Assembly (NCBI RefSeq): GCF_000380335.1
Contig: NC_021149.1
Span: forward strand, 992,001-1,056,000
Length of the DNA stretch: 64,000 nucleotides
Source of the DNA: Azotobacter vinelandii CA
GTDB taxonomy: Bacteria; Pseudomonadota; Gammaproteobacteria; Pseudomonadales; Pseudomonadaceae
Reading direction: 5' to 3'
Both the position numbers and the translations under genes were made by a program. Below, piece after piece: positions 1 to 64,000 of the stretch. The notes beneath the pieces are model-generated. The model saw nothing but the letters and a program-made list of their open reading frames with translations. It ran no database searches and had not been told where the DNA came from. How positions within the stretch are numbered: the stretch's first letter is position 1; every line of letters begins with the position of its first letter.

Positions 1-459
1 CATGATCGAGGCGACCGGCTCCGGCTGGTAGCTGTCCGGCGTGCCGCCGGTGCCGCTGATCAGGGTGCTCGGCAGGTTCATCAGCGCGCCGTCGCTGGCC
101 AGGCGCTGCAGGGTCAGGGTGCGCTCGTCGAGCTGGCGATAGGTGTAGCCGGAGCCGGCGAGCAGCCGTTCGAGGGCGGCGGCGGCGCTCAGGTTGCCCT
201 GCAGCGCCGCGCTCCGCACCTGGTATGGCGCCTCGTCGGTGTAGACCAGGCTGAGGCCGGTGATCCGGCTGAATTCGCCGAGCGCCCGTGGCAGCGGGCC
301 GGCGGCGATGGCGAAGTCGTGGCGGCGGTCCTGCCAGGCGGCCTGCGCGGTTTCGGCCTGGGCCGGAGCCGGCGGCAGGCCGTTCAGGCCGACCCCCAGC
401 AGGGCGGTCGCCAGGAGCCGTCGGGAAAGGCGGGACAGGGGAGGGAAGCGGTGGGTCAT
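1..459 (-). CDS. TonB-dependent siderophore/iron receptor with N-terminal signalling domain (5' part only)
   Basis: The first 153 codons of an outer-membrane TonB-dependent receptor; the rest lies beyond the left edge. A signal peptide ends near residue 35 (APAQA). It is followed by a secretin/TonB N-terminal (STN) domain of about 75 residues, with the typical pattern of imperfect small repeats (FAIAAGPLPRALGEFSRITG, then LERLLAGSGYTYRQLDERTL). In FecA-type transducers this periplasmic domain contacts the FecR-type regulator when ligand binds. The gene lies 118 bp downstream of fecR on the same strand, completing a sigma/anti-sigma/receptor cassette. The beta-barrel is not visible, so the ligand cannot be guessed. 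The start is the ATG at 459, preceded by a modest GAGAAG. Confidence 0.85.
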   Translation of the reverse strand, partial: MTHRFPPLSRLSRRLLATALLGVGLNGLPPAPAQAETAQAAWQDRRHDFAIAAGPLPRALGEFSRITGLSLVYTDEAPYQVRSAALQGNLSAAAALERLLAGSGYTYRQLDERTLTLQRLASDGALMNLPSTLISGTGGTPDSYQPEPVASIM

Positions 460-577
460 CGAGGTCTTCTCATGCGCATGGTCTGCATCGATGCGAATGA
501 ATCGCAATTCGACTACTACACGGAACCCGCGCCGGATTACCTCACCGGAAAATGAAAAAAAATCGAGGTTGCTCGAT

Positions 578-1627
578 TCAGTGGATGACGATCACCCGCC
601 CGAGCAGTTCGCGCTGCCGGAAGCCGAGTACCGCCTGCAGCGAGTCGAGGACCGCGTGCGGGTCGGCGCTGGGGAAGGAGCCGGTCACGCGGCGTGCCGC
701 CAGATCGTCGTCGAGCAGCAGGATGCGGCCGGGATAGTAGTCGCCGAGGCGCTCCAGCACCTCGCTCAGCGGCGTCTGGTAGAAGGCCAGCCAACCCTGG
801 CGCCAGGCCAGGACGGCGCCGCTGTCGACCGCCTCGGGAGCCGTCAGGCGGCCGTCGGCGAAGGCCACTCGCTGTCCGGCGTGCAGCACCGCCTGCGGCA
901 GCTCGGCGGTTTCGTCGGCGCGTACCGCCACCCGACCCGTGGCGACGGTGACGCGGGTCTCCCGGCGCAGGCGGCGGACTTCGAACTCGGTGCCCAGCAC
1001 CCGCGCCTCGCCGCCTTCGGCACCGACCACGAAGGGCTGGCCATTGTGCGCCACCTTGAAGACGGCGCCGCCGCGCAGCAGCTCGACCCGCCGTTCGCGT
1101 CCGTCGAAACGCAGCGCCAGGGCGCTGTCGCTGTCCAGCACCAGGTGCGAGCCGTCGGTCAGGGTCAGTTCGCGGATCTGGCCGGGCGCCGAGACGTAGT
1201 CGGCGCGCAGGTCGCCGAGCCAGCGCTGCGGCTGCCACCAGCCGCCGGTCCAGAGCACCAGCAGCAGGCAGGCGGCCATGGCCAGCGTCCAGGCCGGGCC
1301 ACGAAAGGCCGGGCCACGCGAGGCCGGGCCGCGACGTCGGCTGGCGGGTGCGTCCATGCGCGCCAGATAGCCGGCGAGGGCGGCCGACTCTTCCTCGGCC
1401 AGCCGGGCGGCGGGCGCGGCGCTGCAGATCCATACCGCCTCCGCCCTGGCGTAGGCTTCCGGATGCCGGGGATCGGCGGCCAGCCAGCGCTCGAAGGCCC
1501 GTTCGTCGCAGCCCGGCCTGTCGCGGCCCGGCCTTTCGTGGCCCGGCGGGGTGTGCCGTCGCACGAGCCAGCGCCAGGCTTCCCGTTCCTGGACGGTGGA
1601 TGCGGCGGAGGTGGGTGGTGAAGTCAT
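578..1627 (-). CDS. FecR-type anti-sigma/signal-transducing regulator
   Basis: Inner-membrane regulator of 349 residues that relays the receptor signal to the adjacent ECF sigma factor. The cytoplasmic N-terminus has the usual FecR pattern (AWRWLVRRH near 17-25, then AFERWLAADPRHPEAYARAE at 44-63). One membrane helix lies at about 113-130. The periplasmic FecR domain follows (TDGSHLVLDSDSAL, then VLGTEFEVRR), with an STN-like C-terminal part. Its start codon overlaps the sigma stop codon (ATGA), which implies translational coupling. Oddity: two 45-bp arrays of a 15-bp GC-rich unit (1291-1335 and 1505-1549) lie in inverted orientation inside the gene, giving RGPA-type and ERPG-type repeats flanking the region between the N-terminal domain and the membrane helix. 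Confidence 0.88.
   Translation of the reverse strand: MTSPPTSAASTVQEREAWRWLVRRHTPPGHERPGRDRPGCDERAFERWLAADPRHPEAYARAEAVWICSAAPAARLAEEESAALAGYLARMDAPASRRRGPASRGPAFRGPAWTLAMAACLLLVLWTGGWWQPQRWLGDLRADYVSAPGQIRELTLTDGSHLVLDSDSALALRFDGRERRVELLRGGAVFKVAHNGQPFVVGAEGGEARVLGTEFEVRRLRRETRVTVATGRVAVRADETAELPQAVLHAGQRVAFADGRLTAPEAVDSGAVLAWRQGWLAFYQTPLSEVLERLGDYYPGRILLLDDDLAARRVTGSFPSADPHAVLDSLQAVLGFRQRELLGRVIVIH
1291..1335. repeat. Inverted array 1 of a 15-bp unit inside fecR
   Basis: Three consecutive 15-bp units (AGGCCGGGCCACGAA, AGGCCGGGCCACGCG, AGGCCGGGCCGCGAC). The partner array at 1505-1549 carries the same unit in reverse complement, so 169 bp of fecR lie between inverted repeats. On the coding strand these units give RGPAS, RGPAF and RGPAW. 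Confidence 0.85.
1505..1549. repeat. Inverted array 2 of the 15-bp unit inside fecR
   Basis: Three 15-bp units (GTCGCAGCCCGGCCT, GTCGCGGCCCGGCCT, TTCGTGGCCCGGCGG). They are the reverse complement of the units at 1291-1335, with few mismatches. They encode an ERPGR-DRPGC type stretch at residues 29-42 of the FecR-like protein. Confidence 0.85.
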
Positions 1628-2208
1628 CGACGGTCGTTCCCTGGCGTGGCGCCGCGGCTGTCGGGCGTTGCTTCGAGAGCCGCCTTGCAGGTATCTAGGG
1701 CACGCATCATATGTTTTTCCACGGCGCTTTGGGACAGTCCCATGGCCCTGGCGATCTCGCCGTAGGTGCGTCCGTGGATGCGGTTGAGCAGGAAGATGTG
1801 ACGGGTGCGCTCCGGCAGGCCGCGCAGCGCGGCCTCGACCAGGCGCAGTTCGTCGCCGGCCTGCAGCGCCGTCTCGAGCGAGGCGGTCGCGCCGTCGTGC
1901 TCCGGCCCCAGGCTGTCCAGCGAGCGGTTGCGCTTGCCTTCGCCGCGCAGATGGTCGATGGCCAGGTTGCGTGCGCTGCGCAGCAGGTAGGTGCCGGGCT
2001 CGTCGAGTTGCCTCATGGGCCGTTTCCAGAAGCGCAGAAACAGGTCCTGGATGAGGTCCGCCGCCGTGGCGCGGCAGCCGACCCGCCGGCTGACCAGGGC
2101 CTCCATCCGCTCGCGCTGGGCCAGGAAGACCCGCAGGAAGTCCTGCTCCTCGCCCGGCGCCGGCGCGGCCGCCGGATCGAGGTCGGCAGGGGAATCGTGA
2201 TCGGACAT
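1624..2208 (-). CDS. ECF (extracytoplasmic function) sigma factor, FecI type
   Basis: RNA polymerase sigma-70 family protein of 194 residues. Region 2 lies at about 24-92 (ATAADLIQDLFLRFWKR, then ARNLAIDHLR). Region 4 lies at about 128-172, with the HTH GRTYGEIARAMGLSQSAVEK. FecI-type factors transcribe the neighbouring receptor gene after an external iron-chelate signal. The sigma stop overlaps the fecR start. I chose the ATG at 2208 because the N-terminus from there has normal length; an in-frame ATG at 2262 would place the start inside the Fur-like palindrome. No good Shine-Dalgarno is visible for either. Confidence 0.88.
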   Translation of the reverse strand: MSDHDSPADLDPAAAPAPGEEQDFLRVFLAQRERMEALVSRRVGCRATAADLIQDLFLRFWKRPMRQLDEPGTYLLRSARNLAIDHLRGEGKRNRSLDSLGPEHDGATASLETALQAGDELRLVEAALRGLPERTRHIFLLNRIHGRTYGEIARAMGLSQSAVEKHMMRALDTCKAALEATPDSRGATPGNDRR

Positions 2209-2241
2209 CGGCGGGAACGACGCGGCTCGGCAAGGGCGGGA

Positions 2242-2266
2242 GAAGATGATAATTCCTATCATCTTC
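2242..2266. promoter_or_regulatory. Fur-box-like palindrome upstream of the ECF sigma gene
   Basis: A perfect 10-bp inverted repeat (GAAGATGATA, 5-nt spacer, TATCATCTTC). Its 19-bp core at 2245-2263 agrees with the classic Fur box at 12 of 19 positions by my count. It lies 34-58 bp upstream of the chosen sigma start, the usual place for iron control of fecI-type operons. Fur binding is inferred. Confidence 0.7.
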
Positions 2267-2279
2267 CGAGGGTAGCCAT

Positions 2280-2303
2280 GCGCCGCCGGACGGCCGGCGG
2301 CGC
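2280..2303 (-). terminator. GC hairpin after the antiporter gene
   Basis: A perfect 10-bp stem (GCGCCGCCGG / CCGGCGGCGC) with a 4-nt loop, 20 bp beyond the antiporter stop codon. There is no T-run on either strand, so it may act as a Rho-assisted terminator or only as an insulating hairpin between the antiporter and the Fur box. Confidence 0.4.
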
Positions 2304-2323
2304 CGGCGTCCCGACCCCTGCAC

Positions 2324-4018
2324 TCAGTGGACTTTCCCGTAGCGCTTCAGCACGTGCTGGGCCATGCCGTTGGCCAGCTCGTTTTCGCCGAGGAAGACTT
2401 TTCCGGCGGCTTCCCGTTCCAGCAACTCGGCCTCTTCCTCGTTGTGGGTGCGCAGCACCGTCTCGATCGTCGGGTTGAGGGTGCGGGCGGTGGTGATCAT
2501 CTGCCGCGCGTTGAAGGTGTCGGGGATGGCCACCACCAGCATGCTGGCGCGGGCGATGTGCGCCTGGATCAGCACCGCCGGGTCCGTGGCGTCGCCCGAG
2601 ACGGCGGCGCCGCCGTCGGCGCGCAGGCGTTCGACCAGTTCGCGGTTCTGCTCGGCCACCACGTAGGGGATGTCGCGTTCGGCCAGAGCCTTGGCGATGC
2701 GCCGGCCGACGCGACCGTAGCCGACCAGCACGACCTGGCCGGACAGGTAGCGTTCGTGGGTGCTCATCGGCAGTTCGGCCAGCGGATCGACGGGATGTTC
2801 CAGCCGCCGCGCCAGCTTGGAGTGCGAGTCCAGCCAGGCCTGCAGCGGCTCGGCGGTCTTGAACACCACCGGGTTGATGGCGATCGAGATCAGCGCGCCG
2901 GCGAGGATCAGGCTCTGGCCTTCCACCGGCAGCAGGCCCAGGCTCACCCCGAGTCCGGCCAGGATGAAGGAGAACTCGCCGATCTGCGCCAGGCTCGCCG
3001 ACACGATCAGCGCGGTGTTCAGCGGGTAGCGCAGGAGCAGGACCAGGGCGGCGGCGGCGATCGACTTGCCGACCACGATGATGCCGACCACGGCCAGTAC
3101 CTGCAGCGGTTGCTCGACCAGCACCCGCGGGTCGAAGAGCATGCCCACCGAGACGAAGAACAGCACGGCGAAGGCCTCGCGCAGCGGCAGCGACTCCTCG
3201 GCGGCGCGGTGGCTGAACTCGGATTCGCGCAGCACCATGCCGGCGAAGAAGGCCCCCAGGGCGAAGGATACGCCGAACAGTTCGGCCGCTCCGTAGGCGA
3301 TGCTCACCGCGGCGGCGACGATGCACAGGGTGAACAGTTCCCGCGAGCCGGTGGCGGCGACCAGCCAGAGCAGCTTGGGGAACACCCGGCGGCCGCCCAC
3401 CAGCATCAGGGCGATGAAGGCCGATACCTTGAGCAGGGTGAGGGCGAGGGTGCCCCACAGGTTGCCGTCCGCGCCCTCCGCGGTCGTACCGCCCAGCCAG
3501 CCGGACAGCGGCGGCAGCAGCACCAGCACCAGCACCATGGCGAGGTCCTCGACCACCAGCCAGCCGACCGCGATGCGCCCGTTCAGGGATTCGAGGACGC
3601 CGTGCGCCTCCAGGGTTCTGAGTAGCACCACGGTGCTCGCCACCGACAGCGCCAGGCCGAACACCAGCGCACCGCCGAGGCTCCAGCCCCAACTGATGGC
3701 GACGACGGCGCCGAGGGCGGTGGCCACGGCGATCTGCAGCATGGCGCCCGGCAGGGCGATCTTGCGCACTTCCAGGAGGTCGTCGAGGGAGAAGTGCAGG
3801 CCGACGCCGAACATCAGCAGCATCACGCCGATCTCGGCGAGTTCGTGGCCGAGATGGGTATCGGCCACGAAGCCCGGGGTGAAGGGGCCGAGGATGATGC
3901 CGGCCAGCAGGTAGCCGACCAGGGCCGGCAGCCGGAGGCGGGCGGCGAGGACACCCAGCACCAGGGCCAGGCCGAACGCAGTGGCCAGGGTGGTGATCAG
4001 GGGAAGGCTATGCGGCAT
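2324..4018 (-). CDS. Monovalent cation:proton antiporter-2 family protein with TrkA-N domain (Kef/YbaL type)
   Basis: Inner-membrane antiporter of 564 residues. The first ~390 form a Na+/H+-exchanger-like membrane domain of about a dozen helices (LPALVGYLLAGIILGPFTPG near 28-47, and a further conserved stretch AYGAAELFGVSFALGAFFAG). Residues ~425-545 form a TrkA-N/RCK nucleotide-binding domain beginning VVLVGYGRVGRRIAKAL. Length and arrangement resemble E. coli YbaL rather than glutathione-gated KefB/KefC. It should exchange K+ (or Na+) for H+ under NAD(H)-type control. The start has a GGGAG ribosome site eight bases upstream. It is transcribed away from the fix operon and appears monocistronic. 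Confidence 0.88.
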   Translation of the reverse strand: MPHSLPLITTLATAFGLALVLGVLAARLRLPALVGYLLAGIILGPFTPGFVADTHLGHELAEIGVMLLMFGVGLHFSLDDLLEVRKIALPGAMLQIAVATALGAVVAISWGWSLGGALVFGLALSVASTVVLLRTLEAHGVLESLNGRIAVGWLVVEDLAMVLVLVLLPPLSGWLGGTTAEGADGNLWGTLALTLLKVSAFIALMLVGGRRVFPKLLWLVAATGSRELFTLCIVAAAVSIAYGAAELFGVSFALGAFFAGMVLRESEFSHRAAEESLPLREAFAVLFFVSVGMLFDPRVLVEQPLQVLAVVGIIVVGKSIAAAALVLLLRYPLNTALIVSASLAQIGEFSFILAGLGVSLGLLPVEGQSLILAGALISIAINPVVFKTAEPLQAWLDSHSKLARRLEHPVDPLAELPMSTHERYLSGQVVLVGYGRVGRRIAKALAERDIPYVVAEQNRELVERLRADGGAAVSGDATDPAVLIQAHIARASMLVVAIPDTFNARQMITTARTLNPTIETVLRTHNEEEAELLEREAAGKVFLGENELANGMAQHVLKRYGKVH

Positions 4019-4215
4019 GGGGATGCTCCCTGCCGGTCACGACGGGGAAATGGTCGGGCATACGGGCTCCTTGGATATGCGGGGCGATAAAGTGTAGCGA
4101 CACCATAACGGATTGATCGGTGGTTGCCTGCCCTCGCTGGCTCTGTTTCTGTATCCCGATTTATCCGCCCGGTCCGGAAGTACGTTTTTATTTGCGGCAA
4201 ACACTACTAAAAGCA

Positions 4216-4232
4216 ATGTGCGCCGGGCACAT
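4216..4232 (+). promoter_or_regulatory. Palindrome at the position expected for a NifA upstream activator site
   Basis: ATGTGC-N5-GCACAT, a perfect inverted repeat containing TGT-N9-ACA, about 100 bp upstream of the sigma-54 promoter of the fix operon. The canonical NifA site is TGT-N10-ACA, so the spacing is one base short. An AT-rich stretch (4248-4303) between it and the promoter could serve DNA bending by IHF. The position supports an enhancer role; the spacing leaves the protein uncertain. Confidence 0.45.
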
Positions 4233-4316
4233 CACGCATAAAGAGAACAATTTTTATCTGAATGATTTTAAAGGATTTTTATATTTATTTTATATAAAAA
4301 TCCTCTGTTTCGGGTG

Positions 4317-4332
4317 TGGTACGGCTGTTGCA
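4317..4332 (+). promoter_or_regulatory. Sigma-54 (-24/-12) promoter of the fix operon
   Basis: TGGTACGGCTGTTGCA: GG at 4318-4319 and GC at 4330-4331, separated by exactly 10 bases, with the TTGCA -12 element. It is 47 bp upstream of the ferredoxin ATG, which puts the expected transcript start near 4343. This is the standard promoter type for nitrogen-fixation genes and explains coexpression of fixABCX with nif. Confidence 0.85.
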
Positions 4333-4378
4333 GTTTCACTGTCAGCCAATTAGCCGATAGCTCATCAGGAGATTTCCC

Positions 4379-4597
4379 ATGCCCTACAAGATCAACGGTT
4401 CCGAATGCACTGCCTGCGCTGCCTGCGAGTCCGAGTGCCCGAACGACGCCATCCATGAAAAGAACGGCGTCTACGCCATCAAGAGCGAACTGTGCACCGA
4501 ATGCGTGGGCGACCACGACGAACCCCAGTGCGTGTCGAACTGCCCGGTCGATTGCATTCGCATCGACAAGAGCGTACCGCGCTACCAAGCCCTCTGA
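4379..4597 (+). CDS. fixfd: 2[4Fe-4S] ferredoxin of the fix operon
   Basis: Soluble ferredoxin of 72 residues. Cysteines at 10, 13, 16 and 20 form a C-x2-C-x2-C-x3-C cluster site. Cysteines at 39, 42, 51 and 55 form a C-x2-C-x8-C-x3-C site, the long-spaced second motif found in nif-associated (FdI/FdxN-like) ferredoxins. It is the first gene of the fixABCX operon, so it probably carries low-potential electrons from FixABCX towards nitrogenase. A clear AGGAG precedes the ATG. The A. vinelandii operon is known as fixfABCX, and this order matches it. Confidence 0.9.
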
Positions 4598-4629
4598 GCC
4601 CCGTCACCCCCTTATCGGAGTGCCATCCC

Positions 4630-5475
4630 ATGCACAGCGTCGTCTGTATCAAGCAGGTGCCGGACTCGGCCCAGATCCGGGTTCACCCGGTCACCAACAC
4701 CATCATGCGCCAGGGTGTCCCGGCGATCATCAACCCTTATGACCTGTTCGCCCTGGAGGAGGCCCTGCGCCTCAAGGATAAGTTCGGCGGCACGGTCACC
4801 GTGGTCACCATGGGCCCGCCCATGGCCGAGGCGGCGCTACGCAAGTGCCTGTCCTTCGGCGCCGACGACGCCATCCTGGTGTCGGACCGGGCCTTCGCCG
4901 GCTCCGACACCCTGGCCACTTCCTATGCCCTCAGCGCCGTCATCCGCAAGATCATGGAAGACATGCCGGTGGACCTGATCTTCACCGGCAAGCAGACCAT
5001 CGACGGCGACACCGCCCAGGTCGGGCCGGGCATCGCCAAGCGCTTGGACTACCAGTTGCTCACCTATGTGTCCAGGATCGTCGACGTCGACACCGCGAAG
5101 AAGGAAATCCAGGTGGAGCGTCGCGCCGAAGGCGGCGTGCAGTTGCTCGAGACCTCCCTTCCCTGCCTGATCACCATGCTGGAAGGCACCAATGAAATGC
5201 GTTTCGGCGATCTGGACGACCTGTTTCGCGCCGCGCGCCACGAACTCAAGGTCTGGGACCGCGTGGCCGCCGGCATCGATACGGTGGAGATGATCGGCCT
5301 CAAGGGCAGCCCCACGGTGGTCAGCAAGGTCTTCGCGCCCAAGCCCCGCAGCAAGCGCGCCGAACTCATCGAAAGCCACGACAGCGATCCGAAGAATCTG
5401 GCCGAGGCCGCGCTGGCCAAGCTGTTCACCCAGCATCCCAACTTGGAACAGGAAATCGCCAAGCGGGCGGTCTGA
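4630..5475 (+). CDS. fixA: Electron-transfer flavoprotein beta subunit FixA
   Basis: EtfB-family protein of 281 residues beginning [12 protein letters not shown]. It contains the family signature region [20 protein letters not shown] (about 118-137). With FixB it forms the FAD-binding core of the FixABCX complex. That complex oxidises NADH and bifurcates the electrons, one pair to ubiquinone and one to ferredoxin/flavodoxin for nitrogenase. The open frame extends further upstream, but the ATG at 4630 follows GGAG and gives the normal N-terminus. Eleven bases separate it from fixB. Confidence 0.95.
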
Positions 5476-5486
5476 GGAGCGAACAC

Positions 5487-6569
5487 ATGAGCGAACAACC
5501 GAAAAAGCCGACGAAGAAGAAGGTCGAACTGGACCCGCGCTTCGTCGATTACCGTCACGTCTGGGTCTGCATCGAAAGCGAGCGCGGCGTGGTGCACCCG
5601 GTTTCCTGGGAACTCCTGGGCGAGGGCCGCAAGCTGGCCGACGCCCTGGGCGTCGAGCTCTACGGTGTGGTCATCTGCGGCCCCGGCGAGCGCGGCAAGG
5701 AAATCTGCGGCGAAGCCTTCCAGCATGGTGCCGACAAGGCTTATCTGCTGCAGCACGAAATCCTGCGGGACTACCGCAACGAGCCCTACACCAAGGCGCT
5801 CACTGACCTGGTCAACAGCTACCAGCCGGAAATCCTCATGCTCGGCGCCACCACCCTGGGCCGCGACCTGGCCGGCTCGGTGGCCACCACCCTGGGCACC
5901 GGCCTGGTGGCCGACTGCACCGAACTGGTGATCGACACGGAAACCCGCAACCTGGCCTCCACCCGTCCGACTTTCGGCGGTTCCCTGCTGTGCACCATCC
6001 TCACCCAGCGCCACCGGCCGCAGATGGCCACCGTGCGGCCGCGGGTGATGGCCATGCCGGAGCCCGACGCCAGCCGCAGCGGCGAGATCATCGAGGTGCC
6101 GTTCTCGATGATCGAGACCGACATCATCACCAAGGTGCTGGAGTTCATTCCCGACGATACCCGCGACAAGCCCAACCTGCCTTTCGCCGACATCATCGTC
6201 GCCGGCGGCCGTGGGCTGCGCAACCAGGAGAATTTCCAGCTGGTCTGGGACCTGGCCAAGGTCCTCGGCGCCGAAGTGGGCGCCTCGCGCCCCATCGTCC
6301 AGGCCGGTTGGGCCGAGCTGGACCGCCAGGTCGGCCAGTCCGGCAAGACCGTGCGGCCCAAGCTGTACATCGCCGCCGGCATCTCCGGCGCCATCCAGCA
6401 CCGGGTGGGCATGGACGGGGCGGACGTGATCATCGCCATCAACACCGATCCCAACGCACCCATCTTCGATTTCGCCCACTACGGCATCGTCGGTAACGCC
6501 ATCACCGTCCTGCCGGCACTGACCGAAGCTTTCAAGGCCCGTCTGGGACAACTGAAAAAAGCCGGCTGA
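5487..6569 (+). CDS. fixB: Electron-transfer flavoprotein alpha subunit FixB
   Basis: EtfA-family protein of 360 residues. A lysine-rich N-terminal tail ([10 protein letters not shown]) precedes the ETF N-domain. The C-terminal FAD-binding domain (about 225-350) has the hallmark blocks [41 protein letters not shown] and [20 protein letters not shown]. It pairs with FixA and sits in the inner-membrane-associated FixABCX complex. It follows fixA by 11 bp with a GGAG ribosome site, and fixC follows by 12 bp, so all are one transcript. Confidence 0.95.
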
Positions 6570-6581
6570 CAGGAGAACATC

Positions 6582-7880
6582 ATGGCTGAAAGATTCGACG
6601 TGATCGTGGTCGGCGCCGGCATGGCCGGTAACGCCGCCGCATACACCCTGGCCAAGGGGGGGCTCAAGGTGCTGCAGATCGAGCGGGGCGAAACCCCCGG
6701 TTCGAAGAACGTGCAGGGCGCCATCCTCTATGCCGACGCCATCGAGAAGATCATTCCCGACTTCCGCGACGACGCGCCCCTGGAGCGGCACCTGATCGAG
6801 CAGCGCGTGTGGGTGATGGACGACGCTTCCTACGTCGGTACCCACTACCGTTCGGAGGACTTCAACAAGCCGCCCTACAACCGCTACACCATCATCCGCG
6901 TGCATTTCGACCAGTGGTTCAACAAGAAGGCCCGCGAGGCCGGCGTGCTGACCATCTGCGAAACCACCGTCACCGATCTGCTGATCGAGGGTGGCAAGGT
7001 GGTGGGCGTGCGCACCGATCGCCAGGGCGGCGAAGTCCGTGCCGACGCGGTGATCCTGGCCGACGGGGTGAACTCGCGCCTGGCGGTGAAGGCCGGCTTC
7101 CAGCCGGAGATCAAGCCCGAGAACGTGGCCCTGGCGGTGAAGGAAATCCATTTCCTGCCCCAGGAAACCATCGAGGCGCGCTTCAACATCGGCGAAGAGG
7201 AAGGCGTGGCCATCGAGATGGCCGGCAAGATCAGCGCCGGCATGATGGGCACCGGCTTCCTCTACACCAACAAGGAGTCGATCACCCTGGGGGTCGGCTG
7301 CATGCTGTCCGACTTCAAGCAGCAGAAGATCTCCCCCTATGAGCTGCTGGACCGGATGAAGACCCACCCCTCCATCGCGCCCTTGATCGCCGGCAGCGAG
7401 ATGAAGGAGTACGCCGCCCACCTGATCCCCGAAGGCGGCTACAACGCCATTCCCCAGGTATACGGCGACGGCTGGATGATCGCCGGCGACGCCGGCCAGT
7501 TCGTCAACGGCATCCATCGCGAAGGCTCCAACCTGGCCATGACCACCGGCATGCTGGCGGCCCAGACCCTGGTCGAGCTGCGGGCCGCGGACAAGCCCTT
7601 CAGCGCCGCCAACCTGGCCGAGTACAAGAAGAAGCTGGACGACAGCTTCGTCATGAAGGACCTGAAGAAGTACCGGCGCATGCCGGAGATCTTCCACAAG
7701 AACAAGCAGTTCTTCACCACCTATCCGGACCTGCTCTCCAGGGCCGCGCAGACCCTTATCCGGGTCGATGGCGTGGACAAGAAAACCAAGGAAAAGGAAA
7801 TCAAGAAAAGCTTCATCGCCTCACGTTCGCTGTTCGGGCTGATCGGCGATGCCTTCAAGTTCTGGCGTGCCGTCGAGTAA
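6582..7880 (+). CDS. fixC: FixC flavoprotein (ETF:quinone oxidoreductase-like dehydrogenase)
   Basis: FAD-dependent oxidoreductase of 432 residues related to ETF:ubiquinone oxidoreductase. The N-terminal dinucleotide fold is [20 protein letters not shown] (4-23). A second FAD-contact block ([20 protein letters not shown]) lies near 296-315. With FixX it passes one of the bifurcated electrons to the quinone pool. The C-terminus is basic and amphipathic ([12 protein letters not shown]), as in the family, suggesting membrane contact. fixX starts 11 bp downstream. Confidence 0.95.
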
Positions 7881-7891
7881 GGAGAAAGCCC

Positions 7892-8176
7892 ATGTCGAAG
7901 ATCGAAGAAAAGCTGTTCCAGGATCGTTATCGGGTCGACTCCGGCCGGCCGCACATCAGGATCAAGGACCCCGACCATTGCACCGAATGTCTGGAAAAGC
8001 AGTGCACCGTCTGCTGTCCGGCCGGTTGCTACACCCGCGAAACCAACGGCAAGGTCACCCTGGTGACCGACGGCTGCCTGGAGTGCGGAACCTGCAGGAT
8101 CATTTGCCAGGACAGCGGCAACCTGGAGTGGGAATGGCCCAGGGGCGGATTCGGAATCCTGTTCAAGTTCGGTTGA
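7892..8176 (+). CDS. fixX: Ferredoxin-like protein FixX
   Basis: Iron-sulfur partner of FixC, 94 residues. Ten cysteines are visible (30, 33, 38, 41, 42, 46, 62, 65, 68, 72). The last four lie in GCLECGTCRIIC, a typical ferredoxin C-x2-C-x2-C-x3-C motif ending one cluster site. The family sends electrons between FixC and the quinone. It is the last canonical member of the fix operon; the next gene starts nine bases after its stop. Confidence 0.94.
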   Translation: MSKIEEKLFQDRYRVDSGRPHIRIKDPDHCTECLEKQCTVCCPAGCYTRETNGKVTLVTDGCLECGTCRIICQDSGNLEWEWPRGGFGILFKFG

Positions 8177-8185
8177 GGGATGACA

Positions 8186-8644
8186 ATGAACGATATCCAG
8201 CTTTTTCTGGCCCACGCCATCCAGTTGGAGAAGGAGTCGGCGCGCCGCTATGAGGAACTGGCCGAGGCCATGCAGAGCCTCGGCAGCACGGAGGTGGCCG
8301 AATTCTTCCGGCAGATGGCGCACTATTCCCGCCTGCACCTGAAGGAGGCCATGCAGCGTGGCGGTTTTCACGACCTGCCGAAGCTGGCCCCCGATGCCTA
8401 CGAATGGCCCGAAGGGACGAGTCCCGAAGCGGCCGCCTGGGCCGGCGCGGATGGTTTCATGGACGTGTCCGGCGCCCTGGACCTGGCCCTGGACGGCGAG
8501 CGTCGCAGTTGCGACTACTACCGGGCCATCGCCGAGAGGACCCCGGACCCGGAAGTGAAGCGCATGGCCGAGGCTTTCGCCGAGGAGGAGGCCGAACACG
8601 TGGCCCAGTTGGAAGCCTGGCGGAGCCGCTCGGCCAAGAACTGA
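8186..8644 (+). CDS. Ferritin-like/rubrerythrin-type diiron protein attached to the fix operon
   Basis: Four-helix-bundle protein of 152 residues without a rubredoxin domain. The second helix pair has a normal ligand pattern (E105 in GERRSCDYY, then AEEEAEH at 132-138). The first pair has E15/E17, but the matching segment reads AHYSRLH (45-51) instead of the usual A-x-E-E-x-x-H, so one glutamate ligand looks replaced. It starts nine bases after fixX, so it is probably cotranscribed and sigma-54 dependent. A peroxide- or oxygen-scavenging or iron-handling role for nitrogenase protection is inferred. An ATG at 8180 exists, but GAGGG is correctly spaced only from the ATG at 8186. Confidence 0.8.
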   Translation: MNDIQLFLAHAIQLEKESARRYEELAEAMQSLGSTEVAEFFRQMAHYSRLHLKEAMQRGGFHDLPKLAPDAYEWPEGTSPEAAAWAGADGFMDVSGALDLALDGERRSCDYYRAIAERTPDPEVKRMAEAFAEEEAEHVAQLEAWRSRSAKN

Positions 8645-8659
8645 AGTCGTTTCGGACTC

Positions 8660-8695
8660 GGCCGGCAGGAGCGGTTCGAACCGCTCCTGCCGGCC
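8660..8695. terminator. Strong palindromic terminator between the fix operon and the TerC gene
   Basis: A perfect 36-bp palindrome: an 18-bp arm starting GGCCGGCAGGAGCGG and its exact complement. It sits 16 bp after the last fix-operon stop and 7 bp before the stop of the convergent TerC gene. No T-run is seen, but position and stem strength suit bidirectional termination. Confidence 0.7.
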
Positions 8696-8701
8696 GGTTC
8701 G

Positions 8702-9706
8702 TCAGTGGAGTGGCTTGCCGGGGTCCTCGAGCACCGGCTGGTTGCGGGTCTTCCACAGGGACACCAGGACGCCGCCGAGCAACAGGCCGAAGGTGACGCC
8801 GAGCGAGATGCCGGCCGGGATCTTGCCGATGATGTTGACCAGGAAGATTTTGGCGCCGATGAACACCAGCACCAGGGCCAGGGCGTACTTCAGGTAGGCG
8901 AAGCGGTGGATCAGCGCCGCCAGGGCGAAGTACAGCGCCCGCAGGCCGAGGACGGCGAAGATGTTCGAGGTGTAGACGATGAAGGGGTCCAGGGTGATGG
9001 CGAAGATCGCCGGCACGCTGTCCACCGCGAACACCACGTCGGCACACTCGATCAGGATCAGTGCCAGCAGGAGCGGGGTGGCCCAGATCACGCTTTTGCC
9101 GCTGGCGTTGGGCTGGCGGACGAGGAAGCGCCCGTCGTGCAACTGGTCGGTCACCCGCAGGTGGCTGCGCAGGAACCGGACGAACTTGTTGTTTTCCATG
9201 TTCTGTTCGTCATCGACTCTGGAAAACAGCATTCTCAGGCCGGTCAGCAGCAGGAACAGGCCGAACACGTAAAGGATCCAGTGGAACTGGGTGATCAGCG
9301 CGGCGCCCAGGCCGATCATCAGCGCACGCAGCACGATCACGCCGAGGATGCCCCAGAACAGCACTTCATGCTGGTATTTGCGGGGAATGGCCAGGTAGCC
9401 GAAGATCATCGCCATGACGAACACGTTGTCCATCGACAGCGACTTCTCGATCAAAAAGCCGGTGTAGTATTCGAGACTCGCGTCCGCTCCCTTCCAGTGC
9501 CAGACCAGCAGGCCGAACAGCAGCCCCGCGCTGATGTAGCCGGCCGACAGCAGCAGGCTTTCCTTCACGCCGATTTCATGATGGTCGCGGTGCAGCACGC
9601 CGAGGTCGAAGGTCAGCAGCGCGACGACGATGCCGATGAACAGCAGCCACAGCCAAGTGGGTGTACCGAGAAAAGCGGTCGAGGCAAACGCCATGAAAGC
9701 GTCCAT
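8702..9706 (-). CDS. TerC family integral membrane protein (Alx/YkoY-like)
   Basis: Inner-membrane protein of 334 residues with about nine helices. It carries the TerC-family signatures (EKSLSMDNVFVMAMIF near 82-97 and ECADVVFAVDSVPAIFAI near 220-237), whose acidic residues probably bind metal. Relatives include E. coli Alx (alkali-induced) and proteins that export manganese or help load it onto secreted enzymes. The upstream ATG (9754) is disfavoured because AAGGAGG lies seven bases before the ATG at 9706. It converges with the fix operon and stands alone. No recognisable manganese (yybP-ykoY) riboswitch was found in its leader. Confidence 0.88.
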   Translation of the reverse strand: MDAFMAFASTAFLGTPTWLWLLFIGIVVALLTFDLGVLHRDHHEIGVKESLLLSAGYISAGLLFGLLVWHWKGADASLEYYTGFLIEKSLSMDNVFVMAMIFGYLAIPRKYQHEVLFWGILGVIVLRALMIGLGAALITQFHWILYVFGLFLLLTGLRMLFSRVDDEQNMENNKFVRFLRSHLRVTDQLHDGRFLVRQPNASGKSVIWATPLLLALILIECADVVFAVDSVPAIFAITLDPFIVYTSNIFAVLGLRALYFALAALIHRFAYLKYALALVLVFIGAKIFLVNIIGKIPAGISLGVTFGLLLGGVLVSLWKTRNQPVLEDPGKPLH

Positions 9707-9878
9707 AAGCCCCTCCTTGCAATGTCGAAGTTGAAGGATCGGTGACTCCGACATGGCGGCGGCAGCCGTCAGAGGGGCCCGGCGTCACGTATTCAGGCTA
9801 GTGATCCGGCGCGCAGGACTCAAGCCCGAAGCCGTTGCAAGCTTTTTCGGAGCGCCAGGCGGCGTGCTCCGCTGGAGT

Positions 9879-10568
9879 TCAGGGCTCGAAGCGGTAGCCG
9901 ACGCCGATCTCGGTGATGATGTGCCGCGGCTGGGCCGGGATACGCTCGATCTTCTGCCGCAGATGGCCCACGTAGATCCGCAGGTACTGATTGTTTTCCA
10001 GCGCGTGGCTGCCCCAGATCTGCAGCAGCAGTTGCCGGTGGGTGAGCACCCGGCCGGGGTTGGAGGCCAGCAGGATCAGCAGGCGGTACTGGATGTCGGT
10101 CAGATGCAGGGGTTCGCCGGCACGGGTGACCGCGCGGTGCACGCAGTCGATCCGGCACTCGCCGAACTCGATGATCGGCTCCAGTTGTTCCCGCTCCGAA
10201 GGGTTGCGGCGCAGCAGGGCACGCACCCGCGCCAGCAACTCGGAAACCCCGAAGGGCTTGGTCAGGTAGTCGTCGGCGCCGGCATCCAGGGCGGTGACCT
10301 TGCTGATTTCCTGGGAGCGGGCGGAGAGCACCAGGATGGGCACCGCGGACCAGATCCGGTAGTCGCGGATGAAGTTGATGCCGTTGCGGTCCGGCAGGCC
10401 CAGGTCGAGGATCAGCAGGTCCGGCTTGCGGGCGCCGGCTTCCACCGCGCCCTGGGCGGCGGTACCGGCCTCGATGATGGTGTAGCCTTCGCCTTCCAGG
10501 GTGGCGGCCACCAGTTCGCGGATCTGCGGGTCGTCCTCCACCAGCAGGATGGTCGGGGTTTCGCTCAT
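9879..10568 (-). CDS. kdpE: OmpR-family response regulator, KdpE-like
   Basis: DNA-binding regulator of 229 residues. The receiver domain has the acidic pocket E11/D12/D13, the phospho-acceptor D55 (LLILDLGLPD) and K104 (YLTKPFG). A C-terminal winged helix (about 135-225) ends IITEIGVGYRFEP. Sequence style and pairing with the downstream-encoded DUF4118 kinase point to KdpE. Its start overlaps the kinase stop by four bases, so both are one operon. No kdpFABC potassium pump genes are next to it in this window, so its targets are unknown. Confidence 0.85.
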   Translation of the reverse strand: MSETPTILLVEDDPQIRELVAATLEGEGYTIIEAGTAAQGAVEAGARKPDLLILDLGLPDRNGINFIRDYRIWSAVPILVLSARSQEISKVTALDAGADDYLTKPFGVSELLARVRALLRRNPSEREQLEPIIEFGECRIDCVHRAVTRAGEPLHLTDIQYRLLILLASNPGRVLTHRQLLLQIWGSHALENNQYLRIYVGHLRQKIERIPAQPRHIITEIGVGYRFEP

Positions 10569-12031
10569 GTCTCGTCCTTCAAGTCGCTCAGGGTAGGCGC
10601 GCTGCCCAGCGGCAGGCGCAGGCGGAAACAGGCGCCGCCGCCCATGCGGTTTTCCGCCAGTACCTGGCCGCCATGGGCCTCGGCGATACTGCGGGCGATA
10701 GCCAGCCCGAGGCCGACTCCAGGGATATTGGACTCGGTCTGGCCACGGCGGAACAGGCCGAACAGCTCCTCGGCGCCCTCGGGCGGCAGTCCGGGGCCCC
10801 AGTCGCAGACCATCACGTCCAGCCAGTCGCCGAAACGGCGTACCACCAGCTCCACCGGGGTATCGGCCGGCGAGTACTTGATGGCGTTTTCCAGGAGGTT
10901 CCACAGCACTCGCTCCACCAGCACCGCATCGAAGCACAGCGGCGGCAGGCCCAGCGGGATGTCCAGGGTGATCTCCCGGTCCTTCCACTGGGTGCGGACC
11001 TGGCGCAGGGTGGCGCCGATGACTTCGTCGATCGGCTGCCAGGCCTCGTTCAGTTCGATGTTGCCGGAGCGCAGGCGGGCCATGTCGAGCAGGTTGGTGA
11101 CCAACTGGTTGATCGACAGGGCCTGATTGCGCAGGGCGTTCAGCATGTTCTTCTGGCGCTCCGGCGAGGCCTTGCCGAGGGCCAGGGTGTCGGCCAGTCC
11201 GACCATCACCGTCAGCGGCGTGCGCAGGTCGTGGGACAGCGCGGAGAGGATGGAGCTGCGCAGGGACTCGGCGGCTCGGCGCAGTTCGGTTTCCCGGGCG
11301 ATCTCGGCGAAGTGGGTGCGCTCCAGGGCGACGGTCAGCACCGACGAGGCGGTTTCCAGGAAGGTGCGGGTCGCATCGCTGCCTGCCTGGGTCGCCGGCA
11401 GTTCGCAGGCCAGCACGTGCTGCGGGCCGCTGGCGATCAGCGGGACCAGGGCCAGCGTGTGCTGCGGGTCGCTGCCGGCGCTCATCAGGGGATGGCGGCT
11501 GGCGAGGGCCGACTGCAGCAGCGCTGCGGTGAGCGGGGCCGGCGGCGCGGCCAGGGCGCTTTCCGGCAGGATGCGGGTATGTTCGGCCTGCAGCGCGGTG
11601 CGGAGGAAGCGGCTGGCTATCTCCTCCACTTCGGTCGGCTTCTGCGCAGCGGTCAGGTGGCGGGCCAGATCGTACAGGGCATGGGTCTGGGTTTCCCGGG
11701 CCTGCACCTGCTCGGCCTGGCCCTTCAGGGAGGCGGTGAGATGCCCGACCAACAGGGCTACCACCAGCATGACCACCGCAGCCAGCAGGTACTGGACCTC
11801 GGTGATCGCCAGGGAAAACAGCGGCGGAACGAAGACGTGGGCGTAGAGCAGGGCGCTCAGCAAGGCCGTGGCGATGGCCGGGCCGCGGCCGTAGTGGCTG
11901 CCGATGACGACGACGGCCAGTACGTAGAGCAGCGCCGTGTTGGAGAGGTCGATAGCTTCCTGCAGCGGTAGCATGAGCAGGGTGAGGCCGACGCTGACCA
12001 GGATGGCGGGCAGGAGTTTATGCAGTGTCAC
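10565..12031 (-). CDS. KdpD-like sensor histidine kinase lacking the KdpD N-terminal domains
   Basis: Membrane histidine kinase of 488 residues. A DUF4118 domain with four helices lies at about 8-98. A GAF-like region (about 115-240) follows, then the dimerisation box SALSHDLRTPLT with phospho-acceptor H267, and an HATPase domain (NLLENAIKYSP, GPGLPPEGAEELFGLF, GVGLGLAIARSIAEAHGG). Canonical KdpD is about 890 residues because it begins with the KdpD and universal-stress-protein domains that sense K+ and c-di-AMP; these are absent here. The start is a GTG with a weak ribosome site. It overlaps the regulator gene by four bases. Confidence 0.85.
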   Translation of the reverse strand: MTLHKLLPAILVSVGLTLLMLPLQEAIDLSNTALLYVLAVVVIGSHYGRGPAIATALLSALLYAHVFVPPLFSLAITEVQYLLAAVVMLVVALLVGHLTASLKGQAEQVQARETQTHALYDLARHLTAAQKPTEVEEIASRFLRTALQAEHTRILPESALAAPPAPLTAALLQSALASRHPLMSAGSDPQHTLALVPLIASGPQHVLACELPATQAGSDATRTFLETASSVLTVALERTHFAEIARETELRRAAESLRSSILSALSHDLRTPLTVMVGLADTLALGKASPERQKNMLNALRNQALSINQLVTNLLDMARLRSGNIELNEAWQPIDEVIGATLRQVRTQWKDREITLDIPLGLPPLCFDAVLVERVLWNLLENAIKYSPADTPVELVVRRFGDWLDVMVCDWGPGLPPEGAEELFGLFRRGQTESNIPGVGLGLAIARSIAEAHGGQVLAENRMGGGACFRLRLPLGSAPTLSDLKDET

Positions 12032-12272
12032 GGTGGCCTGGTCTTACCCCGGGGTCTCGAAGACGGGACATCCTATCGGGAGCGGAATAAAAACGGTATA
12101 AAAAACGACCAGTTACAGTTCGTCTTTCGTCATCGGGCGAGCGTGAACTCCAGGTCTCGAAGAGGGCAGGACATCGTTGCGCGGGTGTGTGAGAAGGTGA
12201 TTCGGCAGGATGTGTTTGGGGTCTTCTTGAAAGTTTTGTGACAATGCCGCCCCCTTTCCTGAGCTCCCTCAC
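12032..12272. other. Divergent promoter region between the kinase and the phosphate transporter
   Basis: Intergenic stretch of 241 bp driving divergent genes. A TTGAAA hexamer lies about 40 bp before the transporter start. No convincing Pho box or palindrome was found, and no gene is seen here. Confidence 0.5.
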
Positions 12273-13751
12273 ATGCTTGACCTTTTGCTTGAGTTGGACG
12301 GCTGGCTGCTCGTCGGTCTGGCCGTGGCGCTGACCTTCGTTCTGGCCTTCGAATTCATCAACGGCTTCCACGACACCGCGAACGCGGTGGCGACGGTGAT
12401 CTACACCAAGGCCATGCCGCCCTATCTGGCGGTCTTCGCATCCGGGGTGTTCAACTTCCTCGGCGTTCTGCTGGGCGGTGTCGGCGTGGCTTATGCCATC
12501 GTGCACCTGCTCCCCGTCGAGCTGCTCATCGACGTGAACACCGGCCGCGGGCTGGCCATGGTCTTCTCGCTGCTGGCCGCCGCCATCGTCTGGAACCTGG
12601 GCACCTGGTATTTCGGCATCCCGGCCTCGAGTTCGCATACCCTGATCGGCTCGATCCTCGGCGTGGGCCTGGCCAATACGCTGTTGACCGATGTGACGGT
12701 CTCCGAAGGCGTCAACTGGCAGAAGGCCGCCGATATCGGCATTTCACTGCTGTTCTCGCCGCTGGCGGGTTTCCTGGTCGCCGGCTCGATCTTCCTCGGC
12801 CTGAAGCTGTGGAAGCCGCGCTCCTCCATGCATAGCTCCCCACAGCAGCGCAAGGCGCAGATAGGCAAGAAGCATCCACCGTTCTGGAACCGCCTGATCC
12901 TGGTCCTGTCGGCCATGGGCGTGAGCTTCGTGCATGGTTCGAACGACGGCCAGAAGGGCATCGGCTTGATCATGCTGGTACTGATCGGGATAGTGCCCGC
13001 GCACTTCGCCCTCAACCTGGACAGCACGGCCTACGAACTCGACCGGACGCGCGACGCGGCCGTGCATCTGCGCGACTTCTACCAGCGCAATGCCGGATCG
13101 CTCGCGGAATACCTGGCGCTCGGCAAGGGCAACGGCACCGACCTGCCGGAGAAGTACCGCTGCGATCCCAAGCAGACCGAGGTCACCCTGGAAGCCCTGA
13201 TGGCGGCCCTGGACGGGGCGCGGGTCTATGCGGAGCTGCCGGAGCAGATGCGGGTCGACATTCGCCGCTATCTGCTCTGCCTGGACGACTCGGCGCGCAA
13301 GGTCGGCAAGCTGGAGGAACTGTCGGCGGCGGAGAAGAGGGATCTGGAGAAGCTGCGCAAGGATCTGCGGGCGACGACCGAGTACGCGCCGTTCTGGGTG
13401 GTGATGGCGGTGGCCATGGCCCTGGGCCTGGGAACCATGATCGGCTGGCGGCGCGTCGTTCTGACCGTGGGCGAGAAGATCGGCAAGGAGGGTATGACCT
13501 ATGCGCAGGGCATGAGCGCCCAGGTCACGGCCGCCATGGCCATCGGCTTGGCCAACCTCTACAGCCTGCCGGTCTCGACGACCCATGTGCTGTCGTCCGG
13601 CGTGGCGGGTAGCATGGTCGCCAACCGGAGCGGCCTGCAGGGCGGCACGGTGGGGAGCATTCTCCTCGCCTGGGTGATGACCCTGCCGGCGGCGATGGGA
13701 CTGGCCGCAGGTCTGTATCTGCTCGCCAATTACCTGTTCATCGGCAACTGA
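12273..13751 (+). CDS. pit: PiT family inorganic phosphate transporter
   Basis: Low-affinity phosphate (metal-phosphate:H+) symporter of 492 residues with about ten membrane helices. Both PiT signatures are present: FEFINGFHDTANAVATVIYT in the N-terminal half and GVSFVHGSNDGQKGIGLIML in the centre. A hydrophilic loop of about 120 residues (about 250-370) separates the halves. The C-terminal half repeats the fold (ANLYSLPVSTTHVLSSGVAG). It is divergent from the Kdp-like two-component genes and followed by a hairpin, so it is probably monocistronic. Confidence 0.92.
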   Translation: MLDLLLELDGWLLVGLAVALTFVLAFEFINGFHDTANAVATVIYTKAMPPYLAVFASGVFNFLGVLLGGVGVAYAIVHLLPVELLIDVNTGRGLAMVFSLLAAAIVWNLGTWYFGIPASSSHTLIGSILGVGLANTLLTDVTVSEGVNWQKAADIGISLLFSPLAGFLVAGSIFLGLKLWKPRSSMHSSPQQRKAQIGKKHPPFWNRLILVLSAMGVSFVHGSNDGQKGIGLIMLVLIGIVPAHFALNLDSTAYELDRTRDAAVHLRDFYQRNAGSLAEYLALGKGNGTDLPEKYRCDPKQTEVTLEALMAALDGARVYAELPEQMRVDIRRYLLCLDDSARKVGKLEELSAAEKRDLEKLRKDLRATTEYAPFWVVMAVAMALGLGTMIGWRRVVLTVGEKIGKEGMTYAQGMSAQVTAAMAIGLANLYSLPVSTTHVLSSGVAGSMVANRSGLQGGTVGSILLAWVMTLPAAMGLAAGLYLLANYLFIGN

Positions 13752-13765
13752 CCCGCGCTCCGGGG

Positions 13766-13789
13766 GGACCGGCAGGAACGGGCCGGTCC
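13766..13789 (+). terminator. Hairpin after the phosphate transporter
   Basis: An 8-bp perfect stem (GGACCGGC / GCCGGTCC) with an 8-nt loop, 14 bp after the pit stop codon. It lacks a T-run. The following 13790-13991 holds no convincing gene. Confidence 0.45.
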
Positions 13790-13991
13790 GCCACGGCCTA
13801 CGGCGATGCCGCGCGCAGGCAAGGGGGCCGGCCTGTGTCGGTTGCGGATATGGACGTCCCGGCGCCAAGGTGCCTGCTGCCTTGCCTGCCTCACGCGCAG
13901 GGGCGATGCGGGGCGGTCCGCTCCGGGATTCCGCTTTTCCGGTGTTGGCCGGGACGATCGGGAGAGGGGGATTTCGAAGGAGGGGCCATCG

Positions 13992-14012
13992 CGCCGCCCC
14001 GGCGGGGCGGCG
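13992..14012 (-). terminator. Hairpin after tonB
   Basis: A perfect 9-bp stem (CGCCGCCCC / GGGGCGGCG) with a 3-nt loop, 8 bp beyond the tonB stop codon. It is the likely end of the exbB-exbD-tonB transcript. No T-run follows. Confidence 0.5.
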
Positions 14013-14020
14013 GTTGGCGA

Positions 14021-14863
14021 TCAGCGGTCGCGCAGCGAATAGGCGAAGGGCGCCACCACTTCCAGGGTGCCGTTGGTCAGCAGCTCCGCTGGTGGGGGCG
14101 GTAGCGGCTCGGCACGGCGGATCATCTGCAGGGTGGCCTGATCCAGGGCGATCCTGCCCGAGCGGGCGACCAACTCGTAGGACAGCAGCCGGCCCTGGCC
14201 GTCGATCTTGAAGCGCAGGGTGACGGTGCCTTCGTCGCCGCGGCGGCGAGACTCCGGCGGGTAGCGCTTGTAACGGCTCAGGTGCGCGCGCAGGATGCCC
14301 TGCCAGGTCGGCATCGCGTTCGACGACCCGGGGGTGCCCATCTGACCGGCCGGCTTCGCGTTGCTGTCCGCGGCGTTCGATGCCCCGGCGGCGGCCGCGT
14401 TGCCTTGCGCCTGGCTCTGGGCGACCTGTTGCTGCGGCTCGGCGTCCTGCTTCTGCTCTTGCTTCTGTTCCTGCTTGGGGTCGGGCTTTTTCTGCTCCCG
14501 CTTGGCCTCGGTCTTGGGTTTCGGCTTGGGTTTTTCTTTCTGCTTGGGCTTGGGCGGCGGCAGGGCCAGCTTGGGCTTGGGCGCCTCGATCGGCTTCGCC
14601 TGCGCCAGCATGTCGGGTTGCGCTTCCGGTTCCGGCTCTGGCTCCGCCGTCGGGGGCGGTGGTGCGGCCGCCGCAGCCGCTGCCGCGGCAGGAGCGGCGG
14701 CGGGCGCCAGGTCCACCATCATGGCCGGTGGCGGCGGCGCCAACTGGATCGGCTTGCTCTCCGGCCGCCAGTACAGCGACCAGAGCGCTATGCCGACGTG
14801 CAGGCCGAGCACCAGCAGCAGGCACAGGCCCCAGCGCGGCAGAACACGCAGTTGTTCGCTCAT
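14021..14863 (-). CDS. tonB: TonB energy-transducing protein
   Basis: Periplasm-spanning protein of 280 residues anchored by one N-terminal helix (about 12-29, GLCLLLVLGLHVGIALWSLY). A long flexible linker is first Ala/Pro-rich, then Pro/Glu and Lys/Pro-rich (KPKPKPKTEAKREQKKPDPK). A C-terminal TonB domain (about 190-280) contains YPPESRRRGDEGTVTLRF and ends EVVAPFAYSLRDR. It passes proton-motive energy from ExbB/ExbD to outer-membrane receptors such as the one at the left edge. It overlaps exbD by four bases (ATGA). Confidence 0.92.
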   Translation of the reverse strand: MSEQLRVLPRWGLCLLLVLGLHVGIALWSLYWRPESKPIQLAPPPPAMMVDLAPAAAPAAAAAAAAAPPPPTAEPEPEPEAQPDMLAQAKPIEAPKPKLALPPPKPKQKEKPKPKPKTEAKREQKKPDPKQEQKQEQKQDAEPQQQVAQSQAQGNAAAAGASNAADSNAKPAGQMGTPGSSNAMPTWQGILRAHLSRYKRYPPESRRRGDEGTVTLRFKIDGQGRLLSYELVARSGRIALDQATLQMIRRAEPLPPPPAELLTNGTLEVVAPFAYSLRDR

Positions 14864-15285
14864 GGCTTGCCCACTGTCTCGAGGCCGACCAGCCCGATCT
14901 TCAGGTAGCCGGCGGTACGCAACAGATCCATGACCTCCATCAGTTGGCCATATTCCACGTCCTCGTCGCCACGGACGAAGATGGTTTCTTCCTTGTCGCC
15001 CTTGGTCTGCTGGTCGAGCGTGTTGCCGAGCAGGTCCGGCTCCACCCTGTCGTTGCCGATATAGAGACTGTGATCCTTCTTGATGCTCAGGTAGATCGGC
15101 TGGTCCGGGCGTGGCGTCGGCTGCGCGGTCGAGGCGGGCAGGTCGACCTTGACGTCCACGGTGGCCAGCGGGGCGGCGACCATGAAGATGATCAGGAGCA
15201 CCAGCATGACGTCGATAAAGGGGGTGACATTGATGTCGTGGGCTTCCTGGAGGTCATCCCCCCCCTCGTTCATGTGCATTCCCAT
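14860..15285 (-). CDS. exbD: ExbD proton-channel subunit
   Basis: Protein of 141 residues with a single membrane helix (about 22-43) containing the essential aspartate in VTPFIDVMLVLLIIFMV, then a periplasmic domain ending LVGLETVGKP. It forms the motor with ExbB for TonB. Three bases separate it from exbB and four overlap tonB, so the three genes are one translationally linked unit. Confidence 0.94.
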   Translation of the reverse strand: MGMHMNEGGDDLQEAHDINVTPFIDVMLVLLIIFMVAAPLATVDVKVDLPASTAQPTPRPDQPIYLSIKKDHSLYIGNDRVEPDLLGNTLDQQTKGDKEETIFVRGDEDVEYGQLMEVMDLLRTAGYLKIGLVGLETVGKP

Positions 15286-15288
15286 GGC

Positions 15289-16368
15289 TTACTCCACTGC
15301 CGCCCTGAGCGATACCGGCGCCGGACTCTGACGGACGTTCGACGGCTGGTCAAGATCGCGGCTGACCAGCAGCAGCACCTCGGACGAGAGGTTGGCGACC
15401 TGCGCCTTGTAGGCGGCGATGGAACGGGCGAAGACGTTGTAGATGATGACCGCGGGGATCGCCGCGACCAGGCCGATGGCGGTGGCCAGCAGGGCCTCGG
15501 CGATGCCGGGGGCGACCACCGCGAGGTTGGTGGTCTGCGATTTGGCGATGCCGATGAAGCTGTTCATGATGCCCCAGACGGTACCGAACAGGCCGACGAA
15601 CGGCGAGGTGGAGCCGATGGTGGCGAGTACGCCGGTACCTACGCTCATCTTGCGGCCGCATTCGGCGACCAGGCGTTCGAGACGGAAGCTGACGCGCTCC
15701 TTGATGCCGTCCTTGTCGATGGTGCCGGCGGAAAGCTGCAGTTCTTCGCGGGCGTCGGCGATCAACTTGGCCCTGAGGCAGTTCTCGCCGCTCGGCAGCG
15801 CGGAGGCCTGATCGAGGGTCCGCAGGCCCTTGATGTCGGCCAGCGACCGCTGCAGGCGACGGCGCGCGCCGAGCAGTTCGAGCCCCTTGGCCATCCAGAT
15901 GGTCCAGGTGACCACCGAAGCCAGCAGCAGGCCGATCATCACGCCTTTCACCACGATGTCGGCGTTCTGGTACATGCCCCAGGGCGACAGGTCGTGGGCC
16001 AGACCGGACTCGGCCGGCTCCTCCGCCTCGCCGGGGACGGCTGCCGAGCTGGCGTCGGCCGGCGCGGCGGCACCGGCTTCGCCGGCGGGCTGGCCCGCGG
16101 CCGCTGTAGCCGGATCGGTCGGCGCGTCGGTCGCAGGCAGCGCCGGAGCGCCCGCGGCAGGCGGCGTTGCCGCTGCGGAAGGAGACGCGGCGGTGGAGGC
16201 TGGAGAGGTGCCGGGCGCCGTCGCATTGGGCGTCGTCGCCGCGCCGGACGTCGATTCGACGGCCTGGATGGCGGGCGCCAGCAGCAGGCTGCAGAGCAGC
16301 AGGGCGGCGGGCAGACGACGGCGTGGGACTGATCGGGTTGGCTGGGCGCTGGAAAGGATAGGGTACAT
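15289..16368 (-). CDS. exbB: ExbB proton-channel subunit with long Ala/Pro-rich N-terminal extension
   Basis: Protein of 359 residues. A signal-like segment lies at about 20-36 (LPAALLLCSLLLAPAIQAVE). About 95 residues of Ala/Pro/Thr-rich, presumably periplasmic sequence follow. The MotA/TolQ/ExbB core begins near 140, with helices at about 141-163, 260-285 (SPFVGLFGTVWGIMNSFIGI) and 300-320. E. coli ExbB is about 244 residues, so the extension accounts for the difference; pseudomonad ExbB proteins also carry one. It is the first gene of the exbB-exbD-tonB operon. Confidence 0.9.
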   Translation of the reverse strand: MYPILSSAQPTRSVPRRRLPAALLLCSLLLAPAIQAVESTSGAATTPNATAPGTSPASTAASPSAAATPPAAGAPALPATDAPTDPATAAAGQPAGEAGAAAPADASSAAVPGEAEEPAESGLAHDLSPWGMYQNADIVVKGVMIGLLLASVVTWTIWMAKGLELLGARRRLQRSLADIKGLRTLDQASALPSGENCLRAKLIADAREELQLSAGTIDKDGIKERVSFRLERLVAECGRKMSVGTGVLATIGSTSPFVGLFGTVWGIMNSFIGIAKSQTTNLAVVAPGIAEALLATAIGLVAAIPAVIIYNVFARSIAAYKAQVANLSSEVLLLVSRDLDQPSNVRQSPAPVSLRAAVE

Positions 16369-16440
16369 GGGCCGGATATCTGAGTGAGGGCAGTGTCGCT
16401 GCCAGGATAGTCGGAGCCACCAAGGGAAGGGCCGCTTCAG

Positions 16441-16457
16441 CCTTATTATGGATAAGG
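16441..16457. promoter_or_regulatory. Palindrome upstream of exbB
   Basis: CCTTAT-N5-ATAAGG, a perfect 6-bp inverted repeat 73 bp upstream of the exbB start. AT-rich palindromes at TonB-system genes are often Fur or similar operators. The match to the Fur consensus is weak, so the protein is unknown. Confidence 0.4.
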
Positions 16458-16489
16458 ATCGCGGGCCTGGCCGTCACCTTGGCGATTTG

Positions 16490-16506
16490 TTAGGCAATTA
16501 TCCTAA
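16490..16506. promoter_or_regulatory. Second palindrome upstream of exbB
   Basis: TTAGG-N7-CCTAA around AATTAT, with GATAAT on the exbB-coding strand that could also be a -10 hexamer. It is 122 bp upstream of exbB in the 386-bp gap between oprD and exbB. No gene is seen in that gap. Confidence 0.4.
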
Positions 16507-16754
16507 CCTCATAACAGGAAAATGGATACAAAGGATAATCACTCTTGTCTTCACGATCGGCCGATCGGGCTGCGCCATGTTGACGCAGCGGACCGCTCTG
16601 GCTCGCCGGCGGCGAGGTCCGGGACGGACGCCGCTTCGTGGGCAGAAGGCGACCGGTATCCTCCAGTGGGGATACCGGGTTTGCCCGCGTCGCCGGAAAC
16701 CCTGGCGATCGGCGAGCAAGGCGTCGAGAAAGGCAGGCTTGCGGGCCCGGGCAG

Positions 16755-18125
16755 TCAGAGCAGGGGGATGTTGTAGCTCACCATCACGCGGTTCTCGTCG
16801 CGATCGACGGTGCCCGAATCGTTGCCGCGCCAGGTGCCGTTGCGCCAGTCGATGCCCAGGCCCTTGAGCGGGCCGCTCTGCACCTTGTAGCCCAGGTTGA
16901 TGTCGCGCGCCCATTCCTCGCTGTTGCCCCGCCGGCCATTGACGGTGTCGTCGATGTCGGTGCCATTGTAGTAGGTGGTGCTGAACGTCAGGCCGGGCAT
17001 GCCGATCCGGGCGAAATCGTAGGCATAGCCGACCACCCAGGTCTGTTCGCCGGCGCTGGCGAATTTCGCCGCCTGGATGTTGGTATTGGTGATCAGGTAG
17101 AGCGAGCGGCCGGTGCCTGAGTCAGGAGCGAGGCTGGGGAAGTCGCTGTGGCCGGTGACTTTCTGATAGCCGGCCTTGATCGCGTGCCCGGCCAGGCTGT
17201 AGGTGAACAGGGCGCTCCACAGCTTGTTGTCCACTTCGTAGCGGTCGGAGTCGTTGCCGGACCACCAGCCCTGCGCGCGATAGCCGTCGGCCCGGCCGGA
17301 GGCGGAGGCGTTGGCGCCCGTGGAGGAACTGTCGTAGTAGCGCAGGTCGGTCTTCAGGGAGCCGACCGGCAATGCCCAGTTGTGGATCAGGCCGACGAAG
17401 TGCTGCTCGTAGAAGTCCTGCAGTTTGCCGAAGTAATAGCTGAGGACCAGGTCCTTGTTGAGTTTGTAATCGAAACCGCCATACAGGAACTGGTTGCTGA
17501 ACTGCCCCGTCTTGCGATTGTTCGAGCCCTGGATGGACAGGCTGTCGCTGTTGCTGGAGTTTCGCTCGGTGGAGTGTTCGAGCTTGCCGGCGATGAAGGT
17601 CAGATCCTTTATTTCCCTGGAGGTGATCTGGTAGCCCTCGTAGGTTTGCGGCAGCAGGCGGCCGTCGTTGTAGATCACCACCGGCAGCTTGGGCCGCAGG
17701 GTGCCCACGTGCAGTTCGGTTTGCGAGTAGCGCATCTTGCCGGTCACGCCGACACGGCCGAAGTCGCGCTTCGACTTGCCGTTGCTCTCCAGCGGGAAAG
17801 TGCCGCTGGTGCCCGGTGCCCGGTCGGCATCCGCTTTGCCCGCGTGGCTGCCGCTGTCCAGGCGGATGGCATAGGTACCCAGCACATCCAGGCCGAAGCC
17901 CAGCGCGCCTTCGGTATAGCCGGACTGGAAGTCGAGCAGGAATCCCTGCCCCCATTCATCGAGCCGGGGAGAATCCGCTTTGTTGCGGGTGTCCTGATTG
18001 ATGTAGTAGTTGCGCAGGGTGAGCGTGGCCTTGCTGTCCTTCAGGAACTCCGCGCTCGCCTCTTCGACGAACGATCCACCGGCGATGGCCAGCAATAGAC
18101 TCAGATTGGAAAACGATCGGTTCAT
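16755..18125 (-). CDS. OprD family outer-membrane porin
   Basis: Substrate-selective porin of 456 residues. A signal peptide of about 25 residues ends EEASA. The mature protein begins EFLKDSKATLTLRNYYIN, the typical OprD start, and continues with alternating beta-strands and short loops (DEWGQGFLLDFQSGYTEG; GGFDYKLNKDLVLSYYFGKL). It ends in a strand NRVMVSYNIPLL, with terminal hydrophobic residues suited to BAM recognition. Family members admit basic amino acids, aromatic acids or other small solutes; the substrate cannot be told from the sequence. The ATG at 18125 is preferred over an upstream in-frame start because it begins a clean signal peptide. Confidence 0.9.
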   Translation of the reverse strand: MNRSFSNLSLLLAIAGGSFVEEASAEFLKDSKATLTLRNYYINQDTRNKADSPRLDEWGQGFLLDFQSGYTEGALGFGLDVLGTYAIRLDSGSHAGKADADRAPGTSGTFPLESNGKSKRDFGRVGVTGKMRYSQTELHVGTLRPKLPVVIYNDGRLLPQTYEGYQITSREIKDLTFIAGKLEHSTERNSSNSDSLSIQGSNNRKTGQFSNQFLYGGFDYKLNKDLVLSYYFGKLQDFYEQHFVGLIHNWALPVGSLKTDLRYYDSSSTGANASASGRADGYRAQGWWSGNDSDRYEVDNKLWSALFTYSLAGHAIKAGYQKVTGHSDFPSLAPDSGTGRSLYLITNTNIQAAKFASAGEQTWVVGYAYDFARIGMPGLTFSTTYYNGTDIDDTVNGRRGNSEEWARDINLGYKVQSGPLKGLGIDWRNGTWRGNDSGTVDRDENRVMVSYNIPLL

Positions 18126-18770
18126 GTCCGCTGTGCGAAAGCGTCGCCGGAAAACATGCCGGAGCATTTTCCACGACTGCTTATCGCTTTCTCCCGTATA
18201 TAAGAAATAACGATGTTTGGCGCTTCATGAAGGATCGACCTGCTTGCACGGGCATACGACGCCCCGTCGGAAACTCATGTGCATATTGGCCGGCCGCGTC
18301 CCCGATGCGCGGGGCCGGTCCTGACGCGTTCGAATGCAAATGAATCGTCGGCTCGAAAGGGCTTTCGCTGTTTGCACGCCTGAGCTCGTGTTCGAGATGC
18401 GATGGCTTTGGCACAGGTGATCCGGCGGGGTGGAGCAGCCGTTGTTTTCACCCATGTTCCCTTCCGCGAGGCGGCGTGCTCCGAGACCGACTCGGGTCGC
18501 ATCGACACTGACCGGGAGTTCCCCGCGCAGCGGCCCGGCAACGGTTTCGATCGATGGTTCTTCTTTTTATTGTCATAAAACCTAAATGAATCTAAATATT
18601 TCTATATATTGATAAAATAGAAAATTGCGAACTTGACCTTGTACTCGAGTGCAACAATCAGAGGTTGCATTTGGCGTCGATATGGAAAATACCGCTGCGA
18701 AGGGCGAACGCCCGGTGGGATGGCCCGCTGGCTGGGCAGCCTTGCGTGGAAAAGGTCCGAGCGTCTTGCC
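18126..18770. other. Long intergenic region without a supported gene
   Basis: About 645 bp between oprD and the end of prpE. Only short frames with no ribosome site and no recognisable product are present. 18560-18640 is unusually AT-rich for this genome (TTTTTATTGTCAT, then AAATATTTCTATATATTG) and could hold a promoter or an old insertion scar. Confidence 0.4.
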
Positions 18771-18807
18771 GGCGCTGCCGGAGCCCGGAAAGGGCTCCGG
18801 CAGCGCC
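18771..18807 (-). terminator. Strong hairpin after prpE
   Basis: A perfect 16-bp stem (GGCGCTGCCGGAGCCC and its complement) with a 5-nt loop GGAAA, 28 bp beyond the prpE stop. No T-run follows, but the stem is long enough to end the transcript. Confidence 0.6.
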
Positions 18808-18835
18808 ACGGGGGCCGGAAGGGGCCGGATCGGCT

Positions 18836-20725
<1,890 letters not shown>

Positions 20726-20740
20726 CTTTTCGGCTCTCTA

Positions 20741-20751
20741 TTGTTGTTATT
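20741..20751 (-). promoter_or_regulatory. Hfq/Crc-type A-rich motif in the prpE leader
   Basis: The coding strand reads AATAACAACAA, fitting the repeated AANAANAA pattern bound by Hfq with Crc in pseudomonads. It is 15 bases upstream of the ATG, next to the AGAGAG ribosome site. This is the expected position for translational catabolite repression. Confidence 0.55.
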
Positions 20752-21194
20752 GGGGAGAACGGCGAGTGCACGGGAACCGCGACCGTAGCGGGTCGGAGCG
20801 GACGAGGCCTTTCGCTGCGACGGCGGCGACTCGGCCGGCGGAGATGGGGCGGCGTCCCGGACGGTGGTCCGGGGAGGACGCTTCGTTCATCGATCCCTCT
20901 GCATCATTGTTCTTGTGTGAGGTTCGCGTGAAGCGGGACTGTCGGGCGAGCGGCCGCCGGCGTCCCGAGGGCGGGCGGAACCCGCGGATCGCGCCCGATG
21001 CTGCGGGCTTTCCCTTGCATGCGGGGTCCATCGCCTCTCGTCACTGAGCCTAACAGCGCCCCTGTCCTTATCAAGACGGCCGGGTGCAGAGCCGTTCTGC
21101 ATTTATGCACAGGTGCCGGGCGTGTGGGCCGGGGCTGTGCAAGGATGCCCAAGCGTTGCATGATCGGCGCCGTGATCTCCCCCAAGGCAAGGAC
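20752..21194. other. Divergent control region between prpE and the LysR gene
   Basis: About 440 bp between divergent start codons. It presumably holds both promoters and the LysR binding sites. Short frames exist but none has a ribosome site and a recognisable product. No clear palindrome was identified by eye. Confidence 0.4.
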
Positions 21195-22085
21195 ATGGAC
21201 TGGGACAATCTGCGCTTCTTCCTCGAACTGGCGAGGGCGAAAAAGCTGACCGTGGCGGCCCGCCGTCTCGGCGTGGACCACACCACGGTGGCGCGGCGCG
21301 TGCAAGCGCTGGAGAAGAGCCTCGGGCAGCCGCTGTTCATCCGCGGCAGCTCGGGCTACGGGCCGACGGAGGCGGGGCGCCGCCTGCTGGTCCAGGTGGA
21401 GGCCATGGAAAGCGCCTACCGCGCCATCGAGCAGGACGATCCGGACACGGCCGACCAGTTGTCGGGGCTGGTGCGGATCGGCGCGACCGAGGGCTATGGC
21501 ATCGAACTGCTCGCCGGCCAGTTGGCGGCCCTGACCCGGCGTTATCCCCACCTGGGCGTCGATCTGCTGGCGGTGCCGCGCATGGTGCGGCTGTCGCGCC
21601 ACGAGGCGGACATCGTCATCACCCTGGAGCGTCCCGAACGCGGGCCCTACATCATCACCCGGCTGACCGACTACGTGCTGCGCCTCTACGCCTCGGCGGA
21701 CTACCTCGCCGCGCAGCCGCCGATCCGCAGCCGCGACGACCTCCGGCAACACGGCTTCGTCAGCTACATCGAGGATCTGCTCTACAGCAAGGAGCTGCAT
21801 TACCTGGACGATATCGGCCGGCCCCGGCAGGTCGCCCTGCGCAGCACCAGCATCCTCGCCCAGCAGAAGGCCGCCGCCGCCGGCGCCGGCATCGCCATCC
21901 TGCCCAGCTTCGCGGCGCGCAAGGACCCGGCGCTGGTCGAGGTGCTCGCCGACCAGGTGGAGTTCACCCGCACCTTCTGGATGCTGATGCCGGTGGAAAG
22001 CAAGGATCTGGCGCGGATGCGCGTGACCTGGGATTTCTTGCGGGAGATGGCCCGCCAGCACCAGGACCTGATGATGGGGCGCTGA
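21195..22085 (+). CDS. LysR family transcriptional regulator
   Basis: Regulator of 296 residues. The winged HTH (about 1-60) is MDWDNLRFFLELARAKKLTV followed by AARRLGVDHTTVARRVQALE. The effector-binding domain contains LSGLVRIGATEGYGIELLAG and AAAAGAGIAILPSF. It lies between the divergent prpE gene and the convergent end of the valine operon, so control of one or both is plausible. The open frame extends upstream, but the ATG at 21195 follows AAGG and begins the HTH normally. Confidence 0.88.
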   Translation: MDWDNLRFFLELARAKKLTVAARRLGVDHTTVARRVQALEKSLGQPLFIRGSSGYGPTEAGRRLLVQVEAMESAYRAIEQDDPDTADQLSGLVRIGATEGYGIELLAGQLAALTRRYPHLGVDLLAVPRMVRLSRHEADIVITLERPERGPYIITRLTDYVLRLYASADYLAAQPPIRSRDDLRQHGFVSYIEDLLYSKELHYLDDIGRPRQVALRSTSILAQQKAAAAGAGIAILPSFAARKDPALVEVLADQVEFTRTFWMLMPVESKDLARMRVTWDFLREMARQHQDLMMGR

Positions 22086-22118
22086 GCGGCAGGCCCGCTG
22101 CGGGCCCGCCGCCGGGGC

Positions 22119-23270
<1,152 letters not shown>

Positions 23271-23290
23271 CGCGTTCTCCTCCGCTCGCG

Positions 23291-24373
23291 TCAGGCCTGA
23301 CGGCGGTTCTTGCCGGCGCCCGGCGCGAAGCCGGCAAAGAAAGTCTGGACCCGTTCCGGCGTGACTTCCGCAAAACCGGGCGGATTCCAGCGGGGAGACT
23401 TGTCCTTGTCGATCAGCAGGGCGCGTACGCCCTCCATGATGTCGCCCGAGGCGAACCACTGGCGGTCCAGATGCAGTTCCAGGGCGAAGCAGTCGGCGAG
23501 GGACAGCTCGCGGCCGCGGCGCAGCAGTTCCAGGGTCAGGCAGACGGCCAGCGGCGAGCGGCTGTCCAGCAGGCCGAGGGTTTCTTCGGCCCAGTCGCGG
23601 TACTCCGGGCGCCGTTCGGCCCGCAGCGAGGCGCGGATGGCGGCGATGTCCGGCAGGGCGAAGTGCGTGTCGATGGCCGGCTGCAGGGCGGCGAGCTGCG
23701 CATCCGGCAGGCGATCCGCCGCCAGGGTGGCGAGCAGGGTGCGCAGGGCTTCGGCGGGATGCACATTCCAGCGCATCTCGTCCAGGCAGCGGTCCAGCTC
23801 GGCGAACTGTTCGCTGGGCAGATGCCAGTCGGCCAGTCCGCCGTGCAGGGCGTCGGCGCTGCCGACGTGCACGCCGGTGACGCCCAGGTAGGTGCCCAAC
23901 TCGCCCGGCATGCGCGACAGGAAGTAGCTGCCGCCGACGTCCGGGAAATAGCCGATACCGACCTCGGGCATGCCCATCCGCGTTCGCTCGCCGACCACCC
24001 GCAGCGCGGCGCCCTGGGCCAGGCCCATGCCGCCGCCGAGGACGAAGCCATCGAGCAGCGCCAGGACGGGTTTGGGGTAGGCGTGGATGTACTGGTCGAG
24101 GGCGTATTCCTCGACGAAGAAGACCTCGTGCTGACCGTCGGCCTTCTTGTAGCTTTCGTACAGCCAGCGGATGTCTCCGCCGGCGCAGAAGGCTTTCTCG
24201 CCAGCGCCGCGCAGGACCACGGCGAGGATCTGCGGGTCGTCGGCCCAGGCCTGCAACTGCCGGTGCAGGAGGCGGACCATCGGCAGGCTGAGGGCGTTCA
24301 GGCCGTTCGGACGGTTGAGGGTGAGGTGGCCGATGCGGTTGCGCACCGCCGCCAGTACGGGAGCTTCGCTCAT
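23291..24373 (-). CDS. 3-hydroxyisobutyryl-CoA hydrolase (enoyl-CoA hydratase/isomerase family)
   Basis: Crotonase-fold thioesterase of 360 residues, about 100 longer than plain hydratases, as in HIBCH proteins. The oxyanion-hole block is [17 protein letters not shown] and the second active-site block is [20 protein letters not shown]. The C-terminal extension has [20 protein letters not shown] and [10 protein letters not shown], typical of the family. It releases free 3-hydroxyisobutyrate from its CoA ester in valine breakdown. Its start overlaps the mmsB stop (ATGA). Confidence 0.88.
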
Positions 24374-25263
24374 GCGTTGGCGTCCTTGCGGTAGAGGTTG
24401 ACGATCGCGGAGAAGTCCAGGGCGCCGTTGCCCTGGGCGCTGAACGCCTGGTAGAGCTGCTGGGCGAGGGCGCCGAGGATCACCGGCTGGCGCGCCTGGC
24501 GGGCGGCCTCGCTGGCCAGGCCGAGGTCCTTGAGCATCAGGTCGGTGCCGAAGCCGCCGCTGTAGCCGTGCGCGGCGGGCACGTTGTCCATGACGCCGGG
24601 GAAGGGGTTGTAGCTGTCCGAACTCCAGCAGCGGCCGCTGGAGCTGTTGATTACGCCGGCCAGCACCTTGGGCTCCATGCCCAGCGCGACGCCCAGGCTC
24701 ATGGCCTCGGCGACGCCGATCATGGAGATGCCGAGCAGCATGTTGTTGGCCACCTTGGCGACCTGGCCGTTGCCGGCGGGGCCGCAGTGGACGATGTTCT
24801 TGCCCATGGCGGCGAGCACCGGGCGGGCGCGTTCGAAGTCGGCCGTTTCGCCGCCGACCATGAAGGTCAGGGTGCCGGCGGCGGCGCCGGCGGTACCGCC
24901 GGACACCGGCGCGTCGAGCATCGGGTTGCCGTGCTCGCGGGCGGCGGCGGCCACTTCCCGGGCGCTCAGCGGATCGATGGTGGAGCTGTCGATCAGCATC
25001 ACGCCGGGGCGGACCTGGGCGAGCAGGCCGTCCTCGCCGAGATAGACGCCTTTCACGTGGGCGGATGCGGGCAGCATGGTGATGATCAGTTCGACCTCCC
25101 GGGCCAGGGCCGCCGGGGAGTCCGCCACCGTGGCGCCAGCCTGCGCCAGGCCGGCCACGGCCGGCGCGGAGAGGTCGTGGACGCTCAGGCGGTGGCCGGC
25201 CGCGAGCAGGTTGCGGGCCATGGGCGCACCCATGTTGCCCAGGCCGATAAAGCCGATGTGCAT
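24370..25263 (-). CDS. mmsB: 3-hydroxyisobutyrate dehydrogenase
   Basis: NAD-dependent beta-hydroxyacid dehydrogenase of 297 residues. The Rossmann fold begins [18 protein letters not shown]. The substrate-site block is [20 protein letters not shown] and the catalytic lysine lies in [11 protein letters not shown] (about residue 171). It oxidises 3-hydroxyisobutyrate to methylmalonate semialdehyde, the substrate of MmsA. The leader holds AACAAGAACAA directly before a GAGGAC ribosome site. It is fourth from the right in the five-gene minus-strand operon order and is coupled to the hydrolase gene. Confidence 0.93.
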
Positions 25264-25275
25264 GATGATGTCCTC

Positions 25276-25286
25276 TTGTTCTTGTT
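25276..25286 (-). promoter_or_regulatory. Hfq/Crc-type A-rich motif in the mmsB leader
   Basis: The coding strand reads AACAAGAACAA (AANAANAANAA), abutting the GAGGAC ribosome site 13 bases before the mmsB start. It is a good candidate for Hfq/Crc translational repression. Confidence 0.6.
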
Positions 25287-25309
25287 GTGGGGATGCGCGG
25301 TGCAGCGGC

Positions 25310-26086
25310 TCAGCGATCCTTGAAGTCGGGCTTGCGCTTCTCGACGAAGGCGGCCATGCCCTCCCGGCGATCCTCGGTGGCGAAGGTGGCATGGAACAGC
25401 CGGCGCTCGAAGCGGATGCCCTCGGCGAGAGGCGTCTCGAAGGCGCGGTTGACCGATTCCTTGGCCATCATGGCGATGGGCGCGGACATCTGGGCGATCT
25501 TGGTCGCGGCGGCGAGGGCTTCCTCGATCAGCCGGTCGGCCGGCACCAGGCGGCTGACCAGACCGCAGCGCTCGGCCTCCTGGGCGTCCATCAGGCGCCC
25601 GGTGAGGACCATGTCCATGGCCTTGGACTTGCCGATGAAGCGGGTCAGGCGCTGGGTGCCGCCGGCGCCGGGAATGGTGCCGATGGTGATTTCCGGCTGG
25701 CCGAACCTGGCGCTGTCGGCGGCGATGATGAAGTCGCACATCATCGCCAGCTCGCAGCCGCCGCCCAGGGCGTAGCCGGCCACCGCGGCGATGCTCGGCT
25801 TGCGGAAGCTGGCCAGGCGCTCCCAGGTGGCGGTGATGAAGTCGGACTTGTAGACGTCCATATAGCCCCAGTCCTTCATCGCCTTGATGTCGGCGCCGGC
25901 GGCGAAGGCCTTCTCGCTGCCGGTGAGGACCACCGCGGCGACCCCGTCGTCGGTCTCCAGCGCATCGAGCAGGGCGCTCAGTTCGGCGGTCAGCGCCGGC
26001 GACAGGGCGTTCAGGGCCTGCGGGCGGTTGAGGGTGATCAGGGCGACCTTGCCGTGCATTTCCAGCAGCAGGTTCTCGTAGCTCAT
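25310..26086 (-). CDS. Enoyl-CoA hydratase
   Basis: Crotonase-fold hydratase of 258 residues. It has [13 protein letters not shown] for the oxyanion hole. Both catalytic glutamates are present, in [19 protein letters not shown] and in [19 protein letters not shown]. In this operon it should hydrate methacrylyl-CoA to 3-hydroxyisobutyryl-CoA. P. aeruginosa has a similar gene set in which the hydratase is linked to cis-2-decenoate signalling (DspI); whether this protein does that cannot be told. I chose the ATG at 26086; a GTG start 48 bases upstream lies inside an intergenic hairpin (26113-26132). Confidence 0.88.
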
Positions 26087-26112
26087 CTTGACTGTCCTTC
26101 GGTGTCTGGCGA

Positions 26113-26132
26113 GCGGCGCCGGCGGGCGCCGC
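26113..26132 (-). other. Intra-operon hairpin between mmsA and the hydratase gene
   Basis: A perfect 8-bp stem (GCGGCGCC / GGCGCCGC) with a 4-nt loop. Sited 8 bp after mmsA, it may protect or partly end the mmsA transcript. Confidence 0.4.
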
Positions 26133-26140
26133 ACCGGGGT

Positions 26141-27646
26141 TCACTTGAGGGTGATGGTGGTGTTGACCGGGCCGCCGACCTCGTTCTCGTCGAACCAGCG
26201 CTGGGTGACGGTCTTGGTCTGGGTGTAGAACTGCACCACCTGTTTGCCGTACGGCCCCAGGTCGCCGAGCTTGGAGGCCCGCGAGCCGGTGAAGGAGAAG
26301 ATCGGCACCGGCACCGGGATCGGCACGTTGATGCCGACCTGGCCGACCTCGATCTCCTCCTGGAAGTGCCGGGCCGCGGCGCCGGAGCGGGTGAACAGGG
26401 CGGTGCCGTTGCCGTGGGGGTTGGCGTTGACGATGGCGATGGCCTCGTCCAGGGTCTCGGCCTGCATCACGCAGAGCACCGGGCCGAAGATCTCCTCGCG
26501 GTACAGGCTCATCCCAGGGGTGACGCCGGAGAACAGGGTCGGGCCGACGAAATTGCCCTGCTCGTAGCCGGCGACGACCGGGTTGCGGCCGTCCAGCTCC
26601 AGCCGCGCGCCTTCGCGCACGCCCTGCTCGATCAGGCTGCCGACCCGGTCCAGGGCGGCGCGCGAGATCAGTGGGCCGAGGTCGGTGCCGGGCTTGCTGC
26701 CGGCGCCGACCTTGAGGGTGGCGGCCTTGGCCACCAGCTCCGGCAGCCAGTCGCGGGCCGCGCCGACCAGGACCGCCACCGAGATCGCCATGCAGCGCTG
26801 GCCGGCCGCGCCGAAGGCGGCACCGGCCAGGCTGTTGAGGGTCTGTTCCTTGTGCGCGTCGGGCAGGACGACGGCGTGGTTCTTCGCGCCCATCATGCAC
26901 TGCACGCGCTTGCCGGCCTGGCTGGCGCGCTGGTAGACGTGGGCGCCGACGCGACTCGATCCGACGAAGGAGAGTGCCTTGATGTCCGGGTGGTCGCAGA
27001 GCCGGTCGACCACCTCGGCGCCGCCGTGGACCACGTTGAGCACTCCCGGCGGCACGCCGGCTTCCAAGGCCAGCTCGACCAGGCGCATGGTGACCATCGG
27101 GTCCTGCTCGGAGGGCTTGAGGACGAAGGTGTTGCCGGTGGCGATGGCCATCGGGAACATCCACAGCGGGATCATCGCCGGAAAGTTGAAGGGGGTGATG
27201 CCGGCGCAGACGCCGAGCGGCTGCAGCAGGGTGTAGGTGTCGACGCCGCCGGCGACGTTGTTGGCCAGTTCGCCGAGCTGCAGGTTGCCGATGCCGGCGG
27301 CGTGCTCGACCACCTCCAGGCCGCGGAACACGTCGCCCTCGGCGTCGGCCAGGGTCTTGCCCTGCTCGGCGCTGAGGATCGCCGCCAGTTCCTTGAGGTT
27401 CTCCCGGATCAGTTGCTGGTACTTGAGGAAGAGCCGCGCGCGGGTACCGATGGAGGTCTTGCGCCAGGTCTTGAACGCCGCGGCGGCGCTGGCCACCGCC
27501 GCGTTCAGCTCCGCCTCGCTGGCGAAGGGGACGCGGGCCAGGACCTGCTGGGTGGCCGGGTCGACCACCTCGCGCCATTGGCTGGTGGTGGATTCGACGA
27601 ACTGGCCGTCGATCAGCAGTTTGATGCTGGGGATGGAGTGGGTCAT
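26141..27646 (-). CDS. mmsA: CoA-acylating methylmalonate-semialdehyde dehydrogenase
   Basis: Aldehyde dehydrogenase-superfamily enzyme of 501 residues that turns methylmalonate semialdehyde into propionyl-CoA (or malonate semialdehyde into acetyl-CoA). Recognised blocks: [16 protein letters not shown] near 145, [15 protein letters not shown], the catalytic cysteine in [11 protein letters not shown] (near 280), and [20 protein letters not shown], typical of the CoA-dependent subfamily. It is the first gene of the valine operon. The ATG at 27646 has a GGAG ribosome site. The leader carries AACAACAACAA. Confidence 0.94.
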
Positions 27647-27669
27647 CGCATGTCTCCGCCTGCTGGGCA

Positions 27670-27680
27670 TTGTTGTTGTT
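27670..27680 (-). promoter_or_regulatory. Hfq/Crc-type A-rich motif in the mmsA leader
   Basis: The coding strand reads AACAACAACAA, a perfect AANAANAANAA, 23 bases before the mmsA start. The leader must begin further upstream, within 27681-27851; no core promoter was recognised. Confidence 0.6.
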
Positions 27681-27851
27681 CTCGCCGACCGCTGCGAGGG
27701 GGTATCTGGAGCCTAGCAGTGCGAATTTGCCCGGTACAATGGCGATATCCGCAGAGCGGCTCTGCAGAAATACACATTCATGGGGAGAGGCGAAGGCATT
27801 TTCGCCAAGGGGCCGGCGTGCCCGGGGCCAGCCCTGCGGGCCTTTCGAGGG

Positions 27852-28787
27852 TCAGGCCCAGTAGGTCGCGTCGTCGAGGATTTCCTGGTCCTGGGTGAAA
27901 GCCTTGGGCAGTTCTTCCTTGAGCAGTTCGATCCAGGTGCGGGTCTTGGCGTCGAGAAAGCTGCGCGAGGGGTAGAGCGCGTAGATGCTGCGCTGGTGCA
28001 ATTGGTATTGCGGCAGCAGGCGCTTCAGGGTGCCCTGGCGCAGGGCCTTGGCGGCGACGAAGCTGGGCAGCAGGCAGACGCCCATGCCGGCCGCCGCGGC
28101 CTGGGCCATCGCTTCCGCGACGTTGACCTGGAAGTGGCCGCCGGGGCGCACGGTCAGCTCTCCGTCGCCGTCCTGGAACACCCAGCGATCGGGAAACAGC
28201 GGATCGACCAGGCGCAGGCAGCGGTGCTCGTGCAGGTCCTGGGGAATTTTCGGAGTGCCGTGGCGTTCGAGGTATTGCGGCGCGGCGCAGACCACGCTGT
28301 GCAGGTCGCCCACGCGCTGGGCCACCAGCTCCGAATCGGGCAACTCGCGGGACAGGGTGATGACCACGTCGTGGCCTTCCTCGAGCAGGTCGGGCGTGCG
28401 CTGCGACAGGGTCAGATCCAGGCTCACCTCGGGGTAGAGCGCGGTGTAGCGGGCCACCAGCGGCGCCAGTTGCAGGGTGCCGAGGCTGGTGATGGAGTGC
28501 ACGCGCAGGCGGCCCCGGGGCGTCAGGTGCGCGCCGCTGGCCTCGACGGCGGCATCCTGCACTTCGGCGAGGATGTTCCGGCAGCGCTGCAGGTAGCGCT
28601 CGCCGGCCTCGGTCACCGCCAGGCGGCGAGTGGTGCGGTGCAGCAGGCGAGCCTGCAGGCTGGCCTCCAGGTCCGACACCAGGCGCGACACCTGGGCATT
28701 GGAAAGCTGCAGGGAAGCGGCCGCGGCGGTGAAGCTGCCGCTGTCCACTACCCGCACGAAGGCGCGCATCGCTTGCAGAATATCCAT
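27852..28787 (-). CDS. LysR family transcriptional regulator
   Basis: Regulator of 311 residues. The HTH region (1-60) begins MDILQAMRAFVRVVDSGSFT and continues LSNAQVSRLVSDLEASLQAR. The effector domain begins near 90 (GRLRVHSITSLGTLQLAPLV). It is of the CrgA/AaeR-like subgroup common in Pseudomonas. It is encoded directly upstream of mmsA on the same strand with a 205-bp gap, so it may control the valine operon, although in P. aeruginosa the mms regulator is an AraC-type protein. Its target is not shown by the sequence. Confidence 0.87.
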   Translation of the reverse strand: MDILQAMRAFVRVVDSGSFTAAAASLQLSNAQVSRLVSDLEASLQARLLHRTTRRLAVTEAGERYLQRCRNILAEVQDAAVEASGAHLTPRGRLRVHSITSLGTLQLAPLVARYTALYPEVSLDLTLSQRTPDLLEEGHDVVITLSRELPDSELVAQRVGDLHSVVCAAPQYLERHGTPKIPQDLHEHRCLRLVDPLFPDRWVFQDGDGELTVRPGGHFQVNVAEAMAQAAAAGMGVCLLPSFVAAKALRQGTLKRLLPQYQLHQRSIYALYPSRSFLDAKTRTWIELLKEELPKAFTQDQEILDDATYWA

Positions 28788-28892
28788 GACTGCTACTCCG
28801 GGACGGGAAACAGGGCGATTATGCGCAAAGCCGCTCCGCTTGTTGTCGGCGAAATCGGTCGAAACCTCTCTGCGCAGGCACTTTTCGCTCCT

Positions 28893-29888
28893 TCAGCGCC
28901 CGCTCCGTTCGATCAGGATGCGTTCCTGGCTGCACTCGCCAGGGGTGGGGCCGTGCGTCCTGGACGGTCGTGGGCCGATCAGGCCGGCCAGGGTCGGGCC
29001 CTCCCGGAAGTCCACCGGCAGGTGGACCTGGATCTCGTGGAGCCGGTTGTCGGTGCACAGGAAAGCGAAGCTGTCGGGCGCGTCCGGATGGGTGCGGCGG
29101 AGGATTTCCTGCAGCGTGCGGCGTTCGACGTTCTTGCCGATGTTCGCCCGGATGTACTGGCCGAGTTCCGAATCGTTGACCGTGCGCACCGCGGTCACCG
29201 CCTTGCGGAAATAGGCGTCGTCGTCCATGTCGGTCTGGCAGGTGCCATGTTTCTTCCATTCGTAGTTGCCGAAGTCGTTTTCGAAATAGAAGTTCGGCAT
29301 CCAGGGCTTGATGTAGGAGAGCGTTTCTTCGCTGAGCTGAATATCGGTTCTGGAACAGTTGCCGTAATTCTTGCCGCACTCCTTCTTGTTCGGCCAGAGT
29401 CCGTGCAGCGTGAAGTTGGCGATGTTCAGTTCGCCGCTTTCCATGGCCCGGCATTCGGGTTTCTGCTTGCTCTTGCTTTTCGCCAATTTGTGTTCGCAGA
29501 AGCCCGGCTGCCAGGTAATGGCCAGTACATAGCTATCCTGCAGGCCCGGGGTCTGGCAGACGCCGGCGGACTGCTGCGGCCGTTCGCGGCGGGCTGAACT
29601 GGCCGGTTCCAGGGCCCCGGCATCGCCGCAATCCGCCGGAACCCAGCGCAATGGCTCGGCGTTGCCGGGCATTTCGATGCGCAGCCATTGGTAATCGCGT
29701 TCGTCGATCTCGCGAATCCGGTACTCGCGGCCGGGTTCGGTCTTCACCGCGCCGGGATTGGTCTTCTTGCGGAACGACTGGTAGGCCTCGCAACTCTGCC
29801 CGGCGACGAAGGTGCCGGAGGCGGGCTGGCTGGCCCAGGCGATGTCGGTCAGGAGGTAGAGCAGCAGGAGCAGGGCGGATCTGTGCAT
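28893..29888 (-). CDS. Secreted ribonuclease T2 family protein
   Basis: Exported RNase of 331 residues. A signal peptide ends near residue 19 (DIAWA). Both catalytic sites of the T2 family are intact: CAS-I NFTLHGLWPNKKECG and CAS-II YEWKKHGTCQTD, each with its histidine. About 100 extra N-terminal residues (AGQSCEAYQSFRKKTNPGAV) precede the catalytic domain and are of unknown role. It cleaves RNA in the periplasm or outside the cell for nutrient scavenging or stress. It stands alone between the mms regulator and the long repeat. Confidence 0.9.
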   Translation of the reverse strand: MHRSALLLLLYLLTDIAWASQPASGTFVAGQSCEAYQSFRKKTNPGAVKTEPGREYRIREIDERDYQWLRIEMPGNAEPLRWVPADCGDAGALEPASSARRERPQQSAGVCQTPGLQDSYVLAITWQPGFCEHKLAKSKSKQKPECRAMESGELNIANFTLHGLWPNKKECGKNYGNCSRTDIQLSEETLSYIKPWMPNFYFENDFGNYEWKKHGTCQTDMDDDAYFRKAVTAVRTVNDSELGQYIRANIGKNVERRTLQEILRRTHPDAPDSFAFLCTDNRLHEIQVHLPVDFREGPTLAGLIGPRPSRTHGPTPGECSQERILIERSGR

Positions 29889-30004
29889 GATGTTTATCTG
29901 GCAGGGAAGGGCGCGGGGGGCGATTTCGAAAGGCGCGCCACTATAGCAAGGGCGATGGCGGGATTCCTTTCATTAACCGGCCTGGGCAGGCGGAGGGGAT
30001 GAAG

Positions 30005-30697
30005 CCGGACTGGAAAGATTGTATGTCGGGGCGTTTCGGCTCCGCTGCATCAGCTGCTTGCCGAGTGGCCGGACAGTCCCTGTTTCGGGCCCCCGCCCGA
30101 GTCACTTTCTCTTTGCTCGCGCAAAAGAGAAAGTGACCAAAGAGAAAGCGCGCCCGATCATTCGGCCCCGGCTGCGCCGGGGTTCCCTCGCTCCGGCGCC
30201 GCTCCGGGGGCACGTCGCGAAGGGACGTCCCTGTCCCTTCGCGACTCGCTCGGCGTCCTGCCTCGCGTCCCCCTCCGCGACACCTGCGCTCGGCCTCCTG
30301 AACGGGAGTCGGTTCCGCGCTGCCTGAAAGCGCTTTTGCTCTTCTTGTGGCACCACGGCCTGTCAGGCAACGCCGGATGCCCCCTTCAGGAGGCCGAGCG
30401 GAATCGTCGTGGAAGGGGTCGAGCGGCAAGGATGCCGCGAGAGCCGCGATGGGCCATGGATGGCCCTTCGCGGCGGGCCCCTGGAACGGCGATGTAGGGA
30501 GGGAACCCGGAGCGAAGCGCAGGGCCGGATGAGGGGGTGGCCTTCTTTTTGGTTACTTTTTCTTGGCCAAAACAAGAAAAAGTGACTCGGCCGGGGGGCC
30601 GAAACAGGGAGTGTCCGGCCCCTCGGCAAGCAGCCATGCCAAGGCTCACACAATCTTTCCAGTCTGATATCAGGCGAGCGCTTCATGCGATTGCCCC
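30005..30697. repeat. Fold-back repeat element, copy A
   Basis: About 690 bp, nearly the same sequence as 40936-41665. The right end is a 51-bp motif at 30647-30697 (ending in inverted GGGCAATCGCATGAAGCGC); the left end is a shortened inverted copy starting CCGGACTGGAAAGATTGT. The two arms are inverted repeats of each other over GCTTGCCGAG, GGCCGGACA and CCTGTTTCGG, and each arm carries a hairpin (30101-30137 and 30552-30586). The middle holds further inverted repeats (CGCTCGGCCTCCTGAA and complement). Frames inside it are not supported as genes. Confidence 0.85.
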
Positions 30698-30791
30698 GAT
30701 TACCGATCCTTTCAAGGGCTCTGACCGCAGGGGCCGGCCTCCCGGACCGGGCGTCGTCCCCCGTTGTCCTGGCATGGATGGAGCGGCAGGC

Positions 30792-31595
30792 TCAGTGCAG
30801 CGCATCCACCACTTCTACCTGACGCAGGCGCTGGTCCAGCCGCAGGCGCTCGCTCGGGTCGTCGCAGAGCAGCAGGGCGCGCTGCAGGTCGAAACGCTCG
30901 CCCTGGGGGCATTCGAGCCGTTGGTAGAGATCGGCCCGGGCGAGGTGGTCGGCGACGCTGGGCGGACCGAGCAGCAGGACCCGCTCGGCGTCCTTCAGGG
31001 CCGCCAGCGGGTCGTCGTTCTGCTCGTGCAACTGGCGCAGCAGGCGCGACAGGTGTTGCAGCAGGTGATGCGCGGGACAGGACTGCAGGTGGCGGCCCTC
31101 CAGTTCCGCCGGCGCGCCGTGCTGGCGCAGCAGCAGTTCGCGGCAGTCGCGGCTGTAGAGGCGGCGGCCGCTGACGGGATCGAGCAGGTGGTCGGCGTTT
31201 TCCACGCGCAGCAGGAGGTGTCCGGGGAAGTCCACGCCATACAGGGGAATCTCCAGGCGCCGGGCCACTTCCAGGGCGATCAGCGCCAGCGCCAGCGGAT
31301 GGCCGCGACGCTGTTGCAGCACCCGGTGCGGCAGCGCCGCGGCCGGGCGCAGCGGCAGGTGGTCCTCTTCGTGGAGGCCCAGGTCGTGCAACAGGCGCAG
31401 CAGCGGCTGACCCAACTCCCGCGCCGGCAGGACGGGCAGGCCGGCGGCGACCTGTTGCGCCAGGCCGCCGATGTCGCGCAGGACGGGTTCGGGGCGCAGG
31501 GCGGGGTCGTGTTCGGTGGCGATCCACAAGGCAGCCTCGAAGAGGGCTGGCGGATCGCGTTGCAGGCAGGCAAAGCAGGCTTGGCGCGAGTTCAT
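30792..31595 (-). CDS. SirB1 family protein (transglutaminase-like and TPR regions)
   Basis: Cytosolic protein of 267 residues. The SirB1 N-domain (about 1-160) has a conserved block (QQRRGHPLALALIALEVARR; LEIPLYGVDFPGHLLLRVEN), the inactive or altered transglutaminase-like core of this family. The C-terminal helical TPR-like part (about 190-265) contains DPLAALKDAERVLLLGPP. Relatives are widespread in proteobacteria without a firm function. The ATG at 31595 is preferred over 31610 because AGGAG is six bases before it. It is divergent from the leucine dehydrogenase gene. Confidence 0.82.
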   Translation of the reverse strand: MNSRQACFACLQRDPPALFEAALWIATEHDPALRPEPVLRDIGGLAQQVAAGLPVLPARELGQPLLRLLHDLGLHEEDHLPLRPAAALPHRVLQQRRGHPLALALIALEVARRLEIPLYGVDFPGHLLLRVENADHLLDPVSGRRLYSRDCRELLLRQHGAPAELEGRHLQSCPAHHLLQHLSRLLRQLHEQNDDPLAALKDAERVLLLGPPSVADHLARADLYQRLECPQGERFDLQRALLLCDDPSERLRLDQRLRQVEVVDALH

Positions 31596-31719
31596 GACAT
31601 ACTCCTGCACTCTTGTCCTGTTTTTAGCCGCCGTGAAGGAATCCGTCCAGAGCGCGCCGACCGCTGCGGCCGGGGGCCACGCCTATACTCAGGGTGAACG
31701 TCAGCCAGGGAGTATCGCC

Positions 31720-32739
31720 ATGTTCGCCCTGATGAAAGCCGCCCGGCTCGAAGCATTGCATCTGACGCGGGATCCCGTCACCGGCCTCGAAGCCATCATC
31801 GCCATCCACAGCACCCGTCTCGGTCCCGCGCTCGGCGGCTGCCGCTTCCTCGACTACGCCGACACCGAGAGCGCGGTGCGCGACGCCATGCGCCTGGCCC
31901 AGGGCATGAGCTACAAGGCCGCGCTGGCCGGGCTGGAACTCGGCGGCGGCAAGGCGGTGCTGATCCGCCCACCGCACATCGGCGACCGCTGCGCGCTGTT
32001 CCAGGCCTTCGGACGCTTCATCGAAACCCTCGGTGGCCGCTACATCACCGCCGTCGACAGCGGTACCTCGAGCACCGACATGGACTGCATCGCCCGGCAG
32101 ACCCGACATGTCACCAGCACCACCGACGAGGGCGACCCCTCGCCGCACACCGCCGAGGGGGTGTTCGCCGGCATCCGCGCCACGGCCAGGGCGCGTCTCG
32201 GTTGCGAGGAGCTGGAGGGCTTGCGTATCGCCGTGCAGGGCCTCGGCCATGTCGGCTACGCGCTGAGCGAGCGGCTCGCCGCGGCCGGTGCCGAACTGCT
32301 GGTCAGCGATCTCGAGCACAGCCGCGTGCAGCGGGCGGTCGAGCACCTGGGCGCGCGCCCGGTGGCCAGCGACGCGCTGCTGCGCGAACCCTGCGACATC
32401 CTGGCGCCCTGCGGCCTGGGCGGCATCCTCAACGGCGAGTCGGTCGGCACGCTGCGCTGCGCCGCGGTGGCCGGCGCTGCCAACAACCAACTGGCCGGCC
32501 CGGAGGTCGCCGATCTGCTGCAACGGCGCGGCATCCTCTATGCGCCGGACTACGTTATCAATGCCGGCGGGCTGATCTACGTGGCGCTGCGTCACCGCGG
32601 CGAAAGCGACCAGAGCATCGGCGCGCACCTGGGCGGCATCCGCCTGCGGTTGAGCGCCATCTACGCACGTTCCCTGGCCGAGGGATGCTCGCCGGCGCGC
32701 ATCGCCGACGAGGAGGCGGAGCGGCTGATCTACGGCTAG
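31720..32739 (+). CDS. ldh: Leucine (branched-chain amino acid) dehydrogenase
   Basis: Glu/Leu/Phe/Val-dehydrogenase family enzyme of 339 residues. The substrate domain has GPALGGCRF and the glycine-rich block YKAALAGLELGGGKAVL, whose lysines bind and activate the amino acid. The NAD domain has VQGLGHVGYALSERLAA. It deaminates leucine, valine and isoleucine to 2-oxo acids, which are substrates of the dehydrogenase encoded 133 bp downstream. The order (ldh, E1alpha, E1beta, E2) matches the P. aeruginosa PA3418-PA3415 region as I recall it. AGGGAG precedes the ATG. Confidence 0.9.
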   Translation: MFALMKAARLEALHLTRDPVTGLEAIIAIHSTRLGPALGGCRFLDYADTESAVRDAMRLAQGMSYKAALAGLELGGGKAVLIRPPHIGDRCALFQAFGRFIETLGGRYITAVDSGTSSTDMDCIARQTRHVTSTTDEGDPSPHTAEGVFAGIRATARARLGCEELEGLRIAVQGLGHVGYALSERLAAAGAELLVSDLEHSRVQRAVEHLGARPVASDALLREPCDILAPCGLGGILNGESVGTLRCAAVAGAANNQLAGPEVADLLQRRGILYAPDYVINAGGLIYVALRHRGESDQSIGAHLGGIRLRLSAIYARSLAEGCSPARIADEEAERLIYG

Positions 32740-32872
32740 AGTTCAGGAGGCGCCGGCCGGAGGACACCCCTTCGCGGCGCCCTCGTGGATTTCGAGATGC
32801 AATCGTCCCGTCATTGCCCGCAGCCACAAGCGGCGGGTTCGGACGCGCCCACAAGGCGCCGAGGAGTCCAGA

Positions 32873-33961
32873 ATGTCACCCGATCTTCCCTACACCCGCT
32901 ACCTGGCGCCCGACGGCCGGCCGCTGGCCGAGCTGCCCGCCTGGGCCGACGATTTCAACCTGCTCACCCGACTCTACCGGCAGATGGTGCTGACCCGTCT
33001 GTTCGACCAGAAGGCAGTGGCCCTGCAGCGCACCGGGCGGATCGGCACCTATGCGCCGACCCTCGGCCAGGAGGCCATCGGCGTGGCCATCGGCAGCCTG
33101 ATGCAGGCCGAGGACGTGCTGGTGCCCTATTACCGCGACACCGCCGTGCAGTTGATGCGCGGGGTATGCATGGAGGAGATCCTCCTCTACTGGGGCGGCG
33201 ACGAGCGCGGCAGCGACTTCGTCGATCCGCGCGCCGCCCGGGATTTCCCGATCTGCGTGCCGATCGCCACCCAGGCCCTGCATGCCTGCGGCGTGGCCAC
33301 GGCGTTCAAGATCCGCGGCGAGCACCGCGTCGCCGTCACCACCTGCGGCGACGGCGCGACCAGCAAGGGCGACTTTCTCGAGGCGCTGAACGTCGCCGGC
33401 GCCTGGCAGTTGCCGGTGGTCTTCGTGGTCAACGACAACCAGTGGGCGATCTCGGTGCCGCGGCGCATCCAGTGCGGCGCGCCGACCCTGGCGCAGAAGG
33501 CGATCGGCGCCGGCATCCACGGCGAGCAGGTCGACGGCAACGACATCCTCGCCGTCTGCGACCGCATGCGCCAGGCCCTGGCGCGCGCCCGCCACGGCAA
33601 GGGGCCGGTGCTGCTGGAGTGCCTGAGCTACCGCCTGGGCGACCACACCACCGCCGACGACGCCACCCGCTACCGTTGCGCCGAGGAGGTTCGCCAGGCC
33701 TGGGAGGAGGAGCCGGTCAAGCGTCTGCGGGCCTTCCTCGCTTCCCAGGGGGTATGGGACGAAGGCCGCGAGCAGGCGCTGGTCGCCGACTGCCAGGCCG
33801 AGGTGCAGCGCGCCGTGGAGTCCTTCGAGGCGGCCGGCGTGCAGCCGCTGTCCTCGGTGTTCGAGCATGTCTACGCGCGCTGGCCCTCGGCCCTGGCCGA
33901 GCAGCGCGAGACGCTCGCGGAACGGCTGGTCCGCCGCCAGGGAGGCGAATGTCATGAGTAA
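32873..33961 (+). CDS. 2-oxo acid dehydrogenase E1 alpha subunit (branched-chain type)
   Basis: Thiamine-diphosphate enzyme subunit of 362 residues. The ThDP motif runs from GDGATSKGDFLEALN to VVNDNQWAIS (about 160-195). IGTYAPTLGQEAIGVAIGSL lies near 56-75 and the phosphorylation-loop-like YRLGDHTTADDATRYR near 248. It decarboxylates branched-chain 2-oxo acids with the E1beta partner. Genes like this are often labelled pdhA, but linkage with leucine dehydrogenase favours branched-chain substrates. It overlaps E1beta by eight bases. Confidence 0.9.
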   Translation: MSPDLPYTRYLAPDGRPLAELPAWADDFNLLTRLYRQMVLTRLFDQKAVALQRTGRIGTYAPTLGQEAIGVAIGSLMQAEDVLVPYYRDTAVQLMRGVCMEEILLYWGGDERGSDFVDPRAARDFPICVPIATQALHACGVATAFKIRGEHRVAVTTCGDGATSKGDFLEALNVAGAWQLPVVFVVNDNQWAISVPRRIQCGAPTLAQKAIGAGIHGEQVDGNDILAVCDRMRQALARARHGKGPVLLECLSYRLGDHTTADDATRYRCAEEVRQAWEEEPVKRLRAFLASQGVWDEGREQALVADCQAEVQRAVESFEAAGVQPLSSVFEHVYARWPSALAEQRETLAERLVRRQGGECHE

Positions 33962-34940
33962 CGGAAAATACACCCTGGTGGAGGCGGTCAACCTGGCCCT
34001 GCACCGGGCGATGCGCGACGACGAGAATGTGGTGGTGCTCGGCGAGGACGTGGGGGTCAATGGCGGGGTGTTCCGCGCCACCCTCGGGTTGCGCGAGGCC
34101 TTCGGCTTCAAGCGGGTGCTCGACACGCCGCTGGCCGAGACCATGCTCGCCGGCCTTTCGGTGGGCATGGCCGCCCAGGGGCTCAGGCCGGTGGTCGAGA
34201 TCCAGTTCATGGGTTTCGTCTACGCCGCCATGGAGCACCTGGTGTCCCACGCCAGCCGCCTGCGCAACCGCACCCGCGGCCGGCTGAGCTGCCCCATGGT
34301 GCTGCGCACGCCGATGGGCGCTGGCATCCGCGCGCCGGAGCACCACAGCGAGAGCACCGAGGCGCTGTTCGCGCACATCCCCGGTCTGCGCGTGGTGGTG
34401 CCGTCTTCCCCGGCGCGGGCCTACGGCCTGCTGCTGGCGGCCATCGACGACCCCGACCCGGTGGTCTTCCTCGAACCGACCCGCTTGTACCGGATGAATC
34501 CGCAGCCCGTGGCCGACGACGGCCGGCGCCTGCCGCTGGACAGTTGCTTCACCCTGCGCGAGGGCCGCGACCTGACCCTGGTCAGTTGGGGCGCCAGCGT
34601 CCACGAGAGCCTGCAGGCCGCTGCCGCCCTGGCCGAGCGCGGCATCGACGCCGAGGTGATCGACGTCGCCTGCCTCAAGCCGCTGGACCTCGACACCCTG
34701 GAGGCCTCGGTACGCAAGACCGGCCGCTGCGTGATCGTCCACGAGGCGCCGAAGAGCTGCGCGGTCGGCGCGGAGATCGCCGCCAGCCTCTACGAGCGCG
34801 TCCTGCCCGACCTGCATGCGCCGATCCAGCGCGTCGCCGCCCCGGACATTCCGCCGCCGCTGTACCGGCTGGAGCAGTTCTACCTGCCGGGCACCGGGGA
34901 CATCCTCGCCGCTTGCGAGACGGTGCTGGACTACGCCTGA
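33954..34940 (+). CDS. 2-oxo acid dehydrogenase E1 beta subunit
   Basis: Transketolase-like subunit of 328 residues. It begins KYTLVEAVNLALHRAMRDDE, with GEDVGVNGGVFRAT (about 24-37), a conserved region LAETMLAGLSVGMAAQGLRP and the C-domain GRCVIVHEAPKSCAVGAEIA. It forms the alpha2-beta2 E1 with the upstream gene. The frame is open further upstream, but the start overlapping the E1alpha stop gives the normal N-terminus. E2 follows after 19 bp with an AGAGGAG ribosome site. Confidence 0.9.
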   Translation: MSNGKYTLVEAVNLALHRAMRDDENVVVLGEDVGVNGGVFRATLGLREAFGFKRVLDTPLAETMLAGLSVGMAAQGLRPVVEIQFMGFVYAAMEHLVSHASRLRNRTRGRLSCPMVLRTPMGAGIRAPEHHSESTEALFAHIPGLRVVVPSSPARAYGLLLAAIDDPDPVVFLEPTRLYRMNPQPVADDGRRLPLDSCFTLREGRDLTLVSWGASVHESLQAAAALAERGIDAEVIDVACLKPLDLDTLEASVRKTGRCVIVHEAPKSCAVGAEIAASLYERVLPDLHAPIQRVAAPDIPPPLYRLEQFYLPGTGDILAACETVLDYA

Positions 34941-34959
34941 GGGACAGAGGAGAACGAGC

Positions 34960-36063
34960 ATGAAATATTTCAAACTGCCCGACCTCGGCGAAGGTCTGCA
35001 GGAAGCCGAGATCGTCGAGTGGCACGTCAAGGCCGGCGACAGCGTGAAGGCCGACCAGTTGCTGGTTTCGGTGGAAACCGCCAAGGCCATCGTCGATATC
35101 CCGGCGCCCTATGACGGGGTGGTGGCCAAGACCTTCGGCGGGGTGGGCGATCTGCTGCACGTCGGCGAGCCGCTGATCGGCTACGAAGGAGAGGGCGACG
35201 CCGGCACCGTGGTCGGCCGTCTGGAAGGCGGCGCCGAGGGACAGGCGGACAGCTTCTGCATCGGCGCCGCGCCCTCGACCCGCGAGCATCTGGCACCGCG
35301 GGCTACCCCGGCGGTACGCCAGTTGGCGCAGAAACTGGGCGTCGAGCTGGCCGATCTGAAGGGCTCCGGCCCGGACGGGCTGGTCACCCGCGCCGACGTG
35401 GAGGCCGCCGCGGAGGGCGCGCGCGCGCGCTTCGGTGGCGAGAAGCTGCGCGGCGTGCGGCGCAGCATGGCGATCAACATGGCCCGCGCGCATGCCGAGG
35501 TGGTGCCGGTGACCCTGTTCGCCGACGCCGACCTGCATCGCTGGGCGCAGGCCCGCGACCCCATGGTGCGCCTGGCCGGGGCCATCGCCGCCGCCTGCGC
35601 CGCCGAACCGCTGCTCAACGCCTGGTTCGACGGCAGGAGCCTGTCGCTGCGCCGGCACGCACAGCTCGACCTGGGCATCGCCGTGGACACCCCGGACGGT
35701 CTCTTCGTGCCGGTGCTGCGCGACGTTGGTGCGCGTAGCGCGGAGGATCTGAAGGAGGGCATGGCCAGACTGCGCGCCGACGTGCGGGCGCGCTCCATTC
35801 CGCCGCAGGAGATGATGGGCGCGACCCTCACCCTGTCGAACTACGGCACCCTGTTCGGGCGCTACGCCAATCCCGTAGTGGTGCCGCCGCAGGTAGCCAT
35901 CGTCGGCGCCGGCGCCATCCGCCAGGAACCGGTGGCGGTGGACGGCCGGGTGGCCGTGCATCCGGTGCTGCCGCTGTCCTTGACCTTCGACCACCGCGCG
36001 GTCACCGGCGGCGAAGCGGCGCGTTTTCTCAAGGCGCTGGTCGAGGCGCTGGAACGGCCGTAG
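34960..36063 (+). CDS. Dihydrolipoamide acyltransferase (E2) of the 2-oxo acid dehydrogenase
   Basis: E2 core protein of 367 residues with one lipoyl domain (1-78; lipoylated K42 in VSVETAKAIVDIPAP), a Pro/Ala linker, a subunit-binding domain (about 112-148, ATPAVRQLAQKLGVELADLK) and a catalytic domain ending SLTFDHRAVTGGEAARFL. The catalytic histidine is present, while the usual aspartate of DHRxxDG is threonine. One lipoyl domain and short length match pseudomonad BkdB-like E2s. No E3 (lipoamide dehydrogenase) gene follows in the window, so E3 must be shared. Confidence 0.9.
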   Translation: MKYFKLPDLGEGLQEAEIVEWHVKAGDSVKADQLLVSVETAKAIVDIPAPYDGVVAKTFGGVGDLLHVGEPLIGYEGEGDAGTVVGRLEGGAEGQADSFCIGAAPSTREHLAPRATPAVRQLAQKLGVELADLKGSGPDGLVTRADVEAAAEGARARFGGEKLRGVRRSMAINMARAHAEVVPVTLFADADLHRWAQARDPMVRLAGAIAAACAAEPLLNAWFDGRSLSLRRHAQLDLGIAVDTPDGLFVPVLRDVGARSAEDLKEGMARLRADVRARSIPPQEMMGATLTLSNYGTLFGRYANPVVVPPQVAIVGAGAIRQEPVAVDGRVAVHPVLPLSLTFDHRAVTGGEAARFLKALVEALERP

Positions 36064-36114
36064 CCCGCGGCTCGCGCCATCCGCCCGGCCCGCCCGGTGG
36101 CGCGACGGTTCGCC

Positions 36115-36336
36115 CTAGCTGGCGGAGTTTGCCGCCAGCTCTCCCTTCACTGCGGCGATGCAGCCCTGCAGCCACTGCGGGTCGCGCCATTGGTCGGCCT
36201 CGATGAGGTGGCGCAGGGCGATGCCCGTGTTGTCGGAAAGCGTCATCAGAATGCTGCCGTCCGGGCCTTTCACGCAGAAATTGACGTTGTATTCCGCTTG
36301 GAAAGCCTCGCTGATGGTCTGGAAAGGGCTATCCAT
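36115..36336 (-). CDS. Small conserved pseudomonad protein, DUF3509-like
   Basis: Protein of 73 residues starting MDSPFQTISEAFQAEYNVNF and containing VKGPDGSILMTLSDNTGIAL. Composition and layout (short acidic/aromatic N-part, GPDGS turn, a helix RHLIEADQWRDPQWL) resemble the DUF3509 family of Pseudomonas. No function is known. It converges with the E2 gene; a weak hairpin (7-bp stem, 36072-36105) lies between them. Confidence 0.6.
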   Translation of the reverse strand: MDSPFQTISEAFQAEYNVNFCVKGPDGSILMTLSDNTGIALRHLIEADQWRDPQWLQGCIAAVKGELAANSAS

Positions 36337-36619
36337 GGGCGTACTTCCTGCACGAGTGACTGATGAACGAATGGACAGGCAGCGGCGCAGCAAGTTCGTA
36401 GTCATCCGATCAAGCCCCTACATTTTTTTCCGACCGATGGGCTTGAGTTGGATTCGACGATTTGCAAAACATGGGCTAGTGCGTTTCCGCACCGAGCTGT
36501 CGATAATGCTCCCCGACGGATTCGATGGGGTATCTGGTCCGTTTCATGCATACTACATGCATCCATTCAAGGCCGCCTGCCGGGCTGTCCCCGTCGGGCG
36601 CTTACGCGAGGGCTGTAAA

Positions 36620-37120
36620 GTGAAGATCGACAAAGCTGAAGGATTGCGGCAGCAGATGCATGGGGTGGCCGAGTCGCTGGGCAACCTGCTGGTGGAGGGG
36701 TTCCACTACCTGGCGCTGTTCGCGATCGGTGGCGTGACGGCCTGGGCGGCGGTGCATGCCTTCTTCGACATGGTCGAAAAGGGCCACATCACCATCGACG
36801 ACATCCTCCTGCTGTTCATCTACCTCGAGCTCGGCGCCATGGTCGGCATCTACTTCAAGACCAACCACATGCCGATCCGTTTCCTCATCTACGTGGCGAT
36901 CACCGCGCTGACCCGGCTGATGATCGGCGACATTTCCCATAACCACTCGCCCTCCTGGGGGGTGGTGATAGTGTCCGGGGCGATCCTGCTGCTGGCCCTG
37001 TCGAACCTAGTGGTGCGCTACGCCTCCTCGCGCTTCCCGTCCGAGCAATCGGAAAGCCCGTCCTCCATACGTCGGCGCTTCATGATGTCGAAGGAAAAGA
37101 CCACCGCCACGACCGATTGA
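36620..37120 (+). CDS. psiE: PsiE family phosphate-starvation-inducible membrane protein
   Basis: Inner-membrane protein of 166 residues with four helices (about 22-42, 58-75, 83-100 and 120-140) and the family block LFIYLELGAMVGIYFKTNHM, followed by RFLIYVAITALTRLMIGD. Molecular function is unknown; E. coli psiE is induced by phosphate shortage. I chose the GTG at 36620, which follows GAGGG; the frame is open much further upstream without a ribosome site. The C-terminal 25 residues are polar (SEQSESPSSIRRR). A 15-bp tandem repeat starts just after the stop. Confidence 0.85.
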   Translation: MKIDKAEGLRQQMHGVAESLGNLLVEGFHYLALFAIGGVTAWAAVHAFFDMVEKGHITIDDILLLFIYLELGAMVGIYFKTNHMPIRFLIYVAITALTRLMIGDISHNHSPSWGVVIVSGAILLLALSNLVVRYASSRFPSEQSESPSSIRRRFMMSKEKTTATTD

Positions 37121-37121
37121 T

Positions 37122-37166
37122 CGGGTCGCGTCAGACCGGGTCACGGCAGACCGGGTCGCGTCAGAC
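37122..37166. repeat. 15-bp tandem repeat, three copies
   Basis: CGGGTCGCGTCAGAC, CGGGTCACGGCAGAC, CGGGTCGCGTCAGAC directly after the psiE stop. The copies are head to tail with two mismatches in the middle unit. Replication slippage is the likely origin. Confidence 0.85.
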
Positions 37167-37246
37167 CGGAGTCTGCTCCGCCCGGACGGCGGGACGGGCG
37201 TGCAGGGATGCACGCCGACGCCTCTTCGCGGCGATGCCGCAAACCC

Positions 37247-39865
37247 TCATTCCAGCGGCGCGAACAGCGCGGCGATATCTTCCTCTTCCATGCGCCATTC
37301 GCCCTGGATGGCGCCTTCCAGGAGGCCATGGGCCAGCTCGGCCTTGGCTTTCTGCAAGTGCTGGATCTTTTCCTCGACGCTGCCGCGGGCGATCAGCCGG
37401 TAGACGAACACCGGCTTGTCCTGGCCGATGCGGTAGGCGCGGTCGCTGGCCTGGGCTTCGGCGGCCGGGTTCCACCAGGGGTCGAAATGGATCACGGTGT
37501 CGGCGGCGGTCAGGTTCAGTCCGGCGCCGCCGGCCTTCAGGCTGATCAGGAACACCGGCACCCGGCCCGCCTGGAATTCCTCCACCGGAGTCCGCCGGTC
37601 GCGGGTGGCGCCGGTCAACTGGACGTAGGGGATCTTGCGTGCTTCCAATTCCCTGGCGATCAGTTCGAGCATGCCGGTGAACTGGGAGAACAGCAGCACG
37701 CGCCGGCCCTCGGCGGACAGTTCCTCGAGCATCGGCAGCAGCGCGCTCAGCTTGGCCGAGTCGGCGGCCTGGCAGCCGGCCACCGCCTCATCCTCGAGCA
37801 GGCGCAGGTCGCAGCACACCTGGCGCAGGCGCAGCAGGGCCTCGAGGATCAGCAACTGGCTGCGCGCCAGACCCTGGCGCTCGATCTCCGCGCGGATCTT
37901 GCTGTCCATCGCCAGGCGCAGGGTCTCGTAGCGGTCGCGCTGCGCTTCGCTCAGGTCCAGATACTGGGTGATCTCGCTCTTGGGCGGCAGTTCGGGGGCC
38001 ACCTGTTCCTTGGTCCGGCGCAGCAGGAAGGGACGCACCCGCGCCTTGAGATGGGCCAGGCGGGCGAGGTCGCCGTGCTTCTCGATGGGAAGACGATAGT
38101 TCCGCTTGAAGGCCTGCTGATCGCCGAGCCAGCCGGGCATCAGCAGGTGGAACAGCGACCAGAGTTCGCCCAGGTGGTTTTCCATGGGGGTTCCGGTCAG
38201 GCACAGGCGGTGCCGGGCGTCCAGTTCCCGCGCGGCCTGGGCGGCCTTGCTGCGCGGGTTCTTGATGTTCTGCGCCTCGTCGAGAATCAAGAGGTGATAG
38301 GACTGGCGGGCCAGAGCCTTGAGATCGCGGGAGAGCAGGGCGTAGCTGGTCAGCAGCAGGTCGGCGTCGCCCATTTCTCCGAACAGGGCGCTGCGCCTGG
38401 GCCCGTGCAGGGCCAGCACGCGCAGGTCGGGGGCGAAGCGCGCGGCCTCGTCCTGCCAGTTGGGGATCAGGCTGGTGGGCATGACGATCAGCGCCGGCGC
38501 GCTCAGGCGCCCGGCTTCCTTTTCCAGCAGGATGTGCGCCAGGGTCTGCAGGGTCTTGCCCAGACCCATGTCGTCGGCCAGCACGCCGCCGACCCGCAGT
38601 TCACGCAGCGCCTGCAGCCAGGCCAGGCCCTGCAACTGATAGGGGCGCAACTCGGCGCGCAGGCCGGCGGGAGCGGCGATCGGCTGTTGTGGCAGGTCGC
38701 GCAGGCGACGGGCGAAGTCGCGCAGCGTCTCGCCGCCTTGCCAGTGCAGCGGCAGTTCCGCCTCGAGGGCGGCCAGCCGGGCCGCGTCGGGACGCGCCAG
38801 GCGCAGGCGCTGCGGGGCTTCGTCAGGCCTCTGGAAGAACAATTCGCCGAGACTGGCCAGAAGCGGCCGGAGGCGGCCGAAGGGCAGGGCGACGCGCTGG
38901 GTGACGCCCGGCGTGCGTGACACCGGTACCAGCAGCAGTTCGTCGTCGGCGCGCCTGGCCAGGGCTTCCGGGGTCAGCAGCCAGGGACTGTGGCGGATGG
39001 CGTGGAGCAGGATCGGCAGCAGGCTGAGGCGCTGGCCCTGCACCTCGATACCCATTTCCAGATCGAACCAGTCCTGCCCTGCGGCCGGCTCCAGGTGCAG
39101 ATACCAGTCGTCGATATCCAGCAGGTTGTAATGGAAGTCCGGGCGCATCTCGATATGCCAACCCTGTTCGCGCAGCCGCGGCAGGTCGTGGCGCACCCAG
39201 CGCAGCCAGCTTTCGTCGTCGAGCAGTTCGAGGAGTTCGCCGACCGTTTCCGGCAGGGCCTCGCTCTTGCGCAGGGCGATGTGGAAGCCCTGTGCGGCGA
39301 GCGTCCGCCGGTGGCGCGCCTCGCTCTCGGAATGACGGCGGATACGCAGGATTTCCGTGGCGCCGGGTACCAGCAGATCCTTCGCCGGCTTGCCGAAGGC
39401 CAGTTGGTCGCCATAGCGGAAGGCCAGCGCCGCGCGATGCTGGAGCTGTTCCACCATGCGCCCCTTGCGGGTGTCGTAGTGCAGTCGTACGTGGCTGCCC
39501 AGGGTCAATTGGGGGGCTGGCTCGAGGTCGTCGATCCGCCGCTCGGGCAACACCGCCTTCGGCTCGGCGGGCGGCGACTGGCGCTGCAGGGTGAGCAGGG
39601 CCGCCACCACATGCTTGCAGTTGTGTCCCACCGGACAACTGCAACGGCCGTCGATGCGCCAGCCGTCGGCCCGCGACTGCAGGCGGATGTGCTGCCGGTA
39701 GCGGCGGGTCACCGAGCCTCGGCAACTGGCGTCGATTTCGTCCGGGGCGACCTGCAGCAGGGTGCAGCGTCCCTGGCTGGCGTAATCCTGGCCGCGCTGC
39801 AGGGTGCCGGGGTCGAACTGGTCGCGCCAGTCTTCCAGGCGCATCCGGAGGAAATCGGGCTGCAT
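37247..39865 (-). CDS. SNF2-family DEAD/DEAH helicase with SWIM zinc finger
   Basis: Large ATP-dependent nucleic-acid translocase of 872 residues. A SWIM zinc-binding motif ([11 protein letters not shown], about 75-85) comes first. The SNF2 ATPase core follows, with Walker A in [14 protein letters not shown] (about 432-445), motif [12 protein letters not shown], and the helicase C-domain with [10 protein letters not shown] and motif [12 protein letters not shown]. Bacterial relatives remodel transcription or DNA-protein complexes, but this clade has no settled role. It is monocistronic, with the IS inserted 128 bp upstream of its start. Confidence 0.88.
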
Positions 39866-39993
39866 CAGCGACCCTGCCGTGGCGGATGCTGCGGGGGAGG
39901 GAGGAGATTGTTCATGGGCACTGGGAAATCGATGGAAACCGCCGATTCTCTCACAGCGACGCGCATCGGGCAGCCTTGTCGGCCATTCGGCTA

Positions 39994-40820
39994 GGGTCTG
40001 TTAACTCTATTTACTAGAATGCAGCAAAACAGTGTTGAGACCGAGTGCCATGCAACTGACCGCCGAGCAATTCAAACAAATCGAAGGCTTGTTGCCGCGC
40101 CAACGCGGCAATGTACGCCTGGGCAACCTGCAAGTACTCAACGCCATCCTGTATGTGGCAGCCAACGGCTGCAAATGGCGCGCGCTGCCCGAACGCTATG
40201 GCAACTGGCACACCGTCTACACCCGCATGATGCGCTGGAGCAAAGCCGGCGTGCTCGATCGTGTTTTCGAACAGTTGCAGCGCCAGCGACTTATGCAGAT
40301 ACGCATCGAGGCCATCAGCCTCGACTCCAGTATCGTGAAGGTGCATCCGGATGGTACGGGCGCGCGAAAAAAAACGGTCCTCAAGCCCTCGGTCGCAGCC
40401 GCGGCGGCTGGAGCACCAAACTGCATCTGGTTGCCGCGGATGATCGCAATGTCGTGACCTGGAGCCTGACGGCGGGGCAGGCTGGCGATGCCCCCGAAGG
40501 CAGGCGCTTGATTCAGGCGTTGGGACCTCACCACGGGCTCGTGGCTCTGTTGATGGACAGTGCATACCAAGACAATGCCACGCGCGAGCTGGCTTGCGGC
40601 CTGGGTTTCGTGCCGGTGGTGCCACCCAACCCCCGGCGGCGCCAGCCGTGGGAGTATGACAAACCGCTCTATCGCCGACGCAACGGTATCGAGCGGCTGT
40701 TTCGACGACTCAAGGCCTGGCGCCGCGTGTTCACGCGCTACGACAAGCTTGACCTCATGTACGCCGCCTTCGTCACTGTGGCTCTTATCGCTGAGGCCCT
40801 ACGGTAGTGTTAACAGGCCC
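39994..40820 (+). mobile_element. IS5-family insertion sequence (IS427-like group)
   Basis: 827 bp bounded by GGGTCTGTTAAC and GTTAACAGGCCC inverted ends, flanked on each side by TA, which fits the short TA target duplication of this group. It carries one transposase split over two frames. The right end touches the GGGCAATCGCATGAA repeat motif that begins at 40823. The ends match those of the miniature element at 59250-59516. Confidence 0.88.
40050..40807 (+). CDS. IS5-family transposase made by -1 programmed frameshift
   Basis: The first frame (40050-40457) starts MQLTAEQFKQIEGLLPRQRG and contains the DUF4096-like N-domain and the first catalytic aspartate region (ISLDSSIVKVHPDG). At a run of eight A (40367-40374) a shift to the -1 frame joins AKKNGPQALGRSRGGWSTKL and the rest of the DDE domain (LLMDSAYQDNATREL, RRRNGIERLFRRLKAWRRV), ending at 40807. 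The fused product is about 252 residues. Both halves look intact, so the element may be active. Confidence 0.85.
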
Positions 40821-40822
40821 TA

Positions 40823-40923
40823 GGGCAATCGCATGAAATGCCCGCCCGATACTGGACTGGAAAGATTGTGTGTCGGAGCGTTCCAGCCCGGCTTCCCCTT
40901 TCGAAGCTTCATGCGATTGCTCC
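40823..40923. repeat. Short relative of the fold-back element
   Basis: About 100 bp starting with the 50-bp motif (GGGCAATCGCATGAAATGCC through GACTGGAAAGATTGTGTG) and ending with an inverted version of its tip (TTCATGCGATTGCTCC). It looks like a minimal element with the same ends, directly left of copy B and directly right of the IS. Confidence 0.7.
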
Positions 40924-40935
40924 GCCGAATGGCCA

Positions 40936-41665
40936 GGGCAATCGCATGAAGCGCTTGCCTGATACCGGACTGGAAAGATTGTGTGCCTGGTCGTTCTGGC
41001 GTGGTCTTCAGATCCAGTGCATCGGCTGCTTGCCGAGGGGCCGGACAGTCCCTGTTTCGGCCCCCCGGCCGAGTCACTTTCTCTTTGCTCGCGCGAAAGA
41101 GAAAGTAACCAAAGAGAAAGCGCGCCCGATCATCCGGCCCCGGCTACGCCGGGGTTCCCTCGCTCCGGCGCCGCTCCGGGGGCACGTCGCGAAGGGACGT
41201 CCCTGTCCCTTCGCGACTCGCTCGGCGTCCTGCCTCGCGTCCCCCTCCGCGACACCTGTGCTCGGCCTCCTGAACGGGAGTCGGTTCCGAACTGCCTGAA
41301 AGCGCTTTTGCTCTTCTTGTGGCACGGCCTGTCAGGCAACGCCGGATGCCCCCTTCAGGAGGCCGAGCGGAGTCGTCGCGCAAGGGGATGAGCCGCAGGG
41401 ATGCGGCTCAAGGCCCGAGGGCCATGGATGGCCCTTCGGGACGTGCCCCTGGAGCGACGACGCAGGGAGGGAACCCGGAGCGAAGCGCAGGGCCGGATGA
41501 GGGGGTGGCCTTCTTTTGGGTTACTTTTTCTTGGCCAAAACAAGAAAAAGTGACTCGGCCGGGGGGCCGAAACAGGGACTGTCCGGCCCCTCGGCAAGCA
41601 GCCATGCCAAGGTTCACACAATCTTTCCAGTCCGGTATCCGGCGGGCGTTTCACGCGATTGCCCC
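40936..41665. repeat. Fold-back repeat element, copy B
   Basis: About 730 bp bounded by the 50-bp motif in inverted orientation (40936-40985 and 41615-41665). It is nearly identical to copy A across the middle, with small differences such as a 3-base deletion in the TGGCAC-CGGCCTG region. Arm hairpins lie at 41073-41109 and 41520-41554. Arms are identical over about 50 bp (GCTTGCCGAGGGGCCGGACA and onward) and then diverge in sequence while keeping hairpins. It sits in the gap between the IS and the gene beside algA. Confidence 0.85.
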
Positions 41666-41688
41666 GGCCGTCCGGAGACGGCTGCGGT

Positions 41689-42153
41689 TCAGTCGGCGAA
41701 ACGGCCGTCCAGGCGTTCGGCGTGGAATTCCAGGCTCTGTGCCCGATAGCCATGGCGTAGCGGCGGCAGGGGCAGGCAGGCGTGCCAGTCGCCGCCCGGC
41801 TGGAGGGGACCGGAAGCGCTGTAGTGCGGCATGTCGTAACGGTCTTCGTTCAATTCGACGCTATCCCCCGGGACACGGGCGCTGACCTGCCAGCGCAGCT
41901 CCAGCAGCGGCAGCCGGCTGCCGTTGTGCAGGTGCACGGCCAGCGGGCGGTCGGCGGGGCATTCGTCGGGGGCGTGGCGCAGCCGCAGCTCCAGTTGCGC
42001 GAGGTGCTGCGCGGTGCGCCGCTCCTGCCACAGGGTGCCGGCGGCGATCAGCGCCACACCGAACGCGGCGGCCAGGGAAACCGTCGCGACCTTGTCGGGA
42101 TAGCGCAGCAGCAGGCCCAGCCAGACGAGCAGAAGCAGGACACCGATCAGCAT
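41689..42153 (-). CDS. Small membrane-anchored protein of unknown function
   Basis: Protein of 154 residues with two N-terminal helices (about 2-17 and 22-41: MLIGVLLLLVWLGLLLRYP; VSLAAAFGVALIAAGTLW) and a soluble domain rich in beta-type segments (RPLAVHLHNGSRLPLLELRW, ending RAQSLEFHAERLDGRFAD). Pseudomonads have similar uncharacterised proteins, sometimes mislabelled multidrug transporter. The ATG at 42153 begins the first helix; an upstream in-frame start adds an implausible Pro-rich tail. It lies downstream of algA on the same strand but beyond a hairpin. Confidence 0.7.
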   Translation of the reverse strand: MLIGVLLLLVWLGLLLRYPDKVATVSLAAAFGVALIAAGTLWQERRTAQHLAQLELRLRHAPDECPADRPLAVHLHNGSRLPLLELRWQVSARVPGDSVELNEDRYDMPHYSASGPLQPGGDWHACLPLPPLRHGYRAQSLEFHAERLDGRFAD

Positions 42154-42312
42154 GGGCGGAGGAGGGAGATCATGGGACGGCCTCGGAGCAGGATGCCGTC
42201 GCATTCTACGGAGGAGTCCAGCCGACGGGGAATTCCTGATGCAAGGCTCCCCGGCGCGGGGCGATCAGGCGCAAGGCGCGCCTGCCGCCGGATTGCCCGG
42301 CGGCGGCAGAGG

Positions 42313-42337
42313 TCCGGACGCCGGGGCAGCGTCCGGA
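42313..42337 (-). terminator. Hairpin after algA
   Basis: A 9-bp perfect stem (TCCGGACGC / GCGTCCGGA) with a 7-nt loop, 11 bp past the algA stop codon. A second GC hairpin (CTGCCGCCGG and complement with a bulge) follows about 10 bp further on. It is the probable end of the alginate operon, without a T-run. Confidence 0.5.
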
Positions 42338-42348
42338 GCGCGCTGCGG

Positions 42349-43794
42349 TCATCCGGCCACGGAGCGGCTCTGGACGCCCTCGGTACGGCCGTAGATGTCT
42401 TCGAGCCGTTCGATGTCGTCTTCGCCCAGGTAGCTACCGGACTGCACTTCGATGATTTCCAGCGGGATCTTGCCGGGGTTGGCAAGACGGTGCACGGCGG
42501 CGACCGGGATGTAGGTGGACTGGTTCTCGGTGAGCACGAAGGTCTTCTCGTCGCAGGTCACCTGAGCGGTACCGGATACCACGATCCAGTGTTCGGCACG
42601 GTGGTGGTGCTTCTGCAGCGAGAGGCTGGCGCCCGGCTTGACGGTGATGCGCTTGACTTGGAAGCGGCTGCCCATGTCCACCGAGTCGTAGGCGCCCCAG
42701 GGACGGTAGACCTGGCAGTGGTTCAGGCTTTCCTTGCGGCCCTGGTCGTCGAGAATCTTGACCAGCTTCTTGACGTCCTGCACGCGGTCCTTGTGCACCA
42801 CCATGGTGGCGTCCTTGGTCTCCACCACCACCACGTTGTCCAGGCCGATCACGGTGACCAGCTTGCCGTTGCTGTGCACCAGGCTGTCGCGGGTATCGTG
42901 GAGGATCACGTCGCCCTTGACCACGTTGCCGTTCTCGTCCTTGTCGTGCACTTCCCAGATCGAAGCCCAGCAACCGACGTCACTCCAGCCGGCGCACAGC
43001 GGCACAGCGCAGGCGTGGCGGGTCTTCTCCATCACCGCGTAGTCGATGGAGTTGTCCGGGCAGCAGGCGAAGGTGGCCGGATCGATCTTCACCTCGTCGT
43101 CGTGCGGCTCGCTGCGCTCCAGGGTCAGCAGGCAGTTATCGTAGATGTCCGGGTCGTGCTCCTTCAGTTCCTCGAGGAAGCGGCTGGCGCGGAACAGGAA
43201 GACGCCGCTGTTCCAGAAGTAGTTGCCGGACTCGACGAATTCGCGGGCGCGGGCGAGGTCCGGTTTCTCGACGAACTGCAGGACGCGGTTGGAGCCCTCG
43301 GGCAGGGTGCCCTGCACGGCGAGATCGCACTTGATGTAGCCGTAGCCGGTTTCCGGGCTGTGCGCGGGAATGCCGAACAGTACCAGTTCACCCATCTCCG
43401 CGGCCTGGGCGGCCACCTTGAGGGCCTGCTGGAAAGCCTGCTGGTCGGCTATCACATGGTCGGCCGGGAGGATCAGCAGCAGTTCGTCGCGGCCTTCGGC
43501 GAGTAGCTTCATGGCGGTCAGCGCGATGGCCGGCGCGGTGTTGCGGCCGAAGGGTTCGAGCAGCAGCCCCTGGATGTTCAGGCCGATGGCCTCGAGCTGT
43601 TCCTTGACGATGAAGCGGTGCTCCTGGTTGCAGACCACGATGGGGCTTTGCATGCCTTCGAAGTTCAGGCGCTGCAGGGTCTGCTGGAAGAGCGTCCGCT
43701 CGCTGGTCAGGGCGAGGAACTGCTTGGGATATTGTTTGCGGGAAAGAGGCCAGAGACGCGAGCCGCTGCCGCCTGACAAGATCACCGGAATCAT
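42349..43794 (-). CDS. algA: Mannose-6-phosphate isomerase / GDP-mannose pyrophosphorylase AlgA
   Basis: Bifunctional cytosolic enzyme of 481 residues, the size of P. aeruginosa AlgA. The N-terminal nucleotidyltransferase carries GGSGSRLWPLSRKQYPKQFL (8-27) and FVEKPD. The C-terminal cupin holds the isomerase site (SLSLQKHHHRAEHWIVVSGT, near 405-425, with several metal-ligand histidines). It makes mannose-6-P and then GDP-mannose, the substrate of AlgD. It is the last gene of the alginate operon. The ATG at 43794 is preferred over an upstream in-frame start. Confidence 0.96.
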   Translation of the reverse strand: MIPVILSGGSGSRLWPLSRKQYPKQFLALTSERTLFQQTLQRLNFEGMQSPIVVCNQEHRFIVKEQLEAIGLNIQGLLLEPFGRNTAPAIALTAMKLLAEGRDELLLILPADHVIADQQAFQQALKVAAQAAEMGELVLFGIPAHSPETGYGYIKCDLAVQGTLPEGSNRVLQFVEKPDLARAREFVESGNYFWNSGVFLFRASRFLEELKEHDPDIYDNCLLTLERSEPHDDEVKIDPATFACCPDNSIDYAVMEKTRHACAVPLCAGWSDVGCWASIWEVHDKDENGNVVKGDVILHDTRDSLVHSNGKLVTVIGLDNVVVVETKDATMVVHKDRVQDVKKLVKILDDQGRKESLNHCQVYRPWGAYDSVDMGSRFQVKRITVKPGASLSLQKHHHRAEHWIVVSGTAQVTCDEKTFVLTENQSTYIPVAAVHRLANPGKIPLEIIEVQSGSYLGEDDIERLEDIYGRTEGVQSRSVAG

Positions 43795-43890
43795 GTGTCG
43801 TTCTCCTTTGATATTAGGGGTACTGCCGTTTGTTGCTGGGTCCCTGCAAGTGTTCCGCACTGGTCTTGCATGTACTGCGTGACGAGCAAC

Positions 43891-44544
43891 TCACTCCTTC
43901 ACCGGCGGTTTGACCCACACGGGATTGAGCTGGTTCGCTGTGCCCGTCACATACAGGCAGACAACTTCACCACGGGCGAGGCTGATTGGCTTGAGGTCGG
44001 CGACCTTGCGCTCGCCGTCGAACAGCGCCAGGTTGGCTTTCACCGGGTTGATTTCGCGATCGCCCCGGCCCTTGGGCTCCACGCTTTTCACCACTTCCGT
44101 CTTGCCGTCGGCCGTTTTCAGGGTCAGCGGCTTGTCGGAGAGGTTCTGTACCCGCAGCAGGGCCTTCTGCTTGCTCTTGAAGGCCGGCTCCTCGACCAGC
44201 AGAGGAGCGGCTCCGGATTGAGTCACCAAAGTGTAGTAGTGCTCGGCCGACAGGTTCACAGGCAGGTTCTGGGAACCGACGCGGGCGCTGTACTGGCCGG
44301 CTGGCAGGTATTCGAAGCCGCTGCTGGACAGCGGCGAAACGTCCTCCAGGTTGATGCTGCCGACGTTGGCGCTGACTTCCTGGTTGCTGGCGTTGTAGAG
44401 ACGCACGAAGGTCGAGCCCTTGGGCGCCACGGCTTCGTAGAGCGCCGCGTCGCCGGCGGCCTGGACGGTGGTGCCGCCGAAACCGAGCAGGAGGCCGAGT
44501 CCGAGGCCGAGGGCGATGCGGTGCTTGCGGTGCAGTCGGGTCAT
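43891..44544 (-). CDS. algF: Alginate O-acetylation protein AlgF
   Basis: Periplasmic protein of 217 residues with a signal peptide ending near 29 (TTVQA) and a beta-rich mature domain (LYEAVAPKGSTFVRLYNASN; KQKALLRVQNLSDKPLTLK). It works with AlgI, AlgJ and AlgX in acetylating mannuronate residues. It lies between algJ and algA, 35 bp from the former. Confidence 0.94.
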   Translation of the reverse strand: MTRLHRKHRIALGLGLGLLLGFGGTTVQAAGDAALYEAVAPKGSTFVRLYNASNQEVSANVGSINLEDVSPLSSSGFEYLPAGQYSARVGSQNLPVNLSAEHYYTLVTQSGAAPLLVEEPAFKSKQKALLRVQNLSDKPLTLKTADGKTEVVKSVEPKGRGDREINPVKANLALFDGERKVADLKPISLARGEVVCLYVTGTANQLNPVWVKPPVKE

Positions 44545-44579
44545 TGCAGGTACTCCTTTGCGAATCGATGGAAGGGCGT

Positions 44580-45746
44580 TCAGTGGCGTGCGCCCTGGTT
44601 GGTAGCGGTGTTGTCGGCCAACTGCTTGTCCTGGCGGCCGGCGGCCTTGAGCTGGGCGATCCAGTCGGCGTCGAACTCGCTCAGGTCATAGGCCATCGGC
44701 AGGTAACGCTCGGGGAATTCCCAGATCACCAGGCGCGGCGGGGATTTCTTGAAGTCCTCGCTCTGCAGGAACTTGAGCATCGGCAGGAGTGGCCCGCGGC
44801 CGTCCTCGGCGAAGTTCACGAGGTCGCTGCCGAGCGCCTGGCGCAGCGCGCCGGCGAAGTTCCAGCGTTCGTCGGCGCTGTAGCTGGTGCCGACCAGGGC
44901 CACCGGCACCTGGGTTTCGGCGAACAGGTCGTCCCCGGCGGGGGCGCTTTCCTCCTGCTGGCGGGTGTTGTGCTTGGCCAGTTGATCCGGCGGCGGCAGC
45001 AGTTCCTCGAACAGCGGGTCGAGCGGCAGGAAGTTGGTCAGGTCGCCCTTGTGCGGCCCGCCCGGCAGGGTTTCGGTGACGTAGACGTTGCCGCTTTCCG
45101 GGAGCACGCCGATCGGCTTGATCGTCGTGGCCAACTGGCCGGCGACCACCTGGGCGCCGTAGGGCGTCCAGTGGGTGTCGGTGCGCAGGAACACCTGGCC
45201 CCCGGCCTTGGCCTGCTGCAGCGGGCCGAGCAGGTCGGGTGCCTGGATGCCGGCATCGGCCACGATCCGGCGGAAGTTCTGGTAGAGCTGCTCGTGCAGG
45301 GACGCGGGCTGCTGCTCGCCGAAGTTCTCCGGGTACAGGCGTGCCTTGGCCGGCAGGATCGCCATCACCAGTTGCACGTTGTTCCGTGCCAGGGTTTCAC
45401 GCACGCCCTGGATCAGCGCCTGGTTGTCCGTGATGTTCTGCGAGGCGGCGGCGGTGGGCTTGAACTCCTCGTCGCTGAACAGCCACTGGTTGGCTCCGAT
45501 CACCACGCCGGGACGGCCTTCGCCGAACAGCGTGTAGTCCAGCGCCGCCCAGAGGTTGGTGCCGAGCTTCTTGATCGGGAATTCCTCGTCGTAGTGTTTC
45601 TCGAAGGCCAGGGCCAGCTTGCCGTTGAGCACCGGGGTGTTATCGGCGGTGGAGAAGCCGGCGGCGCCTTTCAGCGACCACAGGCTGAGCGCCAGCAGGG
45701 TGCCGGCGAAGGTACCGGCGTAGACCAGGTTGGTTGTTCTATTCAT
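44580..45746 (-). CDS. algJ: Alginate O-acetyltransferase AlgJ (AlgV in Azotobacter naming)
   Basis: Periplasmic-facing SGNH-like acetyl-esterase/transferase of 388 residues with an N-terminal membrane anchor (about 6-26). The triad blocks are visible: DTHWTPYGAQVVA (Asp-His) and VGTSYSADERWNFAG (Ser). It works with AlgI to move acetyl groups towards AlgX and the polymer. It sits 12 bp after algI; AlgJ and AlgX share this fold. Confidence 0.94.
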   Translation of the reverse strand: MNRTTNLVYAGTFAGTLLALSLWSLKGAAGFSTADNTPVLNGKLALAFEKHYDEEFPIKKLGTNLWAALDYTLFGEGRPGVVIGANQWLFSDEEFKPTAAASQNITDNQALIQGVRETLARNNVQLVMAILPAKARLYPENFGEQQPASLHEQLYQNFRRIVADAGIQAPDLLGPLQQAKAGGQVFLRTDTHWTPYGAQVVAGQLATTIKPIGVLPESGNVYVTETLPGGPHKGDLTNFLPLDPLFEELLPPPDQLAKHNTRQQEESAPAGDDLFAETQVPVALVGTSYSADERWNFAGALRQALGSDLVNFAEDGRGPLLPMLKFLQSEDFKKSPPRLVIWEFPERYLPMAYDLSEFDADWIAQLKAAGRQDKQLADNTATNQGARH

Positions 45747-45758
45747 GGCGGTCCCTCT

Positions 45759-47258
45759 TCAAAACTGGAAGTAGAGGAAAGGCGAGAAACTCTGCGCCGA
45801 AAGCTTGAGCACAGAGGCGGCGAACAGCAGGAGCACCGCGACGCGGGTCGCCAGTGCCGGTATATCGATGGCCTGCGAATAGGCCAGGGTGCCGCTCGAC
45901 GCATGGACGATGCCCTGGGGCGCGTCGGCCTGATCGTTCGCCTTGGCCTTGGGCGCGCCGGTGAGCGGTTGGGCGTAGAACTGGCGAATGCCGTACACCG
46001 CGATCACCACGTAGGCGAGCAGCAGGGTGGCGATCTGCAGGCTGGTCAGTTGTGCCTTGTTCAGGTCGGACAGGGTCCAGTCGCCGAAGCTGAACATGGC
46101 GGCGTACATGCGCCAGGCGACGTCGAGGTTCTCGGCGCGGAAGATCACCCAGCCGACCATCACCAGCAGGAAGGCGAAGACCCAGCGCAGCGGGCGAATG
46201 GTCTTCGGCGCGGCGTCGATGCGCAGGGCGCGCTCGATCGCCAGCCAGGTGCCGTGCCAGGCGCCCCAGATGATGAAGGTCCAGTTGGCGCCGTGCCACA
46301 GGCCGCCGAGCAGCATGGTGAGGATCAGGTTGCGGTAGGTCTGGAAGGTGGTGCCGCGGTTGCCGCCCAGGCTGATGTACAGGTAGTCGCGCAGCCAGGT
46401 GGACAGGCTGATGTGCCAGCGGCGCCAGAATTCGGTGATCGACTGGCTGATGTAGGGTTGGTTGAAGTTCTCCATGAAGCGGAAGCCGATCATCAGGCCG
46501 AGGCCGATGGCCATGTCGCTGTAGCCGGAGAAGTCGAAGTACAGCTGGGCGGTGTAGGCCAGGGCGCCGAGCCAGGCATCGCCGGTGGTCGGATCGCTGA
46601 GGGCGAAGCAGTGATCGGCGATCGGCGCCAGGCTGTCGGCGATGAACACCTTCTTGATGAAGCCCTGCATGAAGCGGGTGCAGCCTTCGGCGAACTTGTC
46701 CAGCGTGTGGGTGCGATGGTTGAACTGGTCGACCAGGTCGCGGAAGCGCAGCACCGGACCGGCGATCAGGTGCGGGAAGATCGCCACGAAGGCCGCGAAG
46801 TCGACCAGATTGCGGGTCGCCGGGGTATCTCCGCGATAAACGTCTATGATGTAACTGATGGATTCGAAGACGTAGAAGGAGATGCCGATCGGCAGCAGGA
46901 TGTGGGTGACCACGAAGGGTTCCACGCCGAACGAGGTGATGATCGCGTTCAGACTGTCCACGCCGAAGTTCGCGTACTTGAAGTAGCCGAGCACACAGAG
47001 GTCGACCACCACGCCGAGCGTCAGCCAGCGTTGTGCGGACTGGGTGCGCACACCGGCGGCGCCGATGCGTAGGCCGATCCAGTAGTTGAAGACGGTGACG
47101 GCGGCAAACAGTCCAAGGAAGTCGATGCGCCACCAGGCATAGAAGACATAGCTGGCGGTCAGCAGCAACAGGTTGCGGTAGCGCGCCGGGCTCAGGTAGT
47201 ACAACCCGAGGAACAGCGGCAGGAATAAAAACAGGAAGACGTTGGATGAAAACACCAT
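45759..47258 (-). CDS. algI: Membrane-bound O-acyltransferase AlgI
   Basis: MBOAT-family integral membrane protein of 499 residues with about a dozen helices. The catalytic histidine lies in the block GGLWHGANWTFIIWGAWHG (about 315-335), and FWRRWHISLSTWLRDYLYI is another conserved family stretch. It passes acetyl groups across the inner membrane for alginate O-acetylation. It follows algL after 192 bp that hold no other gene. Confidence 0.95.
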   Translation of the reverse strand: MVFSSNVFLFLFLPLFLGLYYLSPARYRNLLLLTASYVFYAWWRIDFLGLFAAVTVFNYWIGLRIGAAGVRTQSAQRWLTLGVVVDLCVLGYFKYANFGVDSLNAIITSFGVEPFVVTHILLPIGISFYVFESISYIIDVYRGDTPATRNLVDFAAFVAIFPHLIAGPVLRFRDLVDQFNHRTHTLDKFAEGCTRFMQGFIKKVFIADSLAPIADHCFALSDPTTGDAWLGALAYTAQLYFDFSGYSDMAIGLGLMIGFRFMENFNQPYISQSITEFWRRWHISLSTWLRDYLYISLGGNRGTTFQTYRNLILTMLLGGLWHGANWTFIIWGAWHGTWLAIERALRIDAAPKTIRPLRWVFAFLLVMVGWVIFRAENLDVAWRMYAAMFSFGDWTLSDLNKAQLTSLQIATLLLAYVVIAVYGIRQFYAQPLTGAPKAKANDQADAPQGIVHASSGTLAYSQAIDIPALATRVAVLLLFAASVLKLSAQSFSPFLYFQF

Positions 47259-47450
47259 TACCCGTGTCTCGCTTCTAGCACCAATGTTTCAGGCTCTTCT
47301 CTGAGCCCGGCCTCTCCCCCGGGGGGTCCCCGAAGAGGTCCGTTCCCGGCTGCGTCTGTTGCGCATTTCGGGGCATTCCGCCTGGCCCGGAAGGGCGTGG
47401 CGGCCGGCGACGGACTGACTGCCGGCTGCTGGGGCGACGTCGGGGCCGCG

Positions 47451-48575
47451 CTAGTCGCGCTTGCCGACGGTCGATCTGGGCGACTTCTCGGCCGGATCGA
47501 AGATCCGGGTCACGTCGCCACCCAGGCGGAAATTCTTGAACGGGCCCATCTCGGCCTTCCTTTCCCGCAGGGCGGGGGAGCAGGAGTAGAGCGCGCAGTA
47601 GGGTTCCAGCCAGGAGAACTTGGCGTCGGTCTCCAGATCCTCCATGTCCTGATCCTCGTCGCCGGCCCGTTCGGCGAACGGTTCGGGCTTCTCGACGCCG
47701 GCCAGCACGTTGCCGGCCAGGCGGCCCAGGGCGCCATCGTTGTCGCCGCGCAGGTCGACACCGTTGGCCAGGGCGAAGGCGGCGACCATCATCAGGGGCG
47801 GCAAGCTGTAGTTGTGGTAGGCCAGCGCACGTTGGCGGCGCTTGAGTTCGTTGGGCAGGAAGCCATTCGAGTCGACCTGCCCGGCGGCGATGTGGAACTG
47901 CTCGACCGCCCAGTCGAACAGCGGCCGGCGGTTGGTCGCCACGCCGGCGGCCATGACCGCCCAGGCCGCCCAGTAGGAGTGGTTGTTGATCCGCTTGAGC
48001 GGCAGGTCGCTCCAGTCCTTGATCACCTGGTCGCCCACCTTGGCGAACCAGCTCTCGATGCGCCGTGCCTGTTCGGGATAGGCCGCCAGCGGCTGCGAAC
48101 TGGAGAATTTCAGGCGCAGGTAGGCGCCGGCCAGGCTGCCGAGGGCCCACTTGCGCATGGATTTGCCGGTGTGGTTGTACTCGGTGGTGAGCAGGGCGCC
48201 GTCTTCGGCCCAGGCGTCCAGCCAGGCCAGGGTGCATTCCAGGTCGCCGGCGCGGCCTTTCTCCATGTAGCGCATGACCATCCGGCTGACGCCGCGCTCG
48301 ATCTGGGTGATCGGCGCGGTCTTGGTGCGGAAGGCCTTTTCCGCTTCCTCGTTGAGGGTCGACCGGGCCGCGTCCGAGCCTTCGTACTTGCTGCGAAAGA
48401 CCAGTTCCCCGGTGAAGGGTTCGGGCACCACCGGACAGGCCGGCGCCTCGCCTTTGCGGATATCCACCGGCGCGTAGTAGCCCTTGGGCGGAACCAGGGC
48501 TTCGGCGGCGTGGACGGCGCCGCTCAACAGCAGGCTGCCGAGCAGGCAGGAGAGGGCGAGTCTGGTCTTGTGCAT
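47451..48575 (-). CDS. algL: Alginate lyase AlgL
   Basis: Periplasmic polysaccharide lyase (PL5) of 374 residues with a signal peptide ending near 23 (GAVHA). The active-site block is [20 protein letters not shown] (about 190-209), with the catalytic N-N-H-x-[20 protein letters not shown] precedes it. It degrades polymer that escapes into the periplasm and belongs to the export scaffold. It is separated from algX by eight bases. Confidence 0.95.
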
Positions 48576-48583
48576 GGTAGGCC

Positions 48584-50035
48584 TCAGTTGCCGCTACGGG
48601 CGGTCAGGTTGGCCGGAGCGTGATAGTCGTGGCGCTTGCAGAGGCGCACCTCGACCTCGACGGGCTCCTTGAGCCCCTCCGGCGGCTGGATTTCCATGGC
48701 GAAGAAGTTGAGTCCGCCCCAGTCGGCCTCGTCGCGCATGTTGAAGGCGAAACGGCCGTTGGTTTCGGTGGTGACCGGCTTGTCGAACTGGAACTTCTCG
48801 CGGCGGCCGGTCATGTACCAGATGGTGCCTTCCAGCTTTTTCACCGAGGGGTCGCTGAAGCGGATGTCCACCTGATGGCGGGAGTTGGTGGCCTCGACCA
48901 GTCGGCCGGCGCCGTTGATCAGCACTTCCTTGCCGGCTTCGCCGGGGCGCAGGGTGGCTTTGCCGGCGAGCAGGGTTTTTTCGCCTTCGCAGGCATTGCC
49001 GAGCATGGACAGCGCCTGGCGGTAGAACTTGTCCTCGGCCAGGTCGTAGAGCGGCGAGAATTCCCAGATGAGGATCTTCGGCGGATTCTTCTGGAATTCG
49101 TCGCTGGCCAGGTATTCGAGCATCGAGCCTTCCAGGCCGCTGCCGGGGAAGGCGACGTTGAGGATTTCGGCACCCATGTATTCGGAGAGGAAGCCGGCGA
49201 AGTTGTAGTTGGTGCCGCTGTGGCTGGTACCGACCAGGGTGATCTGCGGCAGGCTGCTGTCGCCGAACAGGTCGCCGCCGCCTTCACCCTTGGGTTCGGT
49301 GAAGAACTGGTCGCTGTGCTCGAAGGCGTAGGTGGTGTTGCACAACTGGCCGGCGACCCGGTGGTGGGTGCCGCGCTTGCCCATGCGGCCCATTTTCTTG
49401 GTGACGAACTCCTTGCGCGGGATGTCCGCGAAGGCGGGGATCTCCTTCACGGTCTCGGCGACGATCCGCGCACTGCGTTCGGCGCCGTAGGAGGTCCAGT
49501 GGTGGTCGCCGCGGAAGTAGAAGGCCGGCTCGACCTTTTCGTCGGTCAGCGGAGTCAGGTCGGGCACCCAGTAGCCGAGTTGCTCGAAATGCTTCAGGGT
49601 CGCCCGGAAGTTCCTCACCGCCTTGTCGTAGTCGAAGCGGGCGTAGTCGGCGGGCAACAGTTTGTTGCGTTGCACCATGCCGCGGGTCGGCTGGTAGACG
49701 ATCACCAACTCGACGCCGCGGCTCTTGAAGGCGTCGTGCAATGCCTTGAGCTGACGGTAACCTTCTGGAGTGGTACCGAATTCGGTGCGCAGGTCCTCGT
49801 TGGTACGGAACAGCCAGTCGCTCTCGTTGCCCTGCACCAGGGTGACGAAGCCCTTCATGTAGTTGCTGGTGTAGCTGTTGGGGTCCGCGGCGGCCGGGCA
49901 CAGGTCGCAGCAGGACTCGGCGCGGTAGACGGGCAGCCCGGTAGGGGTTTCTTCGGCACGCACCTCGGCGGCGGCCAGGGCGATCGCCGCGGCCAGCGCG
50001 GCGGGTCCAATCCATTTGCTGTTGTGGGTCTTCAT
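48584..50035 (-). CDS. algX: Alginate acetyltransferase / secretion scaffold protein AlgX
   Basis: Periplasmic protein of 483 residues: signal peptide (ends near 27, AEVRA), SGNH-like catalytic domain with [17 protein letters not shown] (Asp-His) and [16 protein letters not shown] (Ser), and a C-terminal carbohydrate-binding module. It adds acetyl groups to alginate and links AlgG to the secretion machine. Two starts are possible (50050 and 50035) and neither has a strong ribosome site; I chose the one beginning MKTHNSKW because it resembles AlgX of Pseudomonas. Confidence 0.92.
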
Positions 50036-50055
50036 GTTGCGCAGTCTCATCGGTT

Positions 50056-51636
50056 CTACAGCTCGGCCTGGGCGGGATCGACGACGGGGTCGATCAGCAC
50101 GGCCTTCTGGCGGCGCACCAGCAGATCGAGGATCTCTTCTTGTTTGTCCTCGAGGATGCCGGTGAAGGTGAGGCCGGAACTCTTGGTCGGGGCGAGCATC
50201 TCCACGCGGTAGAGTTCGAGGCTCAGCGGCGAGTCCACGGAGATCGGCGACGAGCCGTTGCCGGTCAGTTGGCCGCCGACCACGATCATCGACACCTTGG
50301 TGTCGAAGGGGTCGAGCTTGAAGTCGCGGTCGGTGCTGCTGAGGTCCTTGATGTGGCCGTAGATGCCGGTCAACTGGTTGGCGACGGACAGGTTCTCGTA
50401 GATCCGGATGTTCACGCTGTTGCGCATGCGGATGCCGTGGCGCGCGTTGTTGATGAGCCGGTTGCCCCAGATCAGGTTGTTCGAACTCTCGTAGAGGGTG
50501 ATGCCGTCGGAGTGGTTCTGGTACACCTCGTTGTAGGCGACCAGGTTGTGTTCGCTGTTACGGTCGAGAACGATGCCCGACAGCTTGTTGTCGTGGGTGC
50601 GGTTGTTGATGATCCAACTGTTGTTGACCTCCCGCGAGACGATGATGCCGTGCTTCTTCTTCGTCCCGTAGACGTGGTTCTCGGCGATGATCAGGCGTTC
50701 CGAGCGGTCGTGGGGGTCGATGCCGTAGATGATGTTGTCGCGGTAGGTATTGCCCTTGAGCACCACGTCGTCGGCTTCGTAGCAGTAGAAGCCGTAGTAG
50801 ATGTCCTCGAATACCGAGTCGATCAGCCAGCCGGTCGGGCGCGGGCGCTTGAGGCGCTTGTGCATTTCCGGGGTGTACTGGGTGATGCTCACGCCGTAGG
50901 CCTTACTGGTGTTGTAGCCCAGGCTGGCGACGGTGCTGCGCGAGATGTAGGTCTCGGTGCCGCCCCAGGACACCAGGAAGGGCCGGAAGCTTTCCGGGCC
51001 GCGGTAGGCGGACGGAGCGTTGTTCTTCTCGCTCCAGCCGACCAGCTTGGTGTCGGTGATGAACAGCTTGCCATCGTTGACCAGGAAGGCGCCGCGCTCC
51101 TCGGAGAGGCGCAGCTCCTTGACGTTCTTGCCGATGTGCAGGGTCGCGCCGGGGGCGACGACGATCGGCACCCGCGCCACGTAGACGCCCGGCGTGGTCT
51201 CGGCGAACTGATTGGCCGGCAACTGCCTGGCCAACTGACCCAGCTCGACATAGCCGCCTTCTATGAAGATCGCGTGAGGCATACCGCCCTGGCGGACGAT
51301 CCACTCGCGCAGACGTCCGCTGCCACCGGTGAAGTCCTTCAGGGCGGTCTGCTGCAGCATGCGCCGCAGCGCGATGCGTCCACCGGGCTTGCGCCGGATC
51401 TTGGCCTCCACCGCCGCGTGAGTGTAGCCGGAGAGATCCGGCAGTTTGGGCGGGTCCAGCTTCAAGGCTTCGATCGAGGCGCTGGTGACGCTGTACTGCT
51501 TCGAACTCAGGGTGGGGGGCGCGGACTGCCTCGCCTGCTCCGGCGGGGCGGCCTGGCTCCAGGCGCTGGTGGCCAGCAGCACGCCGAGCAACACGGGTTT
51601 CAGCTGGGTGGATGCAAGTTTTCTTTGCACGTTCAT
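50056..51636 (-). CDS. algG: Mannuronan C5-epimerase AlgG
   Basis: Periplasmic right-handed beta-helix enzyme of 526 residues, signal peptide ending near 29 (SQA). The catalytic block with the DPHD motif reads DNIIYGIDPHDRSERLIIAE, followed by repeated parallel-helix rungs (NNRTHDNKLSGIVLDRNSEH; VAYNEVYQNHSDGITLYES). It converts mannuronate to guluronate in the polymer and belongs to the export scaffold. Confidence 0.95.
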   Translation of the reverse strand: MNVQRKLASTQLKPVLLGVLLATSAWSQAAPPEQARQSAPPTLSSKQYSVTSASIEALKLDPPKLPDLSGYTHAAVEAKIRRKPGGRIALRRMLQQTALKDFTGGSGRLREWIVRQGGMPHAIFIEGGYVELGQLARQLPANQFAETTPGVYVARVPIVVAPGATLHIGKNVKELRLSEERGAFLVNDGKLFITDTKLVGWSEKNNAPSAYRGPESFRPFLVSWGGTETYISRSTVASLGYNTSKAYGVSITQYTPEMHKRLKRPRPTGWLIDSVFEDIYYGFYCYEADDVVLKGNTYRDNIIYGIDPHDRSERLIIAENHVYGTKKKHGIIVSREVNNSWIINNRTHDNKLSGIVLDRNSEHNLVAYNEVYQNHSDGITLYESSNNLIWGNRLINNARHGIRMRNSVNIRIYENLSVANQLTGIYGHIKDLSSTDRDFKLDPFDTKVSMIVVGGQLTGNGSSPISVDSPLSLELYRVEMLAPTKSSGLTFTGILEDKQEEILDLLVRRQKAVLIDPVVDPAQAEL

Positions 51637-51665
51637 GTTCGATCCTCTCAGCGTGCCGCTGGACC

Positions 51666-53156
51666 TTAGAAGCGCCAGATCATGTCGACGAAGACACGGT
51701 GCATTTTGCTGTCGCCCTTGCTGGCATAGGCGTTGCTCGGGAAGAACAGGCCGCTGCGCAGGCGGATCAGTGCGGACTGCTCGTCCAGCTCGCCACCCCA
51801 GTTGGCCGGCAACATGCCCTGGTTGAAGTAGCGGGTGATGATCAGGTCGACTTCCTGGCCGAGGTCCTTCTCACCGGCCTTGAGCGCGGGCTTGCCGTCC
51901 TTCTCGATCGGGCTGATGCCGTTCTGGCCGAGATCCTCGTCATCGTCGACGCGCCAGAACTTGTGATAGATCAGGCTGGTCTCGAGGTCCTCTCTCGGCT
52001 TCCAGGAGGTGAACAGGGTGCCCACCTGCAGGTTGGTCAGTTCGCCGCGGAAGGCTTCGCCGAAGCGGTGGATGCGCGTCTGCAGGCCGGTGAAGGTGGA
52101 GCGGTTGCTCTGCAGGCCGGTCTGCATGAACTGTTCGGACTCGTCGTCGCCCTCGCCGCCGCTGCCGCGGGCATAGGCCGCGCCGACGTTCCAGCGGTCG
52201 CTGATGTTCCAGCGCAGGCCGAGGTCCACGGCCCAGGCGTCGACATCCACGTCCTTGTAGTGGTCGGCGCTGCCGTCGCTGGCGAAGTGGCTCCTGTCCA
52301 TCTCGCCGGTCAGCCAGGTGAATTCGCCCCAGTAGTTGATCGGCAGGGTCGAGCGAGGATTGAAGAAGTCGCCGTCCAGGTGCACGCTCAGCCAGGTCAG
52401 GTCGCCGGTGTAGGACTTGCTCTGGCGGTCTTCGTAGACATCCATCTGGCTGTCCGGCAGGTCGCCGTCGTCGCTGGTGTGGTGCACCTTGAAGCCGGCC
52501 CAGTGACCTTGCCGCCACTGGTAGTCGAGGCCGCCGAAGACGTGGGTGCGGTCCTTGTCTTCCGCGCTCAGGTTGTCCAGGTCGGTACGGTATTCGTCGA
52601 AGCGTTCGGCGACGCCGGCCTGGGCACGCAGCAGGCTGGTGTCCATGGTCCAGTTCACCGACTCCATGTGGATGTCCCACCAGGTGCCTTCGTTGGTCAG
52701 GCTGCGTATGCGCTGGCGGCCGATGCGCAGGTGCTCGCCGGGGTAGGGGGTGAGGCCGGCGTAGTCGATCCAGAATTCGCGCAGGGCGAGGTAGCTCTTG
52801 TCCGGGTCGCGGCTGCTGTCGCGGCTGAAGCCGTTCGCGGGATCGCCCCCCGGTTCTTCGTTGGGATCGGTGGGGTCGGTTTCGATGATGTCGGTGGCCG
52901 CGACCGCCTGGAGCATCACCATGGCTCCCCAGTTGCCGCGCTGGCCGTAGACCCAGGGCCGCAAGTCGAGGGCGATACCCTCGGCGTCACCGCCGCTGCG
53001 GGTGTCCAGGTCACGGTCGTCTTCCGACTGGGCGGTGACCTTCACCTCCATGCCGAAATTGCGATCGGGACCCACGGGCCCTGCGAACAGCGGATTGCAG
53101 CAGAGCAGACTGGCTCCCAGGCCCAGTCCCGCGCTTATGCGTTGCTTCCTACTCAT
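51666..53156 (-). CDS. algE: Outer-membrane alginate export channel AlgE (AlgJ in Azotobacter naming)
   Basis: Beta-barrel porin of 496 residues with a signal peptide ending near 25 (NPLFA). The barrel contains WGAMVMLQAVAATDIIETD, EGTWWDIHMESVNWTMDTSL and a terminal strand ending FVDMIWRF, with the C-terminal aromatic. It exports alginate through an arginine-rich pore. The ATG at 53156 (MSRKQR) begins the signal peptide; an upstream in-frame start adds 17 non-signal residues. It is 29 bp upstream of algG. Confidence 0.94.
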   Translation of the reverse strand: MSRKQRISAGLGLGASLLCCNPLFAGPVGPDRNFGMEVKVTAQSEDDRDLDTRSGGDAEGIALDLRPWVYGQRGNWGAMVMLQAVAATDIIETDPTDPNEEPGGDPANGFSRDSSRDPDKSYLALREFWIDYAGLTPYPGEHLRIGRQRIRSLTNEGTWWDIHMESVNWTMDTSLLRAQAGVAERFDEYRTDLDNLSAEDKDRTHVFGGLDYQWRQGHWAGFKVHHTSDDGDLPDSQMDVYEDRQSKSYTGDLTWLSVHLDGDFFNPRSTLPINYWGEFTWLTGEMDRSHFASDGSADHYKDVDVDAWAVDLGLRWNISDRWNVGAAYARGSGGEGDDESEQFMQTGLQSNRSTFTGLQTRIHRFGEAFRGELTNLQVGTLFTSWKPREDLETSLIYHKFWRVDDDEDLGQNGISPIEKDGKPALKAGEKDLGQEVDLIITRYFNQGMLPANWGGELDEQSALIRLRSGLFFPSNAYASKGDSKMHRVFVDMIWRF

Positions 53157-53164
53157 AATGCTTC

Positions 53165-54538
53165 CTATTGATTTTGCATGGCTTGCAGCTGCGTCGAGGT
53201 CTGCCACACGCCGTAACGAGCCTGCTGTTCCGCGTGCAGCATCTGCTCACCCCGGGTACGTTCTGCAGGAGCGAGATTAGCCTCTATTTCCTGAAGCAGG
53301 GGCTCGGAATCGGGGCGGCCTTGCAAAACGGCGAGACGTGCGAAGACGTAGGCGTTGGCCAGGTCGATGCGGATGCCGCGACCCTGGGAGTACAGCTGCG
53401 CGAGGGCGTAGTCGGCGCTCGCCTGGCCGCCGCGGGCGGCGGTCAGCAGGCTGTCGACGGCCTTCTGCGGGTAGACCTCGCCGAGGAAGCCGCGGCGATA
53501 GATCTGACCCAGGTAGTAGTGGGCGCTGTTTTCCGTGGCGCGGGCCTTGATGAAATATTCCTCGGCCTTGAACGGGTCCTGTGGAAGCAGCTTGCCTTCG
53601 TAGTAGAGCCGACCGAGCAACAGATCGGCTGCCGGCTGGGCGGCGGCACGGCCACGCTCGAGGTAGTCGAGCATCTGGTCGGTGTCGCCGGTGCCGGGAA
53701 AGTCGTAGATCAGACGCGCCAGACTGACCCAGGCGGCGGGGTAGGTCGGGGCGATTTCCTCGAGCATGGTCTGGGCGGTCTTTTCGTTCGACTGGCCGAG
53801 CAGCGGGTTGGAGAGCACGCCGGCGACTTCCGTCACCAGTTGCGCTGACACTCCGCCCGCGCGATGAGCGGCCATGAGCTGTTGCACCAGCGCCTGCAGG
53901 CGGTCGTTCTGGTCGCGCTTGAGATAGACGGTGGCTAGCTCGACGTAGCAGTCGCTGTGCTCGGCGAGGCGCTGCTGGCAGATCCGCTCGATGTCGTCCA
54001 GGTGCTGGTCGTAGGTGCCCTGGGTGCGGTAGACCACGATCTGTGCGATGTCCGCCTGGGGATGTCCGGCGGCGCGCCACTGATCGATGCGTTGCTGCAG
54101 GCTGACGTCGGGGAACGTCTGCGGGTTCTTCAAGTAAAGCATCGCCAGGGGCAGCAGCACGCCATCCTCGCCGGCGGCGAAGGCATCGCTGAGCAACTGG
54201 GCGGCCTCGCGCTTTTCCGCCTCGCTGCTGGTCGGCTTGTAGGCCAGCAGCTTGCCCAGGCGGGCCTTGGCCCGCGGCGAGGCGTCCAGCGCCATGCGGT
54301 AGGTCTGTTCCGCCTTGCGCAGCTGCTCGGGATCACCGCTGGCCAACTGCATGTCGGCCAGGCCGAGCTGGGCCTCGGTGAAGCCCATGTCGGCGAGTTG
54401 ACGGAAATGCCGCTCGGCGGTCTGGGTGTCGCCGCGTTGCAGGGCTTCCTTCGCCAGACGCTGGTCGGGCAGGTCGAGGTTGGCGCAGGCGGTCAGGCCG
54501 GCCAGCGCCGAGAGCAGCAGGGGCTTGGTCAGGTTCAC
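53165..54538 (-). CDS. algK: Outer-membrane lipoprotein AlgK (TPR/Sel1 repeats)
   Basis: Protein of 457 residues with a lipobox LTAC (lipidated C18) and many Sel1/TPR repeats (GDTQTAERHFRQLADMGFTE; AEEYFIKARATENSAHYYLG; ASADYALAQLYSQGRGIRID). It places AlgE in the outer membrane and binds AlgX. Eight bases separate it from algE and 13 from alg44, so it is clearly in one operon. Confidence 0.95.
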   Translation of the reverse strand: MNLTKPLLLSALAGLTACANLDLPDQRLAKEALQRGDTQTAERHFRQLADMGFTEAQLGLADMQLASGDPEQLRKAEQTYRMALDASPRAKARLGKLLAYKPTSSEAEKREAAQLLSDAFAAGEDGVLLPLAMLYLKNPQTFPDVSLQQRIDQWRAAGHPQADIAQIVVYRTQGTYDQHLDDIERICQQRLAEHSDCYVELATVYLKRDQNDRLQALVQQLMAAHRAGGVSAQLVTEVAGVLSNPLLGQSNEKTAQTMLEEIAPTYPAAWVSLARLIYDFPGTGDTDQMLDYLERGRAAAQPAADLLLGRLYYEGKLLPQDPFKAEEYFIKARATENSAHYYLGQIYRRGFLGEVYPQKAVDSLLTAARGGQASADYALAQLYSQGRGIRIDLANAYVFARLAVLQGRPDSEPLLQEIEANLAPAERTRGEQMLHAEQQARYGVWQTSTQLQAMQNQ

Positions 54539-54551
54539 CTGAGGTGTCCTC

Positions 54552-55718
54552 TCAGAGTCCGGCGGTCACGGCCTTGTCGATCAGCCAGTCGTAGGAAGGG
54601 CCGTGGTCGATGACCACTTCCACCGGCTGGCCGGCCAGGGCGCTGTCCAGGGGCTGTTCGGGCTGGATGAGCACGCGGATATCGCTGGACAGTCCTTCAT
54701 TCTGCAGGGCGGTGCTGACGATCCGGCCGCGGCGCGGCTGGTCCTCGCCGGGAACGCTGAAAGTGACCTGGGTGCCCGGCTTGACCTTGGCGAAGTCGTG
54801 GTAGCGGAAACGGGCCTCGACGGTAGCGGCGGCGTCGCGCGGCAGCAGCTCGAAGATCACCTGGCCCTTGGAGGCGAACTGGCCGTCGGCCACGCGCTGG
54901 GCGACCACCTTGCAATCGCACGGGCTGGTCAGGGTGCCCTTCATCTGCCGGGTGAACAGCTTCTCGACGTTGGCCGGGTTGAGCTGCTCCTCGCTCAGGT
55001 GGCCCTTGAGCATTTCCAGCATGGAGGCGGAGAAGCTGGCGATCGGCGCACCGTTGGCGACCAGGCCGTCCGGGCCGACCAGGCTCTGCACCGTGCCTTC
55101 GCGGGGCATGGTCACTTCCATGCTGGGCACGCTGACCATGCCCGACTCGGCATGGGTGACGAAGTAGAGGTCGTAGAGCTGCTTGAGGATCAGGCCGAAG
55201 GCGCCGAGGCCGACGATGAAGATCGCCAGGCTGAAGCTGACCGCGCGCAAGCGTTCGAACATGGTCTGCTGGGCCAGGCCCTTGCCCTTGCGCGCCTTGG
55301 TGAAGTTGTCGCGCTGCAGGGTGCAGATCACATCGCCGACGGTGACCAACTCGCCGCTCAGGTGCGAGGTGATCATCTGGCGCAGGGTGGAGATCTCGCG
55401 TGCGCCCAGACCGTGGAACTGGCAGCCGGTGCGGCCGCTTTCCGGGTCGAGGTTGCGCACCTGGAACTCCACGTCCATGGCCAGGCCCAGGCTGTCCAGC
55501 TGGAACAGCAGCTTGCCGCGGTGGAAGGCACCCTGCTGGGTGACCGGCTTGCCGCTGGCGAAGCTGAAGCCACCGGCGGAGATGTCGATCAGACGCTGCT
55601 CGATGGTTTCCCGGTTGGGGCCGAGGAAGCGGATCTTACCGGGCAGCTTGACGCGCGCGTGTTGGCGTTGCGCTTCCGACTCGTGGACCACGTTTACATT
55701 AAGGGTCGCGGTATTCAT
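54552..55718 (-). CDS. alg44: c-di-GMP receptor of alginate polymerisation Alg44
   Basis: Inner-membrane protein of 388 residues. The cytosolic PilZ domain has both binding motifs intact: R18-x3-R22 (RQHAR) and D45-x-S-x2-G50 (DISAGG). A helix follows (about 158-180) and a periplasmic HlyD-like part (LTSPCDCKVVAQRVADGQFA). Binding of cyclic-di-GMP activates the polymerase Alg8. It is 36 bp from alg8. Confidence 0.95.
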   Translation of the reverse strand: MNTATLNVNVVHESEAQRQHARVKLPGKIRFLGPNRETIEQRLIDISAGGFSFASGKPVTQQGAFHRGKLLFQLDSLGLAMDVEFQVRNLDPESGRTGCQFHGLGAREISTLRQMITSHLSGELVTVGDVICTLQRDNFTKARKGKGLAQQTMFERLRAVSFSLAIFIVGLGAFGLILKQLYDLYFVTHAESGMVSVPSMEVTMPREGTVQSLVGPDGLVANGAPIASFSASMLEMLKGHLSEEQLNPANVEKLFTRQMKGTLTSPCDCKVVAQRVADGQFASKGQVIFELLPRDAAATVEARFRYHDFAKVKPGTQVTFSVPGEDQPRRGRIVSTALQNEGLSSDIRVLIQPEQPLDSALAGQPVEVVIDHGPSYDWLIDKAVTAGL

Positions 55719-55754
55719 GGTTGCATGTCTTCCTTCTCGATCATTCAGTCCCGG

Positions 55755-57236
55755 TCAGACCGACAGCATCAGCACAGCGATGAAGATGCTGGTCGCTGAA
55801 AAGGTCATGGCCTTTGACGACCAGTTGTTGAACCAGCTCTGGAAGCTGGCGAGTTCACGGTTGAGCTTGGTGTCCTGGCGCGTCCAGGATTGCTGGTCGA
55901 GGCGGAAGAACACATGGATCTTCACCACGGCGCCGACGATCTGGTTGTAGTAGAGGATCAGCGGGTAGGCCGGTCCGATCGGGTGTCCGGAAAGAGACAA
56001 CAGCAGGGTCAGGACCAGGCGGGTGGAGCAGACCCACAGCAGATAGGCGATGAAAATGGCGATGCTGTATTTGATGGAGCCGATGATCGCCACGGTCAGG
56101 CCGAGCAGGCTGGTCCACATGGACACGCGCTGGTCGAACAGCACCACCGAGGTGAACCAGCCGAGGCGCTGCACGCCGAGCTTCAGGGCGCGGGAGTTCT
56201 GCCGCAGGTTGTTGCCGTACCAGCGGAACATCAGCTTGCGGCTGGCCTTGACGAAGCGCTTCTCCGGCGGGTGCTCGACCGTGTGGATCGAGGCATCGGG
56301 CACGTAGAAGGTGTCGTAGCCCAGGCGCATCAGGCTGAACCAACTGGACTTGTCGTCTCCGGTGAGGAATTTGAAGCGGCCGAGGCGCCAGTGGTCGAGG
56401 TTGTCGTTCTCGACGTCGACGATGAATTCGGGGTCGGTGACCACCGCGGCGCGGAACACCGACATCCGCCCAGTGAGGGTCAGCACGCGGTGGGACAGCG
56501 CCATGGAACACATGTTGATGTGGCGCTGGGCGAAGCGCAGCTTGTGCCACTCGCTCATGACGTAGCCGCCCAGCACTTCGCAGAATTCGTTGGTGGTCAG
56601 GCCACCCATGTTGGGGAAGATCTTGAAATAGGGAACCGTCTTGCGGACCACGCCTTCGTTCAGCACGGTATCGCCGTCGATCACCGCGACCACCGAGTCT
56701 TCGTCGGGCATGTGGCGGGAGATGGCGCGGAAACCGTTGGCCAGTCCGTCGCGCTTGCCGGTGCCGGCGATGCGCACGAAGTCCAGCTTCACCCGGTCCG
56801 GCGGATCGAGTTTTTCCCAAAGGCTCTTGATCAGCAGCTCGTCGGACATTTCCACGATCGAGCAGACCACTGTGGTCGGGTAACCGCAGTTGATCGCCTC
56901 CTTGATCACCGAGCCGTAGACCTTGCCGGTGGTCAGGGCGTCGATGCGGAAACTGGTGACCATGAGAAACACATGGGAAGGATCGGCGTCCTTGCCCAGT
57001 TTTTCCACCTTGCGCCGGTAGTAGGGGTAGACCACGTAGAGGAATAGCATGCCGCGCAGGAAATGGATGATTCCCATGGAATAGCGCCACACGCCGATCA
57101 GGCCTATCAGCATGATGAAATGCTTGGATTCCGGATCGAACACCTGCGGCGGCAGGGCGAGCGCCAGCAGCATCAGGAAACTGAGGAAGAGTAGCCAGCC
57201 GGTGGCCTCTCCAAGAGCATGCTTAAGCCTGTCCAT
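55755..57236 (-). CDS. alg8: Alginate polymerase (family 2 glycosyltransferase) Alg8
   Basis: Inner-membrane glycosyltransferase of 493 residues with helices at the N-terminus (about 15-65) and C-terminus (after 370). Catalytic blocks: [12 protein letters not shown] (D-x-D), [24 protein letters not shown] and the R-W signature [10 protein letters not shown]. It polymerises GDP-mannuronate while passing the chain across the membrane. It starts 113 bp downstream of algD, across a hairpin. Confidence 0.95.
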
Positions 57237-57318
57237 AATTCTTCTTGAGTCCGTCGTCTGTATTCGCGAGCCGGTCCGGGCGGCACTGTTGTCGTTCTTG
57301 TCCGCACGCCCTTCCAGA

Positions 57319-57340
57319 GTCCGCCCCCGAAGGGGCGGAC
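57319..57340 (-). terminator. Hairpin between algD and alg8
   Basis: A perfect 9-bp stem (GTCCGCCCC / GGGGCGGAC) with a CGAA-type tetraloop, 9 bp past the algD stop. It could end or attenuate a monocistronic algD transcript, or protect its 3' end. No T-run is present. Confidence 0.5.
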
Positions 57341-57349
57341 GGCGGCGGA

Positions 57350-58660
57350 TTACCAGCAGATGCCTTCTGCGGCACCGGCGGTGCGCTGAGGCATGAAGCC
57401 GACCAGGTCGATGACCTTCTTGCCGGCCGGCACGTCCTTGGCCAGCTTCTCGAAGCGCGGATCGGCGTTGCCGAGAACGATGACGTCGGCTTCCGCGACG
57501 ACCTTGTCCAGATCGGACTGCAACAGGGCGGAGACGTGGGGGATCTCGTTCTTGATGTAGTGGCCGTTGGCGCCGTGGTCACGGGCGTACTCGACGTTGC
57601 TGTCGAAGATGCTCAGCTTGAAGCCCTTGCCGATCAGCATCTCGGCCAGCTCGAGCTGGGGGCTTTCGCGCAGGTCGTCGGTGCCGGCCTTGAAGCTCAG
57701 GCCGAGCAGGGCGACCTTGCGCGAGCCGTGCTTGTCGATCATGTCGTAGGCTTTCTGCACCTGGGCGGCGTTGCTGCGCATCAGCGAGCTGATCAGCGGC
57801 GCCTCGATGTCCCACAGGTGGGCACGGTAGCTGAGGGCGCTGACGTCCTTGGGCAGGCAGGAACCGCCGAAGGCGAAGCCGGGGCGCATGTAGTACTGGG
57901 ACAGGTTGAGCTTGTTGTCCATGCAGACCACTTCCATCACCTCGCGGCCATCGACGCCGGCGGCCTTGGCGATGTTGCCGATCTCGTTGGCGAAGGTGAC
58001 CTTGGTCGCGTGCCAGACGTTGCAGGTGTACTTGATCATCTCGGCGACGGCGATGTCCTTGCGGACGATCGGGGCGTCGAGTTCGGCGTAGATGGACGCC
58101 AGGGCGTCGCCCGAGGCCTTGTCCAGCTCACCGATCACGGTCATCGGCGGGAAGTTGTAGTCCTTGATCGCGGTGCTCTCGCGCAGGAACTCGGGGTTGA
58201 CCGCCACACCGAAGTCGACGCCGGCCTTCTTGCCGGAGAACTCCTCGAGAATCGGAATGACCACGTTGTGCACGGTGCCCGGCAGCACGGTGCTGCGCAC
58301 CACCACGGTGTGGCGTTCGGTCTTGTCGCGCAGGGCGGAACCCATCTGGCGGCAAACTTCCTCGATGTAGTCGAGCTCCAGGTCGCCGTTCAGCTTGCTC
58401 GGCGTGCCGACGCAGAGCATGGACAGCTCAGTGGCGAGGACCGCTTCGGTCACGTTGGTGGTGCCGCGCAGGCGGCCGGTCTTCACGCCCTCGGCCAGCA
58501 GTTCTCCCAGTCCCGGCTCGACGATGGGGGATTTGCCCTGATTGATCATGTCGATCTTGGCGGCGGAAATATCCACGCCGACCACTTCGTGCCCACGTCC
58601 CGAAAGACAGCCGGCGCATACTGCACCTACATAGCCCAGTCCGAAAATGCTGATACGCAT
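57350..58660 (-). CDS. algD: GDP-mannose 6-dehydrogenase AlgD
   Basis: NAD-dependent four-electron dehydrogenase of 436 residues, the P. aeruginosa length. It starts [20 protein letters not shown]. The catalytic cysteine lies in [16 protein letters not shown] (about 268) and the C-terminus is AEGICW, which binds the neighbouring subunit. It makes GDP-mannuronate, the committed step of alginate. A GTG three codons upstream overlaps the GAGG ribosome site, so the ATG at 58660 is correct. It is the first gene of the cluster. Confidence 0.96.
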
Positions 58661-58754
58661 TGCGTTCACCTCGTCCTTATTTAACGAAAAGTCGACGACT
58701 AAAACCCTTGGTCGTCACATTGCCGGCGGCCTTCAAGGGAAATTTGCAGGCCGA

Positions 58755-58781
58755 ATTATAGTCAATAAAATGTCGTGCCAA
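58755..58781 (-). promoter_or_regulatory. Candidate -35/-10 promoter of algD
   Basis: On the algD strand: TTGGCA, 15 bases, TATAAT, the best housekeeping-type hexamers in the leader, 95-121 bp before the algD ATG. The spacing is short. TGGCACG resembles a -24 element, but no GC follows at the right distance, so a sigma-54 promoter is not supported there. AlgU-type boxes were not found with confidence. Confidence 0.4.
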
Positions 58782-59249
58782 ATGAGCTGGCGTTAAAAGG
58801 CAGGTTGCAAGGGATGCTTTATAACTGCTCAAGCGATCCATGTTCGGTTCGTCATGGGCCGCCCGCTTTCGCGGGTCGCTATCTTTTTGCCATTACAGCA
58901 TCCAATTCATTGTAGTGATTGGTTCCTGGCTTGTATGGTCCTTCCATGGGTTACGATTGTGGGCTCGAATAGTTGCAGGCCTAAGAAATACTTTCTCCGA
59001 AATAGTTCCCTGGCCTCGTTCCCTGGCAGCAGCCTTTTCGGCAGTTTGCCAGCACGCGTCCCCTTCGCTCCATACAGAGTGCTGGCACTTGGAGAAGTTC
59101 CCTGGCCATCCCTTGGCCAGTGTGGAATAGGTGAATTTTTTTGTTTTTGCCGCTTGTTGGATGTCGTTTTGATATCAATTGGGTGGCGATTCATTGCTAA
59201 AAGATGGCCATTGGATATCTAATTGACATCACGCGATGTCAGTCGACTA
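58782..59249. other. Long algD upstream region
   Basis: About 470 bp with no supported gene between the candidate algD promoter and the miniature element. A long control region is usual for algD, where distant sites bind activators. It is less GC-rich than the genes around it. Confidence 0.5.
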
Positions 59250-59516
59250 GGGCCTGTTAACACTACTCCGCGCGGCCGCGACGGAGCCTGTTTTTGCGCG
59301 GGGTTAGGCGCGAGGAGAGAAGTTTGGTCATTCCAAACGAACGACGAGTAACGACGCTCCGCGCAAAAACGGGCCCGTCCCTGCGGGTTGCGCGGCAAAT
59401 GGCGCCATGCGTCGTTGCGGGACTTGGCAAGGGAATGCCATTCCCTGCGTCCCGCGCCTCGCCTGGCGCCATTTGCCGCAGCAACGCGGCTCGCGGAGAG
59501 TAGTGTTAACAGGCCC
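59250..59516. mobile_element. Miniature inverted-repeat element (MITE) related to the IS5-family element
   Basis: 267 bp bounded by a perfect 19-bp inverted repeat, GGGCCTGTTAACACTACTC, flanked on both sides by TA. Its tips are those of the IS at 39994-40820: 18 bp (TAGTGTTAACAGGCCCTA) are shared at the right end and GGGYCTGTTAAC at the left. It encodes no transposase. The interior is made of further inverted repeats (TTTTTGCGCGG with CCGCGCAAAAA; GGCAAATGGCGCCA with TGGCGCCATTTGCC). It should be mobilisable in trans. Confidence 0.85.
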
Positions 59517-59855
59517 TAATATTCTTCCAGGTCTTTGGAACTTTTCGAAGGAAGGGAAAATCCTGCCGGCAGCAATGGGATTGCCGTAGTGGCTATAAGC
59601 CTTTGATGGCTATGTGATATTCATGGTCCGGAGCGGGGCATTCTCCCGCGGGGCGATCACCTCCGCCAGGCGGCGCCTTCTCCATGCCGGCGAGGCAACA
59701 GCCATGGAACGACTTCGCCGGATTGTTTCCGCCGGAAGCGGACGATGAAAAAGAGGATAGTGAAAGACGAATTGAAAAGACGGCCGCTGCCTTTCTTTCC
59801 GGCAGGGCCGCCTTTATATATTGCGGAGTGAAATGGCTATCTGCGAAAGAGCGGC
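59517..59855. other. Intergenic region without a supported gene
   Basis: About 340 bp between the miniature element and the DUF1328 gene. Open frames here lack ribosome sites or overlap the real small gene in another frame. Nothing else was recognised. Confidence 0.4.
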
Positions 59856-60014
59856 CTAGCCGGTGCGACCGAACAACAAGGAAACTACGAAGAGGATCAG
59901 AAAGAGCGCGAAAAGTATTTTGGCGATACCGGTGGCGGTTCCTGCTATACCGCCGAAGCCGAGTAGTCCGGCAATAATGGCGACGACAAGGAATATGATT
60001 GACCAAGTTAACAT
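59856..60014 (-). CDS. DUF1328 / YtjA family small membrane protein
   Basis: Very hydrophobic protein of 52 residues with two helices: [20 protein letters not shown], a glycine turn (GGIAGTATG), then [20 protein letters not shown]. This is the standard length and sequence of the DUF1328/YtjA family, small inner-membrane proteins of unknown function often induced by envelope or osmotic stress. AAGGA lies eight bases before the ATG. Confidence 0.88.
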
Positions 60015-60070
60015 GTCATGTTCCTTCTCTTGCGGATGTGATGACTACCCTTCATTAGATATCCGAAGAC

Positions 60071-60322
60071 TCAAAAGATCCATCGCGGTTGGGGTACCAG
60101 CAGCGTGTGATGGCTAATACCTTTGGGAACAGTGGCTTGATGGTCGTTCACGGAGCGCAGGGTCGGCAGGCTCAGAGAGCTTTGCTGTGCGGGACTCGAG
60201 GCACTTTTTTCGAGAGGAAGATCGTTTCCACTATATATGGCCGCTCCCACGGCCAGGCTCAAGATAATGCCGACGGAGAGGCTTTTACCACGCAGAACAG
60301 AATGGATCTTGCCGTGTCTCAT
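60071..60322 (-). CDS. Hypothetical small exported or membrane-anchored protein
   Basis: Protein of 83 residues with a basic start (MRHGKIHSVLRGK), one hydrophobic stretch (SLSVGIILSLAVGAAIYSG) and a polar Ser/Leu-rich tail, consistent with a signal anchor or exported peptide. No family was recognised. GAGGA lies ten bases before the ATG. It is 56 bp upstream of the DUF1328 gene on the same strand, so the two may be cotranscribed. Confidence 0.45.
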   Translation of the reverse strand: MRHGKIHSVLRGKSLSVGIILSLAVGAAIYSGNDLPLEKSASSPAQQSSLSLPTLRSVNDHQATVPKGISHHTLLVPQPRWIF

Positions 60323-60534
60323 GGTTGACAATTCCTCGGTCGTTTCGTGCGTTGTGTGTTACCGCCCGGTTCTTTTCATTGAAGCAAGCGACGCGCCAAG
60401 CCCGGAAGTTCCGATATTGTCCGTCATTTCAACGGCATATCCCGGTCGGCCGGGAACGCTTGTGTTGCAGGGTGCGGGATTCGCGCTGGTCAGGTTATGC
60501 AATTTGCACGAAGCGATGGGAGCCGTCGTTCCGC

Positions 60535-61575
60535 TCAGTGCGTCTGGAAGAGGGTCCAGGTCGATACGAACAGAGCGGCGATCACCGGGCCGATGACGAA
60601 GCCGTTGAGGCCGAACAGGGCCAGCCCGCCCAGCGTCGATACCAGGACCAGGTAGTCCGGCAGGCGGGTGTCCTTGCTCACCAGGATGGGTCTCACGATG
60701 TTGTCCACCAGGCCGATGATGAAGATGCCGCAAGCCGTGAGCAGCACGCTCTTGAGGATCGCGCCGCTGAGCAGGAAATAGATGGCCACGGGGGCCCAGA
60801 CGAGTCCCGTTCCCAAGGCCGGCAGGAACGACAGGAAGGCCATGGCGACCCCCCAGAGCAACGCCCGAGGAATGCCCAGCAGGGCGAATATGACGCCGCC
60901 CAGGCTGCCCTGGATGACCGCGACGACGAGGCTGCCCTTGATGGTGGCCTGCACCATGCCGGTGATGCGCTGGAACAGGCGGGACTTCTTCATTTCGCTG
61001 AGGGGTATGGCTTCCCTGATCCGGGCGACCAGCGCAGTGCCGTCGCGGAGGAAGAAGAACAGCAGGTAGAGCATCACGAAAAAGCCGAGGATGAACTGAA
61101 AGGTGTTCTGGCCGATGTTGAAGGCCTTGGTGGCCAGGAGCTGGCTGCCCTGCATGGCGATGTTGGCGATCCGGTCGCGCAGGTCGTAGCGGCTGTCCAG
61201 ACCGAAGCGGGACATCTGTGCCTGCAGCGGCTCCGGAAGCTGCGCCTTGAGACCCTCGAGCATGCCGGCGAAGTCGATCCGGCCCGCCTCGATCTCGTTG
61301 TAGAGGGTGGCGCCTTCCTGGATCAGCAGCATGGACACGATGGTGATGGGCAGGACGGCGACTACCACGCAGACGATCAGGGTCAGCAAGGCCGACAGAT
61401 TCGGATGGTTGCCGAGGTGCCGCTGCAGGCGGATCTGCAGGGGATGGAAGAGAATGGCCAGCACCGCCGCCCAGAAGATGGCGCCGTAGAAGGGCAGGAT
61501 GATCCAGACGAAGGCCACCGAGATCAGCACCAGCAAAAACAGGAAGACCCGGTATTCGAAGCGGGGATTGATCAT
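60535..61575 (-). CDS. AI-2E family transporter (PerM/YdiK-like)
   Basis: Integral membrane protein of 346 residues with seven to eight helices. It starts with RFEYRVFLFLLVLISVAFVW. A soluble loop (about 85-150) precedes GFFVMLYLLFFFLRDG, and the family block LPALGTGLVWAPVAIYFLLS and GLVDNIVRPILVSKDTRLPD follow. The family was named for autoinducer-2 export, but members also act as Na+/H+ antiporters. No quorum-sensing gene is nearby, so the substrate is open. Confidence 0.87.
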   Translation of the reverse strand: MINPRFEYRVFLFLLVLISVAFVWIILPFYGAIFWAAVLAILFHPLQIRLQRHLGNHPNLSALLTLIVCVVVAVLPITIVSMLLIQEGATLYNEIEAGRIDFAGMLEGLKAQLPEPLQAQMSRFGLDSRYDLRDRIANIAMQGSQLLATKAFNIGQNTFQFILGFFVMLYLLFFFLRDGTALVARIREAIPLSEMKKSRLFQRITGMVQATIKGSLVVAVIQGSLGGVIFALLGIPRALLWGVAMAFLSFLPALGTGLVWAPVAIYFLLSGAILKSVLLTACGIFIIGLVDNIVRPILVSKDTRLPDYLVLVSTLGGLALFGLNGFVIGPVIAALFVSTWTLFQTH

Positions 61576-61891
61576 CGGATATCAGGCCATGACCGGTCGC
61601 GTCGCAGGGAAGGTTCCGGCTGCCCGCGCGATGATGTTGCGGGCTTCGTCGCGAAGTCTGCCCGCGACGTGGCGGGACCAGGAACGGACGGCAGCGTTCC
61701 GATGGGTTTTTTTGCGATAGGGGTCGAGCGCTTCTTCTTCGCGTCCCTTCTCGTTCTGCGCATTTCCTGGCGTCCGTTGCCGGCCGGCGACATGCCGGGG
61801 CGATCGCCCCGCATGCCGCGACCCTGTTTTCGGTTCGTGATTCGAAAGGGAGTGTTCCCCCTTTCGAGCCTTTGTCGGGATGGGCGGTTAC
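61576..61891. other. Upstream region of the AI-2E gene
   Basis: About 315 bp between the KGG-repeat gene and the AI-2E gene. A basic 80-codon frame (61572-61814) overlaps the transporter start but has no ribosome site. No terminator or promoter was recognised with confidence. Confidence 0.4.
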
Positions 61892-62350
61892 CTAGCTCTT
61901 GCGGCTGCCCTTATCCTGATCTTCCTGCCGGGACTGCCCGCGGTTTTCCTGTTTGCCGCCCTGGCTGCCCTGCTGGCCTTCGGCGCGCTTGCCTTCCTCG
62001 ATCAGTTCGCGGACCCGCTGGCCGCCTTTGTGGCCGAGTTCGGAGTAGCCTTCCGGGCCGAGTTGCTCCTTGCGGGCCTCGCCGCCCTTCTTGCCGAGTT
62101 CGGAGTAGCCTTCCGGGCCGAGCTGCTCCTTGCGGGCCTCGCCACCCTTGTGGCCGAGTTCGGAGTAGCCTTCCGGGCCGAGCTGCTCCTTGCGGGCCTC
62201 GCCACCCTTGTGGCCGAGTTCGGAGTAGCCTTCCGGGCCGAGCTGCTCCTTGCGGATCTCGCCGCCTTTCTGGCCGGCCTCCCGTACGCTCATGGAGCCT
62301 TTGTCCTTGCCTTGACCGGAACCAGAGCCGCCTTGACGTGAAGTTGCCAT
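61892..62350 (-). CDS. KGG-repeat stress hydrophilin
   Basis: Very hydrophilic protein of 152 residues built of four 20-residue repeats ([20 protein letters not shown] and close variants), preceded by [16 protein letters not shown] and followed by a Gln/Gly/Lys-rich tail. The KGG motif is typical of the stress-induced YciG/GsiB/Con-10 group, disordered proteins made in stationary phase, desiccation or osmotic stress. ATG 62350 begins MATSRQGG. The gene carries more repeats than its neighbour at 62458-62625, consistent with tandem duplication. Confidence 0.88.
62031..62270. repeat. Four 60-bp tandem repeats in the KGG gene
   Basis: Exact 60-bp periodicity: each unit contains CGGAGTAGCCTTCCGGGCCG. 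The copies differ at a few bases, the last one most (TGCGGATCTCGCC). The near identity implies recent expansion, so repeat number may vary between strains. Confidence 0.92.
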
Positions 62351-62457
62351 GATAATGCTCTCCTGATTGTTTCGGACTTGCATACAGGGCCTGGTTGTCT
62401 ACCGCTCCCTGTCCAACCGATCCAGTTCCGTTGGTGTGCCGTTCGTGTATTTACCGC

Positions 62458-62625
62458 CTATTTTTCGCCCCTGGCTTTTTTTCCTTCCTGGATGAGTTCA
62501 CGAACGCGTTGCCCACCTTTATGGCCGAGTTCGGAATAGCCTTTCGGGCCGAGTTGTTCCTTGCGCGCCTCGCCGCCCTTGCGGCCGGCCTCGCTTACAC
62601 TGATCGAACCTTTTTCGTTAGCCAT
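62458..62625 (-). CDS. Small KGG-motif stress protein (YciG-like)
   Basis: Protein of 55 residues starting [20 protein letters not shown], then [20 protein letters not shown] and [15 protein letters not shown]. It equals a single-repeat version of the protein encoded at 61892-62350 and has the usual length of YciG. AGGTGA precedes the start by four bases. Expected to be a stationary-phase or stress protein. Confidence 0.88.
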
Positions 62626-62819
62626 GACCTCACCTCTTGGTTCAGCGACTTCCTGGGAATTTCCTTCGCTCTTCTTTTATGTATGGCGTCACGTATGTGC
62701 GCGCCATCCTGCGGGCCACCCCTATGGCCCAGTTGCTGATAGAACTCGTGTCCATGAGATACGGAACTTCCTTTCCTGCCAGCCCGGCTGGCGCCCGGGC
62801 CGCTTTCGGCTTTACGCAT
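62595..62819 (-). CDS. Third KGG-like small protein, overlapping the previous gene
   Basis: Protein of 74 residues with [20 protein letters not shown], then [20 protein letters not shown] and a basic tail. The first glycine-lysine motif reads RKGS and the second HRGG, so it is a diverged member of the same group. GGGAG lies eight bases before the ATG at 62819. Its last 31 bases overlap the start of the 55-residue gene, suggesting one transcript. It may be a decaying copy; coding is supported by the ribosome site and the motif. Confidence 0.6.
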
Positions 62820-63250
62820 GGCCCATCTCCCATTCGATACGGCCCATCCGCGGCCACAACCGTTCTCCGGGGCAGAAGGTGCGCTTGTCGGAGCCGGCCA
62901 CCGTGCGGAAGAAGTTCCGCTTGTGTGCATGCGAAGTCTGGCAGCCGGAAAATACCTGCTCGGGAAACAGTTGCTAGTTTCGATGGCGGATGACCACCAA
63001 GGTTTCCCTATGCCGACGAATGGCCGTCGATGTCCTCCCGATTGCACGGTTATTGGCGAAGAGTTGCCAAAAGTTGTAGAACGCCTGCCCGGGAAAGTTG
63101 CCGGAAGTTAACTTCCGCAGTATGGGGGACAGGCACTCAGGCGTGTGACCGCTAGTTTTCGAAAGAGCGACTGCGGGGCAGGCCGGATGGAATGACTTGG
63201 CGCGCGGAAGTTGCTTCGGTCGTTCTCCGGCGAGATGTGGCGTGGCGAAA
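62820..63250. other. Upstream region of the KGG genes
   Basis: About 430 bp without a supported gene. It contains the 16-bp palindrome at 63102-63117 and, on the KGG-gene strand, GAACTT followed after 19 bases by TCCGA. The latter resembles an AlgU/sigma-E promoter except for the long spacing. Confidence 0.4.
63102..63117. promoter_or_regulatory. 16-bp perfect palindrome CGGAAGTTAACTTCCG
   Basis: A perfect palindrome with a GTTAAC centre, 283 bp upstream of the KGG genes and 172 bp beyond the cydB stop. It could be an operator for the stress genes. No known consensus was matched. Confidence 0.35.
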
Positions 63251-63274
63251 AGGCGGAGCCGTTTCGCTCCGCCT
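63251..63274 (-). terminator. Rho-independent terminator after cydB
   Basis: A 9-bp stem (AGGCGGAGC / GCTCCGCCT) with a 6-nt loop, followed on the cydB strand by TTTT. It lies 14 bp past the cydB stop and is the only hairpin in the window with a T-run, so a good terminator. Confidence 0.7.
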
Positions 63275-63288
63275 GCCGCCCGCGGCTG

Positions 63289-64000
63289 TCAGTGATAGCC
63301 TTCGCCGTGCCGCACCTTGCCGCGGAACACGTAGTAGCTCCAGGCGGTGTAGCCGAGGATGACGGGGATGATCAGCAGCGCGCCGACCAGCGCGAAGCCC
63401 TGGCTCTGCGGCGGCGCGGCGGCGTCGCGGAGGCTGATCGAGGGCGGGATGATGTTCGGCCACAGGCTGATGATCAGGCCGCTGTAGCCGAGGAAGACCA
63501 GCGCCAGGGTGAGCAGGAAGGGCCGTACCTGATCGTCGTTCGCCACCGAACGCAGCAGGGCCCGGATGCTCAGCAGCACCAGCAGCGGCACCGGCAGGAA
63601 CCAGATCAGGTTGGGCAGGCTGAACCAGCGCCGGGCGATGGCCTCGTGGGCCAGCGGCGTCCACAGGCTGAGGATGCCGATCACCGCCAGCAACGCCAGG
63701 GCCAGCGGCCTGGCCAGAGTGTGCATGCGTCGCTGCAGGGGACCCTCGGTCTTCATGATCAGCCAGGTGCAGCCGAGCAGGCTGTAGGCGACGACCAGGC
63801 CCAGGCCGCAGAACAGCGGGAAGGGCGCCAGCCAGTCGAGCGCAGCGCCGGCGAAGCGGCCGTCGACGACCGGGATGCCCTCGATGAAGGCGCCGAGGAC
63901 CACCCCCTGGAAGAAGGTGGCGGCCAGCGAACCGCCGATGAACGCCTTGTCCCAGATATGCCGCCGCTCCTCGCGGGCCTTGAAGCGGAACTCGAAGGCC
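63289..64000 (-). CDS. cydB: Cytochrome bd ubiquinol oxidase subunit II (3' part)
   Basis: The C-terminal 236 residues of CydB; the start lies beyond the right edge. It has about six helices, with IWDKAFIGGSLAATFFQGVV, the family stretch GFALVGALLIIPVILGYTAW and the end SYYVFRGKVRHGEGYH. CydAB reduces oxygen at high rate; in Azotobacter it gives respiratory protection to nitrogenase. Whether this is the CydAB or the cyanide-insensitive CioAB version cannot be decided from this part. A T-run terminator follows. Confidence 0.9.
   Translation of the reverse strand, partial: AFEFRFKAREERRHIWDKAFIGGSLAATFFQGVVLGAFIEGIPVVDGRFAGAALDWLAPFPLFCGLGLVVAYSLLGCTWLIMKTEGPLQRRMHTLARPLALALLAVIGILSLWTPLAHEAIARRWFSLPNLIWFLPVPLLVLLSIRALLRSVANDDQVRPFLLTLALVFLGYSGLIISLWPNIIPPSISLRDAAAPPQSQGFALVGALLIIPVILGYTAWSYYVFRGKVRHGEGYH

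Follow-up and report, generated by a model that had tools for sequence, protein, structure and literature searches.

Two nearly identical, self-complementary stretches, copies A and B, lie in the window analysed here (64,000 nucleotides of Azotobacter vinelandii CA, assembly GCF_000380335.1, contig NC_021149.1, positions 992,001 to 1,056,000 of the forward strand; coordinates below are counted from its first letter), and they raise the question what kind of element is repeated here and what it may carry. An earlier note on this DNA took the two copies for members of a non-coding mobile or structural family other than a standard IS, REP or rRNA-related repeat. This proved right in substance, the family being both mobile and structured. 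Two features are added here to that description: ends of the ISAs1 transposon type and a known Rfam candidate RNA in the arms.

Borders and copy number of the element

The borders of both copies were fixed from terminal inverted repeats, the inverted ends of the earlier note. Copy B (40934..41666, forward strand) is a complete element of 733 bp, whose ends have no mismatches on the left and two on the right to the 17-bp repeat CAGGGCAATCGCATGAA. Copy A (29987..30698, forward strand) measures 712 bp by best fit and has one mismatch at its right end, while its left end is degraded and uncertain: the best fit at 29987 has 6 mismatches in 17 positions, and examination of a wider interval gave 29948 as an alternative. 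The two copies share 91% identity across positions 30–730 of B, with ungapped blocks of 95%, 94% and 83%. As was also claimed before, each copy is an imperfect inverted repeat of itself, with blocks inside a copy 78–98% complementary and with 72% identity between B and its own reverse strand over positions 1–729. A miniature derivative of 104 bp (40821..40924, forward strand) adjoins B on the left; it has the same terminal repeats (1 and 2 mismatches) and matches positions 1–61 of B.

Comparison of B with the whole genome by blastn gave 93 HSPs, which were joined into 15 full or near-full copies plus partial ones, so that one recent duplication confined to two places does not account for the family; the body of the element matches neither a known IS nor a prophage. 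Eight of the 15 full copies are uninterrupted, and seven are split by an IS481-family insertion. Beyond this genome, the fold-back was found in at least 126 of 198 genomes of Pseudomonadaceae and, with a relative used as the query, in at least 268 of 298 genomes of one genus, these counts being lower bounds obtained by scoring part of the first-look candidates. Among 72,556 plasmids 2 contained a fold-back match. ISL3-like ends were seen at 2 of 29 family loci.

Terminal repeats, target duplications and the transposase

Both terminal repeats are preserved with 0–3 mismatches in 11 of the 15 full copies; one end is degraded (6 mismatches) in A and in copy L039, and both ends are unrecognisable (7–10 mismatches) in L029 and L035. 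Target duplications, which the earlier note had proposed to define from empty sites in close strains, are present in the family but not at the two copies it described: 10-bp flanking repeats with no more than two mismatches were registered at 11 of 15 full copies, 6 of them exact, while clean duplications are absent at A, B, L029 and L035. The chance of such a match, taken as the best of 9 registers, is 0.8% per copy. At partial copies of the same genome the flanks differ by 1 (L042), 3 (L043) and, for the miniature copy, 5 mismatches. Short relatives sharing these ends in two further Azotobacter genomes are flanked by 10-bp duplications in 9 of 10 cases, 6 of them exact; the 10 were taken from 14 same-end stretches, L099, L100 and L101 being omitted because no second end could be paired with the first. 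Two of the short relatives, L094 and L096, have an insertion site in common. The two long relatives examined in genome G044, L050 (728 bp) and L097 (621 bp, end mismatches 1 and 3), show no clean target duplication. Because of its terminal repeats and 10-bp target duplications the element is classified as a non-autonomous, MITE-like transposable element.

A candidate for the enzyme was found outside this genome. Locus L245 is a 1237-bp IS with the same type of ends (0 mismatches and, on the right, 3), an exact 10-bp duplication and a transposase assigned to the ISAs1 family by an NCBIfam match. Locus L287 (1272 bp) resembles it by eye, and its reading frame seems broken; for a third pair of ends at IS distance, L291 (1744 bp), the flanks do not match. 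Probably, the element was moved by an ISAs1-family enzyme. Within the genus, 33 pieces of ISAs1 were counted in genome G033 and none in this genome (G000), G017 and G044. Such an end, at no more than 4 mismatches, accompanies 18 of 20 examined loci in G033, though agreement is mostly limited to the first 12 bases. In the genome studied, 30 loci were scanned out of 34 DDE_Tnp_1 matches and no IS with a matching pair of ends was found there; close ends turned up beside a single transposase gene, where they belong to B and the miniature copy. Since one protein query detected no ISAs1 transposase in this genome, present-day mobility of the element here is doubtful. An IS4Sa-type partner, whose terminal repeat and duplication as given in Table 1 of PMC2266710 would also fit, was dropped from consideration once an ISAs1 transposase turned up between such ends.

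Structured units in the two arms

The earlier note described the arms as inverted relatives of each other, and this part of its description holds, but they are related otherwise than as one long stem: each arm is a locally folded unit of about 205 nt, read outward, so that left and right units occupy opposite strands. In B the right-arm unit lies at 41354..41560 on the forward strand (MFE z-score −5.75) and the left-arm unit at 41067..41274 on the reverse strand; in A they occupy 30385..30592 (forward) and 30095..30302 (reverse), respectively. Right arms were aligned as A1 and left arms as A2, with 24 of 29 family loci (L049–L077) in the core alignment and five omitted for having a single arm or a short match. 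L060, near-identical to L059, was dropped from both alignments, L069 and L073 contributed left arms only, and the seven IS-split copies of this genome stayed outside.

In right arms 98.8% of cells were paired, and in 23 of 39 pairs both partners had changed; in left arms the values were 98.2% and 28 of 52. The covariation score was reached by none of 500 shuffles in either case, and structures slid along the alignment paired only 45–56% (right) or 50–60% (left) of cells. The number of further pair types did not stand out clearly from the shuffles, since 21 and 86 in 500 reached it. Loop sequences are conserved, while stems covary; the arms are under structural selection, which may conceivably act on a DNA form. 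A single long stem as the functional form is not favoured, because the two arms within one element agree less closely (78.5%) than randomly paired ones (81.0%, sd 1.0; 11 of 5000 random pairings were as low). This comparison covered 25 of the 29 elements, four near-identical copies of this genome being left out.

The core of the arm corresponds to the Rfam candidate RNA TwoAYGGAY (RF01731), in which, as in the units, two hairpins with AYGGAY loops share a common stem. The match in the right arm of A (30416..30480, forward strand, 46.1 bits) exceeds the gathering score of 43, and that in the right arm of B (41385..41448, forward strand, 42.0 bits) falls just under it; 8 of 20 further loci gave a match over this score. 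All 11 matches listed in this genome, from a search that scored 67 of 283 first-look candidates, lie within fold-back copies, one of which is a partial copy. Model positions 45–113 align to the arm core, and the outer stem of the Rfam model (1–44 and 114–168), unmatched among the matches listed here, is matched in some copies from other genomes.

Loops of the type CANGGAYG, putative RsmA/CsrA sites, were located in the right arm of B in hairpin a (41396..41403) and, 27 nt downstream, in hairpin b (41423..41430), both on the forward strand. In its left arm hairpin b has such a loop at 41198..41205, and hairpin a contains the variant CAGGACG, one base short, at 41226..41232, both on the reverse strand. 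Over 58 arms the motif occurs 95 times outward and never inward, with 1.7 expected. Two strict sites are present in 24 of 29 right and 15 of 29 left arms; if N is made optional, the numbers rise to 28 of 29 and 25 of 29, and of the 53 arms that then have two or more sites, 51 show a distance of 27–28 nt from the first to the second. The host genome has one csrA-family match. Binding of TwoAYGGAY by CsrA was predicted in 2014 (PMC4333381), and the P. putida RNAs bound in vivo by RsmA, RsmE and RsmI that are described in PMC7937890 include a “long palindromic region” downstream of PP_3547 and regions beside ISPpu8 copies. Judging from their loops, the arms would be expected to bind RsmA/CsrA.

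What the element may do

Based on these data one can assume, with moderate confidence, that a MITE-like element moved by an ISAs1 transposase carries as its cargo a double-ended unit that binds RsmA/CsrA. An ISAs1-family transposase would act on the 17-bp terminal repeats, move the element and leave 10-bp duplications. The cargo would be two RNA units of about 205 nt placed head to head, each read outward and folded as a closing stem around two hairpins with CA-NGGA-YG loops, mostly 27–28 nt apart as described for the TwoAYGGAY core, followed by a further hairpin and an A/T-rich one. Both loops would most likely be bridged by one RsmA/CsrA dimer. Since each strand of the element carries the unit, transcription crossing an inserted copy in either direction would give one unit in the binding orientation, and scattered copies may act as RsmA-binding sites or as titrating RNA.

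The least unlikely alternative is a plain MITE or fold-back, in which palindromes are kept for some use as DNA (cruciforms or single-stranded hairpins during transposition or replication) or by template-switch repair and the RsmA-like loops are incidental. It accommodates the mobility signature, as well as the many hairpin-forming parts and the landing of the IS481-family insertion in hairpin loops in all 7 copies found. Against it stand the conserved loops on covarying stems and a motif confined to the outward strand, and template switching would predict neither a fixed loop nor the spacing of 27–28 nt. Consensus energies are also better for the outward than for the inward strand (−54.0 vs −38.7 and −75.5 vs −47.3), and G-T cells outnumber A-C cells 22:3 among the pairs obtained when both strands were folded. 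Such asymmetry could, however, also come from DNA in single-stranded form, and one column in the inward-strand fold of left arms, with 25 A-C cells, runs counter to the strand argument. This alternative seems improbable to us.

Less credit still can be given to a two-sided transcription terminator or stabiliser of mRNA 3'-ends, with the A/T-rich outer hairpin as its functional part. The symmetrical design would suit this role, and terminator-like sites number 4 in A (shuffle mean 1.1, sd 1.1); however, B, with 2 such sites against a shuffle mean of 1.3 (sd 1.3), shows no real excess. By crude codon-based gene calls at the 15 copies, neighbouring genes are co-directional in 7 cases, divergent in 6 and convergent in only 1 of 14 scored (1 copy was unscored), and the conserved GGA loops are left unexplained.

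A giant REPIN, for which a HUH/RAYT-type enzyme would have mobilised an inverted pair of units in single-stranded form, with ISAs1 ends acquired later, would account for the disposition of units in other genomes of the family. In 10 of them, chosen by size and contig number, at least 34 pairs of neighbouring units no more than 700 bp apart were registered. In every pair the two units lie on opposite strands, pointing outward in 24 cases and inward in 10, and none share a strand; the centre between them varies in length, and REP-like repeats may occupy it. Against this, mobility in this genome is explained by terminal repeats and by 10-bp duplications of a kind not known from RAYT-type movement. 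This origin is very unlikely. Finally, a protein-coding repeat is hardly credible and was rejected: several frames stay open for about 100 aa and the open ones overlapping copies span 102 to 386 aa, but eight of them gave no Pfam or NCBIfam family at E up to 1, in line with the previous impression that no convincing gene is inside, relatives differ by one- and two-base indels, and it is base-pairing that is conserved.

If the MITE-like carrier of RsmA/CsrA-binding units is the correct reading, its wider consequence can be put forward only tentatively. Transposable “regulon-wiring” elements may form a large family in Pseudomonadaceae, in which each insertion would add a bivalent RsmA/CsrA docking RNA to the local transcript in either orientation and so spread and tune the global post-transcriptional network, while dispersed copies together would titrate RsmA. 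If RsmA does bind the arms, the predicted RNA family TwoAYGGAY gains a natural context as the cargo of mobile double-ended elements across Pseudomonadaceae, the recovery of IS-flanking palindromes in Rsm pull-downs would be explained, and the Rsm network would be open to rewiring and titration via transposition.

Comparison with known systems

As a MITE the element is typical in its terminal repeats, fixed-length target duplication, lack of its own transposase, autonomous relative elsewhere and many copies. It differs from a MITE seen as a shrunken IS in that its cargo is a conserved structured unit, and it is longer than the 66–163-bp relatives in sister Azotobacter species. Unlike an ISAs1 insertion sequence, which has a transposase gene inside, it contains none (no Pfam or NCBIfam match).

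REPINs are likewise intergenic and multi-copy, but they are about 100 bp long and made of two REP sequences of 20–40 bp, which have a RAYT partner, whereas the unit described here has about 205 nt and no REP was seen by eye in A or B. In Rsm/Csr sponge RNAs (RsmX/Y/Z, CsrB) hairpins occur in pairs and their GGA loops follow the CsrA consensus, and herein lies the likeness to the arms; in contrast to them the element is dispersed in many copies, double-ended and mobile, and a search for sigma-70-like promoters in A and B found none. By description, it is comparable with the intergenic, multi-copy R families of P. fluorescens (R200, R26, R178), several R families being inverted repeats according to the account in PMC2718517. 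Also by description, the ISPpu8-associated palindrome of P. putida KT2440 (PMC7937890) is similar as a long palindrome with an IS beside or inside it. There, however, the IS belongs to the IS4 family (ISPpu8, given in PMC3056050 as 1419 bp with an 11-bp duplication), whereas that in copies of the element is of the IS481 family. TwoAYGGAY itself shares with the units its two GGA-loop hairpins, but here it is just the inner part of the ~205-nt unit, doubled head to head within a transposable element.

Copies of the fold-back in the genome and beyond

The two fold-back copies of the window, A (29987–30698 by best fit) and B (40934–41666, 733 bp), were described in an earlier note as nearly identical and built of inverted arms. 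Both points held: A and B agree at 91% over B positions 30–730, and each is an imperfect inverted repeat of itself. The searches with B proposed in the same note showed that the family is much larger. In the host genome (5,366,370 bp, single contig) blastn gave 93 HSPs, which after joining made 15 complete or nearly complete copies (8 uninterrupted, 7 split) plus partial ones; in all split copies the insertion lies at one common internal point. Within Pseudomonadaceae at least 126 of 198 genomes matched, in at least 13 of 19 genera, and it is the inner part (B ~119–638) that is not restricted to Azotobacter. A core query hit at least 32 genomes among 398 sampled in the phylum: 17 belong to the family, and the other 15 matched in pieces <175 bp only. 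The fold-back of another genus, used as query, matched at least 268 of 298 genomes from its own genus. Among 72,556 plasmids there were matches in 2, both short.

Fold-back copies are themselves targets of insertion. An IS481-family IS (NF033577, 301 bits) of ~1.28 kb was registered at B position 602–605, and all seven long copies of it found in the genome reside in the outer A/T-rich hairpin loop of a fold-back copy (loci L031, L033, L034, L037, L038, L039 and L041), in both orientations and with GCCAGA on the flanks. A 28-bp remnant of this IS (G000:C1:2846129) abuts an eighth, partial copy. At L033 (2108–4444) the insertion of 2337 bp comprises the IS481 copy and a further transposase gene region (~1.05 kb) that by eye looks IS630-like. 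At L044 (7987–8637; G000:C1:5318986–5319636) three tandem 216-bp repeats with 96% matches, each containing the start of an arm unit, adjoin a differently ended fold-back copy.

Structure and strand of the arms

Arms were aligned separately for the right (29 elements) and left (31 elements, other strand) sides, leaving out the seven split copies. Both consensus folds agree in a closing stem round two small hairpins, followed by a hairpin before CCGGATG and a long A/T-rich hairpin. In right arms 98.8% of cells are paired and both-side changes occur in 23 of 39 pairs; the covariation score is 0.389 versus 0.163 in shuffles, none of 500 being as high, and slid structures are only 45–56% paired. 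For left arms the corresponding values are 98.2%, 28 of 52 pairs, 0.365 versus 0.157 (0/500) and 50–60%. The excess of further pair types over shuffles is less clear (21/500 and 86/500 shuffles as high). The right arm of B folds 5.75 standard deviations below its shuffles.

Long-range pairing of one arm with the other is not favoured as the kept feature: the arms of one element are less alike than random arm pairs (78.5% versus 81.0%, 25 elements; 11 of 5000 as low), and therefore two different versions of the unit appear to be kept. To compare strands, G–T and A–C cells were counted in pairs obtained from folding both strands and having two-sided Watson–Crick changes. Read outward from the centre, they number 8 versus 3 in right and 14 versus 0 in left arms; against this stands one pair derived from the inward strand of left arms only, with 25 A–C cells, all in the same column. 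In either arm the outward reading has the better consensus energy (−54.0 versus −38.7 and −75.5 versus −47.3). Because of this G–T excess and the better outward energy, a single-stranded form read outward, be it RNA or one DNA strand, is favoured.

The right arm matches the Rfam candidate RNA TwoAYGGAY (RF01731), with 46.1 bits in A (above the gathering cut-off of 43) and 42.0 in B (below it), as do 8 of 20 other loci; the 11 matches listed for the genome all fall in fold-back copies, one of them partial. A terC RNA (RF03067, 49.1 bits, gathering 39.9) lies at 9739–9790 of the window on the minus strand. The loops of the TwoAYGGAY hairpins read CANGGAYG, the pattern that CsrA/RsmA recognises in hairpin loops. 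Over 58 arms of 29 elements this motif occurs 95 times outward and never inward, against an order-1 Markov expectation of 1.7 (200 runs, the highest giving 7). With N optional, 28/29 right and 25/29 left arms have two sites (strict motif: 24 and 15), and in 51 of these 53 arms they lie 27 or 28 nt apart; in the left arm of B one site is strict and the other shortened.

Ten further genomes, chosen by size, contained at least 139 TwoAYGGAY units, in at least nine of the ten. Neighbouring units at most 700 bp apart formed at least 34 pairs, 24 outward and 10 inward, with none same-strand among those listed. Around such units in one genome (G764) six of nine stretches inspected hold a palindrome of ~770–1590 bp with the same minus-minus/plus-plus site pattern as the fold-back, and the other three show a single arm. 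One palindrome of G764 (L405, 1879–3464; 1.6 kb) has the arm unit as outer frame and a centre of REP-like and CGTTCCCACGCTCCGCGTGG repeats.

Ends, target duplications and candidate movers

Fold-back copies terminate in CAGGGCAATCGCATGAA and its complement. The 14-base core of this end has 39 sites in the genome at ≤1 mismatch, 27 of them exact, and its reversed control none. Directly outside the ends, 10-bp flank repeats at ≤2 mismatches accompany 11 of the 15 full copies (6 exact; chance level 0.8% per copy) and were absent at A, B, L029 and L035. Neither end is preserved in L029 and L035, the left end of A is degraded, and B adjoins a 104-bp miniature copy with its terminal repeats (40821–40924). 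To the left of this miniature and of B lies a transposase ORF, IS5-like by eye (40019–40807), one of seven genome copies with equal DDE_Tnp_1 score.

Two other Azotobacter genomes (G017 and G044) have CAGGGCAATCGCATGAA-type ends around much shorter bodies of 66–163 bp (L089–L096, L098 and L102), mostly with 10-bp duplications (9 of 10 tested, 6 exact; L094 and L096, one site in two genomes, are both counted). Six bodies hold a sequence that we take, by eye, to be REP-like, two contain a CCCTCTCC palindrome and two of 66 bp neither. Long fold-backs between such ends occur in G044 as well, namely L050 (728 bp) and L097 (621 bp), with no matching flanks found at either. A single type of end has thus carried palindromic bodies of different kinds, as if it collected palindromes. 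In other phyla short elements of 100–223 bp also lie between CAGGGCAATCGCATGAA-type ends (L213, L215, L223, L229, L260, L265, L271 and L286), and their flanks look duplicated. In two relatives from other genera (L055 and L056) the fold-back ends in GGTTCWTCGC-type repeats, presumably ISL3-like, directly after a terminator T-run and with TTTTTA on both sides.

The exact 17-mer end was found in at least 118 stretches in a scan of 84,980 genomes, where arithmetic from size alone predicts ~30 by chance. Among the 80 loci listed, L245 (1237 bp, in a Syntrophobacteraceae MAG) and L287 (1272 bp, in an Accumulibacter MAG) each have a second end spaced as in an IS, flanks that repeat 10 bp exactly, and a reading frame that looks like a transposase. 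By eye L287 resembles L245, and its frame seems broken. The flanks of a third end pair at IS distance, L291, do not match. The L245 protein scores 441 bits against the ISAs1 transposase model of NCBIfam (cut-off 70) and matches Pfam DDE_Tnp_1_assoc and DDE_Tnp_1. Searched against four Azotobacter genomes, it gave 33 pieces, all in G033, and none in G017, G044 or the host genome; a CAGGGCAATCGCATGAA-type end at ≤4 mismatches accompanies 18 of 20 inspected G033 loci, mostly with the first 12 bases in common. Because of this ISAs1 match and the pieces with such ends in G033 only, ISAs1-type enzymes are most likely the movers of the fold-back, and a fitting one seems to have been lost from, or never present in, this genome.

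Comparison with known systems

We file the fold-back as a MITE with ISAs1-type ends and a doubled TwoAYGGAY RNA as cargo. The genome has one CsrA-family match, and A. vinelandii is reported to have a Gac-Rsm system. Putting the parts together, we infer that the fold-back may serve for regulon wiring. One study states that one CsrA dimer takes two such hairpins and that TwoAYGGAY was already proposed, from motif matches, to bind CsrA (PMC4333381). In the open papers searched, which did not extend to subscription papers and supplements, no transposable fold-back that carries RsmA-type sites turned up. The P. fluorescens repeats R200 (320 bp) and R26 (352 bp) may be relatives (PMC2718517). Among the RNAs recovered with RsmA, RsmE and RsmI in P. 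putida KT2440 are a “long palindromic region downstream PP_3547” and intergenic stretches next to copies of ISPpu8, which could be homologous to the fold-back (PMC7937890).
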